From Sulfurisphaera ohwakuensis (GTDB lineage Archaea > Thermoproteota > Thermoprotei_A > Sulfolobales > Sulfolobaceae): a DNA stretch of 64,000 nt. A program made the translations under genes and the position numbers. Below the pieces are notes generated by a model. It ran no database searches. It was not told the DNA's origin and worked only from the letters and a program-made list of their open reading frames with translations. Where the stretch lies: assembly GCF_009729055.1 (NCBI RefSeq), contig NZ_CP045484.1, positions 1,116,001 to 1,180,000 on the forward strand, given 5' to 3'. Below are positions 1 to 64,000 of this stretch, one piece after another. Positions within the stretch are counted from its first letter, which is position 1, and the number at the start of each line of letters is the position of its first letter.

Positions 1-522
1 TAAAATAGCCTCTGTTTCTTCTTTCGTATACGATTTTTGAACTAATTTATATAATTTTTCCATGACCTCAATTAGAGGTTGAATAGATTCTATATATTCA
101 GGAATAGTTAACTCTGGCATTGAGCTATATAGATTAATTAATCCTATAGATATAATTGATAATCCTTCTAATACAGTATTCCTTAATTGTTCTATTTGCT
201 GATTCTTATCTTGCAACTTCAAAATTTCATCTTTCCTAGTATTTAATTCCTTAACATATTCAGCTATTTTTAATCTTTGAATATCTAGGTTTATCATAGC
301 ATCACGCACATTCTTAGAAGACACGTACCTAACTTCTCCTTGACCTAAATTTGTAACTTTAACCAAGTCTTTTATAATCAGTTCTTCGACACTTCTCATA
401 ATACTTTCTTTAGTCATCAAAGGTGATAATAAAGATATCAATGCAGAAGCATCAATTCCAGCTGGTCCATATTGAGATATGGTAGTTAAAACTAATCTAT
501 CCCTTTTATTTAAGAATTCCAT
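1..522 (-). CDS. Partial winged-helix/coiled-coil protein, runs off left edge
   Basis: An open frame reads leftward from an ATG at 522 to the window edge without a stop, giving the first 174 residues. Residues about 1-75 look like a winged-helix DNA-binding domain (helical start MEFLNKRDRLVLTTIS, then a basic strand region), followed by a charged, leucine-rich helical stretch around residues 80-120 that could be a coiled coil. The C-terminus is missing. It is divergent from the phosphomevalonate kinase gene with only 38 bp between the starts. I do not recognise a specific family; a transcriptional regulator is an inference from the fold impression. Confidence 0.6.
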   Translation of the reverse strand, partial: MEFLNKRDRLVLTTISQYGPAGIDASALISLLSPLMTKESIMRSVEELIIKDLVKVTNLGQGEVRYVSSKNVRDAMINLDIQRLKIAEYVKELNTRKDEILKLQDKNQQIEQLRNTVLEGLSIISIGLINLYSSMPELTIPEYIESIQPLIEVMEKLYKLVQKSYTKEETEAIL

Positions 523-560
523 GAGAGACAAAAATAAAATAAAGCTAAAAAATTCATCAT

Positions 561-1505
561 GTGATATCTGCTCCGGGCAAAATATTATGGATTGGCAGTT
601 ATTCAGTAGTATTTGGCGGAATTTCACACGTTATAGCAATAAATAGGAGAGTAAGATGCGATATAAAAAGTTCCGATAATTTCATTTTTGAAACAACATA
701 CGGCACATTTAAAGATAGAGGAAACGAATTAATCGAAAGTGTGATTACAGTTTTTAAAGAAAAATTCGGAAATTTGCCTCCATTTCATGTGAAACTTTTT
801 AACGATGAAGATTTTCAGATACATGGTAAAAAAACTGGTTTAGGGAGTTCCTCAGCATCAACCGTAGCTTTAACTTCTTGTATCTATTATCACTTATTCA
901 ATAACTTAAACAAAGATGAAATCTATAAGTTAGCACAGAAAGCTAATTATATAAGGCAAAAAGGTATCGGGAGTGGTTTTGATATTGCCTCAGCTGTCTA
1001 CGGTTCAATAGTTTATAGAAGATTTTACGATATAGAGAAGATAGATAGTATAATTGAACCCCTTAAGATAGGAAACTATGAAATGCTCTTAGGTTTCATA
1101 GGTGAAAGCTTCAGTACTGTAAACTCTGTAGCTAAGTTTATTGAAAAAAGCAATAATGAGGAGTTCAAGAAAGTAATGAAATACATTGACGAGGAAAACA
1201 TAATGGCAATAAAACTTATAAAATTAGGTAAAATTGAGGAAGCCATAGAACACGTGAAACTTGCTAGAAGATTTCTAAATGGATTAGCTAAAAAAATAGT
1301 AGGTGTAGAGATAGAAAATGAGAAGATAAGAAGGCTAATTGAAATAGCTGAAAATGATGCATTAATTGCTTTATCTCCTGGAGCTGGAGGAGAATCAGTG
1401 TTTGCTTTAGGAAAGGATTTATCAAAGGTAAAAGAAAAGTGGAAAAAAGAAAACGTTATAGTTATAGAGTTAAAAGAGGATGAGGGTTTAAGAATTGAGG
1501 CTTGA
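561..1505 (+). CDS. Phosphomevalonate kinase (GHMP family)
   Basis: The 314-residue product is a GHMP kinase. The N-terminus [20 protein letters not shown] is the family's first motif, GLGSSSAS at residues 93-100 is the ATP-binding motif, and SPGAGGES near the C-terminus is the third motif. It would phosphorylate mevalonate-5-phosphate in the cytoplasm for archaeal lipid isoprenoids. The step assignment rests on the immediately following diphosphomevalonate decarboxylase, which overlaps it by 11 nt; Sulfolobales are known to use this classical pair. The start is GTG at 561, directly before the conserved ISAPGK motif. Mevalonate kinase is the alternative if context is ignored. Confidence 0.85.
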
Positions 1506-2475
1506 AGCTGAAGCCATTGCTCCTTCAAATATTGCAATTATAAAATACTGGGGTAAAAGAAATGAGGAGTTAAACTTACCATTAAACTCCTCACTTTCTA
1601 TAACTTTGTCTGGATTAGAAGTTAGAACTAGAATAATTTTCTCAAAAGAATTTGTAAAAGACGAGGTATATATTAATGGAGAAAAGGCAAAAGATGAAGA
1701 AGTGAGAGAATATAGTGGTAGAGTTTTAAATATATTTAGAAAGTTATATGGCCAAGAAATTTATGCTAAAGTGGAGTCATGGAGTAATTTTCCTAAATCT
1801 ATTGGATTAGCTTCTTCAGCTGCAGGGATAGCTGCGTTAGTTTATGCTGCTAATGAGGCTCTAGAGTTAGGTTTATCTCAGAAAGAATTGTCAAAAATTG
1901 CAAGAATTGGTTCTGGTAGTGCTTGTAGAAGTACTGCTGGAGGGTTTGTGCTATGGGAGAAGGGAGAAAGAGATGATGGTGAAGATTCTTACTGCTACTC
2001 ACTTTTCCCAGAAACTCACTGGAGAGAATTGGTAGATATTATTGCAATTGTAAGTGAAAGAAGTAAGAAAATCTCCTCTAGAGAAGGAATGATAATTACT
2101 TCTAAGACATCAAATCTAATGAAATGTAGGCTAAAGTTTATAGAAGAAACCTTACCTAAAGTGATTAAAAGTATAGAGGAAAGGAACGAGGAAGAATTCT
2201 ACTATTGGTTAATGAGACATAGTAACAGTATGCATGCGGTTATCTTAGATTCATGGCCATCCTTCTTTTACTTGAACGATACATCACTAAAAATTATGGA
2301 ATGGACCCAAGAGTTTGGAAAAGCTGGATATACTTTTGATGCCGGACCAAATCCTCATATTTTTACTACTGAAAAATATAAGGACGAAGTGATAAGTTTT
2401 CTTAATTCCATAGGCGTTAATAAGATAATTATCTCGAAAGTGGGAAGTGGACCAAAAGTTAGCAAGCTTCTTTAA
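1495..2475 (+). CDS. mvaD: Diphosphomevalonate decarboxylase
   Basis: This 326-residue protein makes isopentenyl diphosphate by ATP-dependent decarboxylation of mevalonate diphosphate. Family marks are [12 protein letters not shown] near residues 11-22, the GHMP ATP loop [12 protein letters not shown] at 100-111, [13 protein letters not shown] around 141-153 and a C-terminal DAGPNPHIF. The start is TTG at 1495, inside the end of the kinase gene, so the two are translationally coupled. The 3' end overlaps the convergent HD-hydrolase gene by 17 bp. Confidence 0.93.
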
Positions 2476-3657
2476 GTTTTTCATAGTATTTTCTCATTTT
2501 ATCCTCCATACTATGATGATACACTATTATCGCTTTCTTTAAGTCCCTTATTGCTGTTATGAGATTAGAGAATTGTGAGAGAGGAGAAAGCTTGCCTTCA
2601 TCATAAATATATATGGCCTCATTTTCCTCTTTGTATGGGACGTCAAAGAATTCATAATATATTATTTTACCTTCAGTTTCTCTCATAAGCTCCATTAGTT
2701 CTTCTTTATCTATAATGCTAGAACATTCTTGTGTTATATCCTTTTTAATTCTCTTATATCCACTTCTATAGAGTATAGGCTGTTTAAATTCTGTATCTTC
2801 TATCATATTTAATATCTTATAATCTATTATTTCTTCTATGTCGTTAAGATCTATTTTATTTTGCCTAATTAACTTTGAAATTGCATGAGAAAGAATAGCA
2901 TTATACATTCCTACAACACTGTGAAAATAAACATTCTTAAACATATACATTCTAGCTAAGAGAAATTGCTCAACTATTGGAATAGCTTTCTTTAATATAG
3001 CTATTTTTCCGTCAACATAAACTAAAACTCTCTTTAATCTTTCTATATCATAACTGCCATAACCCACACCTGCATAATAAGAATCTCTCAGTAAATAGTC
3101 ACCTCTATCTGCATCAACAAAGTTAGATATTATCTGCAAAGCAAACTTCTCTTCTTCGTTAGCGGGATTACCGCCAATAACGTTAATCAAAAACTTAACG
3201 GGATCTGTGATGTTACTATTCTTACCAACTTTCTCGAATAAGTAAGAGTACTTAGAAATTAACCTTAAACCGTATTTTACATGAGTTTCTTTTCCGTAGT
3301 ACTCAATTTTCTCTTTATAAACGTCTCTAGTAACTTGTAAAGCTGACTCAAAAGTGTGAGAAAATGCTACATGACCAATATCATGCAATAAGGCTGAAAG
3401 AGAAACTAATTTAGCGTAATCTTCGGTTAAAAAATCTATCTTACTGTTACTAGAAATATAGTGGAGAAACTCCTTAGCTAAATGCATTGCTCCTAAACTA
3501 TGCTCAAATCTAGTATGTCTCATTCCCGGATAAACCATATATGCTAAGCCAGTTTGTGAAATAAACCTTAATCGCTGAAAAAAAGGAGAGGAAATTACTG
3601 GTAAGATATCATCTGGAACTTCTATGTAACCATGTATAGGATCTCTTATAATCTTCA

Positions 3658-3658
<1 letters not shown>
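2459..3658 (-). CDS. HD-domain metal-dependent phosphohydrolase
   Basis: The 399-residue protein has the HD-domain order seen in SAMHD1/dGTPase-like hydrolases: [16 protein letters not shown] at 46-61 (H53), the [15 protein letters not shown] segment at 90-104 with the H92-D93 doublet, and a later D in [10 protein letters not shown]. These residues would bind metal. The likely substrate is a nucleotide or dNTP, but the sequence does not fix it. It starts one nucleotide into the stop of the upstream nucleoside phosphorylase (TAATG junction), so the two are one operon; that neighbour supports a role in nucleotide turnover. Confidence 0.8.
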
Positions 3659-4380
<722 letters not shown>

Positions 4381-4429
4381 TCAGCCAAGAAATTTTATAT
4401 CATTAATCATTACAGCCGGCGCTCATCAT
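4381..4429 (-). ncRNA. Candidate C/D-box sRNA (weak)
   Basis: Read on the minus strand, a C box ATGATGA (4423-4429) is followed by a GC-rich 12-nt spacer, an ATGA that could be a poor D' box, an ATGATA C'-like box, a 13-nt spacer and a perfect D box CTGA (4381-4384). Size and 12-nt spacing suit archaeal box C/D guides. However the second half overlaps the TATA region of the phosphorylase gene and the D' box is degenerate, so this may be chance. Confidence 0.3.
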
Positions 4430-4460
4430 CCACTTAACAAGTATAAACAGTAATATTAAA

Positions 4461-4715
4461 ATGTTAGAAAGATTTGGAATAAGGTTTAAAAACACAGAAG
4501 TAATATTTCATCTTATGAAAGAGAGAGTAGTTGAAGCAAAAAGATTAGTAGGAAAAAAGACTGTGAGGGGGAAGACTTACGAATATGAGTACTACACACT
4601 GCCATTAAATCTATATATACCAAAGTCTATGATAGAAAAACATGGGACTAAATATTTACTACAAGTGGATGAAGAATCTGGTACTATTACTATTAAACCT
4701 ACTGAGAGTAAATAG
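4461..4715 (+). CDS. Small protein with possible AbrB-like C-terminus
   Basis: An 84-residue basic protein. The second half, PLNLYIPKSMIEKHGTKYLLQVDEESGTITIKP, resembles the swapped-hairpin AbrB/SpoVT pattern (strand, I-P-K-x-hydrophobic, then I-x-hydrophobic-K-P), so DNA binding is possible. The N-terminal half is charged and unrecognised. It stands alone between divergent and convergent neighbours, with TATA-like GTATAAAC about 20 nt upstream. No more specific function can be given. Confidence 0.6.
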   Translation: MLERFGIRFKNTEVIFHLMKERVVEAKRLVGKKTVRGKTYEYEYYTLPLNLYIPKSMIEKHGTKYLLQVDEESGTITIKPTESK

Positions 4716-4745
4716 TTATTTTACTAAACCCCCCGATGATCAAAG

Positions 4746-6059
4746 TTATATTTTTCCATAATCTTTCATAACATCTATAAATATTTCTTTCAAATAGTCA
4801 TAACTAGAATCAACAGAACACTTTCTAAGTGTTTCTTTACCTAAAGAATATTTCTCTGGATCTCTAAGAACAGTATTCAACTTATCAGCTAGATCTTGAT
4901 AATCACCTCTTTTGAAAACAAATCCGTTTCCACCATCTATAATTAACTCGCTAATACCCGCTCCACTACTTACAATGGCTGGCTTACCATATACCCATCC
5001 TTCACACACAGTAAGTCCAAATCCTTCAATGTTAGAAGGTAAGAGTACAACATCTGAAGCTTCATATATAGCGTATAGTTCATCATCTGGAACGTAGCCA
5101 GTGAAAACTACTTTGTCTTTAACGTTAACCTGCTCGGCTAAGGTTTGCAATTTCTTAGCCCATACATTAGCTTTTCCAGTACCCAAAGCTCCACTAGTGA
5201 AGCTACCATTTCCAACTAAAAGTAATTTAGCATTATTTACATATTTCATTGCTTGTATAGCCACATCCTGGCTTTTCATAGGATCCATTCTAGCTACTAC
5301 TGTAACTATCTTATCATCTCCTTTTATTCCATATTTTTCTTTAACTTTCTCAACTTCTTGTCTTGATGCTTTCCTATATTCTTGAGGATCTATGAAGGGG
5401 TAAACTTGCTTTACTCTTCCTTTAATTCCTGCCCTTAACATACCTTCTAAATCCCTTTTTGTACTTACTATAACACCATCAAAACCTTCAAAAGTTCTAA
5501 TTAGAAATTCTCTCATCTTATGCGATAAATATTCTGGGACAAATGGTATATGATACCATAAAACAGCGGGTGCTGAAGGTCCTATAATTCCGCCAATAAG
5601 AAGTTGCTGAAAATCATTAATAAAATAAATATCAGTGTCCTTGTAAAACTCTAATAATTTTTGAGCTGACAACCAATTATAAGTTGCATAAGCAATATAA
5701 TCATCTGGCTGAATTTCATATTTAGATAATCCATGTGCCTCATTATAAATTCCCTCTTTAAATCTAGTATAACCTTGTAAATCTTTAGGGTTTAAATCTA
5801 CAAAATATATATTTAAATCTTTATATTTAACTTCTGGTGGATATCCCGGGCCAAGTGAAACCCATCTGGTTTTACTAAATTTTTTACTTAGTGCAAGCAT
5901 CATTTTTGCTACTCCACCTACAGATATGTAATAATCTGACGGATCGAGCAAAGAAACATCAATGGGAAATGAGAGAAATCCGTACTTATCAACTAAATCC
6001 CTATATGTGTACCTAAATCTAATTGGTGGTGTTTGAGTGTTTATAGCGACAGAAAACAT
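4746..6059 (-). CDS. GT4-type glycosyltransferase, possibly trehalose-phosphate synthase-like
   Basis: The 437-residue protein has two Rossmann halves. The C-terminal half shows the retaining GT-B pattern: [19 protein letters not shown], then [14 protein letters not shown] with the E-x7-E motif, then [15 protein letters not shown]. The N-terminal half contains [13 protein letters not shown]. It is divergent from, and shares a promoter element with, a GH15 glucosidase/trehalase-like gene. Sulfolobales are known to use a non-GT20 trehalose-6-phosphate synthase of this fold, so trehalose synthesis is a reasonable inference; glycogen or other glucosyl transfer is the alternative. The start is ATG at 6059. 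Confidence 0.75.
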
Positions 6060-6074
6060 ATGAAAAATTTTCCG

Positions 6075-6089
6075 CTTATATTTATAAAG
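6075..6089. promoter_or_regulatory. Shared symmetric TATA box for divergent GT4 and GH15 genes
   Basis: The octamer TTTATAAA (6081-6088) lies in an almost self-complementary AT stretch. Its centre is about 26 nt from the glycosyltransferase ATG (6059, minus) and about 26 nt from a GTG (6111, plus) that suits the GH15 N-terminus. This is the spacing expected for leaderless promoters in both directions. Confidence 0.6.
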
Positions 6090-6110
6090 TTTTTAGAGTA
6101 TTATGCCTCC

Positions 6111-7880
6111 GTGAATTATGCATTCTTATCTAATGGGATAACTTCAGCGTTAGAATCACAAGGAAGTATAGATTGGTTTCCAGTACCTAGATTTGATTCT
6201 CAATCTATATTCACAAAAATATTAGACAACGAGAAAGGCGGATATTTCTCAGTGAGACCAAAAGAATATGACAGAATTCAAGAAGAATATATAGGATATT
6301 CGCTTATCTTAAAGACGACATTTAAGAAAAATGAGTTAAAGGCAATGGTTATAGATTTTTTACCCATTTCATTGCCAGCAATTATAAGGCTTTACGATAC
6401 CGAGCTTCCCTTAGAAGTAAATATTATACCTGTTTTTAACTATGCTTTGATAAATGCTGGGACAGAAATTGTAAAAGATGGGGTCATATACAGAAATCCT
6501 CTATCAAAAGAAGGAATAGAACTATTAGTCTATGGCAATTATGAAATTATTAGCCCTTACAAGTTGATCATAAAGCCTGGAAAAGGATACCTTTACTTAC
6601 TCTATTCAAAAGATTTAAGATACGGATTATTTAGCCAAAAAGGGTTCGTCTACTCAAGACCCTATGAAGCTTTTTCAAAACTCGTTGCACTCAGTGAAAA
6701 AGAGTTGAGCAGAGCTAAAAGAATAAGAAAAGCAGAGAGGTTTAAGGATATATACTATAGATCTATATCTGTTCTTCTAGGATTACTATATAGACCCTCT
6801 GGAGGAATAATTGCTTCTCCTACTACATCCTTACCAGAAATAATCGGTATGGAAAGGAATTGGGATTATAGATATGTATGGATAAGAGATGCTTCTTATG
6901 CTACAGAAGCATTAATTAAAGCGAACTTACTAACGCAAGCTAGACGATCTCTAGATTTTATAATAAGTGTAATAGATCCTTCATCTAAGAGTTTCGATCA
7001 TCCATTTTATACTATTGATGGAACACCTCCACCAGCTGAAGAAAACCTAGATTGGTTATCAGGTTTCAAAAACTCAAAACCAGTTAGAGTAGGAAATGCT
7101 GCTTATTTACAAATTCAAATGGACATTGAAGGTGCATTTATGCACACTCTTCATGAATATTATAAAGAGACTCAAGACGACGAATATATTGATAGCAATT
7201 ATTGGGCAATAGAAGCTATTGCAACATGGGTAAAATCTTACTGGAGAGAGCCTAGTACAGATATTTGGGAAGAGAGAGGAGTAACAAGACATTATGTACA
7301 TACAAAAGTCATGTCTTGGGTTGCTTTAGATAGAGCTTATAAATTAGCTGAAGCATTAGGATACAAAAAAGAAGCAGAGGAATGGAAGAGTGTAGCTAAC
7401 GAAATTAAAGAAGATATAATGACGCACGGTATAGTAGAAGGGAGTTTTGTAAGATATTATGGCGGAGATGAAATTGATTCTGCATTACTGACATTACCAT
7501 TATATGACTTCGTGGATGCTAATGATAAAATATTCTTAAACACACTTAAAAGAATAGAAAGCGAATTAAAAATAGAGGATGGACTTTATTTAAGATATAA
7601 AAAAGATTTCTTAGGTAGTGTAGTTCATCCGTTTGCTTTAGTAACACCATGGATGGCAAGAGTTTATATTAGATTAAACAAAGTTGAAGATGCAGTAAGA
7701 CTATTAGAGAAATTAGATAAATGTAGCAATTCACTAAAGCTACTAGGAGAGCATATTGATCAGAAAAACTGTGAGGCAAGAGGTAATTTTCCTCATTCAT
7801 TTCCTCATGCGGGTATAATTTTAAGTATAATCGAATTAGAGGAGAAATTAAATGCAGAAAATATTACAACTAATAAATGA
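6111..7880 (+). CDS. GH15 glucoamylase/trehalase-like glycoside hydrolase
   Basis: The protein (589 residues from GTG 6111) matches family GH15: YAFLSNGITSALESQGSIDWFPVPRFDS at the N-terminus, MERNWDYRYVWIRDASYA in the centre, the acid Glu in EERGVTRHYVHTKVMSW, and a second Glu in LLGEHIDQ followed by ARGNFPHSFPHA. It hydrolyses alpha-glucosidic bonds; archaeal GH15 members include trehalases, and the divergent glycosyltransferase makes trehalose metabolism plausible. I prefer GTG 6111 because family homology begins there and a TATA box lies 26 nt upstream; ATG 6060 or TTG 6033 would add residues with no family match and place the TATA inside the gene. No signal peptide is evident, so it is cytoplasmic. 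Confidence 0.88.
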   Translation: MNYAFLSNGITSALESQGSIDWFPVPRFDSQSIFTKILDNEKGGYFSVRPKEYDRIQEEYIGYSLILKTTFKKNELKAMVIDFLPISLPAIIRLYDTELPLEVNIIPVFNYALINAGTEIVKDGVIYRNPLSKEGIELLVYGNYEIISPYKLIIKPGKGYLYLLYSKDLRYGLFSQKGFVYSRPYEAFSKLVALSEKELSRAKRIRKAERFKDIYYRSISVLLGLLYRPSGGIIASPTTSLPEIIGMERNWDYRYVWIRDASYATEALIKANLLTQARRSLDFIISVIDPSSKSFDHPFYTIDGTPPPAEENLDWLSGFKNSKPVRVGNAAYLQIQMDIEGAFMHTLHEYYKETQDDEYIDSNYWAIEAIATWVKSYWREPSTDIWEERGVTRHYVHTKVMSWVALDRAYKLAEALGYKKEAEEWKSVANEIKEDIMTHGIVEGSFVRYYGGDEIDSALLTLPLYDFVDANDKIFLNTLKRIESELKIEDGLYLRYKKDFLGSVVHPFALVTPWMARVYIRLNKVEDAVRLLEKLDKCSNSLKLLGEHIDQKNCEARGNFPHSFPHAGIILSIIELEEKLNAENITTNK

Positions 7881-8382
7881 GGCAATAGAAGAAATAGAGA
7901 AATATGGCTCTTGCGAATCTGCTTACTACTTACTGAAATATATTGCTTCCCATGGTGAAAAGTTTATTGAAGAGAAATCAGTAAATTATGATTTTACACT
8001 AGATAACATAATACTTATGTCCGTGTTACAAGAAACTCACAAATACAAATTATTCGTTTCCTCGTTTTTCATTTATGATTATTTGAGTAAGAAGTTTCGC
8101 GTGCAGGAACCATTATTTATTTTTAGATGGGGAAAAACGTACTTCATATATAGTTATAGAATAAACGCCAGACTAGAATCACTTATAAAAAATCAATTTA
8201 TTTTTTCTAGGAAGGGAATACTAAAATTAACTAAAAAAGGTGAAAATGAGAGAGAAAACATTTTCTCTTCTCTTCCTTCTACTGATAGAAAGAAAATAGA
8301 AGAGATAATAGATAATATAGATAAAATGAAATTAAAAGAACTGAGAATTTATACAAAAAAATATCTTTTCTCTATTCAATGA
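7852..8382 (+). CDS. Conserved-looking hypothetical protein, winged-helix-like end
   Basis: A 176-residue protein starting at ATG 7852, overlapping the end of the GH15 gene by 29 nt, so probably co-transcribed. It is mostly helical; the segment [28 protein letters not shown] resembles the recognition helix and wing of a winged-helix domain. I do not recognise the family. Its 3' end overlaps the convergent flavoprotein gene by 11 nt. A regulator of the sugar genes is possible but unproven. Confidence 0.55.
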
Positions 8383-9544
8383 CTTTATAGTTAAACAATC
8401 TTGAAAGATATGCTTGCTCCCAATTATCTTTCTGTAGGGTATACTCTCTCTTCATTACTGGATCTTTTGCAGCTGCTGGAGGTTGTTTAGTTAAATCTAG
8501 CTGGAACTGCAAACTGTAAGTCTCTAATTTTCCTTCTAAATTACCTACATAAGCCCAGCCTACAAATGCATATTGGACTGAGACTTTTTCACTTACTCCT
8601 TCCATTTCTAAGATCTTATTTGCAGCAAATTGTGAGCTTTCAAACGCTATTTCTTGGTTCTTAGGGAACGGTAACTTGGCAGCATCACCAACAACTAGGA
8701 TATCATCATATTTCGGAGTTCTCAAATCTTGAGGACTCCTAACGTCTGCAAAAGGTGAACCCAAACCTGCTTCTTCAATAAATCTTGGGACTTTGTTAGG
8801 TTCAAGCATTGCTAAAATATCATAGTTATACTTTTCTCCAGACTTTGTTACAACGTAATTTTCACCAATTTCGACTATCTCTTGGTTTGTAACTAATTCT
8901 ATTCCAGCTTTTTCATAAATCTGTTTTATAACATCAGCAATAACTGGTGGTTGTGTTTTGTCATTAGCATCTATGTGAATTATTCTAAACTTGTTCCTAA
9001 CGCCCCTATAAGAAAGGATAGTATGTGCTAACATCGCAGTCTCAGTTGGTGCTGGGGCACATCTATAGGGTGCCTTAGGTGCATAAACTACAACTGTTCC
9101 TTTTTCAGCTGTCCACAATCTTTGCTTAAGAACATTAACTCTTCCTGGATCATAGACTGTTGTATTCTTCCACCAGTACTTATCATAACCAGTTATTTTA
9201 CTACCATCAAAAACAATACCTGGAGACAAAACTAAATAGTCGTAAGAAAGTTCCCTAGTGGAATTAAAAGACGAATCTGACAGATACACCTTTCTATTAT
9301 CTGGGTCTATTTTGTAAACATTACCAATAACTACATTTATTCCTAATTTTCCAACTTCTTCGTAACCTCTAATTATCCTACTATACCTCTGCTCTCCAGT
9401 TAAAATCAATGGTCTACTAGGGCCAGCAAAATAGAAATCCTCCTTGTTTACTACAGTTATATTAGCGTTTTTGAGTTTTTGAGCTAGTGTAGTAGCAACA
9501 CCCATTCCTCCTATTCCGCCACCTATGATAACAATATTCTTCAT
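8372..9544 (-). CDS. Sulfide:quinone reductase/flavocytochrome-c-like FAD oxidoreductase
   Basis: The 390-residue protein has the N-terminal FAD Rossmann motif [12 protein letters not shown] (residues 6-17), a second nucleotide segment, and the C-terminal FAD contact [22 protein letters not shown], the architecture of SQR/FCSD flavoproteins. [11 protein letters not shown] (C162) corresponds to the family's first redox cysteine with its proline-rich follow-up. It is the only cysteine in the protein, whereas typical SQRs use two or three, so sulfide oxidation by the usual disulfide route is doubtful. Membrane association and quinone reduction are inferred from the family. An NADH dehydrogenase-like role is an alternative. 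Confidence 0.75.
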
Positions 9545-10282
9545 ATGTAAATTTTTAGTTTAACAAAGTTTAATGAAATTTTTTATATTGAGAGTTAGCC
9601 AAAAGGTTTAAATTCATAAAATACAAATATACTAGTTTCACAAAAAATTAAAAATTTCAATTACAAAAATTTTTATAAAATGATTTTAAGTTATTTACTA
9701 TATCCTAGATAGAAAAGATATACTATCCACTTATTTTCTAAATCATTAAATAGGTATGTTTTTAATAAAAATACTAGAAAATAAATGAATTCTATATTGA
9801 AAATATATAAAGAAAGACTTGCTTCTATTTATTAAGAATACAATTTGAACTTCGATGAAATAAATATTGTAGCAGTAAAGCATGGAAAATTAAAAATAAG
9901 TTATAGTAATACAAAGATTGATATTACACGTTAAAGTTAAATATCGAGAGATAGCTCAAAATCAAAAATTAGCTTTAGTATTAAATATACTATATCTTTA
10001 TTTTGATTGAAAATATAATAATGTTATTATCGTTAATCTAAAATATATAGAGAGATAATTTTAAATTTAAATTTATATATTCTTATTTCTTATAATTTTA
10101 TTTAATATAATTAAAAATAGATTAATTAAATAATTCTTGTGAGTAATACTTATAGTACTCAAGGGAATGTCCTTACCATAAAAAAATAGTATTTGTTAAT
10201 AAATTAATATATTTTTAATGTAATAAGTAAATGTATACGGTTATCCCATAAGTGGTATTAGGTCTTTGCTTTTTAGATTAGA
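9545..10282. other. Gene-poor AT-rich gap
   Basis: About 740 bp with no convincing gene. The part next to the flavoprotein start should hold its promoter. A frame at about 9787-9936 reads as about 50 codons with one internal stop and may be a decayed gene, but nothing recognisable remains. Confidence 0.5.
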
Positions 10283-10753
10283 TTAGGATAGAATGACTTT
10301 TCTAGCCTCTCTTATCATTCGTTCTATATCAGAGATCATTATTTTAACAGTATCCAAATCGAATTTAGCCTCATGAAATCCCCAAACATGTAAGACATAA
10401 GCTGAATTCCATCCTGCTTTAACCCAGTCACCTAGTTTTAAAGATAGCTTTGCTGCAGCATGGCCAAGATTATAAGTATACCATCTCCCCTCTTTAATTG
10501 CTTGTTGATATTCTGGTAAGTTGAATTTTTCAGCTAACGCTTTGACAATCTCTTCAGCTGTCTTATAAGCCTTTTCAGACGCTTGAATAGCATCTCCTTT
10601 AGAAAGATAATCCTTAGCCTCAGATAGATACTTCTCAGCTAATTCTAACCTTATTTTAACTCCTTCGTTTGGATCAAGTTTAGATAGTGCTAAAATTATT
10701 AAGTCTTCAACATTGATGCCTTTTTCCTCAGCTTTCTTAATAAGCTCCTCCAC
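10283..10753 (-). CDS. PaREP1/HEPN-like helical protein
   Basis: A 156-residue, almost wholly helical protein with the pattern of the crenarchaeal PaREP1 family: LAEKYLSEAKDYLSKGDAIQASEKAYKTAEEIVKALAEK, then GRWYTYNLGHAAAKLSLKLGDWVKAGWNSAYVLHVWGFHEAK. Related helical bundles include HEPN proteins, some paired with nucleotidyltransferases as toxin-antitoxin modules, but no partner gene lies next to it. It starts at GTG 10753. Function unknown. Confidence 0.75.
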   Translation of the reverse strand: MEELIKKAEEKGINVEDLIILALSKLDPNEGVKIRLELAEKYLSEAKDYLSKGDAIQASEKAYKTAEEIVKALAEKFNLPEYQQAIKEGRWYTYNLGHAAAKLSLKLGDWVKAGWNSAYVLHVWGFHEAKFDLDTVKIMISDIERMIREARKVILS

Positions 10754-10816
10754 AACATCAATTTAATCACAAGGTTTAATAAACTAAATTATACTTCTTA
10801 AGCCCTTTTACAAATT

Positions 10817-12106
10817 CTATTTTTTATTCCTAATCAATAAGTAGAGAACTAATCCTAATATTACTAATGATAACATAATTTCTTCTATATAAAACTTTGA
10901 TGAATTATATGCGTTCTTAAAAACTGTAGTTATTTCATGGATAGTAATATAAGAGTTATGAGTAATAGTGATGAAAGAAGTTACAGTAGTTACTGAAGTT
11001 TGAGTTATAGTAGTAGTAGTTGCAGTCGGAACAGCTGTATTTAACGAGTTGCTAATTGTTGTAGAATTATCTATTAGAATAGGTACGTAAGAGTTGTTAA
11101 TAAGAATAAACACATATTCCTTCTGTGGAACCCAAAAACTGTAATTATCGTAAACTACATGATATTTCTTTTCTAACTTGAAGTGTGTAACGTTAGGTAT
11201 ATTAGATTGATATGGTAAATTAGTTATACCGAAAGGACAAACAATAGCTCCTTCTACGTATTTAGTTTCGTTAACAAAGAAAGACACACTACCGTTAGGA
11301 TATTTGATTTCCCAAAGACTGCCAAATGGAAATACTATAACCTCATCCCCAAAAATTATAACACTCGGTAAGGCTAAGAACTGTAATTCAAATATTTGCT
11401 TACCGTTAGTGTTGTTATAAACTACGAAAACGCGATTACTCGTACTTAAATAAGTTCTTCCAAAAACTGCATTTTCACCCGTGGTAGGAAGTCCACTTAA
11501 AATTACTGGGGGAGTATACCATTTACCGTTTATTTCTACAGTAGTTGAAATGGAAACGTTAAAACCAGGAGCAAGATAAGCAGTTGCACCGTTACCGTAG
11601 CCTACTATAACTGTTCCTTGTATGTTAAAGAGACCATTATATTTACCGGGAATATAATATGTCTCGTTAAAAGTTTCAGTTCCGTTAGATAAATAAAAGG
11701 TAATCAATACCCCGCTTTTGTTATAATTCCACAAGGTAATTAAAGTATATTTATTACCAGTTAATGTTGGAGTCATATAAGATGTAATTTGAAGTGATCC
11801 GTAATACCATATCTCTATTCCCCATTCTGGATTTTCATATTTTCCATAGTACCATAATACGTTTTGCACAAACACTTGCGTTTTGTTTATTAAAATGCAA
11901 GTATTTTGCTGAGTAGAAGGGCTTGCACCAGAAACTGAAATATTATAGTATATAACGGTGGAGTTTACTCCAGTAATTGGCATTTGAGGAAATTCGTATC
12001 CATAATCACTACCTCCAATACCTATATATATGTTAATCTGACTTTGCGATAATAAAGATAGCGTGAAGAGAATAAATATAATAACCGCTAAAATCTTCTT
12101 TACCAT
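10817..12106 (-). CDS. Secreted, membrane-anchored glycoprotein (thermopsin-like?)
   Basis: The 429-residue protein starts with a signal sequence (VKKILAVIIFILFTLSLLSQS) and ends with a transmembrane helix (IEEIMLSLVILGLVLYLLI) before basic RNKK, so it is anchored outside the cell. The body is beta-rich with many N-x-S/T sites and a Thr-rich stalk (PTATTTTITQTSVTTVTS) before the anchor. Segments such as VFVQNVLWYYG and GNGATAYL vaguely recall thermopsin (A5) peptidases; this is weak. A TATA element (about 12127-12140) lies 26 nt before the ATG, suggesting a leaderless mRNA. Confidence 0.7.
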   Translation of the reverse strand: MVKKILAVIIFILFTLSLLSQSQINIYIGIGGSDYGYEFPQMPITGVNSTVIYYNISVSGASPSTQQNTCILINKTQVFVQNVLWYYGKYENPEWGIEIWYYGSLQITSYMTPTLTGNKYTLITLWNYNKSGVLITFYLSNGTETFNETYYIPGKYNGLFNIQGTVIVGYGNGATAYLAPGFNVSISTTVEINGKWYTPPVILSGLPTTGENAVFGRTYLSTSNRVFVVYNNTNGKQIFELQFLALPSVIIFGDEVIVFPFGSLWEIKYPNGSVSFFVNETKYVEGAIVCPFGITNLPYQSNIPNVTHFKLEKKYHVVYDNYSFWVPQKEYVFILINNSYVPILIDNSTTISNSLNTAVPTATTTTITQTSVTTVTSFITITHNSYITIHEITTVFKNAYNSSKFYIEEIMLSLVILGLVLYLLIRNKK

Positions 12107-12602
12107 AAATTATGATTTAATAATATATTTTTAAATCCTTCACAAAGTTGAAAATGATTTTAATTGATAACTAAGACGATAGTGACGTCCTTAAGCTATT
12201 TATATTTCTATAAATTTTTAGCACACAGTAATATGTTGATCCAATATTTATACTCCTTATAAAGAAATCTCATTTAATAAATTTATATACAAATTATAAT
12301 ACTGTCACTAAGATTCTCAATTAAATAAAAGAGTATAAATATTCTATTTTATTAAATAATTTACAGAATAAATTTATTCTTTCTCTCCTTGTTTATTTTA
12401 TTCCAAGAAATATCTGGATATTCATTATCTTTCTAATAGTTTTTAACACATTTACGTCACTTTTTTAGTATTTTTAATTACTTTCAATTCTCCCATAATT
12501 ATCAAACGAGCCTATACAGTATACTTTCAAAACTCCTTATATTTAGCGTAAGTAAATATATATTCTCTAGTGATAATCTAACCATTCACATTCAAATAAG
12601 AG
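12107..12602. other. Non-coding gap left of the integrated element
   Basis: About 500 bp of AT-rich DNA between the secreted-protein promoter and the left attachment repeat. Apart from that promoter I see no gene or repeat. Confidence 0.5.
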
Positions 12603-12656
12603 TATAAAATAAGCCGCGGCCGGGATTTGAACCCGGGACCTTTGCCTTACCAGGGC
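12603..12656. repeat. attL: left copy of 54-bp direct repeat
   Basis: This copy carries the 3' half of tRNA-Thr and is identical to 19424-19477; the sequences diverge on both sides (g versus t before, ggtaaag versus aacgctc after). Confidence 0.9.
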
Positions 12657-13160
12657 GGTAAAGATGAGGAAGAACGTCGTAAAATATCGTTGGTTGCCAA
12701 TTTACGTCAATATGCAACAGAAGGCAACCTAAACGATTTCCGCGATTATCTCTTAAACGAGAAGAAGTTAGACCCCGCAACTGTGCAAACTAGGTTACTT
12801 TACTTAAAGCCCGGTAAAAAGATAACGTTCAATAACCAGAGCGTTAAATCTTACCGCTCTTTCGCTAAGTTCTTAGCCTTACACGGAATAATAAGTGAAG
12901 ATTTCACAAATAAAATATTGAAAGAGATAAAGACAGTGAAAACACAGAGCGATCTCAGAGTACCGACGTTAGAAGAGGTTAAGAAAACTCTGCAGTTAGC
13001 AAAGGAGTACAGCGAAAACGTATACACGGTCTATAGTATTGCTCTTGAATCCGGTGCAAGATTAAGCGAAATTCTCAAAATCTTAAAGGAACCGGAACGC
13101 GACGTTTGTGACGTGGAGGCCACCCCCGCCACCAATAATCTCGAAAGCGTTTACGTTTAA
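12627..13160 (+). pseudogene. Truncated SSV-type tyrosine integrase, int(C) fragment
   Basis: The 177-codon frame begins inside the tRNA-derived repeat and contains the diagnostic SSV integrase block ERRKISLVANLRQYATEG, followed by PTLEEVKKTLQLAKEYSENVYTVYSIALESGARLSEILKIL, which holds the first catalytic Arg region. After PERDVC the family match stops and the frame ends in unrelated residues, so the C-terminal catalytic half with the HxxR and nucleophilic Tyr is missing. The family partitions its gene on integration, so a fragment here is expected, but this one is truncated as well. Not functional. Confidence 0.85.
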
Positions 13161-13416
13161 TAAGATAGGTAGGAGTATTAGGGTTAATAGTAAAGCTGAA
13201 CGCCAGTTCATTAAGTGATAAAAAATTATGTGGCTTTATAAAGGGTCTAAGAACTCCCGATTAAGAATAACGCCTCGAAAGCTAGAAAAATTAAACCTAT
13301 AAAGAAATTGAGCATATTTGTACGTATATATTTCTACTGATGTAGCTGGACTACCGATTACGTTAAATTGAATGTTACTAAAAGTCTCATTGGGTAATGG
13401 ATAATAAGGGGCTTAT

Positions 13417-13629
13417 TTAGCTGTTAGTGGTATTCTCATTTTTCTTAGCCTTATTTTTCTTAACTCCATGAATTACATCGAATAGAGTAATAGAAAAAAG
13501 AACTGATGCCGTTAAAAACAAGACAAACGAAATAAGAACACCTTCTGAAATCCCTACTTGCTGTTGAGAAGGAGGTGCGTAGAAAGTTCCGAACGTAAAC
13601 GTAGACGTAAATGTAGTATTAGTTATCAT
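13417..13629 (-). CDS. Small single-pass membrane protein of the element
   Basis: A 70-residue protein with a Thr-rich N-terminus, one transmembrane helix (GVLISFVLFLTASVLFSITLF) and a strongly basic tail (HGVKKNKAKKNE). It lies 36 bp downstream of the interrupted exported-protein gene on the same strand. It resembles small virion or membrane proteins of Sulfolobus viruses only in general layout; no family is recognised. Confidence 0.55.
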   Translation of the reverse strand: MITNTTFTSTFTFGTFYAPPSQQQVGISEGVLISFVLFLTASVLFSITLFDVIHGVKKNKAKKNENTTNS

Positions 13630-13665
13630 TAATAAAGAAAGACTATTAAAAAAATAAAAATCTTA

Positions 13666-14655
13666 TCATGGGTTTATATAACTTAATGCATAGTTCAGCC
13701 CGTTTATTGTACTATGGGACTGACCTACGGCTAACTCTACATAGTTTAAGTTAGCACTTTGATATGCATACACATTGCCTATACTGAAATACCAAGCATA
13801 TGGATTAGACCAAATAAAGCCGAGGTACTCATTATGGAACAATGTTAAACCAGATTCTGCCAAGCCAGAAGGTAGGGGTGCATCCCCGCCTACATCCGTA
13901 GCAGATGAATACCCAGCTACCGCATTAATATATTGAACCCATTCATTATTTATAAACATACCATCCCAACCGGTATTAAGGTCTGGAATGACATCTACAT
14001 ATAAATTAAAAATGTTATATACTGTACCTTCTAGGGCAAAAGAAGGATTTGACTCACCACCAAAATTGGTGTTGCCAAAAGTAACTACACCAAAAGGCGA
14101 ATTGAAGGAACGAGGTACATATATCTTGTAAATTGTTCCATTATAATCTTCTAAGATTGCTACGGCTGCATATTCAGGATTATTAGGTAATGCTGTTAGG
14201 TTCATAAAACCATCAAAAGATACATAAGCATGAAGAGACGGGTAATAATATGAGTCTGGTACTAAAATATACGTATTATATATTAGTATCCCATTACTAG
14301 TCCATATCTGTATTCCGAAATCATAATAACCGAGTTGAGTACCGCCATATCTATTTATAACATCAGGGCCTTCGAAGTCCAAATATGCTTATATAGCAAG
14401 ATATCCTAAGTCTGAATCAAGCGTTACGGTTTCCACGAACCCAGCATAATTTGTAGCATTATATGTTGCTGGGAAAGGATTGGAAAAGTTAACGGCAAAA
14501 CTATTATAGCTTTGTTCTGAAGTCCCTGAAGGGTACGAACCAGGGTAAAACGCTACCACCCATGTATTTGGGTATGTTTGTGCTGATGGTAGTATGCTTA
14601 ATGCTGGGATTAGTAGTAGGGCTAGAAAGGTTAGGGAAAGTAGTTCCTTCCTCAT
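13666..14655 (-). pseudogene. Exported beta-rich protein gene interrupted by an in-frame stop
   Basis: The frame starts with a signal peptide (MRKELLSLTFLALLLIPALS) and runs 330 codons, but codon 89 is TAA (14389-14391). Reading continues in the same frame (YLAI-stop-AYLDFEG) with no change in composition for another 240 codons to a stop at 13666. The protein is rich in Tyr, Asn, Gly and aromatic residues, as in secreted or surface beta proteins. Either a nonsense mutation has killed it, or a short 88-residue secreted peptide is now followed by a frame that restarts at TTG 14382 without a signal peptide; the first is more likely. Family not recognised. Confidence 0.7.
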
Positions 14656-14679
14656 TTGCCGAGAAGAGAGAATATAGGT

Positions 14680-14862
14680 TTAAAAAAGGCTCAAAATTCG
14701 GGATAGATTTGGTAAGATGAATATCTCGTATACCACAAGGAGTAATGAGACATAGGCTACTATTTTGAGTGCCAGTATTTTCCGCGTTTGTGGTAAAAAT
14801 TTTGTAATCCAGTATATTGCACACAACCCTATAATTTTGAGACTTATTAAGTCTGGGAGCAC
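14680..14862 (-). CDS. Small membrane protein, start touching the IS
   Basis: A 60-residue frame with two hydrophobic helices (LISLKIIGLCAIYWI and ILALKIVAYVSLLLVVYEIFIL) in the same direction as the exported-protein gene. Its only start is a GTG whose bases straddle the IS boundary (14860-14862), so its original 5' end was changed by the insertion. If the IS-bounded block is removed, a TTG start would be created at the junction. Function unknown. Confidence 0.4.
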   Translation of the reverse strand: MLPDLISLKIIGLCAIYWITKFLPQTRKILALKIVAYVSLLLVVYEIFILPNLSRILSLF

Positions 14863-15003
14863 GTCAGTATGGGAATCTCTTTTTTCGCGTAAAAAATGAG
14901 ATGAACGAAATACAAAAAAAGACTAGTAAACACTAATTTTTTGAGAAAAGTTTGTATATTAGAGGGCGGACCTAAACATATGAAGGGCAAGAACCAAACT
15001 AAA

Positions 15004-15035
15004 CGGACGAAGTCCCTATTGTAGGACTTCGTCCG
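15004..15035. repeat. 12-bp perfect hairpin inside the IS leader
   Basis: Arms CGGACGAAGTCC (15004-15015) and GGACTTCGTCCG (15024-15035) flank an 8-nt loop, about 90 bp before the transposase start. The same hairpin is at 18787-18818 in the other copy. It could limit read-through transcription into the transposase or be a protein-binding site. Confidence 0.7.
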
Positions 15036-15126
15036 GTTAGCTCTCAAACTAATCTACACCTTTCTAACTAATATACTTTTCCCCGAAGAACTCCTCAAAG
15101 CCTTACTCAAGGCAAGGGGAACTTAC

Positions 15127-16033
15127 TTGAGTAGGCTTGGGAATGAGGGGAGAAGAGCATTAAAGCTCTTGAACAATATTAATGTTGATGATGTTAGAAG
15201 GGCATTAAGGGAGATGGGTAAGAGGGTTTTGAGGGGGGTTAGGGATAGGAGAGTTGCTATTGACCTCCATTCAGAACCACAGTATCACAAGGATAAGAGT
15301 TTGTTGAGTAGGATTAAGCCTAATAGGGGGACCTCTTGGGGTCTCGTTCAAATTACAATTTTCCTCTTGATTAAGGGTATTTTCCTTGATGTTTTGCCTA
15401 TAACTGTTAAGAATATTGCTGAGGATTTTAAGATGCAAGTTGTTTTGGAGGAGTTGGATAAGTTTGATCTTAGGCTTGTTTATGCTGATAGGGAGTTTGC
15501 TGTTAATGAGGTTATCAAGTTTCTCTTGGATTTTGTTATTGCTGCTAGGTATCAAATGTACAAGAGGTATGTGGATAAGTTGGAGGATGTTGATATTACT
15601 TATTGTGGTGTTAGGTATACTGGTTTTCTTTGTGTTAGGCATGTTAGTGGTGCTTATCTTGTTATTTTAAGGAAGAAGGAGGGTGGGGAGGATATGTTTA
15701 TAGCTTTTCTTGTTAGGAGTGAGGTTGATGTTAGGGCTGCTGTTGTTTTGGCTGAGGGAGAGGTGGGGTGTTGAGAATGCTTTTCGTTCTCTTGAGGAGT
15801 TTAGGGTTAGGACTTGTGATGTTGGGAAGGAGTTGGTTCTCGTTCTTCTTTCCTATTTTCTTTTGAATGTTTTGGTTCGTTCTTGGAGGAGGGTTAAGTT
15901 GTGGGAGTTTTCTCAAGCTCTTGTTGATTTTCTAATCCTCAAGGAGATGAGGGGAGTTGTTGCACAAGGTTTTACCTCAAGTTGGGGAGTTGTTTTTCGT
16001 GAACTTCAGCTAACTCTATGTACTCCTTTTTAA
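15127..16033 (+). CDS. DDE transposase in two overlapping frames (left copy)
   Basis: Frame one (15127-15774, TTG start) has the first two acidic residues of a DDE transposase in VAIDLHSEPQYHKD and LRLVYADREFAVNEV. Frame two (15710-16033) is shifted +1 and carries the last acidic motif in WLRERWGVENAFRSLEEFRVRT. The family match moves between frames at the GTTTTGG run near 15745-15755, so either +1 frameshifting makes the full protein or the gene is dead. The layout suggests an IS4/ISH3-like element; I cannot name the exact IS. Family-like sequence upstream of TTG 15127 is open to 15025 without a normal start codon. Confidence 0.75.
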
Positions 16034-16355
16034 TCACGTGAAATTAATTCTATATTTCCTGTTTTTCTAATAAAAATATATTTAATTATACTCGATATCA
16101 TAAAATATATGTGGTTTTATTTGAATGATACTGGTTTTATTCAATTTTGATTAATGTTATTATTTATCTCAGAAAAAAGAGATTCCCATACTGACGTAAA
16201 ATCCTAACGATAGGATAGTTTTTAAATACATCAGCTTAAGTAGTGAATATTCTTACTATAAAAACGATATAACTTATCCTATTCTCTGAGGTTAGATATA
16301 AGTATTAGAAAATTCTTTGTAAGAATTGTCTTGTGCAACGATTTTCCAACAAATG

Positions 16356-16547
16356 CTAATCAGTCTTTACCAATTCCTCCAATGTTTTAATGTGCCAACA
16401 CTTCCTCCCGAAACTTCCTGCCTCACAACTGCAAGTAGCTTTGATCACTTTCAGGCTTAATGGATCTAAAACGATCCTACTATAATGGGTTACATCTTTC
16501 CTAGTCCTAGACTGAATTTCTGCACTTACTATTACACCTTCTCCCAA
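16356..16547 (-). CDS. SWIM zinc-finger protein
   Basis: The 63-residue frame ends with the SWIM motif CxC-xn-CxH (TCSCEAGSFGRKCWHIKTLEEL), preceded by a short beta region with Y-S-R-I-V-L-D typical of the domain. SWIM domains bind DNA or proteins through zinc. The only start is TTG 16547; the same frame is open further upstream (KSYVKRLDVFYT fits the domain) but has no start codon before a stop at about 16599, so the 5' end may be damaged by a small indel. It lies downstream of the palindromic operator at 16609-16629. Confidence 0.65.
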   Translation of the reverse strand: MGEGVIVSAEIQSRTRKDVTHYSRIVLDPLSLKVIKATCSCEAGSFGRKCWHIKTLEELVKTD

Positions 16548-16608
16548 TGTGTAAAAAACATCTAATCTTTTTACGTAACTTTTTGAGGGGTTTTGTGGAA
16601 ATCATTTT

Positions 16609-16675
16609 GTATTCCGTGATACGGAATACGGAAAACTAATTTATAAATTTTTCTCTTTACGGAATACGGAATATG
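16609..16675. promoter_or_regulatory. Operator pair around a TATA box before the 46-residue protein
   Basis: A perfect 9-bp-arm palindrome GTATTCCGT-N3-ACGGAATAC sits at 16609-16629, immediately upstream of TATA box TTTATAAAT (16640-16648). A second site, ACGGAATACGGAAT (16659-16672), covers the expected transcription start. ACGGAATACGGAA also occurs at 16621-16633, so the sites share the repeated ATTCCG/CGGAAT half-site. Binding there would block TBP or RNA polymerase. Confidence 0.65.
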
Positions 16676-16700
16676 TAACATTATTATTTAATATTGCTTA

Positions 16701-16841
16701 ATGAAGTTTATACATATGAAAGAAGTGGAATTTAAGGGAAGAAAGTTTGTTGTGCTGGAAACAAAGGAGGATTTTGATGAATTTGAGAAAGTTCTTGATA
16801 AGGAAATGAAAAAGGCTGAGAAAGAAAAAGTAGTTCACTGA
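16701..16841 (+). CDS. 46-residue acidic/lysine-rich protein, convergent to the toxin
   Basis: The frame runs from ATG 16701 to TGA 16841; an internal ATG at 16716 is an alternative start. The sequence (KEVEFKGRKFVVLETKEDFDEF, then a Lys/Glu-rich helix) resembles short strand-plus-helix antitoxins in size and charge. It has its own TATA box and operator sites and its 3' end overlaps the end of the RelE-like gene by 7 bp in convergent orientation. An antitoxin role is inference from size, charge and position. Confidence 0.55.
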   Translation: MKFIHMKEVEFKGRKFVVLETKEDFDEFEKVLDKEMKKAEKEKVVH

Positions 16842-17164
16842 CATTTTTGGGTGAGAAGTTCCCTTATTTCGTTTTCGTTAGGACAAATACTTTCTAATTT
16901 TTCATAAATCCTTTCCCTCCAGTCAGCGTCCCATATTATTATACAACATAAATTTCTATCTATAGTTATTATGAACCTTATATCTCCCTTTCTTGCCCTG
17001 TAACACATGTTATAACCAGATAACGGTCTTATATCAAATGAGTCTGGATCCCTGCTGAGCTCTTCAAGAATGCCCCTTATTTTCTTCGCATCATATTTGC
17101 TTCCAGAGAATTTCTTCACAAGATTTTTAAGATCTACCAGAATTCTATAAGAAGAACAGACCAT
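16835..17164 (-). CDS. RelE/ParE-like toxin
   Basis: A 109-residue protein with the RelE fold order: YRILVDLKNLVKKF, a helix with LEELSRDPDSFDIRPLSGY, then MCYRARKGDIRFIITID and a final IIIWDADWRERIYEKL. Basic residues in the YRARKGDIR strand and the C-terminal R-x2-I-Y correspond to the catalytic region of RelE-type mRNA interferases. It overlaps the upstream winged-helix gene by one base, so the two are one operon. No RelB-type antitoxin precedes it; the winged-helix protein takes that position. Confidence 0.75.
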   Translation of the reverse strand: MVCSSYRILVDLKNLVKKFSGSKYDAKKIRGILEELSRDPDSFDIRPLSGYNMCYRARKGDIRFIITIDRNLCCIIIWDADWRERIYEKLESICPNENEIRELLTQKCQ

Positions 17165-17463
17165 TAAACTCCCTTATCTATTAAATCGTATATTTCCCTT
17201 AGCTTCTCTCTGATTATTCTCCCTTTATTCGTTAATCGGATGAGCCTCCTTCTAGGGAAAGTCTCTTCTCTCTTTTCCTCTAATATTCCTATCTTTATTA
17301 ATTTGTCTACTGCCCTTAAAACTGCAGTAGAGTTAGCCCCGCTTAAGTCTATTATTTTTGAGACGGGCATATATTCATCCTCCATAGCTAAAATTACCCT
17401 CTGCTGTATTTCCGTCAATACATTACGCTTTTCCTTATCCGTCATATGAAATACTTTAAACAT
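17164..17463 (-). CDS. Winged-helix (MarR-like) regulator
   Basis: A 99-residue protein with a winged-helix domain: TEIQQRVILAMEDEYMPVSKIIDLSGANSTAVLRAVDKLIKIGILEEKREETFPRRRLIRLTNKG. The recognition helix is NSTAVLRAVDKL and the wing is EKREETFPRRRLIRLT. It is the promoter-proximal gene of the operon with the RelE-like toxin. Sites matching those at 16609-16675 lie in its own promoter, so it likely represses itself and the 46-residue gene. ATG at 17463 or 17445 could be the start. Confidence 0.8.
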   Translation of the reverse strand: MFKVFHMTDKEKRNVLTEIQQRVILAMEDEYMPVSKIIDLSGANSTAVLRAVDKLIKIGILEEKREETFPRRRLIRLTNKGRIIREKLREIYDLIDKGV

Positions 17464-17485
17464 CCTATGATAAGATTACTTGTTT

Positions 17486-17520
17486 TATTCCGCATTCCGC
17501 AAAACAAAAGATTTATAAAT
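17486..17520 (-). promoter_or_regulatory. Promoter and operator of the winged-helix/toxin operon
   Basis: On the minus strand a TATA box ATTTATAAAT (17511-17520) is followed by GCGGAATGCGGAATAA (17486-17500... reading toward the gene), two tandem CGGAAT half-sites located where transcription should begin. The same half-site forms the operators near 16609-16675, which points to one regulator for both promoters. Confidence 0.6.
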
Positions 17521-17788
17521 TGCTTTCCATATCTTATCCTCTACGCTCTGGTTCGTCTTTACGTACACTTTAAGCATTCTATTGAATATTTGTTCTTTGT
17601 CAACGTCTATCGTATCAACTACCTACGTCAGTATGGGAATCTCTTTTTTCTGAGATAAATAATAACATTAATCAAAATTGAATAAAACCAGTATCATTCA
17701 AATAAAACCACATATATTTTATGATATCGAGTATAATTAAATATATTTTTATTAGAAAAACAGGAAATATAGAATTAATTTCACGTGA

Positions 17789-18695
17789 TTAAAAAGGAGT
17801 ACATAGAGTTAGCTGAAGTTCACGAAAAACAACTCCCCAACTTGAGGTAAAACCTTGTGCAACAACTCCCCTCATCTCCTTGAGGATTAGAAAATCAACA
17901 AGAGCTTGAGAAAACTCCCACAACTTAACCCTCCTCCAAGAACGAACCAAAACATTCAAAAGAAAATAGGAAAGAAGAACGAGAACCAACTCCTTCCCAA
18001 CATCACAAGTCCTAACCCTAAACTCCTCAAGAGAACGAAAAGCATTCTCAACACCCCACCTCTCCCTCAGCCAAAACAACAGCAGCCCTAACATCAACCT
18101 CACTCCTAACAAGAAAAGCTATAAACATATCCTCCCCACCCTCCTTCTTCCTTAAAATAACAAGATAAGCACCACTAACATGCCTAACACAAAGAAAACC
18201 AGTATACCTAACACCACAATAAGTAATATCAACATCCTCCAACTTATCCACATACCTCTTGTACATTTGATACCTAGCAGCAATAACAAAATCCAAGAGA
18301 AACTTGATAACCTCATTAACAGCAAACTCCCTATCAGCATAAACAAGCCTAAGATCAAACTTATCCAACTCCTCCAAAACAACTTGCATCTTAAAATCCT
18401 CAGCAATATTCTTAACAGTTATAGGCAAAACATCAAGGAAAATACCCTTAATCAAGAGGAAAATTGTAATTTGAACGAGACCCCAAGAGGTCCCCCTATT
18501 AGGCTTAATCCTACTCAACAAACTCTTATCCTTGTGATACTGTGGTTCTGAATGGAGGTCAATAGCAACTCTCCTATCCCTAACCCCCCTCAAAACCCTC
18601 TTACCCATCTCCCTTAATGCCCTTCTAACATCATCAACATTAATATTGTTCAAGAGCTTTAATGCTCTTCTCCCCTCATTCCCAAGCCTACTCAA
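17789..18695 (-). CDS. DDE transposase in two overlapping frames (right copy)
   Basis: Same two-frame arrangement as the left copy: frame one 18695-18048 with the two Asp motifs, frame two 18112-17789 with the Glu motif, +1 relative to the first. Because both copies carry the same frame change, it was present before the duplication or is a working feature of the element. Confidence 0.75.
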
Positions 18696-18786
18696 GTAAG
18701 TTCCCCTTGCCTTGAGTAAGGCTTTGAGGAGTTCTTCGGGGAAAAGTATATTAGTTAGAAAGGTGTAGATTAGTTTGAGAGCTAAC

Positions 18787-18818
18787 CGGACGAAGTCCTA
18801 CAATAGGGACTTCGTCCG
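18787..18818. repeat. 12-bp hairpin in the IS leader (right copy)
   Basis: Exact counterpart of the hairpin at 15004-15035, in the leader of the right-copy transposase. Confidence 0.7.
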
Positions 18819-18967
18819 TTTAGTTTGGTTCTTGCCCTTCATATGTTTAGGTCCGCCCTCTAATATACAAACTTTTCTCAAAAAATTAGTGTTTACTAGT
18901 CTTTTTTTGTATTTCGTTCATCTCATTTTTTACGCGAAAAAAGAGATTCCCATACTGACGTAAACTG

Positions 18968-19231
18968 CTATCCGAATTCTTTCTGAAGTAGCATAAAGAA
19001 AATATTTCTAAATCCAGGATCTCTCACAGCTTTTGCGATAACCGCGATCGCGTCATTAATACTGACTTCTCGTGGGTTAAATCCATGTATAACTTGATAA
19101 ATTTCATCGACCGGTAGTGAATTTATTACTTTTTCCATAACTTCGTCTGGTATCTCTAATTCTTTCCCACGTTCATCAATTCCACGAAGATACAAATAAA
19201 TTTGATTTTCTACTTCTACCAGTAATTTCAC
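18968..19231 (-). CDS. Hypothetical 87-residue protein of the integrated element
   Basis: A GTG-started frame (19231; a stop lies six codons upstream) encoding an acidic, mainly helical protein (PDEVMEKVINSLPVDEIYQVIHGFNP). It ends 7 bp before the right IS boundary. If the IS-bounded block is removed its stop falls a few bases from the start of the small membrane-protein frame at 14862, so both were probably in one operon before the insertion. No family recognised. Confidence 0.5.
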   Translation of the reverse strand: MKLLVEVENQIYLYLRGIDERGKELEIPDEVMEKVINSLPVDEIYQVIHGFNPREVSINDAIAVIAKAVRDPGFRNIFFMLLQKEFG

Positions 19232-19423
19232 AGAGTTTGTTTGTTCCTAACTTTTCTTTAGCCTTCTCTAATAATCTCTTTTTTGTTCTCTTGTTAGCTT
19301 AGATACATCCACAACATTTGGTATAATTTATAATACAATTCTTGGTATTAAAATGTTACCCAATTTTTCCACGGACGTTACCTACGTGCTCGTTCTACTT
19401 GAAGGAACTTCCTTTCAATTCAT

Positions 19424-19477
19424 TATAAAATAAGCCGCGGCCGGGATTTGAACCCGGGACCTTTGCCTTACCAGGGC
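19424..19477. repeat. attR: right copy of 54-bp direct repeat
   Basis: This copy lies inside the intact tRNA-Thr gene and its 3' flank; identical to 12603-12656. Confidence 0.9.
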
Positions 19478-19507
19478 AACGCTCTAGCCAGGCTGAGCTA
19501 CCGCGGC
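19434..19507 (-). tRNA. tRNA-Thr (GGU), integration target
   Basis: Full cloverleaf, 74 nt: acceptor GCCGCGG/CCGCGGC, D arm GCTC/GAGC, anticodon stem TTGCC/GGCAA with loop CTGGTAA (anticodon GGT), T arm CCGGG/CCCGG with TTCAAAT loop. No intron and no encoded CCA. Its 3' half is duplicated at 12603-12656 by element integration. Confidence 0.93.
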
Positions 19508-19600
19508 ATTTAATATTTGTACCTTACAGCATATAAGTTTTTTGCAATTCTCATTAGTTATAGTTTTCTCTCTCCCTTATTTTTAAGGATCAGATTAAAC

Positions 19601-19795
19601 ATGGACACAAAAGAGAAAACAGATCTAATAAATATGATGTTCCAAGTAATTGAGGAAAACGTGCCTATTGACTGTGAGGATCTAATAGCAGATTTAAGGA
19701 AGAAGTTTATGAAGGATGTAAGAGATCTAGGATTTGAGGGGGCTTTACGAAAATGGCTAAAAAACGATAACGATGTGGAAATCATAACTTCTTAA
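19601..19795 (+). CDS. Small hypothetical protein
   Basis: A 64-residue charged helical protein ([20 protein letters not shown]...). I chose ATG 19601 because a TATA-like element (TTATTTTTAAGG, about 19576-19587) lies about 22 nt upstream, fitting a leaderless transcript; the longer frame from 19517 would start with a hydrophobic stretch between the tRNA and that promoter. The 3' end overlaps the convergent nucleotidyltransferase gene by 14 bp. Function unknown. Confidence 0.5.
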
Positions 19796-20468
19796 ATACC
19801 TCTGGTACCTCTACTGATGCTTCTTCGTAATCTTTTATAGTATCTATTGATCTCCAGTAAACGTTTTCATAAGTAACTCCTTTAAGTAAACCTTTTTCAG
19901 CTAGAGAAGGAAATGTTATTTTTTCAATATCCCCTTTTTCTGGTAAATATTCGAAAACCTCTGGTTTCATCTTGTAAACACCGGCATTTATCCAGTATTC
20001 TTTTAATAAGGGTTTTTCAACAAAACGTATTATTTTTCCATTTTCATCTATAGTTACAATACCATATGGACTCCTTAAAGGAACTAGGGCTATAGCTACA
20101 ATACAATCTTTTAATACCATCTTGCTAATATCAATGTTAGTAAGTATATCACCATTTATAACTATAAAATCTTCGTTTATGAAATCTTTAAGTCTTCTTA
20201 TAGCACCACCAGTACCTAATGGTTCTTCTTCTGTTAATGTAGCAATTGACACATTAAGTCTTTGTTGGTTTTTTGAAATCCATTCAATAAGAGCTTCTTT
20301 TTTGTAACCTGCTAACACAAAGAAAGAAGTAATACCAAAACTCTTTAACCAATGGATTTGCCATTCAATAATAGGTTTACCAGCAACTTCAACAAGAGGT
20401 TTAGGTTTATCATCGGTTAAAGGTCTTAATCTTTTACCGTAACCTCCAGCTAAAATTACAGCTTTCAT
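19782..20468 (-). CDS. Sugar-phosphate nucleotidyltransferase (mannose-1-P guanylyltransferase-like)
   Basis: The 228-residue protein begins with the nucleotidyltransferase signature [32 protein letters not shown], and has LGTGGAIRR and VINGDIL (metal-binding Asp) in order, then FVEKP. It would couple a sugar-1-phosphate to NTP to make an NDP-sugar for glycan synthesis. It is shorter than GlmU- or bifunctional forms because it lacks the C-terminal beta-helix, so substrate specificity is open. The genes near it are not sugar genes apart from the Alg13/14-like gene about 2 kb away. Confidence 0.85.
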
Positions 20469-20516
20469 TAAATTACTACAATTCTTTATAATAATAAAGT
20501 TTTTCAGAGTCCTTAT

Positions 20517-21005
20517 TTATTCTCTCCTATTATTATTGTTTTCTATTAATTTAGTCACATCTATTCCTTCCAATTCGAGTAATTTTCTCTTTAATTCTAT
20601 CCCTCTTGAGTATCCACCTAAGCTTTTTTCTCCAATAACTCTATGACATGGTATTATTAATAGCACATTATTTTTCGATAATGCGGTACCAACAGCTCTA
20701 GGTGATGTCTTCACAGCGTCAGCTACTTGCTTATAAGTCCTTACTTCACCCCACTTTATTCTCATTACCTCTTTGAATACTCTTATCCTAAACTCATTAA
20801 AAGGTTTAAAGTCTACAGGCTCAGTTAAATCAACCTTCTTCCCTTCAAAATACAAATCTAATTTGTAAAAGAAGTCTGTAAAATAATCATTATTTAGAGA
20901 GCTTCTTTCTGCACAATCACAAAAATCTAGCATAACAAATCCTTTCTCATTTTTAGCTACTGTAATTGGACCAAAAGGGCTTTTATAAAGACCGTAAACT
21001 ATCAT
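20517..21005 (-). CDS. ogt: Methylated-DNA-[protein]-cysteine methyltransferase
   Basis: This 162-residue suicide enzyme repairs O6-alkylguanine. The active-site motif is [17 protein letters not shown]; upstream are the helix-turn-helix with Arg finger [20 protein letters not shown]. The size matches archaeal Ogt. Its ATG overlaps the end of thrS by 4 nt, so it is translated with it. A CDCAE cysteine pair near residue 29-31 may form a disulfide, as in thermophilic Ogt proteins. Confidence 0.93.
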
Positions 21006-22624
21006 TTTAATTTATTTATTGCACTCTGGTTCAAATCTCTATTTCTTATCTCTTCTAATAATGCTTTGAGAAAGTTATCAAACTTAACTCCTCTTATTTC
21101 CACATTATTCCTACCTCTTACAGTTACTTTCCCCTCTTCTCTCTCCTTCTTCCCTATTATTATCATATATGGGACTCCTTCATCATAAGCCTTCTTAATC
21201 CTTTTTGACAAAGTCTCATCAGACATGTCTAGTTCTACTCTTATCCTATTTTCCTTTAGCTTAGAGAGTAGATTTAGAGCGTAATCCTCCACATCTTTAC
21301 TTATTGGTAATACTCTGACTTGAACTGGTGAGAGCCATGTAGGTAATTTTCCTCTGAAATGTTCTAATAGAATTGCCATAAATCTTTCTATAGAACCATA
21401 AATAGCTCTATGTATCATAACTGGTCTTTTTCTACTTCCGTCTTTATCTATATATTCTAGCTTAAACCTCTCTGGAAGATTGAAATCGACTTGAATTGTT
21501 GATAACTGCCACCATCTGCCTAAACTATCCCTTATATCAAAATCTATTTTAGGACCATAAAATGCTCCTTCTTTTTCTTTTACAATATATCTTATTCCTA
21601 ACTCATTTAGGGCGGAAACTAAAGCATTTGTAGCCTTTTCCCATAATTCATCACTTCCTATACTTTCATCTGGTCTTGTACTTAAATTAATCCTAACATC
21701 ATCACCTTTAAATCCAAATATAGATAAAACATCAATAGTCTTCTTTACTAACATTTTCACTTCATCTTTTATTTGATCTTCAGTTAAGAATATATGCCCA
21801 TCATCTTGTACAAATCCTCTAACTCTTAGTAATCCATAAAGCTCACCTCTTTTCTCCCATCTAAAAACCAATCCAAACTCTGAAAACCTTATAGGTAAAT
21901 CTTTATAACTTCTCGTTTTAGATTTATATATTAAGATATGGGCTGGACAATTCATTGGCTTAAGTCCTAGTTCTTCATCCTCCATCTTGAAAAGAACCAT
22001 CTTGTCCTTGTAATAATCATAATGACCACTAGTTTTCCAGAGAATCGACCTATATATCTCTGCCGTAAATACTTCTTGATAACCCATACTTTCATTTATT
22101 TCTTCCATAAATCTCATCAATTCTTTCCTTATTATCTGTCCTTTATAGTGAAATAGCGCAAGACCAGGTGCAGTCTCGTCAGGAAAGCTGAATAAATCCA
22201 GTCTTTCTCCTATTATCCTATGATCGTATTCTGATACCTCCTCTAGCCACTTTAAATATTGATCTAATTCCTCTTTTTTCTCAAATCCAACTCCTCTTAT
22301 TCTAACATATTGAACATTAGGAGAAGGATGATGAACTGAAATATTAAGTATTTCAAAATATTTTGGTTCTAAACTTGAAGGTTCTCCTAGCACTCTAATC
22401 TTATTTCCATTAAATTCTATATATCCATCCTTCAACTGATAGGAGTATTGATTATAAGTAGCAAATTTCTTAGCTTCATCTAATGTTAATGCCGTATCAC
22501 TTTCTATATCCACATAAAAATCTCTCTCACCTAAACCGACTTCTACTGGTTTAAACCCATTTGAGGCCAAATTTAAGGCATAGATTATACCAGCCTTCAG
22601 CCATACTCCTTTATACTCTTCCAT
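21002..22624 (-). CDS. thrS: Threonyl-tRNA synthetase, catalytic (editing-less) form
   Basis: The 540-residue class II synthetase has the ThrRS core: [47 protein letters not shown], motif 2 [26 protein letters not shown], motif 3 near [19 protein letters not shown], and a C-terminal anticodon-binding domain. Only about 120 residues precede the core, so the archaeal N2 editing domain is absent. Crenarchaea are known to split ThrRS into catalytic and editing proteins; this is the catalytic one, and the editing partner must lie elsewhere. It leads an operon with ogt. Confidence 0.92.
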
Positions 22625-22662
22625 AGTTAGGTATTTTTATCTAACCGAATAAAATAGTTTTA

Positions 22663-23631
22663 GTGTCAGATTTACTTATAATTGCAAGTGGTGGAGGACA
22701 TACTGGTTTTGGGAGAGCGATAGCTGAATATTTACCCTTTAAGCCAGATTTCGTAATTCCAGAGAATGACAAAAACAGTGAAGAAATGATTAAGAATTTA
22801 GCAAGAAAAATATACTATGTCAAGAAGGGAAAAGAACCTAGTGAAGGAAACACACAGTTCTTGAAAAATATATTTAAGATCCTTTCTCAGTCAAGTAAGA
22901 TCGAGAAATACAAGATAGTAATAGCTACTGGTTCAAATCATTCCTTAATTCCCTCATTTGTGCAATATTTGAAAAGAGCAAAGATTTACGGTATTGAAAG
23001 TCAAGATAGAATAGTAACTAAGGGAAAAGCAATTAGGCTAATCTCATATTTCTCAAAAGGAATTTTTTTGCATTGGAAGGAACAGAAAAAACTCTACCCT
23101 AAAAAAGGAATAGTGGTGGGCCCAATAGTTGAAAAACCTAAGTATAAAGCAGAGAATGGTGACTATATCTTAGTAACAACAGGAAGCCAAGGATTTAAGG
23201 AGTTATTTGATCGTCTTATTAAATTAGAATTAGAGAAGGTAATTGTTCAAACGGGAAAAGTAGATCCGAGCATATATAAGGACAAGAAGCCAAATTGGAA
23301 ATTCTTCTCTTTCGATCCAGATATAGAAAAATGGATAGCTAAGGCCAAATTAATTATAACACATCAAGGTAAGACAGCAATGGAAGCTGTAGTAATGTAT
23401 AAGAAACCCACAATTATAGTTTACAACAAATCTTGGATTTATGCTGCTACAAAAGAAGATAGTAAACTTTATGCTGAAATACTAGGAGCAACATTCTTAG
23501 ATGACCCATCTAGCTGGGATTCAGATGATGTTTTACTTAAAGCGATTGAGAAAGCTCATAAACCTAAGGATTATGAAATTGGCACGCAAAAGTTGGTAGA
23601 TTTAATTTTAAGTGATCTAACTAGAAACTAA
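22663..23631 (+). CDS. Alg14/Alg13-like fused glycosyltransferase
   Basis: The 322-residue protein begins SDLLIIASGGGHTGFGRAIAEYL, like the Alg14/MurG N-terminal domain, and its C-terminal half has VTTGSQGFKELFDRL and ITHQGKTAMEAVVMYKKPTIIVY, the nucleotide-sugar-binding pattern of Alg13/MurG. It would add a GlcNAc-type sugar to a lipid-linked acceptor for N-glycans at the inner membrane face, fitting the presence of aglB elsewhere in the window. The start is GTG 22663. Its promoter overlaps that of divergent thrS (TATTTTTATC at 22631-22640 for this gene). Confidence 0.75.
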   Translation: MSDLLIIASGGGHTGFGRAIAEYLPFKPDFVIPENDKNSEEMIKNLARKIYYVKKGKEPSEGNTQFLKNIFKILSQSSKIEKYKIVIATGSNHSLIPSFVQYLKRAKIYGIESQDRIVTKGKAIRLISYFSKGIFLHWKEQKKLYPKKGIVVGPIVEKPKYKAENGDYILVTTGSQGFKELFDRLIKLELEKVIVQTGKVDPSIYKDKKPNWKFFSFDPDIEKWIAKAKLIITHQGKTAMEAVVMYKKPTIIVYNKSWIYAATKEDSKLYAEILGATFLDDPSSWDSDDVLLKAIEKAHKPKDYEIGTQKLVDLILSDLTRN

Positions 23632-23636
23632 TACTA

Positions 23637-23686
23637 GTGATGAGACGAGCGCACACCGATAAGATGAAGACGTCACTGCGTGCTGA
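23637..23686 (+). ncRNA. Candidate C/D-box sRNA over the start of the EndoIII-like gene
   Basis: C box GTGATGA (23637-23643), 12-nt guide, D' box CCGA (23656-23659), C' box AGATGA (23662-23667), 15-nt guide, D box CTGA (23683-23686). Box order, the exact 12-nt C-to-D' spacing, the 50-nt size and a GC content clearly above the surrounding coding DNA all fit an archaeal 2'-O-methylation guide. Its first base is also the first possible start codon of the following gene. Confidence 0.6.
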
Positions 23687-24359
23687 TAAGATAATTCAAA
23701 AACTTATTCAAGAATTTGAAAAGAATAAAGATCTCTTAAGACAAGCTGGATGGATTGTCAGTGATGCAAATTCATTTGAATGGTGGGATGGATTAAAGAC
23801 CGCTGATGAAATTTTAATTTCATCCATACTAGTACAAATGACTAAGTGGGAAATAGTTAAAAAAATAATTGAAAGATTAAGGCAAACAGGTTTAAATAAA
23901 CTAGATAAATTGGCTAATTTATCAGAAGAAGAAATTGAAGAACTTATTAAAGGAGTTAATTTTTATAAGACTAAGGCTAAAAGGCTAAAGAAATTAGCCA
24001 TTATAGTTAAAGAGAAAGGACTAGAAAATATAGTTAAGAATGAAAAAAGTTTGAAAGAAATTGAAGGAATAGGAGACGAGACTGCAGAATCTTTACAACT
24101 TTTTGTAGCTAATCTTCCTGTATTTCCAAGATCCGAATATGCTTCTAGGATTTTAAGCAGAATTTTAGGTGAAAAAATAAGCAAAAAAGAAGCTAAAATT
24201 TTGGCTGAGAGTTATTTAAAATATGATGTATATAAACTTAAACTTTTTCATGCTGGAATAGTTACCATTGGTAAAATTTTTTGTTTAAGTAAACCTAAGT
24301 GCAATAGTTGCATATTTAAAGATTTGTGTGCATATTATAAACATGTGGTGAAAAGTTGA
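23637..24359 (+). CDS. Endonuclease III-like HhH-GPD protein with altered active site
   Basis: Up to 240 residues with the helix-hairpin-helix [15 protein letters not shown] and a C-terminal [4Fe-4S] loop C-x6-C-x2-C-x5-C ([16 protein letters not shown]), the endonuclease III architecture. The catalytic Lys of the usual GVGxKTA motif is Glu here (GIGDETA), and the catalytic Asp of VDTHVxR aligns with Ser in RSEYASR. It may bind DNA without normal glycosylase chemistry or use other residues. The start is unclear: GTG 23637, ATG 23640 or ATG 23664 all lie in the candidate sRNA, and no other start follows until about 23841. Its stop overlaps sucC by 4 nt. Confidence 0.8.
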
Positions 24360-25369
24360 AACTTTACGAGTTTGAAGGAAAGGAACTTTTTAGGGAAGTA
24401 GGAATCCCAGTACCAAAAGGTATAGTTACAGATAAACCAATAAAATGGGAAGGAAAAGCTGTAGTTAAATCTCAACTACTTGAAGGAGCAAGAGGAAAAA
24501 GAGGATTAGTAAGAGTAACTGAAAATGTTGAAGAGACTATAAATGAGCTTATGAAGTTAGGAGTTAATAAATTCCTCGTAGAAGAATTTATTCCGCATGA
24601 AAAAGAAATCTACTTATCGGCATTAATAGATAGAGATGTTGCAGAACCTATTATTGTAGCATCACCAGAAGGTGGAATAGATATAGAGAGTAGTAAGAAT
24701 GTAAAAATTTTTCATATACCAATTGAAAGAGGAGTAAGATCTTATGATGTTATTAAAATTGAAAAATATCTTAATGTTAAGGGTCTTGAACCCATAATTA
24801 AAGGATTATACAAATTGGTTACTGAATATGATGCTGAATTAGCTGAAATAAACCCATTAGCTGTCACAGTGGATGGAAGGCTTTACGCTTTAGATTCAAA
24901 AGTAATCTTAGAAGATAACGCATTATTTAGACACCAAGATCTATTAGAAAAAATTGGAAGATCACCTAGTAAAGATGCCTATGTAGAGTTAGATGGAGAT
25001 ATTGGGATTATAGGTAATGGGGCTGGATTAACTATGGCCACCATGGATATGGTTAAATTAATGGGGGGAAGCCCAGCTGATTTCTATGATGTTGGTGGTG
25101 GAGCAGACAGAGAGAAAGTTAAAGAAGCAGTATTGAAGATTGGTTCAAATCCCAAGGTTAAGAAAATCATTATAAATATTTATGGAGGAATAACAAAATG
25201 TGATGAAGTCGCACTTGGAATAGTTGATGCGTACAGTTTAATAAAGAAACCCATATATGTAAGACTTGTAGGAACAAACGAAGAACAAGGAAGGAAAATA
25301 CTTCAAGAAAATGGTATTAAATATTATACTGATGCATTAAGTTGCATAGGTGATGCATTACGCTCATAA
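24356..25369 (+). CDS. sucC: Succinyl-CoA synthetase, beta subunit
   Basis: The 337-residue protein has an N-terminal ATP-grasp domain ([21 protein letters not shown], then EINPLAV near residue 163) and a C-terminal ligase domain with [19 protein letters not shown] and [11 protein letters not shown]. With SucD it interconverts succinyl-CoA and succinate with nucleotide phosphorylation in the TCA cycle. It is somewhat shorter than bacterial SucC, as in other crenarchaea. The start is TTG 24356, coupled to the preceding stop (TTGA). Confidence 0.92.
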
Positions 25370-26214
25370 ATAGAAACACAAGAGTACTAGTTCAAGGAAT
25401 TACCGGTAAAGAAGGCTCATTCCACACTAAACAAATGCTCAGTTACGGAACTAAAATTGTTGCTGGAGTAAGTCCAGGCAAAGGTGGAACTACTGTTCAT
25501 GGAGTACCAGTTTACGATACTGTTGAAGATGCACTTAAGGAACACGAAATAGACGCAAGTATTGTATTCGTACCAGCAAAATATGCCCCAGATGCTATTT
25601 ACGAAGCAATTGACGGAGGAATAAAATTAGTTGTAGTAATAACAGAACACATACCAGTTCTTGATATGTTGAAAATAGTTAGATATGCTAAAGCAAAAGG
25701 AACTAGAATTATTGGCCCCAATTGTCCAGGTCTAATAGTTCCAGAAGAGAGCTTAATAGGAATTCTTCCACCTAGAGCTTTTAAGAAGGGAAAAATTGGC
25801 ATCGTTTCTAGATCTGGAACATTAACCTATGAAGTTGCTGAAATGGTGAAAAAAGACTATGGACAATCTACCGTTATTGGAATTGGTGGAGATCCTATAA
25901 TAGGAACTGATATGATTGAGGTTGTAAAAATGTTTGAAGAAGACTCAGAAACAGAAAGTATAGTAATGATAGGAGAAATTGGCGGTACGATGGAAGAGAG
26001 AGTTGCAAAGATGAAAGCTGAGGGTAAGATAAAGAAAAAAATAGTTGCATATATTGCAGGCATGACAGCACCAAGAGAAAAAAGAATGGGCCATGCTGGT
26101 GCGGTAGTTTATATGGGTATGGGAACGTTCGAAAGCAAAATAAAAGCTTTAACAGAAGCTGGAATACCAGTTGCAAAAACACCTTACGAAATACCTAAGT
26201 TACTTTCTTCTTGA
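25357..26214 (+). CDS. sucD: Succinyl-CoA synthetase, alpha subunit, non-AUG start
   Basis: The CoA-binding Rossmann N-terminus [33 protein letters not shown], and the phosphohistidine motif [12 protein letters not shown] identify SucD. The first ATG (25435) would remove the essential first strand. Between the in-frame stop at 25351-25353 and that ATG there is no ATG, GTG or TTG, yet family similarity extends up to INRNTRVLV. The best starts are ATT 25357 (reading M-T-L-I-N-R-N-T-R, the usual length) or ATA 25366 overlapping the sucC stop (ATAA). I place the start at ATT. The 3' end overlaps the convergent gene by 15 bp. Confidence 0.88.
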
Positions 26215-27240
26215 TCTAATAAATACTACTAGAGCTATCACTATCACTACAGTAAAACCTCCTATTAACACGTACTCTGGTGACAAAGAATCAGATGAAG
26301 ATAAGACTGTTTCTTTTATCCCAACAATTTCTCCTTGATTGAAATTAGAGAAGATTATCGATATTTTTCCACCATCAGGGAAGAAGAGAACATAATAGTG
26401 ACCTATCATTACACCCATGAAAGGATATGACTTATTATCATAATTATAAGTAGTTTCCCAGAATATATTACCATATACTGAAGTCTCTTGAACTATTATA
26501 GAGTAAGCACTTCCATTTACATATATTGTACCACTAGGTTCTACCCACGGAAACTCACCTATTGGTAAAATTACTGTTGCGTATCCTTGAGAAGAAATAT
26601 TTAGAGCACTTACTGTTAAATTCCCTATATTTAAGTTGTGATATGAGAATGTAGCATGAGGAGAGACTATATAAACTTCTTTATGTAGAGTATTGCCCTT
26701 GAAAAGATAATCTAAGTTAACTTTATACACATTGTATGTCTTTATAAAATTAGGTAGTGGTTTTACGAAGTTTAATTTTACACTGAAATTGAACTTGATA
26801 TTATTTTCAAAAGTTTTGTTATAAATTAATATAGGGAAACCGTATTGAGAAGATACAATAATGTAACTTCCACCTGGAGAATAGAACTTTATGACAGGAA
26901 TATTAACAGAGCCATTGTTTATAGGGAAAGTTGAAGTAGTGAAATTAGTAAATAATGAGATAATTGGAAGATAGTACTGGTTATAGTAAAGATCATAATA
27001 GGTAAGCACTCCATTCAAATTAAAAGATGATATATTTGAGTGTGGCGGAAGCGGAGGTGTATGAGTAGTAAAGTTACTCACTACATGAACATTAAAACTT
27101 GTATTCTCCCATGTCATATTAAAATTGTATATATAAAATAAATACTGATTCTGTGTCGTATAATACGAAGAAGAATATAAAGTATAGGAGAAAATCATAC
27201 CAGGTATTAAGAACGAGAAAAGAATGATGGAGAGTGACAT
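26200..27240 (-). CDS. Secreted, membrane-anchored surface glycoprotein
   Basis: The 346-residue protein has an N-terminal signal segment ([17 protein letters not shown]), a Tyr/Asn/Phe-rich beta body with many N-x-S/T sites, and a C-terminal transmembrane helix ([19 protein letters not shown]) followed by RSRRK. The topology places the body outside the cell. No enzyme motif or known domain is recognised. It lies between sucD (convergent) and tRNA-Ile. Confidence 0.65.
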
Positions 27241-27288
27241 GCTAAGTAATATAAGGTGTTAAGGGTTATTAAAAACTTTCACAACTAT

Positions 27289-27377
27289 GGGCCCGGCGGG
27301 ACTTGAACCCGCGACCTCCCGGTGTCTGACCGGGAGTGTTATCAGCCGGGCGCTCTACCAAGCTAAGCTACGGGCCC
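27289..27377 (-). tRNA. tRNA-Ile (GAU) with 16-nt intron
   Basis: Acceptor GGGCCCG/CGGGCCC, anticodon stem CCCGG/CCGGG, loop CTGATA-intron-A, T arm GCGGG/CCCGC. The 16-nt insert begins after position 37. CTGA of the anticodon loop pairs with TCAG in the intron to give a 4-bp helix between two 3-nt bulges (TAA and ACA), a canonical bulge-helix-bulge for the splicing endonuclease. The spliced loop CTGATAA gives anticodon GAT. Confidence 0.9.
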
Positions 27378-27432
27378 ATATTAATCATTATAACTAACCT
27401 TTTTAAGACTTTTTGTTAAAAATATAGTCATA

Positions 27433-27487
27433 ATGATGAGCGATGGGCGGATTGATTGATGATAATAGATATATAAAGAAAGGCTGA
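27433..27487 (+). ncRNA. Candidate C/D-box sRNA
   Basis: C box ATGATGA (27433-27439), 12-nt GC-rich guide, D'-like TTGA (27452-27455), C' box TGATGA (27457-27462), 21-nt AT-rich spacer and D box CTGA (27484-27487). A TATA-like CTTTTTAAGA at about 27399-27408 lies about 26 nt before the expected 5' end. The region is otherwise non-coding. The long second spacer and imperfect D' box are weak points. Confidence 0.5.
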
Positions 27488-28377
27488 CTAAAATATTAAC
27501 TAGAAAAAGTTACTCACGTAATCTAGTTATATTCTCTCTATTAGTATTTTTGGTATAGTCATATAATACAGAGATCTAAATGAATCACTAAAATTACAAA
27601 GAAAAAACTTAATAAGATAATTATATCCTCTATAATTCATTTCTATTTTAAATATAATGAAATACAGTTAATATCATAGAAATTATAACCCTAATCTTAC
27701 TTTATCTAGCTACCGTTTTTAACTTTATTACGCTTTTTCGACAAATACAAGACTCAAAACTCTAACAAAAATTTAAATCATCAGATTAAACTTTTAGGAC
27801 AATAGTTCGCTTGAGAGAACTTGGCTTACGATAGAGAAAATCCAGATATAAATGCAGCATGTTCACTTTAGGAGGACGTACTTTAATATTCCAATATTAA
27901 TTTCACTAAAACTTAGATAAAAGAACAATATAATGGTCTTTTCTAATAATGTCTTAATCTTTCTCTATTTCGTAAATATAATTTTTTATTAGCCTTCTGA
28001 ATTAAAATATCACTAAAAGTGAAAACTTTATTTCTTGTAACCCAAATTCTAGTTTAAAAACTTTGAAAATTATCAAATCAACTATCAAATTGAAAGGTAA
28101 TGATAAAAATCCCATTAGTAGAGAACTAAAATATACGTTAATATTTATTAAAACTCTATAAACCTTCCTTTAAACGCTTAATTCTTTATATTAAGACATC
28201 TACAAGGTCTTATTGATTTAAGACGGGAATCTTATGATAACGATCTTTCAAAACTATTAAATCTTGAATTTTTCATAAAAACATAATCACTTATATAAGT
28301 TTAGGAAGACAAAATAATTCATATTCTCATACTAGTTATGGTTTTTCATTATATCCAGTTAAGAGTATATAAAATTT
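27488..28377. other. Gene-poor AT-rich gap
   Basis: About 890 bp without a credible gene. At 27824-27871 a frame reads AYDRENPDINAACSL and stops, faintly like the end of a TnpB protein; nothing else of it is left. Long gaps like this may contain decayed mobile DNA. Confidence 0.45.
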
Positions 28378-29409
28378 TTATAAAACTTTAAGACCACTTC
28401 CAGTTAATACTAATACACTAGTTCCTTCTGGATTAATCTTCTTATAAGCAGAATAAACTGTAGCAGAACTATATTCTACGAGAAGGCCTTTCTTAGCTAA
28501 TTCCTTCCAAGAGTTTAAAATTTCTTCATCAGACACTACTATACAGTCGCCATACTCTTTCACTATTTTTTCCATTTCTGGCAGAAGGAAAGGACTAGTA
28601 GAAACTAAAGCATCAGCAATTGACGTAACTTTTTCTGGCGGAGTATACTTTAATCCCTTTATCTTAGAGCATAGAGGCATAACTTGTTCAGTCTGTACTG
28701 CTATTAGCCTAGGAATTTTACTTATTATACCCTGATTAAACATATGCCTAAACCCTTCAAAAACACCCAAGAGTAAAGTTCCAGCAGATGTTGGTAAAAA
28801 CACGTTATCTGGTGATCTCCAGCCTAAGTCACTTACAATTTCATAAGCTAAAGACCTTATTCCATCCCTAAATTGAGGTTGAAGAACATGAGACGCATAA
28901 TAATATGAAGAGTTTTCAGCAGCTTTTGAAACATCTTCTCTACTACCCTCGACTTTAATAACTTCTGCACCGTAAATCTCAATCTGCTTTAGTTTATTCC
29001 CTCTAGCAGTTGAAGGAACAAATATTTTAACTCTCATTCCAGCTGCAGAACCGTAAGCAGCAATAGAAGCTCCAGCATTTCCAGACGAATCTTCAGAAAT
29101 CTGCTTTATCCCTCTTTCGGCTAAATAAGAAATTAACGTAACAGACCCTCTGTCTTTATAAGACCCAGTAGGATTAAGGAAATCCAATTTAAAATAAACA
29201 TTATTAGACCTTATCATAGGAGTATGCCATTCCCCTAATGAAATCCAGTTCTTTATATAAGGAAAATTTTCCCTTAAATTTTTAGAGAAAGGAATATCCT
29301 CAACCTCAACCTTAAAAGGACCTCCACACCTCTTACAGCGCACTTCTAACCCTTCTCTTTCCATTCCACAACGCATGCATACTTGTCTCATGATAGAAAA
29401 TTTGATCAA
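28378..29409 (-). CDS. thrC: Threonine synthase
   Basis: A 343-residue PLP-dependent enzyme. The N-terminus has a zinc-ribbon-like pair of CxxC motifs (CMRCGME and CKRCGGP), then the PLP lysine motif [10 protein letters not shown], the [12 protein letters not shown] phosphate loop and the C-terminal [10 protein letters not shown] glycine loop. This is the threonine-synthase order in archaea (O-phosphohomoserine to threonine). The true start is probably ATG 29391 (MRQVCMRCG), as the six residues before it have no family match. It stands alone; the related cysteate or threonine deaminase-type enzymes are less likely because of the zinc ribbon. Confidence 0.85.
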
Positions 29410-29618
29410 AGATAATTATAGTCTTTCTTATAATAGTTATTAGAAGCATTAAACTATATAAAACGAAAATTCAATAGAAAGATATTTACATCTTATTATA
29501 CCTAGTTGAACACATTCTAAGAAAATATATCGTGTTGATCTGCTAGCATACATAAAGCGCATATTATATATAATAAATACATTTTCTATTGCCATAACTC
29601 AAAAAAGCTAAGGTTTAA

Positions 29619-30155
29619 CTATTCTTTAACAAAATGTAGTCGGTTCTTCTCATATTTAATAAAGTTAAGAAGAGTTTTTCCTAGAGCTCTTATATAATCT
29701 CCTTTGCTGTATGCAATCATATCGTTTGCCAACTGAGGAACCCACGTAAGTATGTGCTTTATTATAAATTTTTCCGCATTTTCTACTTCACCGATACTAT
29801 ATAAAAACGATGTAAATTCAAATTCAACCGCAATATGATCTGGTAATGATTTTACTGCTCTTATACCATACTTATTATATATATCTGCGACTTCAAGAGC
29901 TGAACTTCCATAAACACTTCTTTCCTTGTACCATGATTCGTAAGGTGGACAGAGAAGCCTAGGATAATCGTTAATGAAACATGAGGTATACTCAGTTGCT
30001 AGCTTATCATATTCCCCCTGTTTTACCATAAGTATTATATTTTCTACCTCCTTATAGTAAGGCTTCTCTAAAATCCCACCAAGAAGTGACTCAGCTTGAT
30101 AATTAAACCTTGGACCTAAAAGTAGATAAGAAAAGAGTTTGTAGTCAACCCACAT
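29619..30155 (-). CDS. sreE: TorD/DmsD-like chaperone of the sulfur reductase
   Basis: A 178-residue helical protein with the TorD-family traits: YTSCFIN, PPYESWYKERSVYG and PDHIAVEFEFTSFLY. Such chaperones hold the apo-molybdoenzyme, bind its Tat signal and allow cofactor insertion. It is the last gene of the sulfur-reductase operon, overlapping sreD by 11 nt, which matches the position of sreE in the Acidianus ambivalens cluster. Client protein SreA carries a Tat signal. Confidence 0.83.
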   Translation of the reverse strand: MWVDYKLFSYLLLGPRFNYQAESLLGGILEKPYYKEVENIILMVKQGEYDKLATEYTSCFINDYPRLLCPPYESWYKERSVYGSSALEVADIYNKYGIRAVKSLPDHIAVEFEFTSFLYSIGEVENAEKFIIKHILTWVPQLANDMIAYSKGDYIRALGKTLLNFIKYEKNRLHFVKE

Positions 30156-31614
30156 TCAGATCAAACCTCTTAGGTTTAAACTTGGCCGAGGCAAATCTCC
30201 TTTGAAACGAATATTCTGCTCTGTGTCTAGGACATCTTTCAAGCCACTCATCTTCACATTCTAATCCTCTCTCCTTCATAATCTTCTTAACATGGTTTAA
30301 ACTCTTCCTTGATCCCACAGGCTCTCCACAAACTCTGCATCTTACCAAATAATCTTCCATTACAACTTTCGCAGAAGGAACTCCTTTAGACCTCTTAATA
30401 TATATTGCCTTTGTAGAGTTAGATGAAGATGTAGGTAATGAGTCTGAATTAACTATGGCCATTATCTTTCCATTACATCCACCATCTCCTTCAGGACAGA
30501 CGTTTACACAAATATTACATCCTATGCACTTTTTCGAATCAAATACTATCTTTTCACTATCAATGGTTCTTTCAAGCGTTAGTGCTGAAGAAGGACACCA
30601 CTTTATACAGCTCTCGCAGATCGTACATTTATTCTGATCTATAATAACATCATATGCTATGTCGGATATATTACCTAGCGAGTTTAATATTACTTTTCTA
30701 GCCTCACTTCTATTAGTTAGAAACTCAAAAGTAAGCTGTACCTCCTTAGCTTCTTTCATTGTAATAACTCCCTCTGGAGTAATTAGGGAAATGCCTCCTA
30801 TTTCGTTGTTAAGATCATCTACAACAGACTTAAGGAATAATAGATTTTTAGACAACTCACATCCTGGGCACTTTAAGGTAAGCTTTCCATTACTTCGTAG
30901 TAACACTATGTCCTCTGGGGAGAGCATTCCTATACAAGGCAACTTTATAGAGTTTCCAGAATCCTTATAGCAAGAAATTACCTTGTCTCCTTTAACTTTA
31001 GCTAACTCAAATATTGAATGCTGTGATACTGATGGAAACTCTATTGCACTCATAGGACATGAACTTGCACAGAGCCCGCAAGAGGTACACTTATCATAGT
31101 TTATTATAACTCCCGTCTTCTTATCTATAGTAATTGCCTTATACGAACATGAGTCTTGACATACAGTACATGCTCTATGAAGTCCTTTACACATCTCACT
31201 TATGTAAACAGGCTTATCTATTCTATCCTTTACCTTTTGTAGATTCCCAGTAATTACTTCTCTTCTACTGACTTGAAGAGGTTTCTCCTCAATTAATGCT
31301 AGGTCTGCAGTCCAAGCATTTTCCAAGATAGTTACATTTTCTTTAACCGCCATCTCTCCCCAAGAATGGTCAATAACCCTAACAAGAAGAGGATTAATCC
31401 CAGCCCTTAATGCCGCCTCTTTATAAAGCTTTAAATGAATTTCATCATATACACCAACTATAACTACTGCCCTAGCACCAAGATCTTTAAGCTTTGCTGC
31501 TATTTCCTGGGGATCGCATGAATTAAATCCAGAAGGATTTTTATTATGGTCACAAGAGTGATAAAAAATACCTACTTTCAATTTAATTAAGGGGTTTAAA
31601 AAAAGATCAGTCAT
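30145..31614 (-). CDS. sreD: Polyferredoxin-like protein of the sulfur reductase operon
   Basis: A 489-residue cytoplasmic protein with at least four [4Fe-4S] cysteine sets: CTVCQDSCSYKA with CTSCGLCASSCPMSA around residues 148-190, and CTICESCIKWCPSSA with CIGCNICVNVCPEGDGGC around 328-385. The N-terminus (KVGIFYHSCDHNKN) looks HdrA/ferredoxin-linked, and the C-terminus has a CRVCGEPVG...CPRHR metal site. It corresponds to SreD of Acidianus by order and content; its exact role in sulfur reduction or assembly is not established. Confidence 0.8.
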   Translation of the reverse strand: MTDLFLNPLIKLKVGIFYHSCDHNKNPSGFNSCDPQEIAAKLKDLGARAVVIVGVYDEIHLKLYKEAALRAGINPLLVRVIDHSWGEMAVKENVTILENAWTADLALIEEKPLQVSRREVITGNLQKVKDRIDKPVYISEMCKGLHRACTVCQDSCSYKAITIDKKTGVIINYDKCTSCGLCASSCPMSAIEFPSVSQHSIFELAKVKGDKVISCYKDSGNSIKLPCIGMLSPEDIVLLRSNGKLTLKCPGCELSKNLLFLKSVVDDLNNEIGGISLITPEGVITMKEAKEVQLTFEFLTNRSEARKVILNSLGNISDIAYDVIIDQNKCTICESCIKWCPSSALTLERTIDSEKIVFDSKKCIGCNICVNVCPEGDGGCNGKIMAIVNSDSLPTSSSNSTKAIYIKRSKGVPSAKVVMEDYLVRCRVCGEPVGSRKSLNHVKKIMKERGLECEDEWLERCPRHRAEYSFQRRFASAKFKPKRFDLNVG

Positions 31615-31620
31615 ACTTCA

Positions 31621-32946
31621 TCACTTAAATACCCAATGTTTTGCTTCTTCTTCCTCCTCTAATGGGAGTAAGAGGACACCAAGTGTATAAATTCCTAACA
31701 AAAGAAGAACAGAACCTATAAACCATACAATGTCATAGTAATTAATTCCGAAAGGCAATATACTCCATAGAGGTCCGTGATTGAAAATACTCCTAAGTTC
31801 ATATACCCAGTTACTGTTAGCAGGGCTCACTGGAGAGATCGTATAATACCATGTTATAGCTTGCGGAATCACATCTGCGATAGTAATTATTGCAAACATA
31901 CCTAATAAGCTAAATAGTGCAGCTGTAAACAATGTTGCTCTGTTTCCCATCTTGTACGAAACTGCATAAAGAATTATTGGAATTAATATTCCAACGACGA
32001 CTGCACCACCCCAGAATACACTGCTCCACCCACCAGATATTAATAATTGTGCCCAAGGATAGGTCTCTTGGTTTGTCGCTGTGATCCATATCCACCAAAG
32101 CATTAAGAATCCTACAGCTATAGTTGCCAGTAATCCATCTCTAGCTAATATCTTATACATACTGTTTTCTGTTGCAACTGAAGAAGCATTTTGCTTTTGA
32201 GTAGACGAAGGATCAGTTTTATACTCCTTTCTTAACCATGAATATAGAGGGCTGATAAAGGATATCATTCCTATGCCAGCGTAGAAAGATAATATCACGA
32301 ATAGTAGTGGCATAAATGACCCAAATTCAAAGACCCAAGTAGATAGATAACCAAACACTGATCCTAAGTTAGCATCTAAAATAAGCTCGACCGTTACAGC
32401 ATAGCCAGCTATCAGAATCCCAATCTTAGACAATTGATATGCAAGAATTGGCTTCTTGTCTTTTCTTTCAGCTTTCTCACCTATAATTGCCAGGATTAAT
32501 GCTATTATTCCAATACCTACAAGTACATAAAGGACACCGTTCCATGCTATCCTAGAAGTGTCTCTGAAGCTTAAGTATATATATATCGATTCGCCAGGTT
32601 TAAATACTGAGGCAAATACCATGATCCATCCTGGAATTAACACAGCTAGAGCAATCCACTCATTCCTCAATTTAACCTTTTCAAACGGATTTCTTTCCTT
32701 ATGGTTCTTGTTAAATATCTCATAAAGCGAATTGTAAGTACTCACTCCAGTCCCTATTACTCCGAAGAACATATAACCTATTACTAGCAGCCCCCACGGT
32801 ATTGGAGCATTATTGGGTTCTGTAAATGTAACATCCCCGCTGAACCATGCAAAGGGATTAAAACTCATTCCGTAAAATAATAAACCTCCTCCAATTACAA
32901 TGAAAACAATTGTCCAAATTATAAGAGTAATTTCCTTTTTATTCAT
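31621..32946 (-). CDS. sreC: Sulfur reductase membrane anchor (NrfD/PsrC type)
   Basis: A 441-residue integral membrane protein with about ten hydrophobic helices, typical of NrfD/PsrC anchors that exchange electrons with quinol. It overlaps sreB by 4 nt (ATGA type), so subunits B and C are coupled. It would hold SreAB at the cell surface side and pass electrons from caldariella-type quinol to the Fe-S subunit. Charged loops such as [16 protein letters not shown] face the cytoplasm. Confidence 0.88.
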
Positions 32947-33656
32947 TGATCTCCACCCCCCGTGGCATACCTCTGAAGCTGTCTATTAAAAACGTAGAAT
33001 ACCTTAGGTTGAACATTAAGCTCAGGATTAAGAACTATAGCTTGTCCAGTGTTAACTAAGATGCTGACTTCACTATTTGGATCATCCAAACAACCGAATA
33101 CCCTAGCTCCACCAGGACATGTTCTTACACAAGCTGGGGTATGAGTATTATCTGGTGCTGTTCCATAACAGAAGGTGCACTTATCGACGTGAGGAACGAC
33201 ATGAATTAAGTTCTCACCGAAATATTGTTTTGCTTTCTGAATATCCTCATATGTATAGAAGTATCTTGCACCATATGGACAAGCTTCAACACAATATAGG
33301 CAACCCATACATTTATATTCATCTACTACAACTATTCCACCTTCAACTATCTGTGTAGCCCCAGTTGGGCAGACGTAATAGCACGGCGGATTCTCACATT
33401 GCATACAAAGTCTTGGTACAAAGACTCTCTGGACGTTTGGATATTCACCAATTTCTAAGTCTTCCACGTGGGTTCTCCATAATTGCTCCCAAAACGGTGT
33501 CTCATTTTCAATTGCACATGCTGCCATACAAGCCATACAGCCTAGACACTGATCAACTTTAACTACAAATCCCCAATGCTCACATTCCTTTGTGTTTCCA
33601 AATTTCTCATATGGGTTTACAATTGGGTTTTTATCTAAAAGATCTGAGTTAGACAT
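32943..33656 (-). CDS. sreB: Sulfur reductase iron-sulfur subunit
   Basis: A 237-residue DmsB/PsrB-type protein with four clusters: [43 protein letters not shown] and [25 protein letters not shown]. It would wire electrons from the membrane anchor to the molybdenum site of SreA. It has no signal peptide and is probably exported bound to SreA through the SreA Tat signal. A gap of 3 bp separates it from sreA. Confidence 0.92.
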
Positions 33657-33659
33657 AGA

Positions 33660-36600
33660 TTACTCACCCCCAGATGTGGAAATATTAAAACGTGAATTCC
33701 ACTCAGAAGATGAGATTTGCAAATTAGGGCTCACTTGCATGTTAGCTGGCAACGTGTCTGAAGTTTCTACTGGAGCAAGTGTAGTTGCTTCTGTGATTTC
33801 GTCTGGGGTAGCTTTTCTAACTCTTACTGTGAATTGCTCTGATTGTCTGAATCCACCTAGTGGATTATAGCTCCAGGGCCAGAAAATACTTATAGGTTTG
33901 TTTCCGAAGTTCTTTACTGCCCTAGAGGCATATGTTAATGCGGGATTTCTTTGTCCGTAGGGCTCTGGAACACCTATAGTATCTGGCCTTATAAGTTGAG
34001 TAAGATGAGCTCTAAGAACCAGCTTAGGTACTGTCCCATCTGGGTTAGGAAGTTTCCATCTCTCTATAATTATCCAATCTCCTTCGTTTATTCCTATCTG
34101 CTTAGCTACATCTGCATTAATCCAGGCCATCTGGTAAATATTTTCATGATAGCTGTTAGACGCTATTGCCATCAAAAGTGGATTATTTGTGCTGGATGTA
34201 TAAGCAAACATTGGGATTTTGTATTCAACATAGAAGAACTCTGGAGGAGTTGGCTTAAATGTAGGATCATTGTATGGAGGTTCTGCTGGATAATATACAC
34301 CAGGCTCTCTAGCATAGCCATAGTTCCAATCTGGTGGAACATATGCAATTAAAGGATCCCATACTGGATCATATCCATAGTTCTTCACCACATAGTAATA
34401 AAGAACTGTAGAGTATAACTCAATTCTTCCAGTGGGTGTAGCAACTGGTAGATCCCATGGCATTCTTTCGTGATTATTAAAGTATTCATCAACAGTATGG
34501 ATTATTAATACTCCATTGTTTCTCAATATTTCATACATTTTCTCTACTGGCACACCGGTCTTCTTTGATAAGTATGATAGCTTAGCTTCTCTCCAAGCAT
34601 CTGCAGTGAAGCTTCCCCAAGGTGGATATCCATTGTTCTGGATCAGGTATTGTTGATATTTAGGCATTTCCTCCTTAATTACTTGTTTGAACACTTCTTT
34701 ATCTATAGATACGGAATTAGCCATTGCATCAACATACTCATCACCTTTACCGAGCATATATGCTAACATAACGAATAGGTCAAGCCCGTTAGCAGTATTA
34801 GGATAAAGTATAGGTATGGCTTGCCATCTACCTCTTAATGCATAATCCATTGCTGGACCGTCATATCTAAAAGGCTCATCTCTCTCTAGATAAGTCACAT
34901 CTGGTAGAATTACATCAGCATATAAAGTGTCTTCTGTTGGCTGAATATTTATATCAACATAGAATGTATTCTCTAAAATTTCTTTATATTGATCCCACTG
35001 GAAGTTTACTGGAGAGCCTCCATATGACATTACAGCTTTTATCTTGTATGGTTGGCCATTCCACGTTACTTGTCCTTTAACGGCTTCATAAGCTCCAGAA
35101 TCTACGTATAATGTAAAGGCACCAGCAGGCTTTTTACCTTGTTGAACTAAATTCTGATTATAAACATATTGTATAGCGGGATATCCAGTAGACCAGAAAT
35201 TGGGATTATTATACGCATAGATGATACCAAAAATTGTAAGCAGATTACCTGGGAGGTCAAGGAGAGGAACTTTTGCTAAGATTTCGGGTCTCTGAAGTAA
35301 TATTCCTGGTTTTGATGAACCAGAAGAGATTGAAGAATTATATGCTTCGATTACTTCCTTCATTCCTTCTCTATATTTTCCAGAGTATACCCAACCTCCT
35401 CTTACATCAATATTTCCTGTAAGAGCCATTATCATTGCTGTGGCCTTCCTAAATTGCGGTGAACTATCTCCCCAGAAACCTTTTAACCCCGTAACTATCA
35501 GCATAGGTTTTGTAGTCGATATCCTATAAGCAAATTCTTGAAGCATATCAAAGGGAACATCACAGACTTTTGATGCATATTCTAATGTATAACTACTTAC
35601 ACGATCTGCTAAAAACTGAAAAACAGTCCTTATTTTTTTACCGTTTACCTCTAAGTCTGGGACAAACAATGCTGGCCTAATTTCAATACCATCTACCGAA
35701 TACATGTTAGTATTAGTAAATGGCGGAACTTTTACTATTTGCCCCGTTATTTCATCATATACGTAAAAGGCTTTAACAGTACCATCTTCATAGTCCTCCT
35801 CTAGGAGTTTTACTACACCATTTTCTTCATAAGCCAAGAAAGGAGCGTTAGTGTGATATCTTACAAAATATTCATCATAGTATCCGTTTTGGATTATATA
35901 GTTTATTATTGCCATAGCTAAGACCAGATCGGTACCTGGTTTAATTGGAATCCAAAGGTTTGCTTTGGACGCAGCCTCTCCAACTCTAGGGTCTATAACT
36001 ACAACATATGCACCATTGGCTATACCTTCACCAAATCTTACACCTCTGTTAACGAATATTCCAGCTGAGAATGCACTTGTTCCCCAGGATACTATTAGCC
36101 TAGAATACGTCATATCATCCATTACATCAGTTGCATGAAGATCAAAACCTCCTATTACATATCCCACAGACTGCTGGAGGGAGAACATACAGCTTTGCAT
36201 TGGTGTTCCATTTATATTTGGCATCTGAGTGCCCAAAGTAAATGGAATAAAATATCTCTTGTAGTTAGCACATGGTATAGCTCCACCTATTAAGATAACT
36301 TCCCAAGGCTTAATATCGAGCTCCTTAAACTTCTGCATAATATAATTAATTGCCTCTTCCCATGTAGCTTCTCTAAAACTCCATGTTCCTTTTGGTCCTG
36401 TCCTTATTAATGGAGTTTTAATTCTGTCCACATTATAGGTTCTGAATATGCCGGATCTTCCTCTGGCACAAATCTTCCCCTTATTTAACGGAGATAACGG
36501 ATTTCCATCTATCTCTACAGCTCTTATGTAGGTGCCTTTCTTCTCTACCCTTACTAGAATATCACAAGTAGATGAACAAAAGGCGCACACATTAGGTACA

Positions 36601-36770
36601 TAGGAATACTCCCAGCCTGGTTGCGGAGTCTCATAATCTATTGGTGGGGATAACAAGTTAAAGTTGAACTTGCTCGCCGCATAAGCAGCACCACCAGCTA
36701 CAGCCGCTAATGCAGATGCCTTTAAGAAGTCCCTTCTGGTTAAGCGGAGTGAGTTGTAATTTTGTGTCAT
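33660..36770 (-). CDS. sreA: Sulfur/polysulfide reductase catalytic molybdopterin subunit
   Basis: A 1,036-residue CISM-family oxidoreductase. The N-terminus has a Tat signal ([22 protein letters not shown]), then the [4Fe-4S] set C-x2-C-x3-C...C in [13 protein letters not shown] and [10 protein letters not shown], then the bis-MGD domains and a C-terminal dinucleotide-binding domain ([19 protein letters not shown]). In this gene context it is the SreA subunit that reduces sulfur with H2-derived electrons on the outer face. A TATA box (AATATAAAGT, 36791-36800 on the minus strand) lies about 26 nt before the ATG. Thiosulfate or arsenate as substrate cannot be excluded from sequence. Confidence 0.87.
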
Positions 36771-37597
36771 TATGATGTATTATGCAATCTACTTTATATT
36801 ATCCAATTTATAATATCTAAGTTTTAACTCATTAACTCTGTTAAATAACTACTAATTTTCCTATATAAAATGATGTAATATGTATTTTTAATTTGCTATG
36901 ATTAAACATTATGAATCAGTAAAAATAAATAAATATATTAATTAAGTTACCACATTAAATGGAATTTATGTAAAACTTTAAGCTCTAAGTTATATCTACT
37001 TCTTACATTCTACAGTTGTAATTTAAGATTTAAACTTCTATCACTTTATCAAATCTGGAGTTTGATTCTTAGATAAGTATAGCTGTTTTTCTTCTATATC
37101 ATTTATAAGAAAATAGCTGATTTACCAAGTATACTTATAAATACTTACTTTGATATTTGTCCTTTATTTCTATTTATTAAGAATAAATAATACGACAATA
37201 ATATTAATAAAAAATCTATAATCTCATATTCTTAAAACTATATAACGCTAGTATTCACTGCAAACTGTTATTCGAACTCCCCCCAAGGAGTACTGCACTA
37301 AGTTCTTTCTGAACTCCGATTTCTTCTTAAGTTTCACTCACAAATTGATCCTTTATGCGACTCATAGAAAAATTACGACCTTATGACATCAGTTATACAT
37401 TAAGTCCTTAAAAACTATCACTATAGGTTGAATCTAATTAATACTTCTTCATCACGTTAAATATCTTCCATATTTCTTCAATATTAAAATAAATTAAAAA
37501 AGAAAATTAAAGTTAATTTTCTTCTCTTTAACATAATCAAGAGCCCTTCTGATTATACATCTTTATTCATTAGTAAATCCTAGCTAGGTACAATAAA
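36771..37597. other. Gap between the sulfur reductase and hydrogenase operons
   Basis: About 830 bp. Its left end holds the sreA promoter. A short GC-richer patch at 37265-37320 (ACTCC...GGAGT partial hairpin) and a palindrome GAAAATTAA-AG-TTAATTTTC at about 37502-37521, just beyond the hydrogenase operon, are the only structures noted; the latter could be part of a terminator. Confidence 0.45.
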
Positions 37598-38074
37598 TTA
37601 CCATGGTGAATCTTTCCGACTTTTCACACACTGAATAACATTATCAACGTTCACGTGTAATCCTAATTTTTTCAAAAAATCTGAATATTCTGAGAGTAAT
37701 TTCCTCATCCTTTCGATGACTTCCGCGCTAATTCCTGGCCAATCTAATCTTTCCGGCTTTACAGCCATAATGTAAACTTTTTGAGGTTCTCTTCCAGATT
37801 GTTTTGCTAGTGAAACTATCTGAATAGGCGAAAGCCTATGCGCATCAGATATTTCTACTCCTTGGATCTTATCCTTATTTATCTCGAACAGTCCATATTC
37901 TTCTTCCATTAACATAGTATCCAGGAAAATGACTATATCGCCTTTTTCTATGAAAGTAAGTGCATCAAATCCGTTAGCTGACGCATCATAGACGCCCATA
38001 CACTCAGCAGTTATAGATCCTATTGCGTCATCTCCATAAAGTCTGTTTCCAAGACCTATAATCTTAACAGCCAC
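37598..38074 (-). CDS. Hydrogenase maturation endopeptidase
   Basis: A 158-residue protein of the HycI/HyaD/HoxM family: [13 protein letters not shown] at 7-19, a nickel-sensing Asp in FLDTML, and [11 protein letters not shown] containing the metal-binding His. It cleaves the C-terminal extension of the large subunit after nickel insertion; HynL here has such a 20-residue extension. Last gene of the hydrogenase operon, overlapping the preceding one by 19 nt. Confidence 0.9.
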
Positions 38075-38490
38075 TGATATTTCTCCTCCACTTTTTTCTC
38101 TAACATCATTACTGCATCTTCACTATAATCACCGTTATAGTATATTGCATAAACCTTATCAAACCCACCGAAAATCAAAAGCCCGTAGGCTACGTCCTCT
38201 AAGTAAAATCTACCATCAAGACCAGGCCTCACAAGTTCCAACATATACCAAGGATCCTTATTTTCCAGTATAAACTCTTTTTCGCTTATTCCCTCTGGAG
38301 CATATCTACTACTTCCTACAAGAAGTACTCTATCTGGGGAGAGTCTCTTAACTAACTCACTAGCGTAAACAGGATCTGTTTCGAGGTCAAGCACAAAGTC
38401 CTTATCTTTCCATTTATTATAAACTTCTTCAATTACCCTACCTGCTGGAGTTGCAAAGAAGGGGATAAAACCTATTACTATCCTAGTCAT
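38056..38490 (-). CDS. Hydrogenase-operon protein of unknown function
   Basis: A 144-residue protein ([40 protein letters not shown]...) with alternating alpha/beta pattern ([12 protein letters not shown]) and no recognised domain. Overlaps both neighbours by 4 and 19 nt, so it is translated with the hyp genes. Its fold pattern is close in size to the maturation endopeptidases, and its N-terminus could be a diverged GxGNxL region, but the key residues are missing. Role in maturation is inferred from position only. Confidence 0.6.
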
Positions 38491-38708
38491 GAGTTTTTAC
38501 CTCTAATCTTTCTGATAAGCTCTAAAAGGTCTTTAGCCTGATAATCCCTCAATAACTTTTCCTTATCAACTTGCGGTGTAGTAGATTTAATTTCGTAGAT
38601 AGACTTCAGAGATTCTCGCATTACTGGTCTCTTAATTTCGTAAATCATAGAATCTTTTAGAGCATCAAGTTCCATGATAAATTCTATTATGGAATTCAGT
38701 CTCTTCAT
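38487..38708 (-). CDS. Small hydrogenase-operon protein
   Basis: A 73-residue charged helical protein ([18 protein letters not shown] and [19 protein letters not shown]). Two base pairs separate it from hypE and its end overlaps the next gene by 4 nt. No family recognised; size would suit an accessory or HypA-position protein but the zinc Cys motif of HypA is absent. Confidence 0.55.
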
Positions 38709-38710
38709 GG

Positions 38711-39727
38711 TTAACAGATCCTCGGAACTATTTCTCCTGTTGGCATTTCTAATATCTTTGCACCTCCAATCTCAGTCTTCACAACAACAAGATTCTTGTT
38801 CTCCTTATTCTTAGGTTCAATGACTTTTCCAATTACAGATGGTTCAAAACCGAGTTTTTTAAGTTTCTCCATAACCTCATTTTCCTTTGTTGAAGGAACA
38901 GAAAGAACCGCTACTCCCTCGTTAGCTAACACTAAAGGATCTAAACCTATAATGTCAGTAATGGATCTTACTTCTTCTGGAATAGGAATTTTACCCTCCT
39001 CTATGATTATCATCTTACCTGACAGCTGAGCCCATTCATTAAGTGTTGCAGCGAGCCCACCTCTAGTAGGATCTCTTGCTGCATGGATCTCTTTTCCGAA
39101 TTCTTTAAACAGATCTAGCAAGCCTATCAGAGGTTTAACATCACTCTTAATACTAGTATCTATACCGTATTGTATTGCTGCTATAACTGCACCGTGAACG
39201 CCTATGGGCCCCGTAACTATTATTGAGTCACCATCCTCTATTTTGTCTACTATGGGATATTCTGCAATCCCTATTCCTACAGTATTTATTATTATTCCTC
39301 TCATTGACTCTGAGGGAACTACTTTAAAATCACCACCAACAAGAGGAATTTTTAATTCTTTCAAGAGCGACAACATATCCTCTATTATCTTATCAAGATC
39401 TGCCATAGGAAACCCCTCCCCTACCACAATAGAGTCCAGCATTGCAATAGGCCTAGCACCCATCATTATTAGATCGTTCAAGGTCCCAGATATTGATAAG
39501 GTTCCTATACTGCCCCCTGGGAAAAAGTAAGGATATACTGTGTGGGAATCAGTTGTAATAACAATGTTATTGTTAATTACTGCTCCATCATCTGGATAGT
39601 CAATACCCACACCACCTTCGGTTCTTTTAAGTTCTAAAGGCAGCTTTGAGAATATCAACCTTTGTAGCAAAAGTTGTGTGTCTTTTCCTCCATTCCCATG
39701 GTTTAATAAAATCTTATCTTCCATCAC
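38711..39727 (-). CDS. hypE: Hydrogenase maturation protein HypE
   Basis: A 338-residue PurM-like enzyme with HGNGGKD, DDGAVI and [15 protein letters not shown] near the N-terminus, the ATP-binding [25 protein letters not shown] and the invariant C-terminal PRIC, whose Cys carries the thiocyanate that becomes the Fe-cyanide ligand. Overlaps hypC by 14 nt. HypF, which supplies the carbamoyl group, is not in this window. Confidence 0.94.
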
Positions 39728-40034
39728 TTTTCACCCCTAAATCTTCAAGAATACTCTTCATACTCTCCAGATAACTTTTTACAGCTTCTTCAGGATCTTC
39801 TCCTAATAGCTGGGCCGTCTCCCTTATCTGATCGGAGATGAACTTAATGTTTTCCCAAACTTCTTCTTTTCTGAGCTTTGCTATTATAACTCCCGCATGA
39901 ACCATTACGTAGTCCCCTATTTTAACATCATCAACTCCTATTGCTACCTTCTTCAATGTGTTTTGACCTAGATCTACCGTTGCTATAACATCGGAATCTA
40001 TTGAAACAACTTTAGCTGGAACTGCCCAACACAC
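39714..40034 (-). CDS. hypC: Hydrogenase maturation chaperone HypC
   Basis: A 106-residue protein beginning MCWAVPAKV, the HypC signature where Cys2 binds iron and the large subunit, followed by [16 protein letters not shown]. The C-terminal helix is longer than in the smallest HypC proteins. It sits between hypD and hypE; 1 bp separates it from hypD, matching its function in the HypCD complex. Confidence 0.93.
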
Positions 40035-40035
40035 A

Positions 40036-41223
40036 TCACTTCACCTCTGAAATCGCATCCTTTATTCTCTCATAAGATCCGAATCTAGCCCAAACAGCAC
40101 AAGCCCCTTCCATGGAAACCATACATGGTCCCCAGGGCCTTGCTGGTGTACAAGCTTTCATAAACAGAGGACAATCGGTAGGATAAGCTAGACCAAGTGT
40201 TACTTCATTACATTTACATCCTGGAGGTAAGTCGTAATCCCACGGCTTCTCTTTTATCCCTAACTGTGTTTTTGCATCATACTTTTTGAACTTTTCAGAT
40301 AACGTTAAACCACTTTTTGGTATATTTCCTATTCCTCTCCAGATTGTGTCCACAACGTTAAATGCAACCTTTATATTCTCTAATGCAAAAATATTCCCCT
40401 TATAAGTAGCTACTCTCCTATATTCTAAATTTGTAAACTCAGCCTTACCTCTGTACAAATTATTTAGAATCACTAAAACCCCCGTCAAGATATCAATTGG
40501 TTCAAAGCCAGCTACCACAGCAGGAATACCATATTTTTTAGGGAAAAAGTCCCAGCTAATTGCACCAATTATTGTCGATACATGACCGGGACCGATAACT
40601 CCAGATACTGGAGTCCTTTTAGCTTCTTTATGAAGTTGAACCGCATATTCAGCTGCAGGAGCTGTAAGCTTCAGTGAGGAATAGAATAGTAAATTCTCTG
40701 GGACTTTCTCCTTAGTAAATAGTACAGCATAACTAGGAGCGGTAGTCTCAAAACCAATACCGAAAAATACGGAAGGTTTGCCGTCTTTTTTTGCCTCTTC
40801 GATCGCGTCTGCAAAGCTATAAACTATTCTAACGTCAGCACCAGATGCTTTTGCCGCAGCAAGACTTCCTATTTCCCCACTCTTATAGTGTTTAACTGTG
40901 GGTAGTTTAAAAACATCGCCAAAGGTATATACTCTGTACCCTTCCATTGCAAGTTTTATAACGTTCTCAATATCACTTGAAGGAGTAACACAAACAGGGC
41001 AGCCGGGACCCGGAATAAGCTCTACTTCGAGTGGCATAAGTGCACGAAGACCATAATGCGTAGTTGTCCACTCATGTGATCCACAGAAATTCATAATTTT
41101 TATTTTATCTAGTCCAAGCTTCTTGACTACTCTAGGAGCTAGCTTGCTTATCTCTTCGGATATTTTGTTAGCGAGAGCTGAATTTTCTCTAAATAAAATT
41201 TCAATCTGTTTAGGTAGATCCAT
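40036..41223 (-). CDS. hypD: Hydrogenase maturation protein HypD
   Basis: A 395-residue Fe-S protein with [23 protein letters not shown] and the C-terminal Cys set in [32 protein letters not shown] and GACAVW. It builds the Fe(CN)2CO centre with HypC and HypE. The start overlaps the end of the preceding gene by 14 nt. Confidence 0.95.
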
Positions 41224-41872
41224 TTAAATCTCCCCCTTCTGTTTTTATAATATTTGTATTATTTACTTGCCTTTGAGATTTGAAAAGACTAATTAGAAAG
41301 GAATTTAAAAAATCAGAGATTTCATCCATTTTAGCCTTTAACATCTGTATTTGTGTTGTAACTTCCTCATAATTTCCTCTTACATAAAAGCTTATCATAT
41401 ATCTTTTGAGCTCATCGTTTATCCTTGTTAATGAGATTTGCTCATATTTCTTTGAGTCAATTGGGTTCTTAGATATTGTAAACCCTCTTATATCCCAATC
41501 CCCCGATCTGACGAATTCAATCTCAAGGACTTTCTCGAAGCTTACTGACAATTCCGCATAGTCTACAGCACCTATCCCACTTTCTCTTAATGCCCTCACT
41601 AATTCACCAGAGGCTAATTGAAAATTACCGAAGTCGTTTGAAACAACTGTAAACGTTCTAGGCTGATAGAATATTTGACTGTAATTTTTCTTTGCAAAAG
41701 ATCCTTCGCCGTCCACTGGAATATAAGCATATCCAGACATACCACTAATTTTTATCTCTGCAACAGAGTAGCCCAGGCCCACTAATCTACCTGCAAATGC
41801 ATAAAGATCTGGATCACTAAACGTTCTTATCGTAAAGATCCCTGTAAATCCAGAAGCTGATATCTCACTCAT
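41210..41872 (-). CDS. Hydrogenase-operon protein of unknown function
   Basis: A 220-residue protein with no recognised domain: an N-terminal beta-rich part ([35 protein letters not shown]) and a C-terminal helical region ([27 protein letters not shown]). It overlaps the Rieske gene by 8 nt and hypD by 14 nt. Position between a Rieske ferredoxin and hypD suggests involvement in hydrogenase assembly or electron transfer, but nothing in the sequence proves this. Confidence 0.6.
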
Positions 41873-42188
41873 GGATTATCACCTCATCACCTTTAACTTC
41901 CACGGTATACGTTTTTAGATTTTCTTTTGCGGGACCATCCACTACTTTGCCAGATTTCACATCAAAGACAGAACCGTGCCATGGGCATACAATCTTCCCA
42001 TCTTCTGTGAGAAATCCGTCCTCTAAGTCTAAGTGATTATGCGTACAGAAAGCATCAAGTGCATAAAAATTATCCTTAAAATTTACAATTAGAACTGCTT
42101 TTCTTTCCCATGGTTTTCCGTCTGGAAAGTAAAATTCTACCATAGAATCCTTAGGTATTTCACTTTTTTTTATTACTAGCTCAGTCAT
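41865..42188 (-). CDS. Soluble Rieske-type [2Fe-2S] ferredoxin
   Basis: A 107-residue protein with the Rieske ligands CTHNHLDL (C-x-H) and CPWHGSVFD (C-x2-H), without signal or membrane helix. It overlaps hynL by 4 nt. A Rieske ferredoxin is not a standard NiFe-hydrogenase subunit, so it may carry electrons to or from the complex or to a maturation step. Confidence 0.88.
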
Positions 42189-44092
42189 GTATTACACACC
42201 GGAGTTATAACATGCTTTAGCTCCTTTCCAGTTCCTTTAATTTCGAAATGAGCAGCACAGACAAGACATGGATCAAAGCTTCTGATAGCCCTAAGGAAAT
42301 CATATCCTATCCACTGTGATGGTGGGACTTCTTCCATAATTTTTGTATTTATCACAGAAAGCTCAAAAGCACCTATCGCTTTTCCGTTGTTACACCACGG
42401 CCCTTTACAATTATTATCTCTAGGTGAGACATTTTGCGTGGTCGGTGCCTGATATTGATAATTGCCTATTGAATAGTTCTGTACTACCATCCAATGTCTT
42501 ACTGTTCCTCTTGGCACTTCGTACATACCTACTCCAAGAGAGAAAGTCGGCTGCTTCCAGGGTCTTGAAGTCTTTGGACTTGTTTGATTCTTCATAAAGA
42601 GTTCAAGTCCGTATTCAAGATTATCCCAACCAGCAAATATAGCAGCCGCCATATCGACAGCCCTTCCAAGTATTCTACTTAATGTAGTTGAATAATTGGG
42701 TACATCCCACTCAACTGTCCACTTCTGCATAGAGCCAGGTGCTTGAGAGCTTAACCACGCTGGAACCTCATTAATTGCCGGAAGCTCAATGTAAATTTTA
42801 CCGTTCTTAACTATTGGACTGTTAGGATGGAAATGTGATACTGCATGTAATCTAGCCCATGGTCCCGTTTCATAAGACCACATTGTTCCGTCCTTCCACA
42901 CAAGTCTAGGCTCAGCATCCCAACTGTACTTTTCCATAAAGTTAGGTGCAACTGGGTTTGGTATAGTGGTCTTATTCCATAAGTGATACATATAGTAAGG
43001 TGTTCCGTCTGACGCAGTAAGTCCCCAAGCTAACTTATTACCTGCAGGATCTGTTTCAGTTAACGGTGAAGTTGTCTTTGCCCAGTCAGAGTAGAAGGAC
43101 GAGTTAACAAACTCTAGTGAGGATACATTAATATCAATAAAGCTCTTACTGATAAGTTCTCCGTTTCTTACCATTGTAGGCCTAAATACTGTTTGTGGAC
43201 CTTCAGAAGCTTCTTGAGTGATTGAGTCTATATTCTGATATATTGTGGTATAATCATTACCAAGATTCGAGTAAAGTTCTGGACTCTCGTATCCATAACC
43301 AGTGATATAGGTAGGTTTTTCAAAAGTAAGTCCTTGTTTCTCATAATCACAGTTATTAATTAAGAAGTTCGCTAAATCCATCCATGAAGCAATAACTAAT
43401 TTGGTCCATGCAGTTAGTGTAGTTAATCTATACATATATTGTAAAAATATTGATTCTCCAACTGACAAATCAGTTCCTATTCCGCCTGGTATAAGCATTG
43501 GTGGATGAGAGTGCCTTCCATATATAAGCACACCAGCTTCTCTTGCAAGTATTTGTGCCTTTACTGCATGAATCCATAACCATCCAGTGAAGGGATTAAG
43601 AGCTGTCATAATATCTGCAATTGTACTGAACCCGTGAATATCTGTATATTCAGCCTTGGTCTGCTTAGCTGTTTGCCAGCATGAGGGATAATAGTTCTGA
43701 AAAACTTGGGCTGAGAAGTCTGGTCCTTCTAAGACGTTTAAGATTATGCTATGATCGTAGATAGTATCAGTCATTACGTATGCCATATTTCTTAAAACAA
43801 CACCTAAGGGGTAAGGCACTGCTCCGAGGGCCATGTCATTTGCTCTAGTAGATCCGTTAGCGTGGGCGGCACCACAGACACCACAAGACCTTGAAGTTAT
43901 GTGTATAGCATCAGGAGGTTGTCTTCCCCTTAAGAATACTTCAAATCCCCTAAACATAGTTACATAAGTCCAAGCTTGGTCACTTACTACTTGTCTTGTA
44001 TTTGGATCCACATATGCAGTCAGACCTAAATGGCCAGCTACTCTAGTTATAGGATCTATTACCATTTTTATAGGAGAGGACATATACATCAC
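42185..44092 (-). CDS. hynL: [NiFe] hydrogenase large subunit
   Basis: A 635-residue large subunit with the N-terminal nickel motif [13 protein letters not shown] and the C-terminal motif [10 protein letters not shown], giving the four Cys that hold Ni-Fe. After the His is a 20-residue tail ([20 protein letters not shown]) to be removed by the endopeptidase at the end of the operon. With Isp1/Isp2 it belongs to the membrane-bound crenarchaeal group-1 type. It carries a large insertion region compared with short bacterial forms. There is a 47-bp gap to isp2. Confidence 0.93.
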
Positions 44093-44139
44093 CTTATTAA
44101 ATTTGGATCGAATAAAGAAAAAGAAAAAACATATATAAC

Positions 44140-45498
44140 TTACACCTTTTTAATTCTATCTGCCAAAAGATCTACTATATGCTTTACTTGGGTGTTAGCA
44201 TGATAGTAATTAACTGCAAAACTTATGCTTTCAATACATACTGGACATCCAGTCAGTACTTCAGACGCTTTAACCTTATTGATCTCATCTACCTTTAGCT
44301 TTCCCGCATTTATTAAAGGTACAATAGTTGAATCCAAGAACTTCTTTGATTTCTCATCAATAGTTATCCCTATAAGCTTAGCCATATCCTCGATCATCGT
44401 AGGCAATCCGCATCCACCACCTCCTCTACTACAACAAATACTATTCACACCATGACTAGGTAGCTCTTTAAAGTTCTTAGATAGAGCTCTCATTAGCACT
44501 CTTGGCGCTTCAAATACTCCACCTCTTCTTCCTAGCTGACAAGGATCATGCCATGTAATTAGTTCGTCCGTCGATTCAATTGTAAATCTTTTCATCTCGT
44601 ACCACTTAGCCAATAGCTCCGTTACATGCACTACCTCGTATTTCGGTTTTATTTCGAATATCTCGTGCATCATGTATCTTAGAGCTGGATACTCAAATCC
44701 TCCAGAAGTAAGCATAACGTATTTCGGAGACATCTCGGTGAAGTAATCTAAAATCCTTTTCATTACTTCTGCTGCACCTTCCTTATCTCCAAGAATTAGT
44801 GCCAGTGGTGGTCTTATACCTAGTGGTTTTGACATGAAAGTCCAATCTACTTTAAGTGTATCTAATATCTTAGCTACTTTCACTAATACGTCAGGATATA
44901 CTAGGGCTTCATAAATACTTGCATAAAACAGAACTTCGCTAGACTTCTTATCTAACGGTATATCTTTTCCTAATTGAGACTTCATCTTACTTATAAGCCC
45001 TTCCCATGCATCCCTAAAGGCTTTTACTTCCCAGTATTTTCCAGAGACTTCAAGTTGTTCTATCTCTTTGTAAATTGAGGGAACTAATCCAGCCTTAAAA
45101 GCAACTTGCCTTAGAAGATCAATAAGTGCTCCGCTGTCTATCCCCATAGGGCAAACGAACATACAAGCTCCGCAATTTGTACAGTGCCAAACATAATCCA
45201 CCATGGTTTCCACTTCATCAAGTTTTAGATACTTCTTGCTTCCTCCTATTGCTCTACCTATTGTCCTTCCCCACACTGTAAACCTGTACCTATAGAGTTG
45301 CCTAGCTACTTCTGCTTTGTTAACTGGAGAGTACTTAAGAGATGTGGGTGTAAAAGGACAAGCTGCTTCACAAGCTTTACAATTTACACATGATTGGAGA
45401 TAGTAAAGTATTGTTGAATCAATCTGATTATAAAATACATCATCTATAGCCTTCTTCAGTGCTTCCATATTAATTTGTTCAGTTATTACTTGGGTCAT
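44140..45498 (-). CDS. isp2: HdrD/DsrK-like iron-sulfur protein of the hydrogenase
   Basis: A 452-residue protein with two [4Fe-4S] sites ([13 protein letters not shown] and [15 protein letters not shown]) and two CCG domains: [12 protein letters not shown]...[10 protein letters not shown] and the C-terminal TGCPVCIES. This is the HdrD/DsrK architecture known as Isp2 in archaeal and bacterial Isp-type hydrogenases. It links the hydrogenase to the membrane protein Isp1 and thus to quinone. It follows isp1 directly. Confidence 0.88.
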
Positions 45499-46314
45499 TT
45501 ATTTCATCCCCCTCCTCATAATCATAAAGTACCATTCTCTTAACTTACCTAAGTAAAACTCAAACATATGAAAACCTCTGGTAAAGGGCAAAGTCGCTAT
45601 TATAATTTCAGCAACCAAGATATGTGCTCCTAATAAGTTATCATACCAGTACACGTTATTAGGAATATGGGAAGTAGCTAAGAAGCCTAGAACTACGTCT
45701 ACGAAAAGAAGTACAAAGAACCACCAGTCTCCAGCTCTTATACTGAGTCGTTCCACTACTACCGAAAATTTATGAGCTAAATATATTGCTAAAAATATTA
45801 TTAGTAGATATGTTAGGTATTGGCCATTAAGTATTATTGTTAAAGGTCCCCAAATATCATGAACGAATGGATATGGTGTTGAGGTATAGGGAGTAGAGCC
45901 CCTAAAGAATGCTAATTGCCCATCAGCTGAGCTCTCTGGTATTGCTAGAGGGAACAATATTTGGTAAGGAGGAATGTAATAAGCCCAAAAGATCATATGT
46001 TGTGCAAGTAAAAATATGATAAGTATAAGGACTATATGCATAAGAAGACCTACAGCTGTCGTAGCTGGTTTTCTTTTTATCCCTACTTTGCTAGAATTGG
46101 CAAAGGTATTAAATAATTCTTTAATTTTCTCTCCTTGGGTTATTCCTCTTACTTGAGTAGTATAAACAATAAAGGGTTTATTGTAAGTTACAAAATATCT
46201 TGTTACGCGATAAGATGCACCAGCAAAGAAAATAAATATGGTTGGTATAAATAAGTCTAACGCTAATGGATATAGATTTAGTCCCACAGGATATAGACCA
46301 AATGGTATCTGCAT
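45499..46314 (-). CDS. isp1: Cytochrome b-like membrane subunit of the hydrogenase
   Basis: About 271 residues with five or six transmembrane helices, NarI/DsrM-like, and His residues in helices that may bind heme (for example [21 protein letters not shown]). I chose ATG 46314 because it lies one base after the hynS stop; the longer frame from 46362 starts inside hynS with a basic stretch without family match. Isp1 anchors the complex and passes electrons to quinone. Confidence 0.85.
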
Positions 46315-46315
46315 A

Positions 46316-47593
46316 CTACTTCGCCTTTTCCTTACTCTTAACAAGCATTTTCTTTTCTGCATAAGCCGCTAAAGCTCCTAGTGCTATTCCACCTGCTATT
46401 AAACCAGCTGTAGTGGTTACACTCGATGGGGTAGGGACTTGAAGAGGTTTATAAAATGGTTCATATAGATCTGAAAAACCAGGCATAGTACATCCTATAC
46501 ATACTGCACCAGTCCTTGTAGGTCCTCCTATGCCCCCAACCCAGCCATACTTGTTCCACGGACAATTTGATACAGGGCCTTTACATCCCACTTCAAATAA
46601 ACAAGCAGCTGTAGGTTCACCCGGTTGGGTTCTGAATACCCCAGAAGCATACCAAGCCGCTCTAGGGCATTGTTCATGAACTGTATATCTGAAGAAATAC
46701 ATAGGTCTCCAATACTGATCAAGTTCTGGCAGAGGAGCTAATCCTCCTGCCCATAAAACTAGATTCGCGAGAGTCCTCATAATTCCATTACCGTTTGCCG
46801 GGCATCCTGGAACAGCAATCGCAGGTTTAACAGAGGCAGAAGAAGATGGAGTTACATCAAGATAAGCATTAGGATTCTTCACAAAGGTATAGAAAGGTTC
46901 TGCCCATTTAGAAGCATCTGGTTGAAGGTTATTACAGCACTGTTGTTTATAGATTTTTGTTAATAATCCTTCATACCCTCTAAGAGGGTCGTCAAAGAAG
47001 CCTACAGCACCCGTAGGAGATGGTGACCAAGTAGGAGTAATGAAGGATGGTGGGGGTTGATAAACCTTGTCTGATGGTATTCCGCCATAACTTGCACAGT
47101 TACCTACAGCTAGTACTGCAACAGCATTTTTTAGTAGCATTGCAGTCCACTCATTTAATGTTTTATCACCTAACATACCCCAATAACCAGGATTACTTGG
47201 ATTATATTTTCTTGCAGTTGCCTCATCAGGAAAGCTTCCTTCTAAAACCAATACATAAGGGTTCAACTCTCCCCTAAATGCAGCCTCTAATATAGCTGTA
47301 GCTTGTTCTCCTTGCTGGGGCATGAGAGAAGGCCAAAATGAAATCTTGACACTTCCTGGTCCCACAAGAGGACTAGCTCCAAAAAGTACTTGAACTACAT
47401 CAGGGTCTGTAGCTTGTATAATCGCAGTAGTATTTCCCTCACACGCTTGAGCTTCAAACCAGATTATATTAACATCACCATTTTTTATCATATCTACAGC
47501 TTTAGCCACAGCTTTGTCCCATTCAGGGGCTGCTATCATTGTTGCCGTAAGTGCCAATTTTATGAAATCTCGCCTCGATATTTTAAATGACAT
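46316..47593 (-). CDS. hynS: [NiFe] hydrogenase small subunit
   Basis: A 425-residue small subunit with an N-terminal Tat-like signal ([15 protein letters not shown]), proximal cluster Cys in EAQACEGNT and GNCASYGG, further cysteines in [37 protein letters not shown] and CIGCTMPGF, and a C-terminal transmembrane helix ([16 protein letters not shown]). It transfers electrons from the Ni-Fe site. First gene of the hydrogenase operon; TATA-like AAATATTTAAAATAA (47616-47630, minus) lies about 27 nt before the ATG. Confidence 0.93.
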
Positions 47594-47766
47594 TTAGGAT
47601 AATTTACGATTCTTGTTATTTTAAATATTTCTTAGATAAATGATACAAACAATCGTTAAATGATGTTATCCTCTTTCTTCAATAAGAACATGTATTAACT
47701 TTAAAGAGAAAACTAGTACGATCTAAAACAACAATATTTAAAATTTTACCGGTTAAAAATAGATTA

Positions 47767-48288
47767 ATGGAAAAGATAATTGATCCCAATCTAAGAATAA
47801 AAGAACTACAACTACTAATAAATGCTGATAAAAAAAATCCATGGTATCATTTTGAACTAGCCCAATTATTAGAACTTACCGAGCCTCAAAAAGCATTAGA
47901 AGAATATAATTTATCTATTAAATTAGACCCTCACATAGAAGATTTTCATTACAAAAAAGCCTTGCTTTTACAAAGACTAGGTAAATTAGATGAGGCAATA
48001 AAGGCTTTAGAATGGGCTACAGTGATAGATTACCAACACGCTTTATTCTACTATTACGTTATAGGAAGTATGTTGGATGAAGAGGGCAGATTTGAAGAAG
48101 CTATAAAAGCTTATAAAAAGGCACTAATAAAAGATCCTAATAACGAATGGTTAATAGAAGCCATAGTCCTTGATTTACTAGAATTGGGTAGAAAAGAAGA
48201 GGCTTTACAATTTCTTGATGAAGCTATAACCAAGATAAAAAAAGAAGAGCTAGTTAACTTTAAAAGAGAAATTTTAAGGATAAAATGA
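47767..48288 (+). CDS. TPR-repeat protein
   Basis: A 173-residue protein of about four tetratricopeptide repeats (for example WYHFELAQLLELTEPQKALEEYNLSIKLDP, FHYKKALLLQRLGKLDEAIKALEWATVID, EEGRFEEAIKAYKKALIKDPNN). It is a protein-binding scaffold with no catalytic domain. It is divergent from hynS with 173 bp between, and an ATATTTAAAAT box lies about 30 nt upstream, so it might assist hydrogenase assembly; this is only positional. Confidence 0.8.
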   Translation: MEKIIDPNLRIKELQLLINADKKNPWYHFELAQLLELTEPQKALEEYNLSIKLDPHIEDFHYKKALLLQRLGKLDEAIKALEWATVIDYQHALFYYYVIGSMLDEEGRFEEAIKAYKKALIKDPNNEWLIEAIVLDLLELGRKEEALQFLDEAITKIKKEELVNFKREILRIK

Positions 48289-49005
48289 TAATATGACTAA
48301 TAATTGGGAAATTTTACAAAATCACAAGTTAATAGAATAACCAACTGAAATTACTATTAATAATAAAGAAATATGATACTTAATTTCTTTCTAAGTTATT
48401 AAACACTTTCTCTAACAAAAAATAGCATAGAAATTTTCTCTTATATATTCCTAGACGTTTTTATTAAATCACCATTTGAAAAAGATAGGATACCTTATTT
48501 GTTCGCAATCTACAAAGAGTTTATAAGGAAGAATAAAATTAATTAATAAAAAATATTGTTAAATTATTTTAATTTAATTATGTTACTAATTCTTAATATT
48601 TAAATTAACTGTTAAGTAGCTTATTTTATACTGCAATATTTTTCGTCTTACGAGATTGAGTTATGAGGACTATAAACAAATAGCAGAATCATAAACAACA
48701 TAGTGAATCTAATAGATTCTTCCTATATTACGCTATTGTATTTTAATTTAATTAATTATAGAATTATTGTGATAAAACTAAAATAATGAATAATTTTCAA
48801 ACAAAGCAAAGTGAAAATCACTATTATAGAACAATATAAATTAAATATATTAAAAATCTAGATTATAAAAGCTCCCTTATTTTAGTTCCAAAATTACGAA
48901 AATAAATCCTTAGTTGATATCTTCTCATATATTATTCCGAGTTTTAATTCTATGATTGACCTGATAATTATCAACGCTTTTAAGCTAACGCCATATTAAT
49001 GGGTT
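48289..49005. other. Gene-poor stretch beside the int(N) fossil
   Basis: About 720 bp with no intact gene. A start-less frame at 48403-48546 ends in SPFEKDRIPYLFAIYKEFIRKNKIN and looks like the tail of a lost protein. This is the side on which the element belonging to the int(N) fragment should lie, so the stretch probably contains its decayed remains. Confidence 0.5.
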
Positions 49006-49311
<306 letters not shown>

Positions 49312-49571
49312 AGTATGCTAAATTACAATAGACCTAAATTGACTTGCTAGAGAACAATAAATAGTAAAGTTTTTCTTTCTTATTGACACTTACTGATTTA
49401 ACTTCAATTTATAAGGGAATTGAATGAGGTAATGATTATACATTAAGACAAGGAAGAAAATATCTATTTAATTAATTTATATTTCTTAAAGGCTAAGAAA
49501 GGCTTGAAATGAAATTGAATACGTAAAGCCTAAGCTTAATTATATTATTATTATATAATGAAAATCAAATT

Positions 49572-50213
49572 TTACTGATTTTCATTTGATAAATAGAGTA
49601 AACTAATGATTTCTTCGATATTGCGGTGTTTTTTATACATAGTGGCTAAATGAGGGAAATTAAGCCAGCTTAATATTGAGGTAACATTGAGAGGATTTTC
49701 TTTAAAACTTGCAGAATCATAATCTATTATATAAACTCTATCAGCTTTAACTATCACATTTTTGTAAGGCCTGGCTAATTCTTTATGTTCTATCTTTTTA
49801 TCTTCCAATTCTTTTGCTTTTCTAAGTAAGTCTATTATAATATCTATTTTCTCCTCTCTAGTTAAATGTCTTCCATCAATATATTCCATAAGTATAAAAT
49901 TTCTACCGTAATCATATACTTTTGGGGCAACTGGGAATGCTTTTATCTGAATTTTAGCTTCTATCTCTAATGTTTCTTTAGGAGAATCACTTCTTCTGAT
50001 CTTTATTACTTTATTGTTATCAAAAAGAACTACTATTCCGGTTTTTCCTTTCCCTATAACATTTACCTTACCTATATTTACTGATCCAAAAGAGTAAAGT
50101 TCCTTTATACCGTGTTCTATTAATTCTCTTTCAATATTTTCATCATATCTTGGATAAATGAAATCCCTTACTTTAACCAACTCGGTGTTTTCTTTAGAAA
50201 TGAGTTTATCCAA
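49572..50213 (-). CDS. Small atypical protein kinase
   Basis: A 213-residue kinase-like protein: [21 protein letters not shown] (loop and VIK lysine), IEAKIQ (alpha-C Glu), [10 protein letters not shown] (hinge), [13 protein letters not shown] in place of HRDxxxxN, and [11 protein letters not shown] in place of DFG. This matches the minimal archaeal RIO/lipopolysaccharide-kinase-like group. The usual catalytic Asp of HRD appears replaced by Glu (HKE). It overlaps cca by 46 nt, so both are co-expressed; its target is unknown. Confidence 0.7.
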
Positions 50214-51409
50214 GGGTCATCTACTTCCTCGGTAAGCCAATGTAATTCATAAGTAAACTTCTGCTTGAAGGATAAATTTCTTTTTATTATTTCCTCCACC
50301 GTATACTTTCTTCTCTTAATAGAATATAGCCTACCATCTTCACCAATCCATACATTCTCGTTTTCTTCTATGAAATCTTTTACGTTATGAAGATAAAAGT
50401 AAGGGCCCACATTTAGATAATACTCTCCAATACTCTTACTTTCCAATTGTATACCAATAGTTATATTCTCAGCATCCCCCCAAGCGGAGATATCAATAAC
50501 CCTATAGCCTTCATGACTTATTAATGTTTTTAGCTTTTCCACATTTCTCCAGACTTGTCCCCATACTATATCTTCCACAGTACTTTCCTCAATTTTCACT
50601 TTTACGAGAAGAATGTCACCTTTTATTGCTTGCCTACCTGGTTTAGAGGGAAAAAAGAATTCTATGGAAGGCTTTTCAAGATAAATTTTTGAAGCTAAAG
50701 CAAAAGTTGCTAAGCTTTTTAATGATACAGCTGATGATGCATTTCTTTTAGGATCTACGGGATCAGGAATAATTAGGGGGGAATCAAATTCCTTCTTTGG
50801 TTTCACTAATTCTATTCTAACTGGTGGACGAAACTTTGATGCATTTCTAAGAACTTCTTTGAATGAACCATAATAGATTATTAAAAGCTCAGTAACATAA
50901 CCAGAAAATCCTTTAACCTTGATCTCTGCCCCATATACTCCGATTCCTTTCAAAAATCTCTTTAATAGCCTTACTTCGTCTCTTCCCTTCTCATCTAAAT
51001 GAGAAATTACATACTTAGTGTGAAATGGGGTTCTATCTGCCGCAGTAATTGCTTCCTCTCCAGACTCTATGCTTAAAGCTGGAACTACATCTATCTCAAC
51101 ATCATCAACATATACTATTAAATAAGGATGTTCGGCGTAAGCAATTTTATAGTTCAAATCACGTAATCTTTCTATTAATTCCTTTAAAGCCTTCTCTTTA
51201 AGATATTCTTTACCCACACTTTTAGGAAAAAATACGAAAATATCTATGTCAGTATCTCCTTTTAGCCATGTACCTTTCCTGAATGAACCCTCAATTTCTG
51301 CATTATAGCCCTTTAGTCTATCTAATATAATCTGAGCTTTTTCCCTTAACTTTTCTTCGTCTTCTTTGCTAGGTTTTACTCTCTTTAGGACTTCCTCCTC
51401 TATTGTCAT
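50168..51409 (-). CDS. cca: CCA-adding enzyme (class I, archaeal)
   Basis: A 413-residue nucleotidyltransferase that builds the tRNA 3' CCA end; all four tRNA genes in the window lack an encoded CCA. The catalytic motif is [22 protein letters not shown], with the third carboxylate in [13 protein letters not shown]. The length is that of archaeal class I enzymes. It overlaps thpR by 41 nt upstream and the kinase-like gene downstream. Confidence 0.93.
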
Positions 51410-51956
51410 TAGAGGTCACTTCTAATAATGGATCGTATATTGGCCCCTTAGGTGTTAAAGTACTCTTAAATAAAATTATCTTATTAACGACTATTTCTCC
51501 AAATTCTGTGTTCTGATACTCGTTAATAACATTAACTAAATTTATCATGTTTGAGGGACCTTTAACCCTGCCTATTGTTAAGTGAGGAGTAAATTCTTTT
51601 TCATCTTCTGGCCTAATACCTCGAGCTAATAACTCTTTTAACAAGTTACCTCTTATTGTCCTTAATTGCTGTAATCCTCCTTCAATTCCTATCCAGACTA
51701 CTCTAGGTCTAGATAAATTAGGAAATGCACCAGCTCCTTTTAGCTTTATTTTGAAGGACTGAAAATCTATTCTAGCAACAGCTTCTTTTACTAGATCTAA
51801 TTTATTTTCTTGAATTTCACCAATAAAAACAAGAGTTATATGTATGTTATATGGTTCAACAAGTTTTACATCAGCGCCAGTCCTTTTAACAGCTTCCATA
51901 AATTCAAGAACTTTAGGAAATTGAGGAATATCAACTGCTGTAAATAGCCTGATCAA
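51369..51956 (-). CDS. thpR: RNA 2',3'-cyclic phosphodiesterase (2H family)
   Basis: A 195-residue LigT-like protein with the two His motifs H-x-T-x-hydrophobic: HITLVFIGE and HLTIGRVKG. It opens 2',3'-cyclic phosphates on RNA or joins tRNA halves. The start is TTG 51956. It begins an operon with cca and the kinase-like gene, all for RNA work except the last. Confidence 0.9.
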
Positions 51957-51995
51957 TTTTTATATCCCCATTAATGAGATAATTGGTGGTCACTA

Positions 51996-52520
51996 ATTAA
52001 AATAATTGCAATTACCGGCATGCCCGGATCTGGAAAAGGAGAACTTGCCAAGATCCTTAGAGAAAAAGGAATAAAGGTAATTACTATGAGTGATGTCTTG
52101 AGAGAAAAGTATTACAAAGAGGCAAAAGAAGGGGAAAGATTAATGGATTTTGCAAAAAGAATTAGAGAGTTATATGGAAAAGGGGCTGTAGCGAAACTTT
52201 GTATAGAAAAAATTGAAAAAGAGAAAATTGTGGCCTTTGACGGAGTAAGAAACTGGGAAGAGATAGAGGAGTTTAAGAAGATAGGCGATGTAACTATAAT
52301 TGCAGTTCACTCTCCTCCAAAGCTAAGATATGAAAGACTTCTCAAAAGGGGTAGAAAGGATGATACTTTAACCGTAGAGGGATTAATGAAAAGAGATTGG
52401 GAGGAATTAGAAATGGGAATAGGAAATGTAATAGCGTTGGCTGATTACATATTAATTAATGATTCTACGATAGAGGAATTTAAGAGTAAGGCAGAAGAAT
52501 TATTAAAGCGAATATTATGA
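51996..52520 (+). CDS. P-loop nucleoside/dephospho-CoA kinase-like protein, ATT start
   Basis: The protein has a Walker A GMPGSGKG, then [20 protein letters not shown] and a lid region KRGRKDD, as in archaeal AAA_18/adenylate-kinase-like proteins annotated as dephospho-CoA kinase-like. The first ATG (52020) lies inside the P-loop motif and would remove the first strand. No ATG, GTG or TTG precedes it after the in-frame stop, but ATT 51996 gives [15 protein letters not shown] and is preceded by GGTGGT at 51985-51990, 5 nt away, a fair Shine-Dalgarno match. A TATA box (TTTTATAT, 51957-51964) precedes both. Confidence 0.82.
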
Positions 52521-52954
52521 CAAAGATTATCATAGAAGTGGAGGTTAGACCTTCAGAAGATGAGAATAAAGTACTTCAAGCTATTAGAAATTTATTTGAT
52601 TTTGAAAATCTGAAAGAAGAAAAAAGTGGTTACATAAAGATACTAGTTGCAGAATCACATACACTCCTTAGTTTACAGAAGTTTCACAGAAAATTAAGGG
52701 AAGAGAGAATTCTTGATGCAGCAAGAAAGTATTTAACTAAGAATCTGATCGGAAACGTTATTACTTTTATGTTAAATAAACAAGCTGCAGCAGTAGGAAA
52801 AATCTCTTTTGTAGATGATGAAAAAGAATCCCCTCTAGGGCCTATAAAGGTAACGATAGAGTATAAAGACCCTCAAGCGCTTATTGATTGGTTAACCCCT
52901 AAGACCGCTAAAGGCGTCCCTCTTTGGGAGAATCCTATTCCTTCTGACGAATAA
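52517..52954 (+). CDS. UPF0201/DUF54 RNA-binding-like protein
   Basis: A 145-residue protein with the archaeal UPF0201 pattern: [22 protein letters not shown], then [36 protein letters not shown] and the [12 protein letters not shown] end. Family members are thought to bind RNA or nucleic acid. It overlaps the kinase by 4 nt, so forms an operon with it, and overlaps the convergent rnz by 20 bp. Confidence 0.85.
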
Positions 52955-53816
52955 TGTAATAAGATAATGGTTCAGCAACAAAAGTTTTTTCAAAAATTCT
53001 TTTAGCCCTTATTAGCATTTCATATGTATCATCATATCTTGGACTTATGTGAAAAAGAGCTAACCTTTTCACATTAGCTTTTAATGCTACATATGCTGCA
53101 TCATAACTATTTGAATGTCCATATTTATAAGCTTCTTTTTCATCAATAAAAGTAGAATCATGAATAAGAAGATCCACATCTTTTACAGCATTTATAACCT
53201 TCTCACAAGGTCCCGTATCTCCCGTATATGCAATTCTTATACCCTTTTTTACTATTAAATAGTCTTCCGGTAATAGAACTTTTCCATTTATTTCCACTCT
53301 TTTTCCTTCTTTTAGCATCCTTATAATTCTCCAATCCTTTATTCCCTCTTTTCTCAATTTATCAATATCAATCTTTAGTCTATCCTTTTCCTCAAATAAA
53401 TATCCTTGTGATTCTATTGTGTGGCACGTTTCAAAAGTACTAATCTTAATATTTTCATCTTCATATTTATCTATTATCTGTATCTCAAAATTTGGGTAAA
53501 AATAAGTTTTTTTAAAAATATCCTCTAGAAATTCTTTTAATTCTTTTGGTCCCATTAAAAGTAATGATTCTTTTCTACTATACATACCCATGGTTTCGAT
53601 CATTCCAGGTAAGCCTAAAACATGATCGCCATGCATATGAGTAATTCCAATGAGTTTTATTTTCATAAAACTAAGATTATGCTCCATCATCCTCCATTGG
53701 GTTCCTTCACCACAATCAAATAGAGCATCAAAACCTTCCCTTCTAACCATAATTGCTGGTAAGCCCCTTTTATTAGGAGCTCCTCCACCAGTACCTATAA
53801 AATATACTGTAATCAT
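52935..53816 (-). CDS. rnz: Ribonuclease Z (tRNA 3' processing)
   Basis: A 293-residue metallo-beta-lactamase-fold nuclease: [16 protein letters not shown] at the N-terminus, the zinc motif [22 protein letters not shown] with a metal Asp, the flexible-arm region and C-terminal LFHISPRY. It removes 3' trailers from tRNA precursors before CCA addition; cca is close by. The start overlaps the methyltransferase stop by 4 nt. Confidence 0.94.
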
Positions 53817-54733
53817 TTTTTTCTTACCACGTATATTGCTCTGCTTAAACTTTTATGCTCATAAATAAAATGGATTGAAATATCATTAAAACCAACTTCC
53901 TTTAACTTATCTCTCCAATCTAATTTAGAATCCGTAGTAAAAACTAAAGTACGCGTTATATTACTTGCCGAATAGAAGAAGCCCTCATACAGATTGTTTA
54001 TCCCCTCCCTTACACTTACAGATCTACCATAGGGAGGATCAGTAACAATAGCTTCAATATTATTAAAAGGTAAAGATGTTGCATCTCCTCTTAAGATATC
54101 ACATTCATAACCAAAGTACCTCAAATTAACTAAGCTCTTTTCTATCATTTTACTATCAACATCAAGACCAATACAATTAAGTCCTAACCATTTAGCCTCT
54201 ATTAATATTGTCCCGGTTCCTACAAAAGGGTCTAGGATCGTTTTTCTACTTTTAGAAAGATTAACCATTAGTCTACCTATGTCTGGAGATAAAGTACCAG
54301 ATTGAGAATAAGGCTTTTTAGAATGCTTAAATAAGCTTTCATTATCCTTTTCCTCAACCCTAAGACCAGCTATAATTAATCCTTCTGTAAAGATCAAATC
54401 CATTTTTTTACATTTCTTTGATACTTTTATATTATTTATAATTCTATCATATATAGATAAAAACTCACTTTTATATTCCTTAGTGATAACAGTAGGATCA
54501 ACGGAAAAACATTCACCCTTTATATTTTTTACTATTTCATTTACATCATGGGATATAGCAATAACTCTCCCACTATATTTAATTAAACTTGATCTTTTGG
54601 CAACATTATTAGGTTCTTTATTAAATAAGGCTACACCATGATAATATTCTACTTCATCAGAATCTATTATTGCTTTAAGTTCTTCTAAGGATAAAAATAG
54701 ATTATTCTGGTTTAAAATAGCATAAGCTTTCAT
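53813..54733 (-). CDS. tRNA (guanine-N2)-methyltransferase, Trm-G10/Trm11-like
   Basis: A 306-residue protein with a THUMP-like N-terminal half and a C-terminal Rossmann methyltransferase: LDPFVGTGTILIEAKWLG (SAM loop), DVDSKMIEKS, GDATSLPF and the N-methylation motif TDPPYG. This matches archaeal tRNA m2G10 methyltransferases. It is in an operon with prs and rnz with 4-nt overlaps on each side. Confidence 0.85.
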   Translation of the reverse strand: MKAYAILNQNNLFLSLEELKAIIDSDEVEYYHGVALFNKEPNNVAKRSSLIKYSGRVIAISHDVNEIVKNIKGECFSVDPTVITKEYKSEFLSIYDRIINNIKVSKKCKKMDLIFTEGLIIAGLRVEEKDNESLFKHSKKPYSQSGTLSPDIGRLMVNLSKSRKTILDPFVGTGTILIEAKWLGLNCIGLDVDSKMIEKSLVNLRYFGYECDILRGDATSLPFNNIEAIVTDPPYGRSVSVREGINNLYEGFFYSASNITRTLVFTTDSKLDWRDKLKEVGFNDISIHFIYEHKSLSRAIYVVRKK

Positions 54734-55605
54734 ATTTTTCTCGCTATAGCTGGTGATACATCAACTACTGCTACTTTTGATGGATCTTGTGGTATAGTAT
54801 TAGTTGTTACAATCTCCTTAACTCCACTATTAATCAATTTTTCGTAGGCATTATCCAAAAATAATGAATGCACAGCTACAGAAATCACTTTCCTAGCACC
54901 ATGCTCATAAGCAGCTCTCGTAGCCTGGATCATTGTGCCTCCAGTGCTAATTATGTCATCAACAATAATCACATCTTTTCCACTTAGCCTTAATTCCGGT
55001 AAATTCTTTATTCTAACCTCTCCTGTATCTCTATCTCTTTCTTTTTCTATATATGAATACTCTGCATTAAGTTGTTCAGCTAATCTTTTAGCTCTTTCCA
55101 AAGCTCCCCTATCTGGTGCCAAAACAAATGGTTTCTCAACCTTTTTACTAACTTCTTTAGCTAGTTCTGGCATTGGATCGGCAATTTTAACTTCCTTACC
55201 AAAATAGCTTAATTCCTCCTCTTTATGTGGTTCGATTACTATTAATACGTCAGCACCAGCTCTAGCAATAGCATTGAGGATTGTCTTTATGCTTAATGCT
55301 TCTCCTTCCTTAAATCTTCGATCTTGTCTAGAATATGCTAAATAAGGAACTATAGCTGTAATCTTATTATTCTTCATATCCGCTAATGTTTCTAGAATTA
55401 AGAGTAATTCAACGAAATGTTTATCTTGTGGTGGATATAATGATTGGACTACTAAAATCTCTTGATTTGTTATATGTTGTGGAATTCTAATATATGATTC
55501 TCCATCTGGAAAAACCTTGTGTTCTACCTTCAGAAGAGGAACTGAAATAATTTTTGATAAATTTTCATCTATCCCGTTTGTTGCTGTTCCTCCAATAATA
55601 ATCAT
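54730..55605 (-). CDS. prs: Ribose-phosphate pyrophosphokinase
   Basis: A 291-residue PRPP synthetase with the family's FPDGESYIRIP, YLAYSRQDRRF catalytic flexible loop, LAPDRGALERAKRLA, and PRPP-binding VDDIISTGGTM. Length and lack of the long regulatory flag suit the archaeal class III form. First gene of the prs-trm-rnz operon, divergent from the GPN GTPase with a TATA box between. Confidence 0.94.
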   Translation of the reverse strand: MIIIGGTATNGIDENLSKIISVPLLKVEHKVFPDGESYIRIPQHITNQEILVVQSLYPPQDKHFVELLLILETLADMKNNKITAIVPYLAYSRQDRRFKEGEALSIKTILNAIARAGADVLIVIEPHKEEELSYFGKEVKIADPMPELAKEVSKKVEKPFVLAPDRGALERAKRLAEQLNAEYSYIEKERDRDTGEVRIKNLPELRLSGKDVIIVDDIISTGGTMIQATRAAYEHGARKVISVAVHSLFLDNAYEKLINSGVKEIVTTNTIPQDPSKVAVVDVSPAIARKI

Positions 55606-55627
55606 TAACTATTTAATTTAGGGAGTA

Positions 55628-55639
55628 GTTTTTAAGATT
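55628..55639. promoter_or_regulatory. Shared TATA element for divergent prs and GPN genes
   Basis: TTTTTAAGA lies 19-27 nt upstream of the GPN ATG (55655) and its complement TCTTAAAAA lies about 24-32 nt upstream of the prs ATG (55605). No other good TATA-like sequence is found at the right distance on either strand in the 49-bp interval. Confidence 0.5.
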
Positions 55640-55654
55640 AAACTCGGGAATAGT

Positions 55655-56419
55655 ATGTACTTCATATTTATCCTAGGCACGGCTGGATCAGGCAAAACAA
55701 CATTAGTGAAATCTCTTCAAGATTATTTGCTAGATAATGAAATGGATACTGCTATAATAAATTTAGACCCAGCAGTGGAACAAATTCCTTATAAACCAGA
55801 CTTTGACGTAAGAGAATTAGTTGATGCATTTGAAGTAATGGAAAAATATGGTCTAGGACCTAATTCTTCGCTCATTGCTTCTATAGATCTTTTATTGACA
55901 AAAGCAAAGGAGATTAAGGAAGAGGTAAATAGAATTGAAGCTAATTATGTTATAGTAGATACGCCGGGTCAAATAGAATTATTTGCCTATAGAGAAACTG
56001 GAAGAATTCTCTCTTCACTTATAAGTGAAGGAAATAAATCAGCCTCAGTTTTCTTGATGGACTCTTTTCTGGCAAAAGATGCTAGAAGTTATATCTCTCT
56101 TCTGTTACTTTCCAGTTCGATAAAATTCAGATTAGTGATGCCACAAGTATTAACACTATCAAAAGCTGACCTATTAACACCACAAGAGTTAGAAAGAATA
56201 AGAAATTGGATAGAAGAAGGAAGCATTATAGATGATTTGGGCGTGATTGATGAGTATTCATATGAACTTGCCAATACAATTATAGAGAATTTGGATAATA
56301 TGCCCATACCTGTATCCTCAATTACTGGAGAAGGACTTGATGAGCTTTATGCTGAACTCCAAAGAATATTTGCTGGAGGGGAGGATTACCTAACAGAAGA
56401 ACCAAGTCCTAAGCTTTAA
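55655..56419 (+). CDS. GPN-loop GTPase
   Basis: A 254-residue GTPase of the GPN1/PAB0955 family: P-loop GTAGSGKTT (8-16), the family-defining Gly-Pro-Asn in YGLGPNSSL, switch DTPGQIELF, LSKADLL (base specificity) and VSSITGEGLDELY. Homodimeric GPN GTPases are linked to RNA polymerase assembly in eukaryotes; the archaeal role is unsettled. It precedes pcn by 26 bp and may be in its transcript. Confidence 0.92.
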   Translation: MYFIFILGTAGSGKTTLVKSLQDYLLDNEMDTAIINLDPAVEQIPYKPDFDVRELVDAFEVMEKYGLGPNSSLIASIDLLLTKAKEIKEEVNRIEANYVIVDTPGQIELFAYRETGRILSSLISEGNKSASVFLMDSFLAKDARSYISLLLLSSSIKFRLVMPQVLTLSKADLLTPQELERIRNWIEEGSIIDDLGVIDEYSYELANTIIENLDNMPIPVSSITGEGLDELYAELQRIFAGGEDYLTEEPSPKL

Positions 56420-56445
56420 AATTCTATTTCGATAATGACTTATAT

Positions 56446-57186
56446 ATGAGAGTTAAAGTTATTGACGCAGATGCTTTTTCATATATTTTCAGAACGTTAG
56501 AGGAATTCATAGATGAAATAACACTTGATTTTACCTCAGATGGACTAAAAATTAGGGGTATTGATCCTTCTAGGGTTACATTTATTGATATTTTAATTCC
56601 TTCCGGTTATTTTGAGGAATATAATGTAGAGAAGGAAGAAAAAGTAGGAGTAAAATTAGAGGATTTTACTGATGTATTAAAGACTGTTACAAAGAACGAT
56701 AGCTTGTACTTAGAAACAGATGAAAATCAAAACATAAAAGTTACTCTTGATGGTGCATATGAAAGAACATTTACTTTTCCATCAATAGTTGCTTCTGAGA
56801 TAGAAACTCCAAATCTAAACCTAGAATTTCCATTTAAGGCAAAGGCTCTTACAGTCACATTTACGGATATAATAGATGAAATAGAAGATATAGGCGGAGA
56901 CTCAATTACATTTAAAGCTGAAGGAGGAAAACTATACCTTTCTGCAAATTCAGATATGGGATCTTCTACTATAGAATTGTCAACAGAGAATGGAGGCCTT
57001 TTAGAAAGCGAAGGAGGAGATGCAGAGAGTGTATATGGACTTGAGTATGTAGTAAATACGTCAAAAATGAGAAAACCTTCAGATACTGTTGAGATAGCCT
57101 TTGGATCGCAAATACCATTGAAACTAAGATATAACTTACCTCAAGGGGGGTATGCAGATTTCTACATTGCACCAAGAGCAGAATAA
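56446..57186 (+). CDS. Sliding clamp subunit (PCNA, PCNA2-like)
   Basis: A 246-residue clamp subunit: KVIDADAFSYIFRTLEEFIDE, IRGIDPSRVTFIDI, LEFPFKAKALTVTFTDIIDEIEDIGGDSI, and C-terminal IPLKLRYNLPQGGYADFYIAPRAE. Sulfolobales clamps are heterotrimers of three paralogues; location directly before priS matches PCNA2 in Saccharolobus, so that subunit is inferred. A TATA-like TTATATATG lies immediately ahead of the start. The end overlaps priS by 35 nt. Confidence 0.9.
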   Translation: MRVKVIDADAFSYIFRTLEEFIDEITLDFTSDGLKIRGIDPSRVTFIDILIPSGYFEEYNVEKEEKVGVKLEDFTDVLKTVTKNDSLYLETDENQNIKVTLDGAYERTFTFPSIVASEIETPNLNLEFPFKAKALTVTFTDIIDEIEDIGGDSITFKAEGGKLYLSANSDMGSSTIELSTENGGLLESEGGDAESVYGLEYVVNTSKMRKPSDTVEIAFGSQIPLKLRYNLPQGGYADFYIAPRAE

Positions 57187-58123
57187 GATAATTAAGATTC
57201 TTTTTTCAGAATATTATGAGAAAGCTGAGTTAGATTTACCAAATGATATGGAACTAAGAGAATTTGCATATCAGCCCTTTGATTCTGAAACATATGTAAG
57301 ACACTTATCCTTTTCATCACCACAGGAGTTAAGGCAGTATATACTTCAAAACGTACCATTACATCTATATTACTCTTCAGCAAGATATCAATTACCTTCA
57401 GCAAAAGAAATGGATGAAAAAGGATGGTTAGGCTCAGATTTACTTTTCGATTTAGATGCTGATGAAATATGTGAAGTTAAAGTAAGAAGATTTTGCCCTC
57501 AAGATGGATATGAGACTCTAGCTTCTAATTGTAACGGAGAATCTCCAATTGAGTATGCTGAAATAACTACTGAATGCATTATGAAAGTTTTTGAAAAAGC
57601 TCTCCTTATTAAAGATATTCTTAAGGAAGATTTTGGACTTAATGCACGAATATTCTTTTCTGGAAATAGAGGGTTTCATCTTAGAGTTACTTGTTACGAA
57701 GACTGTGCATTGCTTGACCCAGACGATAGGAAAGAAATAGCTGAGTATTTCACATCTCCAAAACCCCCAGTTATATATGAAGGAAATCCAGGTTGGTCTG
57801 GAAGAATAGCAAAAGGAATAGAAGGTATTAATATTGATACTCAAGTTACTATTGACATTAGAAGACTAGTTAGAATCCCTGGTTCATTAAATGGAAAAGC
57901 TGGATTAATGGTTGTGGAAATAAAAAATGACAAATTTGAATACGGTGAATGGCTATCCCCATTTGGTGGTGATTGTGTATTTTTACCATATGTTTCGGCA
58001 GAGCTAACAGTATTTAACTATAAGTATACAGTTAAGAGAAATTATCCAATAAAAATTGATACAAGGATAGGAGTATATTTAGCATTAAAAGGATTAGGAA
58101 AGGTGAAAGCATATGTTAGATGA
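57152..58123 (+). CDS. priS: DNA primase catalytic small subunit
   Basis: A 323-residue archaeo-eukaryotic primase: SSARYQLPS, the catalytic SDLLFDLDADE (two metal-binding Asp), a zinc-stem-like segment (FCPQDGYET...CNGES), FSGNRGFHLRV (active-site His), and TIDIRRLVRIPGSLNGKAGL. It makes RNA/DNA primers with PriL, which is not in the window. Translation starts within pcn (ATG 57152), giving QISTLHQEQNKII, as homologues do. Confidence 0.94.
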   Translation: MQISTLHQEQNKIIKILFSEYYEKAELDLPNDMELREFAYQPFDSETYVRHLSFSSPQELRQYILQNVPLHLYYSSARYQLPSAKEMDEKGWLGSDLLFDLDADEICEVKVRRFCPQDGYETLASNCNGESPIEYAEITTECIMKVFEKALLIKDILKEDFGLNARIFFSGNRGFHLRVTCYEDCALLDPDDRKEIAEYFTSPKPPVIYEGNPGWSGRIAKGIEGINIDTQVTIDIRRLVRIPGSLNGKAGLMVVEIKNDKFEYGEWLSPFGGDCVFLPYVSAELTVFNYKYTVKRNYPIKIDTRIGVYLALKGLGKVKAYVR

Positions 58124-58553
58124 GATAGTATTAAATGAAACCTTAAAAGAAGAACCTACCGAAATACAGTTAAAAGATTTAAACCAGTTAATAGTGCAGC
58201 TGAGAAAACTTAGGAGAAAATATAATGATGAACTACATAAAAAAGAAATTGAAATTTATGAAGAGCTGACAGAATCACTTTTTGAACTAAGAATTAGTAA
58301 ACTTGTTGAAGGAAAGGAAATAAAAGGATTTGATTCTGATTTTTTGCAAGTTTTAAATTTAATGAAGAGAATTTATACTAATTTCCTTTCTGGAAAATAT
58401 TATAATCTAGAAGACAAAATATTATGCTATGTTAATGTTAAATTTTCTATGAAAAATAAGACTCTTCATCCTGGTGACTTAATTTTATTGCCTTTAAGAC
58501 AAGTTTTAGCTTTAATAACCTTAAACTATATTACTCCATTAGAAGTAGAATGA
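58113..58553 (+). CDS. GINS complex subunit (Gins15-like)
   Basis: A 146-residue protein: helical A domain ([30 protein letters not shown]) and a short C-terminal B domain ([28 protein letters not shown]). The helical-then-beta order suits the Sld5/Psf1 class, called Gins15 in crenarchaea. It overlaps priS by 11 nt and rpl44e by 4 nt. The GINS complex joins MCM and the primase at the fork. Confidence 0.8.
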
Positions 58554-58837
58554 AAGTTCCCAAAGTTATAACTACATATTGCCCCAAATGCAAAACTCAC
58601 ACTGAACATTCTGTATCCTTATATAAAGGTGGTAAGAGAAGGACTCTCTCAGAAGGACAACGAAGATATGACAGAAAGAATCTAGGTTATGGAAGCAAAA
58701 GAAAACCAGAGCAAAAGAGATTCGCTAAAACAACAAAGAAACAAACACTAGTATTAAAATGTCAAAAATGCGGATATACTATAATGAGAGAAGGATTAAG
58801 AATGAAGAAAATTGAACTAGTTGAGGTGGTTAAATGA
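58550..58837 (+). CDS. rpl44e: Ribosomal protein L44e (eL42)
   Basis: A 95-residue basic zinc-binding protein with [11 protein letters not shown] and [14 protein letters not shown] (two CxxC pairs) and the Lys-rich middle. Part of the large ribosomal subunit near the E site. It overlaps the next gene by 4 nt. Confidence 0.95.
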
Positions 58838-59034
58838 AGGCAAAATTCAAAGTTTTAATCCCAGAACCTAAAAGCAAATTTCTTAGAATTAAATGCCCTA
58901 ACTGTGGAAACGAACAAACAGTGTTTAGCCATGCAACTTTCCCAGTGAGATGCTTGTCTTGTGGTACACAACTTGTATATCCTAGGGGCGGTAAGGCTAA
59001 AATAGTCGGTGAAACAGTTAGAATACTAGGTTAA
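58834..59034 (+). CDS. rps27e: Ribosomal protein S27e (eS27)
   Basis: A 66-residue zinc-finger ribosomal protein: [41 protein letters not shown] (C4 site). Small-subunit component, always next to L44e and aIF2-alpha in crenarchaea, as here. Confidence 0.95.
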
Positions 59035-59036
59035 AA

Positions 59037-59991
<955 letters not shown>

Positions 59992-59995
<4 letters not shown>

Positions 59996-62295
59996 GTAGT
60001 TATTGTAGTCCCATTTTCTTGAATTGTTAAGGGTAGAATAACGTTTGGTTCTACAAATTGATAAACTACAACAATAATATATACTATTGCTTCCCCGCCT
60101 ACTGCAGGCTCAGCAGTAACTGGATATAGTGAAATATATACTGGTCTAAAGTAGGGTAAAACGACATTTGGCAAAATACCACTAGGATTAATCAAAGTAG
60201 CATTACCACCAAACGCTGAAGATAACTGGCTTAATGATATTGAAAATGGAGCTTGAACCGGACCTTGATTTAATGCTTGAACTCCTTCAATAAACATGTT
60301 AACTATCAATGAATTATATGCTTTGGGTGTCCAGGCCATTGGTAATGAGTTAGCAACTATTGAAGCTAACTGAGTTTGTCCTGCCTCGGCTAAAGTTGAG
60401 GCTGTCTCATTAACATAAGTGAAGTTAACATAACTATACATATTATAACCAGCTATAGTTGTCATTGCACCCATTGCTTTAGCAATATCACCTAGACTTG
60501 TAGTATAACCTATAAATTCTCCCGGGAAGTTTGTTGGATAACCAATAAACCATACTGATTGCCCAGAACTTGAAATGTATTGTGTCACAGCATCATAAGC
60601 GACAATATAAACTGGAATATTATAGTTAGGACTACCATAAGGATATATATGAAAATCGTTTTCTAAAACGTTAACAGCAAAAGTCTCATTATTTAGGAAC
60701 ATTTCCGCCATAAGCTTAATTTGAGTACCGTTAAGTGTATTATTCTCATCAATAACGCTCCGATTACCCACAACTTCAATCCAATATCCATAGTCCCACC
60801 AGCTTAGTATAAACGCATTCTTTGGTGTATTATGATTTATCCAGTCTAGCGCTGATATCCATGCATAATTAGTAGTTAAAAATGAAGTTGCTGCATTATA
60901 GATAGCTGTAGGTTCATAGCTAATTTCCATTGATATTCCAGCATCAGCTAATAAAGATATACCAATTATTCCTAACATGATTAGTGGTGCTATTCTTACA
61001 CCCCTAGATTTGCTTTCTGCAAATCTGTTTGCAATCTCAGCAACACCTAAACCAGCTAATGCAGCAACAATATATGCAGTATAATTAAACAGGTATGGTT
61101 GCTCTGATGTTCCATAAATACTTGCAACACCTAAAATTAAGAGCCATAAACCAGGTAATTGAGCTCTTCTAGTAATTACAAAGTACATTCCTATAATTGA
61201 GAGAAATAATGATATTCCGAAATCCTGGATCATTGCTGTTACAGGTTGAGGAATATATTCAGCTACTGTCCTATCTATAGGTACTGAAAATTGGAAGAAT
61301 GGATTAACTATTGCATAATATCTTGATGGTATTGGAGATTTTCCTAAAGCGGCTAATCCTAAAATTCCTAATGCTAGAATAAATACTATTGCAGCACCGA
61401 TTATTATGTTCTTTGAATCTAATATTTCTTTAGGAATAATTTGTCTAATGTAGAGCTCTATGTAAAGGAACAGTGGAATTACAAGGAGTGACAAACCGTG
61501 AGCTAACCCGGACATAAAACCAATATTATTTGGAGCTAATGACGTAAGAAAAGCCGAAGTTATAGCTAATATAGTTAAGGTCTTTGCAGTAATCTCATCA
61601 TTTTTGTTAAGCAACACTAAGAGGAAAGCAGCAATCGCGAGACTTAAGTCAATATAAGTATACCCTCCCCATGTAATATTAGCTAAAAATATCATTATAC
61701 CTGCTGGAATACCATAAAGAGGGTTCTTTCTCTTAATAGCAAGAGTAACGAAATATATTGAAAAGAGTACAAATACTGCTCCCCATGAAGTTTTTGGCAA
61801 TCCACCTAGTAAGTTCTTGTATGTAAGTGATGGAGAAACTGCAACTATAGCAGCTGCAATATATGCGCCAATCCTATTCTCAGTAATTACATCAATAGCT
61901 AAAAAAGCAGCAACTACTCCTAAACCATCTAAAAGTATATCAGAGAGAACTGCAACTGTATACACTGCATTAAAACCAAATTGCCCATAAAAAGGCAATG
62001 AAAACAAGGAGACTAACCATGGTAATCCGATGGTATTTCCAAGTTCTATAAAATAACCCCATGGGAACCAACCATGAACATCTGGTGGTACAGCGTACCA
62101 GTTTCCACCACTTTGTGCAATTAAAAGTGCATTGTAAAAAAGATACCAAGGATCAAACTCATTTACACTCTGGGGAAAGGCAAGTATATTTACTATTCTT
62201 ATTAAAATCGATACTATAACTAGACCACTTATAACAGCAACATCAAGAAACTTAAATTTATCAAATTTAGGAATAACCTTAGTAGTTGACTGCAT
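59992..62295 (-). CDS. aglB: Oligosaccharyltransferase AglB (Stt3)
   Basis: A 767-residue membrane enzyme with about 13 N-terminal transmembrane helices, the first metal-binding acidic motif [12 protein letters not shown], and the hallmark [14 protein letters not shown] in the extracellular domain. It transfers lipid-linked glycan to Asn-x-Ser/Thr in surface proteins, of which this window encodes several. Monocistronic, convergent with nop10. Confidence 0.94.
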
Positions 62296-62677
62296 CGAAA
62301 TACCTATTTATTTAAGTTATATAAGCTTAATCCATAAACACGGGTTTGATAAATTAATGAAAATTATATTTAAATTTAAAATTATGTATATAATATAATA
62401 ACTATTTTTAATATATTTAATTAATATTTTATTTTTATTTATATTCACATAAAATAAAAATATAAGCAAACTAAGGCATAGTGTCGTCACTAGGTATAAT
62501 TTTATTAATTAATGAAAATCTTTACAAAGAGAAGATACTAAGAAAAGGTTTTATACATCCTAATGTGAATATAGAAATATAAAGACCCTAGTGGTGACAC
62601 TATAAACTAAGGCATACTTTCTGTGGGAAATCATGTATCAAAAAATTCAAATATCACTTAAGTAATCCATTACTAGA
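62296..62677. other. Intergenic region with aglB promoter and repeat
   Basis: About 380 bp between divergent aglB and tRNA-Pro. It contains the inverted-repeat unit at 62479-62602 and no gene. Confidence 0.5.
62468..62616. repeat. MITE-like unit: 16-bp inverted repeats inside 13-bp direct repeats
   Basis: Left arm TAGTGTCGTCACTAGG (62479-62494) matches the reverse complement of the right arm (62587-62602) at 14 of 16 positions. Outside them AAACTAAGGCATA occurs at 62468-62480 and again at 62604-62616, like a target-site duplication. The roughly 92 bp between arms holds no frame. Each arm is itself a TAGTG-N4-CACTA palindrome, so an operator pair is an alternative. Confidence 0.55.
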
Positions 62678-62770
62678 GGGACCGTCGTCTAGCCTGGACT
62701 AGGATGCAGGCCTGGGGATAAATCCCTAACCAGTACGCCTGTGGTCCCGGGTTCAAATCCCGGCGGTCCC
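62678..62770 (+). tRNA. tRNA-Pro (GGG) with 18-nt intron
   Basis: Acceptor GGGACCG/CGGTCCC, anticodon stem CAGGC/GCCTG, T arm CCGGG/CCCGG with TTCAAAT loop. The anticodon loop reads CTGGGG-intron-C. CTGG pairs with CCAG in the intron as a 4-bp helix between 3-nt bulges GGA and TAC, a canonical bulge-helix-bulge at position 37/38. The spliced anticodon is GGG. Confidence 0.85.
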
Positions 62771-62771
62771 A

Positions 62772-64000
62772 TTACCAATAATTATCACTTCTTTCTCTCA
62801 ATATTACTAAAATCATTAACAATGCTATAACAAATACAGCTATGACAATTATGGCAGATTTTAAATCTATATTAGATGTCTGTAAAGGAGCATCTGTATT
62901 TTCGCCATTTACTACTTTTATCTGAGGAACAGAAATTGAAATAACGGTAGAATTAACTACAACTATATAATTACGTATATCATGTATAATGTAAGGAGCA
63001 GACTTATAGTAAGCATTAGCCGCATAAACTTCTATCTCATTCTGTCCAATTGTAAGATTAAATGTAAAAGTAGTGTTAGTAGTATTAGTTACCAGCTTAC
63101 CGTTATTATAAATTAAATAGTATTCAGCACCAAAAACTTTGCTCCAATTTAATAATATTGTATTTAACGTAATAGACCAGTTAACAGTTGGCGAAGCTGG
63201 TTGAATATAATAAATTAAAGTGAAAGTATATTCTGTTATTCCAGCTGTGTTAATAGCCTCTAAGGATACGTTATAAACACCAAATGGAACTTTAACGAAA
63301 TACGAAGTATTTGTAGTACTTACATTGAGCAAAACAACATTTTCTTTACTTACTGTTAATATATATTTAGCCTTAGAAGTAGAGTTCCAACTTACTAGAA
63401 ATCCATTTATTTTCTTATATACTGTTACTGTGAGATTAGCTTTTGATGCAGCTATAAAAGAAACTGTGGCAATACTACTATTTCCAATCTTATTGTACGC
63501 AATAAGCTCTATAGTATAAAGCTCTCCAGCCGTTAAATTGGTAAGCACATAAGATGTAACATTGCCCACGTTTAATCCTTTACCATTTATGTAAAGATAA
63601 TAACCCTCAATAGGATATCCTCCATTAAACGTATCATACCAAGTTAAAGTAGCATTAAGGTTGCCAATTTTCACTTTAATAATTGGTGGATTAGGGACAG
63701 AAGATGGAGTTGCAGAAACAATATCTGAAGGTATACCATTTCCAAGAGAATTATATGGAATTATTTGGATATAATACGTTATGCCGTCCTTTAAATGCTT
63801 AATAGTATATGAAGTCACATTTCCCACGTTTATGGTCACTTTTTGAGAAAAGTTTGACCAATAAGTTATATAATATCCAGAGGCATTAATATCATACCAT
63901 TTTAGTGTAATAGTCTCATTTCCACTCGCTACTGATGCTATTTGGGGTTTAGGCGGAGGAAGATAAATTGAAACTGTTTGCATTGCATTGGAAGGAATAT
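62772..64000 (-). CDS. Fibronectin type III repeat surface protein (partial)
   Basis: The frame is open to the right edge, so only the C-terminal part (409 codons) is seen. It has several FnIII-like repeats (ITLKWYDINASGYYITYW...YTIKHLKDGITYYIQIIPYNSLGNGIPSD and ATLTWYDTFNGGYPIEGYYLYI...LTNLTAGELYTIELIAYNKIG), many N-x-S/T sites, and a C-terminal transmembrane anchor (SAIIVIAVFVIALLMILVIL). It is thus attached to the membrane with the repeats outside, for adhesion or as a peptidase tail. The residues upstream of the first internal Met (IPSNA) continue the same repeat, so the true start lies outside the window. Confidence 0.8.
   Translation of the reverse strand, partial: IPSNAMQTVSIYLPPPKPQIASVASGNETITLKWYDINASGYYITYWSNFSQKVTINVGNVTSYTIKHLKDGITYYIQIIPYNSLGNGIPSDIVSATPSSVPNPPIIKVKIGNLNATLTWYDTFNGGYPIEGYYLYINGKGLNVGNVTSYVLTNLTAGELYTIELIAYNKIGNSSIATVSFIAASKANLTVTVYKKINGFLVSWNSTSKAKYILTVSKENVVLLNVSTTNTSYFVKVPFGVYNVSLEAINTAGITEYTFTLIYYIQPASPTVNWSITLNTILLNWSKVFGAEYYLIYNNGKLVTNTTNTTFTFNLTIGQNEIEVYAANAYYKSAPYIIHDIRNYIVVVNSTVISISVPQIKVVNGENTDAPLQTSNIDLKSAIIVIAVFVIALLMILVILRERSDNYW

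Follow-up and report, generated by a model that had tools for sequence, protein, structure and literature searches.

The hydrogenase and sulfur reductase operons

The window analyzed here (64,000 nucleotides of the genome of Sulfurisphaera ohwakuensis, an archaeon that thrives in heat and acid) carries sreABCDE and a 12-gene hydrogenase operon, both on its minus strand, with all ORFs at the coordinates in Table 1. Along that strand the hydrogenase genes run hynS, isp1, isp2, hynL, a Rieske gene (hynY), hynZ (220 aa), hypD, hypC, hypE, hypY (73 aa), hypZ (144 aa) and an M52 protease gene (hoxM), followed after 827 bp by sreA to sreE. Pfam identifies SreA to SreE, HynS, HynL, HypC, HypD, HypE and the M52 protease. 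This order confirms that sreABCDE and hynS-isp1-isp2-hynL are neighbors on one strand, as the original prediction held, and its proposal that the two form a joint H2:sulfur respiratory chain is supported, with Tat motifs carried by both SreA and HynS. The three unassigned genes are, as described earlier, tightly packed with maturation genes (gaps around hynZ, hypY and hypZ of -8, -14, +2, -4 and -19 bp). The isp1 ORF overlaps hynS by 47 bp, and its true start probably lies about 16 codons downstream of the ORF start. Between hynL and hynZ, Pfam also places the Rieske ferredoxin gene, which had previously been missed.

Table 1. Genes of the two operons, with positions in the window
Gene	Product	Position	Strand	Evidence
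hynS	NiFe hydrogenase small subunit with Tat motif	46316..47593	-	Pfam; RRDFI at residue 7
isp1	Membrane cytochrome b-like subunit	45499..46362	-	NCBIfam TmcC/HmcE-type anchors, below cut-off
isp2	HdrD/DsrK-like iron-sulfur protein	44140..45498	-	NCBIfam DsrK E 4e-40, below cut-off
hynL	NiFe hydrogenase large subunit, C-terminal extension after DPCLVCAAH	42185..44092	-	Pfam; best PDB relative HofG 5aa5
hynY	Rieske-type ferredoxin, 107 aa	41865..42188	-	Pfam Rieske E 5e-17; name from PMC5461723 (available part)
hynZ	Accessory protein, 220 aa, no Cys/His	41210..41872	-	Homologue search; Thermoproteales 1g operons; model
hypD		40036..41223	-	Pfam E 1e-117
hypC		39714..40034	-	Pfam E 1e-17
hypE		38711..39727	-	Pfam AIRS/AIRS_C
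hypY	Helical partner, 73 aa	38487..38708	-	hhalign against small and fused relatives
hypZ	Degenerate M52 maturation protease without metal ligands, 144 aa	38056..38490	-	Profile, model, alignment, tree
hoxM	Intact M52 hydrogenase maturation protease	37598..38074	-	TIGR00072 57.6 bits, above cut-off; D, D, H ligands present
sreA	Molybdopterin sulfur reductase subunit with Tat motif	33660..36770	-	Pfam Molybdopterin; RRDFL at residue 12
sreB	Iron-sulfur subunit	32943..33656	-	Pfam Fer4
sreC	NrfD-type membrane subunit	31621..32946	-	Pfam NrfD E 6e-46
sreD	Polyferredoxin	30145..31614	-	Pfam Fer4
sreE	TorD/NarJ-type chaperone	29619..30155	-	Pfam Nitrate_red_del E 4e-21

Four other Sulfolobaceae genomes preserve all 12 genes in this order (identity 54-93% for HynZ and 69-94% for HypZ), which argues that the arrangement is not due to chance. 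A hyn cluster of Acidianus ambivalens was reportedly described by Laska 2003. The gene table for that cluster (PMC5461723), in its available part, has the same 12 genes, including the Rieske protein HynY and HoxM, and it names HynZ, HypY and HypZ (201, 70 and 143 aa, compared with 220, 73 and 144 aa here) but lists them as hypothetical/unknown, with no degenerate-protease identity for HypZ. As defined in the available part of PMC11018855, group 1g Isp-type hydrogenases have isp1 and isp2 between hynS and hynL, the gene order found in the window; the hydrogenase operon is of the known group 1g (Isp-type) kind and adjoins a sulfur reductase operon. The operon itself is already published, and what is new here is HypZ as a degenerate M52 hydrogenase-maturation protease; our literature search, with subscription papers such as Laska 2003 outside its reach, found no paper describing HypZ as an inactive protease.

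HypZ resembles hydrogenase maturation proteases

Searched singly, HypZ, HypY and HynZ reach no Pfam or NCBIfam family, and to this extent the original prediction that the three match no known Hyp protein stands; it fails for the 144-residue HypZ, a relative of the M52 proteases. Iteration of a search seeded with only HypZ leads to intact hydrogenase proteases, and with a profile of 39 HypZ relatives the seven best of 177,635 PDB sequences are all hydrogenase maturation proteases (5ttx, E 7e-17; HybD, 8e-9; HycI, 1e-6 to 1e-3; 5ija, 6e-3). The predicted HypZ model (pLDDT 96.6) has a HybD-like alpha/beta fold. Foldseek returned two matches to it at E <= 0.001, both maturation proteases (5zby, E 2e-4), and VIA superposed it on HybD (1cfz) with Z 9.5 over 127 residues at 3.6 A. 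Because pyrrolidone carboxyl peptidases match the fold equally well (tying with HybD in VIA score), the family assignment rests on the sequence profiles. Profiles and model together show HypZ to have the M52 profile and, in the model, the M52 fold.

HypZ shares fold, profile and operon with the M52 proteases (HybD, HycI, HoxM) but lacks their three metal ligands, which in HybD we take to be Glu16, Asp62 and His93. At these columns, where M52 proteases have an acid, Asp and His, HypZ of the window has Gly, Gly and Gly. Among 56 aligned degenerate rows, position 62 is Asp in none of the 55 with a residue there, position 93 holds Gly 53 times and Tyr once in 54 rows and His in none, and position 16 has an acidic residue in 5 of 54, whereas intact rows keep the ligands in 63/63, 62/62 and 61/62. 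This table is partly circular, because the intact profile was built from motif-picked rows and the degenerate and intact labels were partly set by motif (those of rows outside L074-L152 by the ligands themselves, in table and tree alike), so a tree with the ligand columns omitted is a more independent check. In it, 62 intact and 55 degenerate rows split at one branch (support 100/97); rows shorter than 95 residues were left out, and L143_12790, which keeps all ligands, was labeled by profile score. Table and tree both omit L059, L063, L064 and L070-L072, which come from the same genomes as L074, L116, L100, L115, L087 and L104; a further row set also dropped L061, L067-L069 and rows shorter than 90 residues. 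Alignment and tree place HypZ, in which all three metal ligands are lost, in a conserved family apart from the intact proteases, and HypZ is, judged by its residues, a catalytically dead paralogue of HoxM.

We think it very unlikely that HypZ is instead still an active protease relying on different residues, for example to cut a second substrate. The Thermoproteus tenax genome paper (PMC3189178, available part) counts two maturation proteases, hybD/hoxM, beside hynSL, and 8 of the 39 degenerate members weakly match Pfam HycI. That paper has a gene of the same name, hypZ, near hynS, calls it a maturation factor, and in the same part does not mention loss of catalytic residues. All three ligands are nevertheless gone, the degenerate family has gained no new conserved Cys or His, and across its 39 rows a single residue is invariant, the Gly that occupies the His site.

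HypZ is usually encoded near hynL and an intact protease

Around hynL relatives we compared 79 loci, many on truncated contigs, of which 51 hold both forms of the protease and 18 neither; another 8 have just the intact one and 2 just the degenerate one. Both forms together occur at archaeal group 1g-type and bacterial HofG/1h-like loci; in archaeal 1g-type loci and in many of the bacterial ones, HypZ usually has hynL and an intact protease gene close by. Of the bacterial loci, the one compared, L119, has a large subunit that scores 570 bits against the group 1h/5 enzyme HofG (5aa5) and 187 against the next, making these loci candidates for group 1h. On two 50-kb stretches of pHG1, no HypZ was detected beside the hydrogenase sets, one of which is HofG-type, so HypZ would not be a general need even of 1h-type enzymes. 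A tblastn search of plasmids with a bacterial degenerate member matched four records, three of them annotated as maturation proteases; the Mycobacterium intracellulare plasmid match was rejected as a degenerate M52 protein, scoring as an intact protease. One relative (G204) keeps hypY-hypZ-hoxM with no NiFe large subunit detected there, and the set may be a remnant or a sign of another role; its three genes have pN/pS of 0.07-0.11 against the Acd1 genome, values that do not tell when the remaining operon genes were lost.

In bacteria the gene for the degenerate form mostly comes immediately after that for the large subunit; the arrangement HynL, degenerate M52, Rieske-bearing gene, intact M52 was seen at 10 of 31 loci. 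This position, together with the relationship of HypZ to a large-subunit protease, makes it unlikely in our judgment that HypY-HypZ and HynZ serve not HynL but HynS or the iron-sulfur clusters of HynS, as HoxO/HoxQ do in other hydrogenases. Such a role would fit the Rieske protein of the same operon, and it would supply a HynS chaperone that is otherwise missing, because none of HynZ, HypY and HypZ matches HyaE/HoxO, HyaF/HoxQ or HybE. A Rieske-type protein encoded with a mycobacterial hydrogenase, HucE, is required for hydrogenase activity according to the available part of PMC6883350; HucE is a NifU-Rieske fusion, whereas HynY of the window is a lone 107-aa Rieske domain.

HypY and HynZ

Compared by hhalign with small relatives and with HypZ-fused ones, HypY aligned with a probability of 91.6% (reversed control, 0.1%). 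This alignment shows HypY to be, at the level of profiles, the free form of a small helical domain that in other archaea is fused to the HypZ N-terminus, and because of this fusion the two proteins very probably make up a single unit.

HynZ homologues occur in 5 of 229 genomes, with conservation in Sulfolobaceae and in the 1g operons of Thermoproteales. By hhalign we rejected as its paralogues a 203-aa protein beside hypA (0.3%) and a 186-aa protein of another hydrogenase operon in the same genome (0.1%), and as its relatives a family of 18 roughly 200-aa proteins encoded close to hynL in other archaea (0.2%). For the predicted HynZ model (pLDDT 79), fold matches to the AdoMetDC prozyme (Foldseek E 2e-4, TM 0.31) and to TBP (VIA Z 8.6, rmsd 6.5) were too weak to assign it a fold.

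Probable nickel delivery genes lie outside the window

The absence of hypA, hypB and hypF from the window, from which the original prediction had suggested that some of the three proteins replace HypA/HypB, is borne out, with all matches falling outside. The genome-wide search proposed with it, however, found hypA (C1:964714, E 2e-22), about 150 kb before the window, a HypB-type ATPase gene next to it, and a full-length chromosomal hypF (748 bits). The best PDB match of this HypA is HypA of 3a43 and 5aun-5aup, and that of the adjacent ATPase is the ParA/MinD/Mrp-type ATPase of 3vx3 and 5aun-5auq, so that 5aun-5aup are common to both. We take 5aun-5auq to be the HypA-HypB(AT) complex of Thermococcus kodakarensis, which is thus among the best PDB matches for this pair and is unrelated to HynZ, HypY and HypZ. 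No HypB scored above the NCBIfam cut-off in the genome, and its best CobW/HypB match was rejected as HypB, being UreG inside a urease operon.

HypA is marked by an N-terminal His nickel site and a Cys zinc site; HynZ, HypY and HypZ contain neither Cys nor His and can hold neither site. Nor do they match any NTPase family in Pfam or NCBIfam or contain GxxxxGK[ST], the P-loop expected of HypB. Because of the genes found elsewhere and the missing Cys and His, replacement of HypA/HypB is unsupported, and despite the gaps in the window and the lack of a HypB above cut-off we regard nickel delivery by the three proteins as highly improbable.

Proposed role of HypY-HypZ

For this group 1g operon, taking gene order, profiles and models together, we consider it fairly likely that HypZ is a dead HoxM paralogue and that HypY-HypZ assists maturation without catalysis, as a partner of HynL or HoxM. 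HypY-HypZ would bind, but not cleave, either the HynL precursor or HoxM, and might hold or check the large subunit until the NiFe center is complete, with nickel delivered by HypA and the adjacent HypB(AT)-type ATPase. HoxM would then remove the C-terminal tail of HynL, before export of the Tat-directed complex. More tentatively, HypY-HypZ could be an ancient pseudoprotease maturation unit, common to the 1g hydrogenases of archaea and the 1h-like ones of bacteria, and could license the intact protease to cut.

Group 1g hydrogenases drive H2:sulfur respiration in hot acid springs, and group 1h hydrogenases scavenge atmospheric H2; we know of no maturation path worked out for either. A HypZ-type degenerate protease is kept beside the working one in many archaea and bacteria, probably helping hydrogenase assembly. 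If so, a dead protease twin conserved in 1g and 1h systems would count as a new factor in maturation and as a candidate for what is lacking when such enzymes are produced in heterologous hosts, and two of three long-standing 'hypothetical' genes of a published cluster would become testable.

The hyn operon is a known cluster beside sre

On the minus strand of the window, hynS, isp1, isp2, hynL, a Rieske gene, a gene for a 220-residue protein, hypD, hypC, hypE, genes for 73- and 144-residue proteins and an M52 protease gene follow one another, and sreA to sreE lie on the same strand 827 bp past the protease gene, confirming the original prediction that sreABCDE and the hyn operon adjoin on one strand. 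The named genes of both operons are backed by Pfam and NCBIfam; the 220-, 73- and 144-residue proteins have no match in either collection, in keeping with their earlier description as belonging to no known Hyp family. The hyn operon is an already known cluster: the Acidianus ambivalens gene table in PMC5461723 holds counterparts of all 12 genes, of similar sizes, names those discussed here HynZ (220 residues), HynY (Rieske), HypY (73 residues), HypZ (144 residues) and HoxM (protease), and labels each of HynZ, HypY and HypZ hypothetical or unknown. PMC11018855 reports on group 1g subunits and on SreABC. The direct adjacency of sre and hyn is narrowly distributed (the window and one relative, G220); SreA and hynL are about 31 kb apart in G210, 24 kb apart in G219 and on separate contigs in G194; G192 (93% complete) yielded no close SreA.

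Nickel delivery genes are present elsewhere in the genome

The original prediction had proposed a genome search for hypA, hypB and hypF, and had suggested that some of the unassigned proteins could replace HypA/HypB. In the genome (2.80 Mb, single contig), HypA is encoded (80 bits, above the Pfam cut-off), a gene for a 236-residue ATPase directly follows hypA, and HypF is full length (748 bits); no GTPase HypB scored above the NCBIfam cut-off. The best genome match for the GTPase, UreG inside a urease operon, was rejected as HypB. The best PDB match of HypA is 3a43, whose protein is also in 5aun-5aup, and the ATPase best matches the ParA/MinD/Mrp-type protein in 3vx3 and 5aun-5auq, entries that we take to be the HypA-HypB(AT) complexes of T. 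kodakarensis. Judged by sequence, the nickel delivery genes are thus not missing. HynZ, HypY and HypZ would moreover be poor nickel carriers, because each is without any Cys or His (chance of this from window composition 0.007, 0.2 and 0.04, respectively), and the replacement proposal is not upheld.

HypZ is a degenerate maturation protease

HypZ is a degenerate M52 hydrogenase maturation protease. Profile iteration over hydrogenase loci, started from HypZ alone, reached intact M52 proteases, and with a profile of 39 HypZ relatives the seven best of 177,635 PDB sequences were hydrogenase maturation proteases (top E 7e-17). At E <= 0.001, Foldseek paired the AlphaFold2 model (pLDDT 96.6, pTM 0.90) with two structures only, both maturation proteases. 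In VIA the model matches HybD with Z 9.5; pyrrolidone carboxyl peptidases equal this, and fold alone is therefore not decisive. PMC3189178 already describes T. tenax HypZ as a maturation factor and counts a pair of maturation proteases there.

The metal ligands are lost: among 56 degenerate and 63 intact rows, labelled partly by motif, the first ligand column holds an acid in 5/54 degenerate versus 63/63 intact rows, the second Asp in 0/55 versus 62/62, and the third His in 0/54 (53 Gly, 1 Tyr) versus 61/62. When the ligand columns are left out, one branch (100/97) still splits 62 intact from 55 degenerate rows, in a tree that has no outside root and from which the ancestral side is not readable. 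We favour loss in the HypZ line, the reading to which both the ligand pattern and the known enzymes point. A search of mostly open-access literature found no paper saying that HypZ lost its active site or spread to bacterial loci.

A very divergent HypZ-like 148-residue gene lies in a second hydrogenase operon (L065) of one genome, and its end branch is the longest or second longest in the trees.

Degenerate and intact proteases occur together in archaea and bacteria

One GTDB genome scan with a HynL alignment gave 79 loci, with both protease forms in 51, the intact form only in 8, the degenerate only in 2 and neither in 18, many of which sit on truncated contigs; with loci sorted by record title, both forms occur in 27 of the 48 archaeal and 24 of the 31 bacterial ones. 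Where both are present, they overlap or lie <=100 bp apart in 20/51 loci and within 2.5 kb in 44/51. The order large subunit, degenerate M52, Rieske-bearing gene, intact M52 is found in 10/31 bacterial loci, and this Rieske-bearing gene recalls the Rieske gene of the archaeal operon. The nearest PDB sequence to the large subunit of one such bacterial locus (L119), as to HynL of the window, is HofG (5aa5). For two 50-kb stretches of pHG1, used as a control, the hydrogenase sets include only intact proteases.

One relative, G204, keeps the hypE 3' end with intact hypY-hypZ-hoxM, about 20 kb from a 69% identical SreA; a NiFe hydrogenase large subunit was not detected in its genome. This hypY-hypZ-hoxM may be a remnant or a unit with a use of its own.

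Locations of features in the window and in fetched loci
Feature	Location	Strand	Remarks
TPR protein gene	window 47767-48288		divergent from hynS; kept beside hynS in G220, G210 and G219
101-residue ORF	window 49006-49311	plus	probably not a gene; overlaps tRNA-Ala gene
tRNA-Ala gene	window 49183-49257	minus	
Region with Rieske-bearing gene between degenerate and intact protease	L119:11761-14187		bacterial locus
Region with Rieske-bearing gene between degenerate and intact protease	L142:2638-4930		bacterial locus
hypE 3' end and hypY-hypZ-hoxM	L062:9857-11134		G204
Divergent HypZ-like gene	L065:12925-13371		
18-member family	L087:11787-12425		
18-member family	L102:12041-12607		
18-member family	L116:1588-2232		15 further members

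HynZ, HypY and a possible role for HypY-HypZ

Single-sequence search found HynZ homologues in 5/229 genomes of the class, and in loci of Thermoproteus, Pyrobaculum and Caldivirga a profile placed them near hynL and often near hypD. The HynZ model is of fair quality (pLDDT 79, from seven sequences) and gave no convincing structural match; our guess from gene position is an accessory in HynL or HynS assembly. Other archaeal loci of 1g type encode, close to hynL, an 18-member protein family (mostly 185-230 residues) that hhalign does not relate to HynZ.

HypZ relatives in eight archaeal loci carry an N-terminal helical extension, and other archaeal loci have a separate 85-97-residue gene near the protease. 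By hhalign, HypY matched the extensions alone with probability 16.7% (E 0.0015), the separate small proteins with 88.3% and both together with 91.6% (E 8e-7). Because HypY matches the small and fused forms and reversed controls do not (0.1-0.4%), these alignments are best read as making HypY and HypZ a split form of one unit. HypY-HypZ most likely binds without cutting, its candidate partners being HoxM itself or the HynL precursor, which has a 20-residue tail past the DPCLVCAAH motif; there it would keep hold of, or check, the large subunit until assembly of the NiFe site is finished.
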